Shown here piece after piece: positions 1 to 12,684 of a stretch of DNA of 12,684 bases. The notes beneath the pieces were generated by a model. It was not told the origin of the DNA, did no database searches, and saw only the letters and a list, made by a program, of their open reading frames with translations. The translations under genes were made by a program, and so were the position numbers. Origin of the DNA: Candidatus Mcinerneyibacteriota bacterium (GTDB lineage: Bacteria; Macinerneyibacteriota; Macinerneyibacteria; Macinerneyibacteriales; DSCS01); assembly GCA_016937175.1 (NCBI GenBank), contig JAFGWL010000053.1:1-12684 (forward strand), read 5' to 3'. Every line of letters starts with the position of its first letter. Positions within the stretch are counted from its first letter, which is position 1.

Positions 1-188
1 CTTCCATATCCGAAGCGTTGGAGAAGGGGGATAAAGTGGAATTGCGGGGTTTCGGGACCTTCAAGACATTGAAGCGGAATGCCCGTATCGCGCGTAACCC
101 CCATACAGAAAAACAGATACAAGTCCCGGAAAAAACCGTGCCGGTCTTCAAACCCTCACCGAAACTGAAAAGCAGGGTTAATAAATAG
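1..188 (+). CDS. HU/IHF-family nucleoid DNA-binding protein, 3' part only
   Basis: The last 61 codons of a histone-like protein are present, read in the frame starting at base 3 and ending in TAG at 186-188. The visible part holds the hallmarks of the second half of the HU/IHF fold: a conserved RGFGTF turn leading into the DNA-binding beta arm, an ARNP motif at the arm tip (the proline that intercalates DNA in this family), and a closing VPVFKPSPKLK strand and helix. HU/IHF proteins bend DNA as dimers and help compact the nucleoid. The start and N-terminal dimerisation helices lie outside the window, so HU and IHF subunit types cannot be told apart. A strong AAGGAGGG Shine-Dalgarno sits just after the stop and serves the next gene, so the two are probably co-transcribed. 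Confidence 0.93.
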   Translation, partial: SISEALEKGDKVELRGFGTFKTLKRNARIARNPHTEKQIQVPEKTVPVFKPSPKLKSRVNK

Positions 189-203
189 TAAAGGAGGGAG
201 AGC

Positions 204-302
204 ATGGGATCCATCAAGAAAAAAAGAAAAGCCAAGATCAACAAGCACAAAAGAAAAAAGAAAGCCCGTCTGAACAGGCATAAAAATGAGTGGAAAAAAT
301 AA
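204..302 (+). CDS. 32-residue very basic protein, bS22/mS38 (AURKAIP1/COX24-domain) type
   Basis: ATG at 204 lies six bases after an AAGGAGGG ribosome binding site (190-197) and opens a 32-codon frame ending in TAA (300-302). The product is almost entirely Lys, Arg, His and Asn, beginning MGSIKKKRKAKINKHK. Its K-x-NKHKRKKKxRxNRHK core is the pattern of the AURKAIP1/COX24 domain, found in mitochondrial mS38 and in the small bacterial ribosomal protein bS22. In those families the peptide is a helix buried in the small-subunit rRNA near the decoding region. By analogy this is a ribosomal mini-protein; that is inference from composition and motif. It sits between HU and a phosphoesterase, and its stop overlaps the ATG of the next gene by one base (TAATG), which suggests translational coupling. 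Confidence 0.85.
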   Translation: MGSIKKKRKAKINKHKRKKKARLNRHKNEWKK

Positions 303-784
303 TGACATCTCTTGTCATTATTTCTGATACACATGATCGCGTATTACCGGATTTAGTGACGTCACACATCGAGAATGCAGATGTCATCCTCCATGCCGGG
401 GATTTCACCGGCATGGAGTACTATGAGATGCTTGAATCCTACGGGAAGCCTGTATATGGTGTATTGGGTAACATGGACAGGGGCCTCCTCGAATCCAAGC
501 TGCCGCTGAAACGTCTTCTGAAGATAGAAGAGGTCTCCATCGCCATGATCCACGGGTGGGGAGCCCCGGGCGGCCTGGAAGAGAGAGTCACAGGGGCCTT
601 TGAAAGGATGGATTGGGACGTTCTTGTCTTCGGGCATTCCCATAGCCCTGTGCTGAAAAAAGAAGGCAGAAAGTTTCTCCTCAATCCCGGTTCGCCCACA
701 GATAAGCGTTTCGCCCGGACTAATTCATTTATTGCCATGACCATTGATCAAGGGGATGTTAACGCGGAAATCATCTCTCTATGA
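302..784 (+). CDS. YfcE/MJ0936-type metallophosphoesterase
   Basis: A 160-residue calcineurin-like phosphoesterase of the compact single-domain YfcE class. All metal-binding motifs are visible: SDTHD at residues 8-12, HAGD at 31-34, GNMD at 56-59 (GNCD or GNHD in relatives), HG at 84-85 and GHSH at 111-114, followed by the family's NPGSP signature at 128-132. Members are Mn-dependent phosphodiesterases of soluble substrates; the natural substrate here is unknown. I chose ATG 302, which forms a TAATG junction with the upstream stop. A GTG at 290 would add four residues (MEKI) and overlap the upstream gene more, and neither start has a strong Shine-Dalgarno. The stop overlaps the next start as ATGA, so it belongs to the same operon as the cyclase. 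Confidence 0.9.
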   Translation: MTSLVIISDTHDRVLPDLVTSHIENADVILHAGDFTGMEYYEMLESYGKPVYGVLGNMDRGLLESKLPLKRLLKIEEVSIAMIHGWGAPGGLEERVTGAFERMDWDVLVFGHSHSPVLKKEGRKFLLNPGSPTDKRFARTNSFIAMTIDQGDVNAEIISL

Positions 785-2193
785 GTGAGACTGTTGCCAT
801 CTTTACCGAAAAAAAAGAACTTTATGCGATTCCTCTGATCGTCTCTAAACACGGATACCGGACCCATATTGTCAATACCCTGAAGGACTTCAAAGGAGCT
901 GCCCAGAGGGGAAAAGCTCAGGCGGTGATCCTGGACCTGGATACGGGGCTGGATGAGCATCTGGAACTTCTGGAGCGGATCATCCGTGAAAAAGACCCTG
1001 CCATATCGGTGATCGTCATCGCCAGAGAGACATCCCTGAAGGCTCTCCGGAGAGCCATGCAGCTCGGGATCCGTTTTTTCCTTACCCGTCCTTTTCCCGA
1101 AAGAGAGCTTATCGAAGCCCTGGAGAAGTCTTTTTTCCAATATCATCTGGAGCGGGAGAACGAGACGCTCCTGGAAAAGCTCAACAGGAAAGTCTATCAG
1201 CTCAACCTTCTCAATGAAACAGCTAAAATGCTTAATTCTTCTCTTAAATTGGATGATATCCTGTTGAAACTTATGCAGAACGCCGGAGAACTCGTCAATG
1301 CAGAAGCCTGGACCCTGTTCATGTATAATAAGGAGAAAAATGTCCTTGTCTTCAAATATGTAGTCGGAGAGGCGTCGGATAAACTCACAGGCGTGGAACT
1401 TCCCTGGGGGACGGGGATCGTGGGATGGGCTGCAGCCAACAGGCAGAGCATTCTGGTGAAGGATACAGGAAAGGATGAGCGGTTTTTCAAAAAGATCGAC
1501 AAAAAGACGAAATTCACGACTAAAAGTGTCATCTGTGTTCCCATCGTATACCGTGACGATCTGCTCGGAGTGGTGGAAGTGATAAACAAACAGGACGGCT
1601 CGGCCTTCGACGAAGAGGATCTGAATATCCTCGAGATCCTGGTCGAGGATGCGGCGATCTCCATCAAGAACACCTATCTTCTGGAGGAGACCTATACCCT
1701 GACTCTCCTGGACCATCTGACACGCCTTTATAACCTCCGGAAACTGAATGGCCTCTTTTTGGAGTTTCAGGAGGAGAATCGCCCCTTTTCCCTTCTTTTC
1801 ATGGACCTGGACAATTTCAAAAGCGTCAACGATAACTACGGACACCAATACGGAAGCACTACGCTTATCGAATTCGCTGAACTTCTGAAGAAGATCATCG
1901 ACAAAGGGGAGTACGGATTCCGTTACGGAGGGGACGAGTTTATCCTCCTTCTTCCCGAGAAGGGGATCGAAGAGGCGCGGGCTTACGCCGACAGGATCCA
2001 TGAATGCTTGCGTACCTATAAGTTTATCAATAAAGACGGGATCGCCGTGACGTTAAGCGTCAGCATCGGTATATCCCGCTTCCCTTCCCTTTCCACGTCG
2101 GGACAGGAGGTCCTCTTTCAGGCAGACCGCGCCATGTACAGTGTAAAACGCAAAGGGAAAAACGGGACGGCTCTTTTTCATAAAAACCTCTGA
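781..2193 (+). CDS. Diguanylate cyclase: degenerate receiver, GAF and GGDEF domains
   Basis: A 470-residue cytoplasmic signalling protein with no membrane segment. Residues 3-118 resemble a response-regulator receiver domain: Asp52 lies at the usual phospho-acceptor place, but the N-terminal acidic pair is replaced by Thr-Glu (9-10) and the conserved Lys before the late Pro is Arg (TRPF), so phosphorylation is doubtful. A short coiled-coil-like linker leads to a GAF sensor domain (about 145-300, with the typical WGTGIVGWAA segment). The C terminus is a GGDEF domain with MDLDNFK at 341-347 and an intact YGGDEF at 382-387, so synthesis of cyclic di-GMP from two GTP is expected. No RxxD product-inhibition site is seen at its usual distance before GGDEF. 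The ATG overlaps the phosphoesterase stop (ATGA). Confidence 0.93.
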   Translation: MSETVAIFTEKKELYAIPLIVSKHGYRTHIVNTLKDFKGAAQRGKAQAVILDLDTGLDEHLELLERIIREKDPAISVIVIARETSLKALRRAMQLGIRFFLTRPFPERELIEALEKSFFQYHLERENETLLEKLNRKVYQLNLLNETAKMLNSSLKLDDILLKLMQNAGELVNAEAWTLFMYNKEKNVLVFKYVVGEASDKLTGVELPWGTGIVGWAAANRQSILVKDTGKDERFFKKIDKKTKFTTKSVICVPIVYRDDLLGVVEVINKQDGSAFDEEDLNILEILVEDAAISIKNTYLLEETYTLTLLDHLTRLYNLRKLNGLFLEFQEENRPFSLLFMDLDNFKSVNDNYGHQYGSTTLIEFAELLKKIIDKGEYGFRYGGDEFILLLPEKGIEEARAYADRIHECLRTYKFINKDGIAVTLSVSIGISRFPSLSTSGQEVLFQADRAMYSVKRKGKNGTALFHKNL

Positions 2194-2237
2194 TTTTTTA
2201 AAAAAATCCTTTACATAAAAGGGATTCTATTTATAAT
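2192..2237 (+). promoter_or_regulatory. Sigma-70 promoter with possible UP element for tRNA-Pro
   Basis: TTTACA (2210-2215) and a perfect TATAAT (2232-2237) are separated by 16 bases and lie ten bases before the tRNA. Just upstream of the -35 is an A/T block made of six T followed by seven A inside a near-palindrome (2192-2208). That position fits an UP element contacted by the RNA polymerase alpha subunit, as is common for stable-RNA genes. The same block overlaps the end of the cyclase gene and is not followed by a terminator-like hairpin. Confidence 0.8.
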
Positions 2238-2246
2238 TCACTTCAT

Positions 2247-2320
2247 CGGGGCGTAGCGCAGTCCGGTAGCGCACTTGAATGGGGTTCAAGTGGTCGGAGG
2301 TTCAAATCCTCTCGCCCCGA
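2247..2320 (+). tRNA. tRNA-Pro (anticodon GGG)
   Basis: A complete cloverleaf can be folded. The acceptor stem is CGGGGCG (2247-2253) with CGCCCCG (2313-2319), the discriminator is A2320, the D stem is GCGC/GCGC, the anticodon stem is CTTGA (2274-2278) with TCAAG (2286-2290), and the T arm is GGAGG-TTCAAAT-CCTCT. The seven-base loop 2279-2285 has T33 followed by GGG at 2281-2283, which reads the proline codons CCC and CCU. C1-G72 with A73 is the identity signature of bacterial tRNA-Pro. The 3' CCA is not encoded (TTT follows), so it must be added by CCA transferase. Confidence 0.97.
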
Positions 2321-2349
2321 TTTTCCTTTCCCATTTTTCCCTCCCTCCC

Positions 2350-2355
2350 TATAAT
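2350..2355 (+). promoter_or_regulatory. Perfect -10 box just before the glycosyltransferase start
   Basis: TATAAT lies six bases before the ATG at 2362, so a transcript started from it would begin at or within a base or two of the start codon. The matching -35 region (2327-2332, TTTCCC) is poor. No Shine-Dalgarno is present between the tRNA and the ATG, where the strand is pyrimidine-rich (CCCTCCCTCCC). Both facts are consistent with a leaderless mRNA, but the box could be a chance match. Confidence 0.4.
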
Positions 2356-2361
2356 AGACCT

Positions 2362-3024
2362 ATGAAGATCCTTGCTGTGATTCCTGTTTTCAACTCCTGG
2401 ATGAAGATTCCTTCCCTTGTGGAAGCCGTACGTCGACAAGGCCTGGACGTCTGTATTGTCGATGACGGGTCGATGATGAGCCCCGACCTTTCCTTCCTCC
2501 GGGCTAAAGCTGCCCTTCTTCGCCATCCCGTAAACAGGGGGAAGGGAGCAGCCCTCAGGACGGCTTTCAGCTTTGCCCTCGAACACGGGTATGAAGGAGT
2601 CGTGACCCTGGACAGCGACGGACAGCATTCTCCCGGGGATATCCCCCGTTTCCTGGATGCTGCTCTTGACAATAAGTTTGTTGTCGGGAAAAGAGACTTC
2701 TGTCACCCCTCCATGCCTTTGTTGAGAAAAATGTCCAACCGTATCACCTCATACCTTCTGTCACATCTTTTGGGCAGGCCCATCGCCGATGCCCAATGCG
2801 GTTTCCGCTTTATCCACAGGGATGTCCTGGCCCGGGTATCGACAGAAAAGGAGGGGTTCGAGATGGAAAGCGAGATGATCATCAAAGCGTGCCGGGAGGG
2901 TTATCCCCCGGTTTTCATTCCGGTGAAGACCATTTACAGCGGCGAGAAGAGTGCTATCCGAGGCTTCCGGGACACGTCTGCTTTCATTCTCCTCTATTTC
3001 AAAGCTCTTTTCAAGGGGCTTTAG
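2362..3024 (+). CDS. Family 2 glycosyltransferase (polyprenyl-phosphate sugar transferase-like)
   Basis: A 220-residue GT-A fold glycosyltransferase. The N terminus carries the nucleotide-binding start (AVIPVFN, residues 5-11), VDDGS at 33-37, NRGKGAAL at 58-65 and the metal/UDP-binding DSDGQH at 84-89. A later AQCGFRF segment is typical of dolichyl-phosphate-mannose/glucose synthase-like enzymes (DPM1/GtrB group). The protein stops soon after the catalytic domain with no evident C-terminal transmembrane pair, so it is probably cytosolic or peripheral. Donor and acceptor are unknown; transfer of a sugar to a lipid carrier is inference from the subfamily. ATG 2362 is the sensible start, because longer readings run into the tRNA. 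The TAG stop overlaps the convergent hydF stop. Confidence 0.88.
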   Translation: MKILAVIPVFNSWMKIPSLVEAVRRQGLDVCIVDDGSMMSPDLSFLRAKAALLRHPVNRGKGAALRTAFSFALEHGYEGVVTLDSDGQHSPGDIPRFLDAALDNKFVVGKRDFCHPSMPLLRKMSNRITSYLLSHLLGRPIADAQCGFRFIHRDVLARVSTEKEGFEMESEMIIKACREGYPPVFIPVKTIYSGEKSAIRGFRDTSAFILLYFKALFKGL

Positions 3025-4223
3025 AGGCCGAAGGGACGGACGATCCGGTCCAGGACGCCATGGAACTTGGAAATGGCGACTCCGTAGTTTGTCACGGGAA
3101 CACCCCGGGACTGGCATTCTCTGATCCTACGTTTCATGTCCATCCCTGTAAGCATACAGGCTCCGCAATGGATCACCAATGCATACTCTTCCAGGCTCTC
3201 GGGGAAGTCGTGGCCCGCTGCGATGACAGTCTCGATCCTTTTTCCTGTATATTCTTTGATCCAGCGGGGTATTTTCACACGGCCGATGTCGTCTGACTGG
3301 GCATGATGGGAACAGGCTTCGGCGACCAGGACACGGTCTCCGTCTTCGAGGAGATCGATGGTACGGGCGCCTTCCACCAGGGGAGCCAGTTCGCCCTTAT
3401 ACCGGGCGAAGGCCGTGGAAAAAGTCGTCAGGGGAACAGGTTCGGGGACAAGACGGTTGACAAGTTCTACTACCTGAGAATCTGTAATGACCAGAGCCGG
3501 AGGGCTTTTCAGAGAGTCGAGGGCTCGGGTGATATCGCTCTCTTTGACCGTGTAGGCGAGAGCGTCCCGGTCGAGGACGTCGCGCAGGACCTGGACCTGG
3601 GGCAGGATAAGGCGGCCACGGGGAGCTCCCGGGTCGATAGGGGTCACCAGAAGTACTGTCTCTCCGGGATTGAGAATATCCCCGATGATGGGACGCTCTT
3701 CTTTGAAGGATTCAGGGACCAGGGCGATGATCCGGTCCCGGGTTTCCCGGACTCCTGAGCCTGTGGCGGTGGAAAGAAGAACAAAGGGATATCCCTCCTC
3801 ACGGCAGAAGGAAAGGGATTTTTCGGGCGGAGCACTTTTATCACTCTTGTTGAAGAGGATAAGAAAGGGGATCTCCATCTTTTTCAGCTGTGCGATGGCG
3901 GCTTTTTCGTCATGGGTCAGGCCGGCTTCATCGGTCACCAGGAGCGCCATGTCGCTTCTCCAGAGGACCTTGAGAGAGGCCGCGACACGCTTTTTCCCTA
4001 CAACGCCCACATCGTCGATGCCGGCTGTATCATAAAAGGTGACGGGGCCCACCGGAAGGAGTTCAAAATGTTTGGCGACAGGATCTGTCGTCGTCCCTGG
4101 CTGTTCATCCACAATGGCGATGGCCTGCCCTGTGAGGGCATTGATCAGAGAAGATTTGCCGACATTCCGCCGGCCGATAAGGGCGATGACAAGCCGCTCT
4201 CCGCGGGGGGCTTTCATACTCAT
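3021..4223 (-). CDS. hydF: HydF, GTPase scaffold for [FeFe]-hydrogenase H-cluster maturation
   Basis: This 400-residue protein has the three-part HydF architecture. The N-terminal GTPase shows G1 GRRNVGKS at 17-24, a GTTTDP G2 loop at 43-48, DTAG at 65-68 and NKSD at 125-128. A central dimerisation domain follows. The C-terminal cluster-binding domain has Cys304-x-His306, then HCGAC with Cys353 and Cys356, matching the CxH...HCxxC ligands of the HydF [4Fe-4S] cluster. HydF carries the diiron precursor built by HydE and HydG to the apo-hydrogenase. The start is ATG 4223-4221, six bases after GAGGAG on the minus strand; an in-frame ATG two codons later is possible. HydE, HydG and the hydrogenase are not in this window. 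The TAA stop overlaps the stop of the glycosyltransferase. Confidence 0.95.
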   Translation of the reverse strand: MSMKAPRGERLVIALIGRRNVGKSSLINALTGQAIAIVDEQPGTTTDPVAKHFELLPVGPVTFYDTAGIDDVGVVGKKRVAASLKVLWRSDMALLVTDEAGLTHDEKAAIAQLKKMEIPFLILFNKSDKSAPPEKSLSFCREEGYPFVLLSTATGSGVRETRDRIIALVPESFKEERPIIGDILNPGETVLLVTPIDPGAPRGRLILPQVQVLRDVLDRDALAYTVKESDITRALDSLKSPPALVITDSQVVELVNRLVPEPVPLTTFSTAFARYKGELAPLVEGARTIDLLEDGDRVLVAEACSHHAQSDDIGRVKIPRWIKEYTGKRIETVIAAGHDFPESLEEYALVIHCGACMLTGMDMKRRIRECQSRGVPVTNYGVAISKFHGVLDRIVRPFGL

Positions 4224-4348
4224 AAGGGTCTCCTCTCTCTTTCCTGAACCGGTAAAATAGCTTCTCCGGTATTTAAAATTATGGTATCATCAGGGGTAGG
4301 CCGGTTCAAGAGAAAGTTGTAACCTGAGAGGAAACATTTAAGGAGCAT
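4224..4348. promoter_or_regulatory. Divergent hydF/pcm intergenic region with an 8-base inverted repeat
   Basis: This 125-base gap must hold the 5' signals of both genes. TGAACCGG (4245-4252) and its exact reverse complement CCGGTTCA (4301-4308) flank an A/T-rich centre, with an extra CCGGT at 4266-4270. A TATCAT hexamer (4285-4290) could be a -10 for pcm, but its -35 (4262-4267, TTCTCC) is weak, and no convincing hydF promoter is visible. The repeat could be an operator shared by both genes or chance; no known regulator is recognised. AAGGAG (4340-4345) serves pcm at a short three-base spacing. Confidence 0.4.
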
Positions 4349-5029
4349 ATGGATACGTCCCGCCCTGCAGACCGACGGAAATTGAAAGAGTATGAGAAAC
4401 TCCGCCACAGGATGGTGGAAGAACAGCTTATCTCCCGGGGGATCAGGGACCCCCTGGTGCTGAGAGCATTCCGTATTGTCCCCCGGGAGTTTTTCGTCCC
4501 TTCCTTTTTAAAAAACAGCGCTTATAAAGATGCCCCTCTTCCCATCGGACGGGGCCAGACCATCTCTCAGCCCTATATCGTTGCCAGGATGATGGAGATG
4601 CTTGAGCTCAGCGGCGCGGAACGGGTTCTTGAGGTCGGGACCGGGTCGGGATATCAGACAGCGCTTCTCTCTCATTGCTGCGATGTCCTCTATTCCATAG
4701 ACCGGATCGAAGCTTTCGTGAAGAAGGCAAGAAAGGCCCTGGACAGTATAGGCCTCTTTAAACCATTTCTCTATACAGGAGACGGTTCCCTGGGGTATCC
4801 TTCCAAAGCTCCCTACGACAGGATCATCGTTTCCGCAGCAGCGCCTCTCCTTCCCCGTCCGCTTATTGATCAGCTGGCAGAAGGAGGCGTCCTGGTCATG
4901 CCCGTGGGGGATGAGTGGGGACAGAAGCTGGTCCGGGCCGTGAGAAAGGAGGGGGAGATCATCGTGGAGAAGAATGAGGGATGCCTCTTTGTCCCCCTCA
5001 TCGGGGAGGGGGGCTGGAAAGAGCCCTAG
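4349..5029 (+). CDS. pcm: Protein-L-isoaspartate O-methyltransferase
   Basis: A 226-residue S-adenosylmethionine-dependent methyltransferase that starts repair of isoaspartyl residues in aged proteins by methylating their alpha-carboxyl group. Family-specific features are all present: the N-terminal RMVEEQL and RGIRDP segments, the substrate-loop GQTISQPYIVA (69-79), SAM motif I VLEVGTGSGYQ (93-103), DRI at the end of the next strand, the YDRIIVSAAAP segment, and the conserved closing FVPLIGEGGW. Length matches the family (about 205-230 residues). It is divergent from hydF, and the next gene begins 62 bases later behind its own possible promoter, so pcm may be monocistronic. Confidence 0.95.
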   Translation: MDTSRPADRRKLKEYEKLRHRMVEEQLISRGIRDPLVLRAFRIVPREFFVPSFLKNSAYKDAPLPIGRGQTISQPYIVARMMEMLELSGAERVLEVGTGSGYQTALLSHCCDVLYSIDRIEAFVKKARKALDSIGLFKPFLYTGDGSLGYPSKAPYDRIIVSAAAPLLPRPLIDQLAEGGVLVMPVGDEWGQKLVRAVRKEGEIIVEKNEGCLFVPLIGEGGWKEP

Positions 5030-5040
5030 GGTCTTTTTTC

Positions 5041-5069
5041 TTGACGCTCAGGCCTTTGTTTGTTACGCT
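5041..5069 (+). promoter_or_regulatory. Possible sigma-70 promoter for the helicase-loader-like gene
   Basis: TTGACG (5041-5046) is followed after 17 bases by TACGCT (5064-5069), which is preceded by TGT and so would act as an extended -10 element. The -10 matches the consensus at only three places. It sits 12 bases after the pcm stop and 22 bases before the next ATG, which has a GGGGAGG binding site (5081-5087). Confidence 0.45.
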
Positions 5070-5091
5070 TCCAGCATAACGGGGAGGTTTT

Positions 5092-6162
5092 ATGCTCGAG
5101 GACAAAGCAAAAAAAAGCGGAGATTTCCGGTCCCTTAGAGAATATTATAATTATCTCACCACAGGAAAAAAAATAGAAGATTTCGGGTATAATCCCCTGC
5201 TGAGTCATGCCCATGAAAAAAACAGAAAGCCCATCGCCGCCTATAATACCTATCGGGAACAACTTTTAAGCGCGGTCCATCAGCGCCTTGTCGAGGAAGT
5301 CCGGAACAAGAGCCAGGTGGATCAGCTTTTCAACAAACAGTTTTTCCTCAACGGAGAGCCCCTGAGGTATATTTTGAAGGCCCCTCCGGAATCTACCGAG
5401 AGTTTTGTCCGGGGGCTGCGCTCCTTCTACGAAGGGGTCAATAAAGTCGCCCGGGAGAAGTATGGGCTTCAGCCCATCACCGTCAGAGGGGAAGAGAGCT
5501 GCTATCTCTGTAAACGCACAGGCCGTGTCATCGTGGTGGAGGAGTATAACGGAAAGGAGACCCTTGCTCTCTGTCCGCATCTCTATCACCGGGTCATGGA
5601 AGAGTCGGGGATCAACCGCCGCTTTCAGCATAAGGGCTTTGATGAATTTATCGTAGAAGAGAGCAATAAAGCCGCTGTCAGGGCCATGAGAAAATACGCC
5701 TCTTATTTCGAGACAGTCCTCCAGACCGGGGAGAGTCTGCTTCTCATCGGCCCGGTGGGTACCGGGAAGACACACCTGGGGATGGCAGTCCTCATGGAAT
5801 TGATCAGGCGGCCCCTATATCTCCGTTTTGAACTCTTAAGAAAACGCTATATCAGCCTTCCCCAGTTTCTCAATGAGATGAGGGCTTCCTTTCGGGAAGA
5901 GCGGCTGCATGAATTAGCCGAATGCGAATTCCTGGTGGTGGATGACCTGGGAATTGAGACCTTGGATGAATGGGGTCGGGACAAGGTCTTTACTCTGGTC
6001 AATACCCGTTATCAGGAGAAGCTTCCCACGATATTCATTTCGGACCTCTCCCCCCAGGAACTGGTCAATAAACTGGATGAAAGGATACTTTCCAGGCTTC
6101 ATGAGATGGCCCGGGGTGTCCGGATCGGCGGAGAAGACCGCCGGCGTAAAACGGACCGTTAA
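5092..6162 (+). CDS. DnaC/DnaI-like AAA+ ATPase with N-terminal zinc-binding motif (helicase loader-like)
   Basis: A 356-residue protein in two parts. Residues 1-135 are a charged region I cannot assign. Residues 137-166 carry CYLC (Cys137, Cys140) and CPHLYH (Cys161, His163, His166), a likely zinc site similar in placement to that of Bacillus DnaI. The C-terminal AAA+ domain has Walker A GPVGTGKT at 220-227, Walker B LVVDDLG with Asp284-Asp285, a sensor-1 strand reading IFISDLS, where Asn is more usual than Asp, and an ERILSRL arginine-finger segment. DnaC/DnaI proteins load the replicative helicase onto DNA, while related IstB proteins assist transposition. No transposase lies nearby, so a host loader role is favoured but not proven. 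ATG 5092 follows GGGGAGG by four bases. The stop overlaps the convergent UPF0175 stop. Confidence 0.83.
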   Translation: MLEDKAKKSGDFRSLREYYNYLTTGKKIEDFGYNPLLSHAHEKNRKPIAAYNTYREQLLSAVHQRLVEEVRNKSQVDQLFNKQFFLNGEPLRYILKAPPESTESFVRGLRSFYEGVNKVAREKYGLQPITVRGEESCYLCKRTGRVIVVEEYNGKETLALCPHLYHRVMEESGINRRFQHKGFDEFIVEESNKAAVRAMRKYASYFETVLQTGESLLLIGPVGTGKTHLGMAVLMELIRRPLYLRFELLRKRYISLPQFLNEMRASFREERLHELAECEFLVVDDLGIETLDEWGRDKVFTLVNTRYQEKLPTIFISDLSPQELVNKLDERILSRLHEMARGVRIGGEDRRRKTDR

Positions 6163-6368
6163 AGGAGTAAAGAGATCCCTTTCGCGACAGCCAGGTCCAC
6201 GAGGGCCTCTTCAGAGAGGCCTGCCAGTGGGGCGCACCGAGACAGGTCAGCCTTCCCGTTGCGTAAAAGATAGAGAGCCACCACGGTCTGGAGTTTGCCG
6301 GCATCATCTCCGGGCAGGTCGATCTTTTTAAGCAGATCCTCTTCGATAGTCAAAGTTACAGACGCCAT
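6159..6368 (-). CDS. UPF0175-family small protein (antitoxin-like), no toxin partner visible
   Basis: A 69-residue protein with the UPF0175 pattern: a short beta strand (ASVTLTI, 2-8), an acidic helix starting EEDLLKKI, a second helix VVALYLLRNGKADL (29-42), then the helix-turn-helix-like CAPLAGLSEEALVDLAVAKGI (45-65). UPF0175 members are small putative DNA-binding proteins often predicted to be antitoxins paired with PIN-like toxins. No toxin gene adjoins it: the convergent neighbour is the helicase-loader-like gene and the divergent side is a pilin operon. I chose ATG 6368-6366, which has AAAGGAGA seven bases upstream and a good promoter behind it. Longer frames reach back through the promoter and are unlikely. 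Confidence 0.8.
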   Translation of the reverse strand: MASVTLTIEEDLLKKIDLPGDDAGKLQTVVALYLLRNGKADLSRCAPLAGLSEEALVDLAVAKGISLLL

Positions 6369-6396
6369 GCGGGGTCTCCTTTCTTTTCTTCTTTCT

Positions 6397-6425
6397 AGTA
6401 TAAAAATAAAGGCGTGAAAAGTCAA
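6397..6425 (-). promoter_or_regulatory. Near-consensus sigma-70 promoter of the UPF0175 gene
   Basis: Read on the minus strand, TTGACT (6425-6420) and TATACT (6402-6397) are separated by exactly 17 bases, with five of six matches in each box. The predicted start lies near 6390, giving a leader of about 20 bases that contains the AAAGGAGA binding site. The promoter runs divergently from the sigma-54 promoter of the pilin operon. Confidence 0.8.
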
Positions 6426-6453
6426 CCTTGAGGGCAGATGTGCCCATTTATTG

Positions 6454-6473
6454 TGCACCAATACGAGGTGGCA
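6454..6473 (+). promoter_or_regulatory. Candidate enhancer-protein site upstream of the sigma-54 promoter
   Basis: TGCACC (6454-6459) is followed after seven bases by GGTGGCA (6467-6473), an imperfect dyad reminiscent of bacterial enhancer-binding-protein sites such as the NtrC type (TGCACC...GGTGCA), but with a longer spacer and one extra G. A related TGTGCCCA lies at 6439-6446. The position, roughly 100-120 bases before the expected transcription start, is where such upstream activating sites normally lie. No particular regulator can be named. Confidence 0.35.
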
Positions 6474-6494
6474 TTTTCAGCCGGGAGAGAAAGG

Positions 6495-6513
6495 GCCTCT
6501 ATCTTGCCTCTAT
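6495..6513 (+). repeat. GCCTCTAT direct repeat, one helical turn apart
   Basis: GCCTCTAT occurs at 6495-6502 and again at 6506-6513, an 11-base period that would place both copies on the same DNA face. They lie about 40-55 bases before the sigma-54 core, so they could be a second activator site, or simply a small duplication. Confidence 0.45.
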
Positions 6514-6549
6514 TCAACAGGTTAGTATATTTTTTCCTTGAGAACTATT

Positions 6550-6567
6550 CTGGCACGTTAGTTGCTT
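6550..6567 (+). promoter_or_regulatory. Sigma-54 (RpoN) -24/-12 promoter of the pilin operon
   Basis: CTGGCACGTTAGTTGCTT matches the RpoN consensus (YTGGCACG-N4-TTGCW) at every defined base. The invariant GG (6552-6553) and GC (6564-6565) are ten bases apart, as required. Transcription should begin near 6576-6578, giving a leader of about 25 bases that ends in TAAGGAGG (6587-6594), six bases before the ATG at 6601. A sigma-54 promoter means an ATP-hydrolysing activator must switch the operon on. A weaker sigma-70 candidate (TTGCCT 6504-6509, TATATT 6526-6531, 16-base spacer) lies just upstream. Confidence 0.88.
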
Positions 6568-6600
6568 ATACAAAAGGGAAAGGGAATAAGGAGGTTTTGT

Positions 6601-8739
6601 ATGAAGATGAACAGACGCGGTATGGCTTTTCTCATGGCGCTCGGGATGGTTGCGATATCAGCTGTCATGATCGCCTCTCTGGCCATGCTGATCTCCTCAT
6701 ACGTTTCGACCACACGGTCCAGCAAGCAGAAAGAGTACTCGCTCCATTACGCCAATATGGCCCTGGACGAGATCAAATGGCATATTCAAAAGGGATACAA
6801 GCGGTGGCTCTATGAAGCGACCCATTCTCCTGGGTCGGACGGGATCTATGATTATGAGACCCGGGCCCACAGCAACGACGATTCGCTGCTCACCTCCAGT
6901 GTCAACCCCGACAGCGGTGTCGAAGGCGGGTATACCTATACCGCTGTCTCTGTGGAGGATATAGGGAATACCTACTGGATCAAGGTGGTGGACCATCTCA
7001 TCTGGCCCGACGGGAAGATCAGAGAAGACTATTACACCGTTGCCTCGAGTTCCGGGCTGAAGCCGTCAGGGCGTATCGAGGGCTGGATCAGGATCTCGGA
7101 CAAGGACGATTCCATCAGCCAGTATAATTTCGTCTATGACATCTTCTGCAAGGGAACGGATCTGCGCGGAGTGAAGCTCAATATGGAGGGAAACACGGTG
7201 GTCATCGAAGATGAACATCCACCCAAAGTCTCTTACATCCGGGCCACAGCCCGGGGGTCGGACTCCATATCCGTAAGCGAATTCAGTGTCGGGGTCTTCA
7301 AGGGACATATCAATGTGGGGAAAGGCTACAATGTCTTCGGGAAGCTCCACGCCTATGATTATATCGATTTTGTCTTTACTCCCCAGATGTACGAGATGGA
7401 TGTGGCCAAGATCTACGACCAGTTCAGCGTGAGCAATAAGGGAAGCGGCTTTTATCTTCACGGAAGCCTTCTGGCCAGCTCCATCGAAGCTCAGAAGACC
7501 TATCTGGAAAACCATAAGAACGACGTGATCAATCTTCAGGGGGATAATTCCGAGATCCGGACCTGGGGATTTCATCAGAATAAAAAAGCCTGGGCCTCTT
7601 TTGTGGGGGACAACGCCCATCCCGAGATCATTCCCCCCATCAGCCCCAAGACCAATGAGCACTTCTCCATGGTCCGTCGGGAAGCTCACGCCAACGGGAT
7701 CCATGTCCAGTCCGGGGATGTCCGGTTCGTCTACCTGGATCCGGGGTCATTGACGGTCAACGGAGACGGACAGGTGAAGATCACCCTCTCCAGCGGCGAG
7801 ATCTTTGTCAACGGGGTCTCCAAGGGAAGCGGATCCGGGGTCTCTGTGACAGTAAATATCGCCGATCTGCGTTCCCCTCTCATGTATGTGGACGGAAATC
7901 CCTCCACCGGGGCCTTTTATAGCGCTACTGTGGGAAGTTTTTCCGCTCTCAGTATCACTTCTGGGATCTATATGACCCGGGGGATCCGGGGCCTGGCCGG
8001 GGTCCTGGACGGACAGTTCTCCATCTTCTGTGATTATGATGTCGTCCTTTCGGGAGATACCCTCTATCAGGAGTATATCGGGTCCATCCCCTTCCTCTAT
8101 AAGGACCTTCTGGACAGCGGGAAGATCAAACAGCCCTACACCGGGTCCGGAGCCCAGCCCGATATGGACAAACCCAATATTCTTGGGGTCTTCACCAAGC
8201 ATGATATCATCATCCCGGCGGATATGTTCAACCAGCCCTACTCCATCCAGTCATGGGGGGCCTATTCCTGGAAGTTGAAATATGACAAATGGAATCCCTA
8301 TAAAGACGACTGGAGCGGGGAGCCGGCGCGCCGGGTTGACGGAGAAGGGACAGGCGTCCTCACCGGGGCTGTCTCCGGCGGTGGGGATATCTTCCCTGAT
8401 ATCTTCTCCATGGGCGTTTTCTATGCCAATCACCGTGTCTACGGCGAGATCCCCAGCGGAAGCTCCTCGGGAGAATACTACAACCGCGACAAATCCTACT
8501 ACTGCCAGCAGAAGGGGACCTGGTTCCTCTACGGCAGTGTGACCTGTGACGAGCAGGTCTTCGCCGTTCTGAGTAATGTGGGCCAGCAGACCTGGTGGGA
8601 GGGCTTCAAGTACCGAAGCTATAATTATGATCCAAATCTCTATACCTACGAGCCGCCTTTCAGCCTTCGGGTGGAAGTGCAGCCCATATGGAGCTGGCGC
8701 GTGACGACGACTTATCCTGCGGGCCTGGCGGAGTATTAA
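6601..8739 (+). CDS. PilX/GspK-like minor pseudopilin with large DUF4900-like body
   Basis: A 712-residue exported protein. The N terminus MKMNRRG, then MAFLMALGMVAISAVMIASL, is a class III prepilin signal: positive residues, Gly7 before the cut, then a hydrophobic helix. Position +5 is Met, not Glu, a trait of GspK/PilX subunits that sit at the filament tip. The long body looks like a beta-rich, possibly beta-helical domain. The segments GIYMTRGIRGLAGVLDG (from 455), PNILGVFTKHDIII (525-538) and GFKYRSYNYDPNL (668-680, followed by PPF) match the pattern I associate with DUF4900/PilX-like proteins. The last 100 residues are rich in Tyr and Trp and hold two Cys (YYCQQ, VTCDE) that may pair. 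ATG 6601 has TAAGGAGG six bases upstream; ATG 6607 is an alternative. First gene of the sigma-54 operon. Confidence 0.85.
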   Translation: MKMNRRGMAFLMALGMVAISAVMIASLAMLISSYVSTTRSSKQKEYSLHYANMALDEIKWHIQKGYKRWLYEATHSPGSDGIYDYETRAHSNDDSLLTSSVNPDSGVEGGYTYTAVSVEDIGNTYWIKVVDHLIWPDGKIREDYYTVASSSGLKPSGRIEGWIRISDKDDSISQYNFVYDIFCKGTDLRGVKLNMEGNTVVIEDEHPPKVSYIRATARGSDSISVSEFSVGVFKGHINVGKGYNVFGKLHAYDYIDFVFTPQMYEMDVAKIYDQFSVSNKGSGFYLHGSLLASSIEAQKTYLENHKNDVINLQGDNSEIRTWGFHQNKKAWASFVGDNAHPEIIPPISPKTNEHFSMVRREAHANGIHVQSGDVRFVYLDPGSLTVNGDGQVKITLSSGEIFVNGVSKGSGSGVSVTVNIADLRSPLMYVDGNPSTGAFYSATVGSFSALSITSGIYMTRGIRGLAGVLDGQFSIFCDYDVVLSGDTLYQEYIGSIPFLYKDLLDSGKIKQPYTGSGAQPDMDKPNILGVFTKHDIIIPADMFNQPYSIQSWGAYSWKLKYDKWNPYKDDWSGEPARRVDGEGTGVLTGAVSGGGDIFPDIFSMGVFYANHRVYGEIPSGSSSGEYYNRDKSYYCQQKGTWFLYGSVTCDEQVFAVLSNVGQQTWWEGFKYRSYNYDPNLYTYEPPFSLRVEVQPIWSWRVTTTYPAGLAEY

Positions 8740-8749
8740 GGGGGGATGT

Positions 8750-11700
8750 ATGAATAAGAAAGGGTTTACATTTATTGAATTGATTTTGGGCCTGAGCATC
8801 ATGGCCGTGGTCTTTATCTCGGTCATGGGTTATATCATGGTGGTAGGAAAGACAGAGCGGAAAGTCAAGCTCACCATCGACCGCTTCAACGTGGCCCAGA
8901 GTATTCTCACAGAGCTCAAGAACTGGGACTACCGCGGGACTAACAAAAAGAACCTCACAGCTCTTAAAAACTATCTGGAGAATACTTCGCCCGAATACCT
9001 TGAATATATGATGGGGGAGTCCCTCTATAATATCGAATCGGGAGGGGCAGGGACCTACTACCTGAAGACCGACGAGGGAACACTGCTGCGGGTAACGGTC
9101 ACCCTGGACTATATGCAGGAGGATACCACAGACCTGGACGGAGACGGGATCAAAGATGAGCTGGTCCGGAGCAACAGCGACCAGAATATCATGAGGATCA
9201 CTGTCTCGGTAGCGGAACATTTCAAAAATATCACAGAAGACCAGTATGTCTGGGCTACCGCCGTGGGCTATAAGGGTGTCAAGAGCAACAAACCAGTGGT
9301 GGATACTTACTTCAACGATGTCAGTGACGACGATGTGGTCATCACTTCTGAAGCCGCCGTCCTCCTGGCCATGGATTACCGCAAAAACGCTGACATCATC
9401 AACGGCCTTAACAACCTGGATAATGTCTCGCCATTCGATGAAGACGGCCTGGATAATGATGAAGACGGCAAAGCCGACTATTCCGGAGGGGATGCCCTCG
9501 AAGCCGATTCTGACGGGTTGGATAACGATTCCGACGGGATCATCGACGAAGCCTTCGAGCAGAACGACCTTGTCACCCATTACGAGGGGACAGTCTTCTC
9601 CGCCGACCCCTTCAAGCTGCTCCACGTCTACATCACCGATCCCCTCGGCAATACCGTAGACAGGGTGGGTAATTATACTCCCAACGATGAGTATACGGTC
9701 TATACTTGGGCGGTGACTGACAACGGCGGCGGAGCCTTTTCAGGAGGTTGGGACATCGACAGCGACACGACCAACGGAAAGTACAAAGTGGAAGTCGAGG
9801 CCAGGACCAACCCCGACCTGGATACGGGTGTCTCCCTGGATCCCCGGAGCTATGAGTTCATCGTGGATACCCAGCCCCCGGCCGTGACAGAGATAAGCCC
9901 GGCCCCCGGGACCTTTGTGGCCTCTACCAATGTGACCCTGGCGGTGACAGCCAAGGATAACCCGCCTGATGGGATCACGGTCCCCACCAGCGGCCTGGAC
10001 CGCGTCTATGTCATGGAGAAGAAGGAGTATGAAGTCTCGGGAGAGATGAAATATTCCTGGGAGCTGGTGAAACACCAGCTCATCGACAAGGAGACTTCCG
10101 ATGTCTTCTCCACCATGAACGTAGGGGTGAACCTGGAAGCCGTGGCTGAAGGATATCACTATTACCGGGTCGTGGTCAAAGACCGGGCTGGAAATGTGAA
10201 TTATAAGGAGACGGAAGTCTACGTCACCGAAGAGCCCGACATCAAGCCGCCCCGGATCTATCCTCTTATCCCCTATGACCCGCTCACTACAGCGGTCACG
10301 GGAAGCCCCACGCCTCAGATCGCTGCGCGGATCGTCGACTCGACCATCATCAGCGGCATTGAGACAGAGAGTGGCGTGGATGTGGACCCGGTCAACGGGC
10401 TGCCCCGGGTAGTCTATAAGATCCTGGAGTCCGGTGACCCGGAGACCATTGACTGGAACACTCTGGACGGGTTTACTGATATTACAGCCCAGGTGGCTTA
10501 TATCAAACATAATGTCAACAATGTGACGCTCCAGTTTACAACGGGAGCGACCCTGGTCGAAGGAGATACGGTCCTTGTGGGGATCTATGCCCAGGACAAG
10601 GCTCAGAATTACTCTACCCGAGTATGGAAGTTCACCTATTCCACCGGTGCTGCCTCCAACAATCCCTTTATCGAGGATGTGACGGTTCAGCAGCTGGCCA
10701 ACCATCCCAACCTCTCGCCCCCGTATCTTTATAATCCCGACTGGGTGTCCGGAGCCCCGGCTCAGACCAATCGGAACTTCTTTATAGGATGGCACTCGAG
10801 CGATGCTGACGGCATCGCCATCACACGGCTTCATTATACAGCCGTGGGAGATACCCTGATCACCTATGAGAAGAGTTCTTCGATCCTGGAGCTGCCCATC
10901 GCTGACAGTTTCGGCTATGAACTGAGTGACCTGAACATCACCCAACCAGGGACCTTCTACTACTACATCGAAGTGGTGGACGGAAGCGGGAATACCTCTT
11001 ACTATTACAGGACCGATGCAGCGTCAGCCCCCGAGGCGCACCAGACGGCGCCCACGGATATCATGAGCCAATGGGTCCCGGTGAAGGTGGAGCAGGTCCG
11101 TGTCCTTGTCTTTGACATGGATACGGATGAGACAGGGACGACGGATAATGTCAGCCCCTATTATACGCTTCCTGACGGCCCGCTTTACTGGAACGATGAG
11201 GACTGTACCATCATCGAGACAGCCCAGAATACAGATGTGGCTACTCTCATGGGCTATATGGATCCCGACGGGAACGGATTGTTCGATGACTTTGACCTGG
11301 TGATCTTTTTCACCGGTTCCATGGCTTCGCCTCCGGGATTCAGCGACGGCTTCATCCAGCTTCTCCACTCCTGGATGACAGCGCCTTATGCCGATTTCAG
11401 GACCTTCTACTCCTCTCTCCAGGAGGGGATCAACGGAGACCTGGATTTTTTCCATTACACAGGGGATAAGACGGTCACCCTGAGCCAGTACAGCAGCGTC
11501 AAGCCGCCCCGTGTAGCCTTTATCGGGAAGCGCTTTTTCCATAACTTCGATTCCACCAGTGTCTATACCACAGAACTGCGCCAGCTCTTTATCCGGCGCT
11601 GGCTGGGTTTTGACACGGGAGGGAAGCAGGATTATACCGATTTCACCTCTTACCCCTATGTGGTCTCCAATCTTTTGAACACAGCCCTCTGGGCCACGGG

Positions 11701-12235
11701 GACCACGCTGATGTTCAACGATGTCGTCTTCGGAGAGACGGTGGGGATCATGAAAAAGGATGCAGACGGAAACGACCTCTCCCGGGCCACCGGGGCCAAT
11801 TATCTCCGCCACTATCTCCTCAACCCCGTGGAGGGAGATTACTATGACGGATATGCCAATCAGGCCGACCCTGTTCCCCAGCGCTGGAACCTGGCCGGAG
11901 AGGTGCTCAGTGCCGAAGAGAAACTCGCCGGGAAGATGCTTTTGTCTAACCCGGGGATCCATACTACCGATTACAACGGCCTGGAGGGTTATATCATGGC
12001 GACAAAGCAGTGTCTGGTCTTCGGAGCCGATCCGGACAATATGGCCTATACCGCCGGAGTCTGGGCCTATAAAGGAGTAGGGTCCGGCTCTGACTGGGAT
12101 TTCGCCATTCATGACGGCGCTCCCAATGTTGTGGACGCGAAGCTTCTTTTCCTGGGATTCGGGATCGAAGCGATCTCTACGGAGAACTGGCGGTATGAAG
12201 CGATGAAGAGCCTGGTTCGCTTCCTCTACTACTGA
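8750..12235 (+). CDS. Giant PilV/GspI-like prepilin with calcium loops, Ig-like modules and C-terminal alpha/beta domain
   Basis: A 1161-residue protein with a textbook prepilin start: MNKKG then FTFIELILGLSIMAVV, so cleavage after Gly5 and Glu at +5. The following helix (FNVAQSILTELKNW) resembles GspI/PilV minor pilins, which are normally only about 120-200 residues. Acidic loops of the DxDxDG or dockerin/thrombospondin-3 type lie at 128-137, 230-243, 253-267 and 838-849, suggesting calcium binding. Residues about 270-770 look like several Ig-like modules (starts near 374, 497 and 637, with VKDRAGN and AQDKAQN strand ends). Residues about 783-1161 (RVLVFDMD, then FDLVIFFTG) resemble the flavodoxin/GATase1-like domains appended to some secreted enzymes; no catalytic residues are recognised. 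A GGGGGG binding site follows the previous stop by one base. Confidence 0.85.
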   Translation: MNKKGFTFIELILGLSIMAVVFISVMGYIMVVGKTERKVKLTIDRFNVAQSILTELKNWDYRGTNKKNLTALKNYLENTSPEYLEYMMGESLYNIESGGAGTYYLKTDEGTLLRVTVTLDYMQEDTTDLDGDGIKDELVRSNSDQNIMRITVSVAEHFKNITEDQYVWATAVGYKGVKSNKPVVDTYFNDVSDDDVVITSEAAVLLAMDYRKNADIINGLNNLDNVSPFDEDGLDNDEDGKADYSGGDALEADSDGLDNDSDGIIDEAFEQNDLVTHYEGTVFSADPFKLLHVYITDPLGNTVDRVGNYTPNDEYTVYTWAVTDNGGGAFSGGWDIDSDTTNGKYKVEVEARTNPDLDTGVSLDPRSYEFIVDTQPPAVTEISPAPGTFVASTNVTLAVTAKDNPPDGITVPTSGLDRVYVMEKKEYEVSGEMKYSWELVKHQLIDKETSDVFSTMNVGVNLEAVAEGYHYYRVVVKDRAGNVNYKETEVYVTEEPDIKPPRIYPLIPYDPLTTAVTGSPTPQIAARIVDSTIISGIETESGVDVDPVNGLPRVVYKILESGDPETIDWNTLDGFTDITAQVAYIKHNVNNVTLQFTTGATLVEGDTVLVGIYAQDKAQNYSTRVWKFTYSTGAASNNPFIEDVTVQQLANHPNLSPPYLYNPDWVSGAPAQTNRNFFIGWHSSDADGIAITRLHYTAVGDTLITYEKSSSILELPIADSFGYELSDLNITQPGTFYYYIEVVDGSGNTSYYYRTDAASAPEAHQTAPTDIMSQWVPVKVEQVRVLVFDMDTDETGTTDNVSPYYTLPDGPLYWNDEDCTIIETAQNTDVATLMGYMDPDGNGLFDDFDLVIFFTGSMASPPGFSDGFIQLLHSWMTAPYADFRTFYSSLQEGINGDLDFFHYTGDKTVTLSQYSSVKPPRVAFIGKRFFHNFDSTSVYTTELRQLFIRRWLGFDTGGKQDYTDFTSYPYVVSNLLNTALWATGTTLMFNDVVFGETVGIMKKDADGNDLSRATGANYLRHYLLNPVEGDYYDGYANQADPVPQRWNLAGEVLSAEEKLAGKMLLSNPGIHTTDYNGLEGYIMATKQCLVFGADPDNMAYTAGVWAYKGVGSGSDWDFAIHDGAPNVVDAKLLFLGFGIEAISTENWRYEAMKSLVRFLYY

Positions 12236-12251
12236 GAGAGGAGGAGGAAAA

Positions 12252-12684
12252 ATGAATAAAAAAGGACTGACGCTCATTGAACTCTTTATCACCATCGCTA
12301 TTTTGGGGCTTATCTCCATTGCGGTGTATAACCTGTTCAATGTCTTCATCAAACAGAGCCTGGGGATCCAGGAAAGGATCGTAACGGAACAGCGTTTTGA
12401 TATCGGATTCCACACCATGCTCAATGACTTCATGTCCATGAGCGTGGTCATGACGGGGATGCGAGATGTCGTCCCCGTCAAGACCTACAACCCAGACGGC
12501 TCTCTTCTCAAAGAGACCAACCAGACCCTGCTCTTTTCCGATTCCGTGGATTACCAGGGGACGACCTACTCGTTTCACACTGCCGACGGGACCTTCCTGC
12601 TCGATGACGGGTCGACGACTCTTCCTATCTTTGATGAATCCATCATCGACACCCTCTACTTTAACAGTGATAACGAGATCCCCC
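12252..12684 (+). CDS. PilW/GspJ-like minor prepilin, 3' end outside window
   Basis: The first 144 codons are visible. MNKKG followed by LTLIELFITIAILGLISIAV is a class III prepilin signal with cleavage after Gly5 and Glu at +5. The helix continues through VYNLFNVFIKQSL and a Gln-rich stretch to HTMLNDFMSMS, an arrangement like the N terminus of GspJ/PilW minor pilins. The globular part beyond residue 70 begins as beta strands (LLFSDSV, TYSFHTADGTFLL). The ATG has AGGAGG (12242-12247) four bases upstream and lies 16 bases after the previous stop, so it is the third gene of the operon. Assignment to the W/J class rests on the N-terminal part only; a generic prepilin is certain, the class less so. 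Confidence 0.83.
   Translation, partial: MNKKGLTLIELFITIAILGLISIAVYNLFNVFIKQSLGIQERIVTEQRFDIGFHTMLNDFMSMSVVMTGMRDVVPVKTYNPDGSLLKETNQTLLFSDSVDYQGTTYSFHTADGTFLLDDGSTTLPIFDESIIDTLYFNSDNEIP

Follow-up and report, generated by a model that had tools for sequence, protein, structure and literature searches.

The locus raises the question of which filament, and which part of it, is served by three adjacent prepilin genes that lie behind a sigma-54 promoter with no pilus machinery in view around them. The window, meaning the whole stretch of DNA analysed, is one entire contig of 12,684 bp from a 1.88 Mb genome that is 98.7% complete (G000), and it was compared with genomes including a congener (G001) and a member of another family in the same order (G002). 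The whole analysis is sequence-based, using in part metagenome-assembled genomes.

An earlier note on this DNA had read the genes as encoding minor prepilins of the K, I and J types in turn, which is borne out by class III prepilin signals in all three products (K RRG/MAFLMALGM, I KKG/FTFIELILG and J KKG/LTLIELFIT) and by weak N-terminal profile matches in the claimed roles; the starts, the order and the exceptional sizes of K and I, 712 and 1161 aa, are confirmed as well (Table 1). The J N terminus matches the profiles of GspJ (E=1.7e-4) and N_methyl (E=8e-5), that of I weakly matches ComGE (E=0.0045) and GspI (E=0.11), and that of K weakly matches GspK (E=0.017), with the GspK, GspI and GspJ matches extending little past the N-terminal helix of each protein. 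The N_methyl profile is over or near its cut-off for I and J, and K was assigned as a prepilin by its position, its hydrophobic stretch and its GspK N-terminal match. The Glu5 pattern is the same in the three genomes, with FTFIE or FTYIE in I, (L/V)TLIE or FTLTE in J, and MAFLM, IAFLM or IALFL, none containing Glu5, in K. The genes are separated by gaps of 10 bp (K to I) and 16 bp (I to J), and no separate H/FimU gene is found within the operon. A mobile-element origin was considered and rejected, the GC and GC3 values of K-I-J being close to those of the neighbouring genes with no mobile element seen alongside. A small UPF0175-like ORF (weak match, E=0.022) lies between a DnaC-like gene and K.

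Table 1. Features of the window referred to in the text; a slash stands within each prepilin signal.
Feature	Position	Strand	Remarks
Response regulator-GAF-GGDEF diguanylate cyclase	781-2193		
UPF0175-like ORF	6159-6461	-	small
Sigma-54 promoter, TGGCAC-N5-TTGCT	6551-6566	+	perfect consensus; 1 of 3 in genome
Ribosome-binding site of K, GGAGG	6590-6594	+	from sequence
K-type minor prepilin	6601-8739	+	712 aa; signal MKMNRRG/; without Glu5; enlarged head
I-type minor prepilin	8750-12235	+	1161 aa; signal MNKKG/FTFIE; Glu5 present
Acidic stretch of I	9434-9562	+	DEDGLDNDEDGK...DSDGLDNDSDGIIDEAFEQ; kept in both relatives
Middle of I, Ig/PKD-like beta domains	9860-11065 (approximate)	+	weak Big_13, PKD and MG2 matches
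C-terminal module of I	11072-12232	+	387 residues; conserved 45-67%; no known family
J-type minor prepilin, 5' part	12252-12684	+	144 of ~347 aa; signal MNKKG/LTLIE; Glu5 present

Conserved synteny of the three genes was looked for and found. In a first search of 60 genomes besides the window's own, full relatives of K and I occurred in two, G001 (DSCS01000025.1, 'Bacillota bacterium SpSt-1200') and G002, with K, I and J of 692, 1160 and 347 aa in the former and 703, 1229 and 340 aa in the latter. Identity to the window proteins is 71% and 48% for K and 68% and 46% for I, respectively. The upstream genes are those of the window in G001 and differ in G002, so that the order K-I-J is unchanged while its surroundings change, and all three roles are kept together in one operon across two families. 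The rest of the third gene is not recoverable from the window, since the contig ends inside J with the reading frame open at 144 aa; it is supplied by the two relatives, where J is complete at about 345 residues, the second half of which contains an acidic stretch (DDDGDG...DEDGDGLDGEEP).

The sequence ahead of K, TGGCACGTTAGTTGCT, fits the -24/-12 consensus and starts 50 bp upstream of the K start codon. The corresponding box in G002 is also perfect (TGGCACATTCTTTGCT, 49 bp upstream), and that in G001 is one base off (TGGCACGGATAATGCT, ATGC for TTGC, 59 bp upstream). Genome-wide in G000, TGGCAC-N5-TTGCW occurs at 3 sites against about 0.9 expected, with 0 for the reversed-pattern control, and the three perfect boxes precede K-I-J, the major prepilin gene followed by pilD (contig C10), and an hsp20 operon. 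A sigma-54 box stands ahead of the pilin in two genomes; that of G001 (TGGCACGGGGCATGCT) shows the same ATGC departure from TTGC as the G001 K-I-J box, and both begin TGGCACGG. Each of the three genomes carries a single copy of rpoN and several NtrC-type activators. The presence of rpoN, of these activators and of a box of the same kind ahead of the major pilin, together with the retention of the K box in two relatives, strengthens the case for sigma-54 control. As K-I-J and the major pilin both carry the box, tip and filament are probably induced at the same time. In P. aeruginosa, by contrast, PilSR controls the major pilin and FimS-AlgR the minor-pilin operon (PMC5979040).

Two further observations concern these promoters. 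The hsp20-like genes (L075 1501-2415, on contig C49 of G000, L070 and L072) keep a perfect sigma-54 box in 3 genomes and are probably a small-heat-shock operon under RpoN. In G001, TAACTGGTTG lies 51 bp before the K-I-J box and 41 bp before the pilin box (L012 ~9891; L068 ~9981), where it is possibly an activator site; as a site common to the two operons it is no more than a lead, not being shared in G000 and near chance.

The description of the trio as detached from any pilus machinery holds for the window and fails for the genome, which encodes PilB, PilT, PilC, PilD and PilMNOPQ. A histidine kinase and an NtrC-type regulator are followed on contig C71 by pilM, pilN, pilO, a pilP-like gene and pilQ, with a further NtrC-type regulator upstream, and G002 has the same arrangement. 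Contig C60 encodes PilB (over its curated cut-off), PilT and the beginning of PilC, and PilD adjoins the major pilin on C10; the prepilin peptidase and assembly ATPase on which the earlier note had let its reading hinge are therefore both present, along with PilC. PilQ and the lpt-like genes, identified by eye, suggest a cell with two membranes. PilB of G000 carries an MshE-type c-di-GMP domain and the window encodes a diguanylate cyclase, and c-di-GMP may therefore act on the pilus. An 871-aa protein with a Por secretion tail (PF18962) is encoded between the two NtrC-type regulators just upstream of pilMNOPQ (L102 6162-8777), and a protein of similar size occupies the same place in G002. PilY1 (PF05567) gave no match at E<=1 in G000, G001 or G002, a moderate negative as the control genomes held no strong PilY1 carrier. 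The genome also encodes parts of a second, T2SS-like system, with an ATPase and a platform protein on C6 and a PilM-like protein and short secretin on C35. An ordinary-sized I-J-K set (about 160, 160 and 487 aa) lies on C62, with no sigma-54 box seen ahead of it, and may go with this second system.

From these data, the K-I-J genes are likely to be one operon, dependent on sigma-54, that encodes the minor-pilin tip complex of a type IVa pilus. A rival reading is the reverse allocation, in which the trio would be the pseudopilus tip of the T2SS-like system, pushing proteins out, with the C62 set serving the type IVa pilus. A second ATPase and platform pair, a short secretin and a PilM-like protein do exist, and the best NCBIfam names of the trio include GspK, GspI and GspJ; however, names that rest on N-terminal matches do not separate T2SS from type IV pili. 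The sigma-54 box of the trio, including the off-consensus variant in G001, matches that of the major pilin, and no such box was found ahead of the C62 set, which ties the trio to the type IVa pilus and not to the T2SS-like system. We consider the reverse allocation unlikely, and the T2SS-like system probably uses the ordinary set. It is very improbable that the box itself is a chance match in an operon that is constitutive or otherwise controlled: about 0.9 perfect matches are expected by chance in the genome, yet in three genomes the box lies about 50-59 bp upstream of the K start codon, and in two it also stands ahead of the pilin.

The large heads bear on another reading, according to which K, I and J are system-specific accessory pilins, acting as filament adhesins or surface proteins and not as a primer, while the C62 set primes both systems. 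The minor sets of T2SS and type IV pili are interchangeable for piliation (PMC10191384), and an essential primer would hardly be expected to carry heads as large as those of K and I. Against this, the lack of Glu5 in K fits a cap and not a body subunit, and two families keep all three roles side by side, with a related form in another lineage, making it improbable that the trio is merely accessory.

When the head of K and the C-terminal module of I were searched against Pfam, NCBIfam and PDB, nothing was found past the prepilin N terminus, and the 387-residue module of I has no Pfam or PDB match; the impression of an amidotransferase-like Rossmann domain at the I C terminus found no support. 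K has a conserved C-terminal block (KGTWFLYGS...YRSYNYDPNLYTYEPPF...PIWSWR). The acidic stretch of I is possibly calcium-binding, and the weak Big_13, PKD and MG2 matches in the middle of I recur in its orthologues. AlphaFold models built on three-sequence alignments reached mean pLDDT values of only 29 for K and 37 for I, with a long N-terminal helix in each, and the low-confidence model of I is mostly beta in the middle part. The features of a modular pilin are thus found in I: a pilin N terminus, great length, weak Ig/PKD-like matches and a conserved 387-aa C-terminal module.

When a profile of K was run against 386 genomes, full-length relatives turned up only within the window's own order, with remote ones elsewhere, the best being in G228 and G088 of a distant lineage, where the order is I-J-K with I of 1005 and 1011 aa, J of 302 and 304 aa and K of 474 and 484 aa. 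Profile comparison of the trio with these proteins, on two or three sequences per side, gave E-values of 4.5e-18 for K-K over the whole length, 7.5e-10 for J-J and 2.5e-8 for I-I, versus 1e-3 and 0.16 for wrong-role pairs; the I-I and J-J scores across lineages, though not K-K, are inflated partly by acidic-loop composition. The two operons share with the trio an outsized I and acidic loops, and their K, their J and the N-terminal part of their I are homologous to its own; they differ in gene order, the shorter K and the different C-terminal modules on I. A combined profile searched against 385 genomes revealed further K-like N termini, many clustered with other prepilins; the K-type members of these clusters lack Glu5 and some cluster members are very large. 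In one distant genome a probable sensor protein and response regulator precede a prepilin cluster with a 785-aa K-type protein and a 1660-aa prepilin (L173 3735-11727), and in other lineages outsized prepilins adjoin or lie near K-type genes (L171 3538-6339, 933 aa; L157 8107-10527, 806 aa; L123 456-2840, 794 aa). By sequence, outsized members recur in minor-pilin clusters, in agreement with a published census of modular pilins that counted more than 1,200 proteins in 264 architectures (PMC8179133).

Tip-located minor-pilin complexes with a cap subunit lacking Glu5 prime type 4 filaments (PMC10191384), and the trio fits this scheme in its signals, its Glu5 pattern, the order of its genes and the promoter type that connects it with the major pilin. 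We infer a tip role more firmly than the earlier note could, because the trio and the major pilin share a promoter type. An NtrC-type activator, probably one beside pilM, would turn on major pilin and tip together, PilD would cut the leaders of K, I and J, and K would cap an I-J-K trimer that primes assembly and exits via PilQ at the filament tip; both the trimer and the functions of the heads are predictions. As no PilY1 was found, the large heads of I and K may take its place, forming an adhesive or surface-contacting end. The passage of subunits of 700-1160 residues through PilQ would be a problem for a tip complex of this kind. In Myxococcus, pili no longer formed when PilW3 or PilY1 carried an sfGFP fusion, the block possibly lying at PilQ (PMC7541494). 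We put forward only tentatively the fuller proposal that PilY1 is missing in this lineage and that the giant K and I heads combine primer and adhesive end under the sigma-54 switch of the pilin and must pass PilQ.

Among known systems, PilHIJK or FimU-PilVWX with PilY1 in the type IVa pili of Pseudomonas, Neisseria and Myxococcus likewise have a single operon for the I, J and K prepilins, with a K lacking Glu5, and type IVa machinery is present here too; however, in this case K and I are several times larger, the operon has no H gene and the three genomes have no PilY1 match. The GspI-GspJ-GspK tip of the T2SS pseudopilus is similar in its role-matched N termini and K without Glu5, whereas here I is the largest subunit and the promoter links the trio to a type IVa pilin, not to secretion genes. 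The modular pilins PilB and PilC of S. sanguinis also join a pilin N terminus to large extra modules, with a tip location proposed (PMC8179133), but the extra modules here match no vWA or lectin family and two of the three subunits are greatly enlarged, I to 1161 aa.

Oversized modular minor pilins are already known, and the trio would be a version of unusual size of a known kind of pilus tip. It presents a probable tip complex in which two of three subunits have grown large and multidomain, while tip and filament seem to have a promoter type in common. The trio lends itself to testing how bulky tip proteins exit via the secretin and whether, in bacteria without PilY1, modular minor pilins stand in for it, with the more ordinary I-J-K set also encoded by this genome as a built-in comparison.
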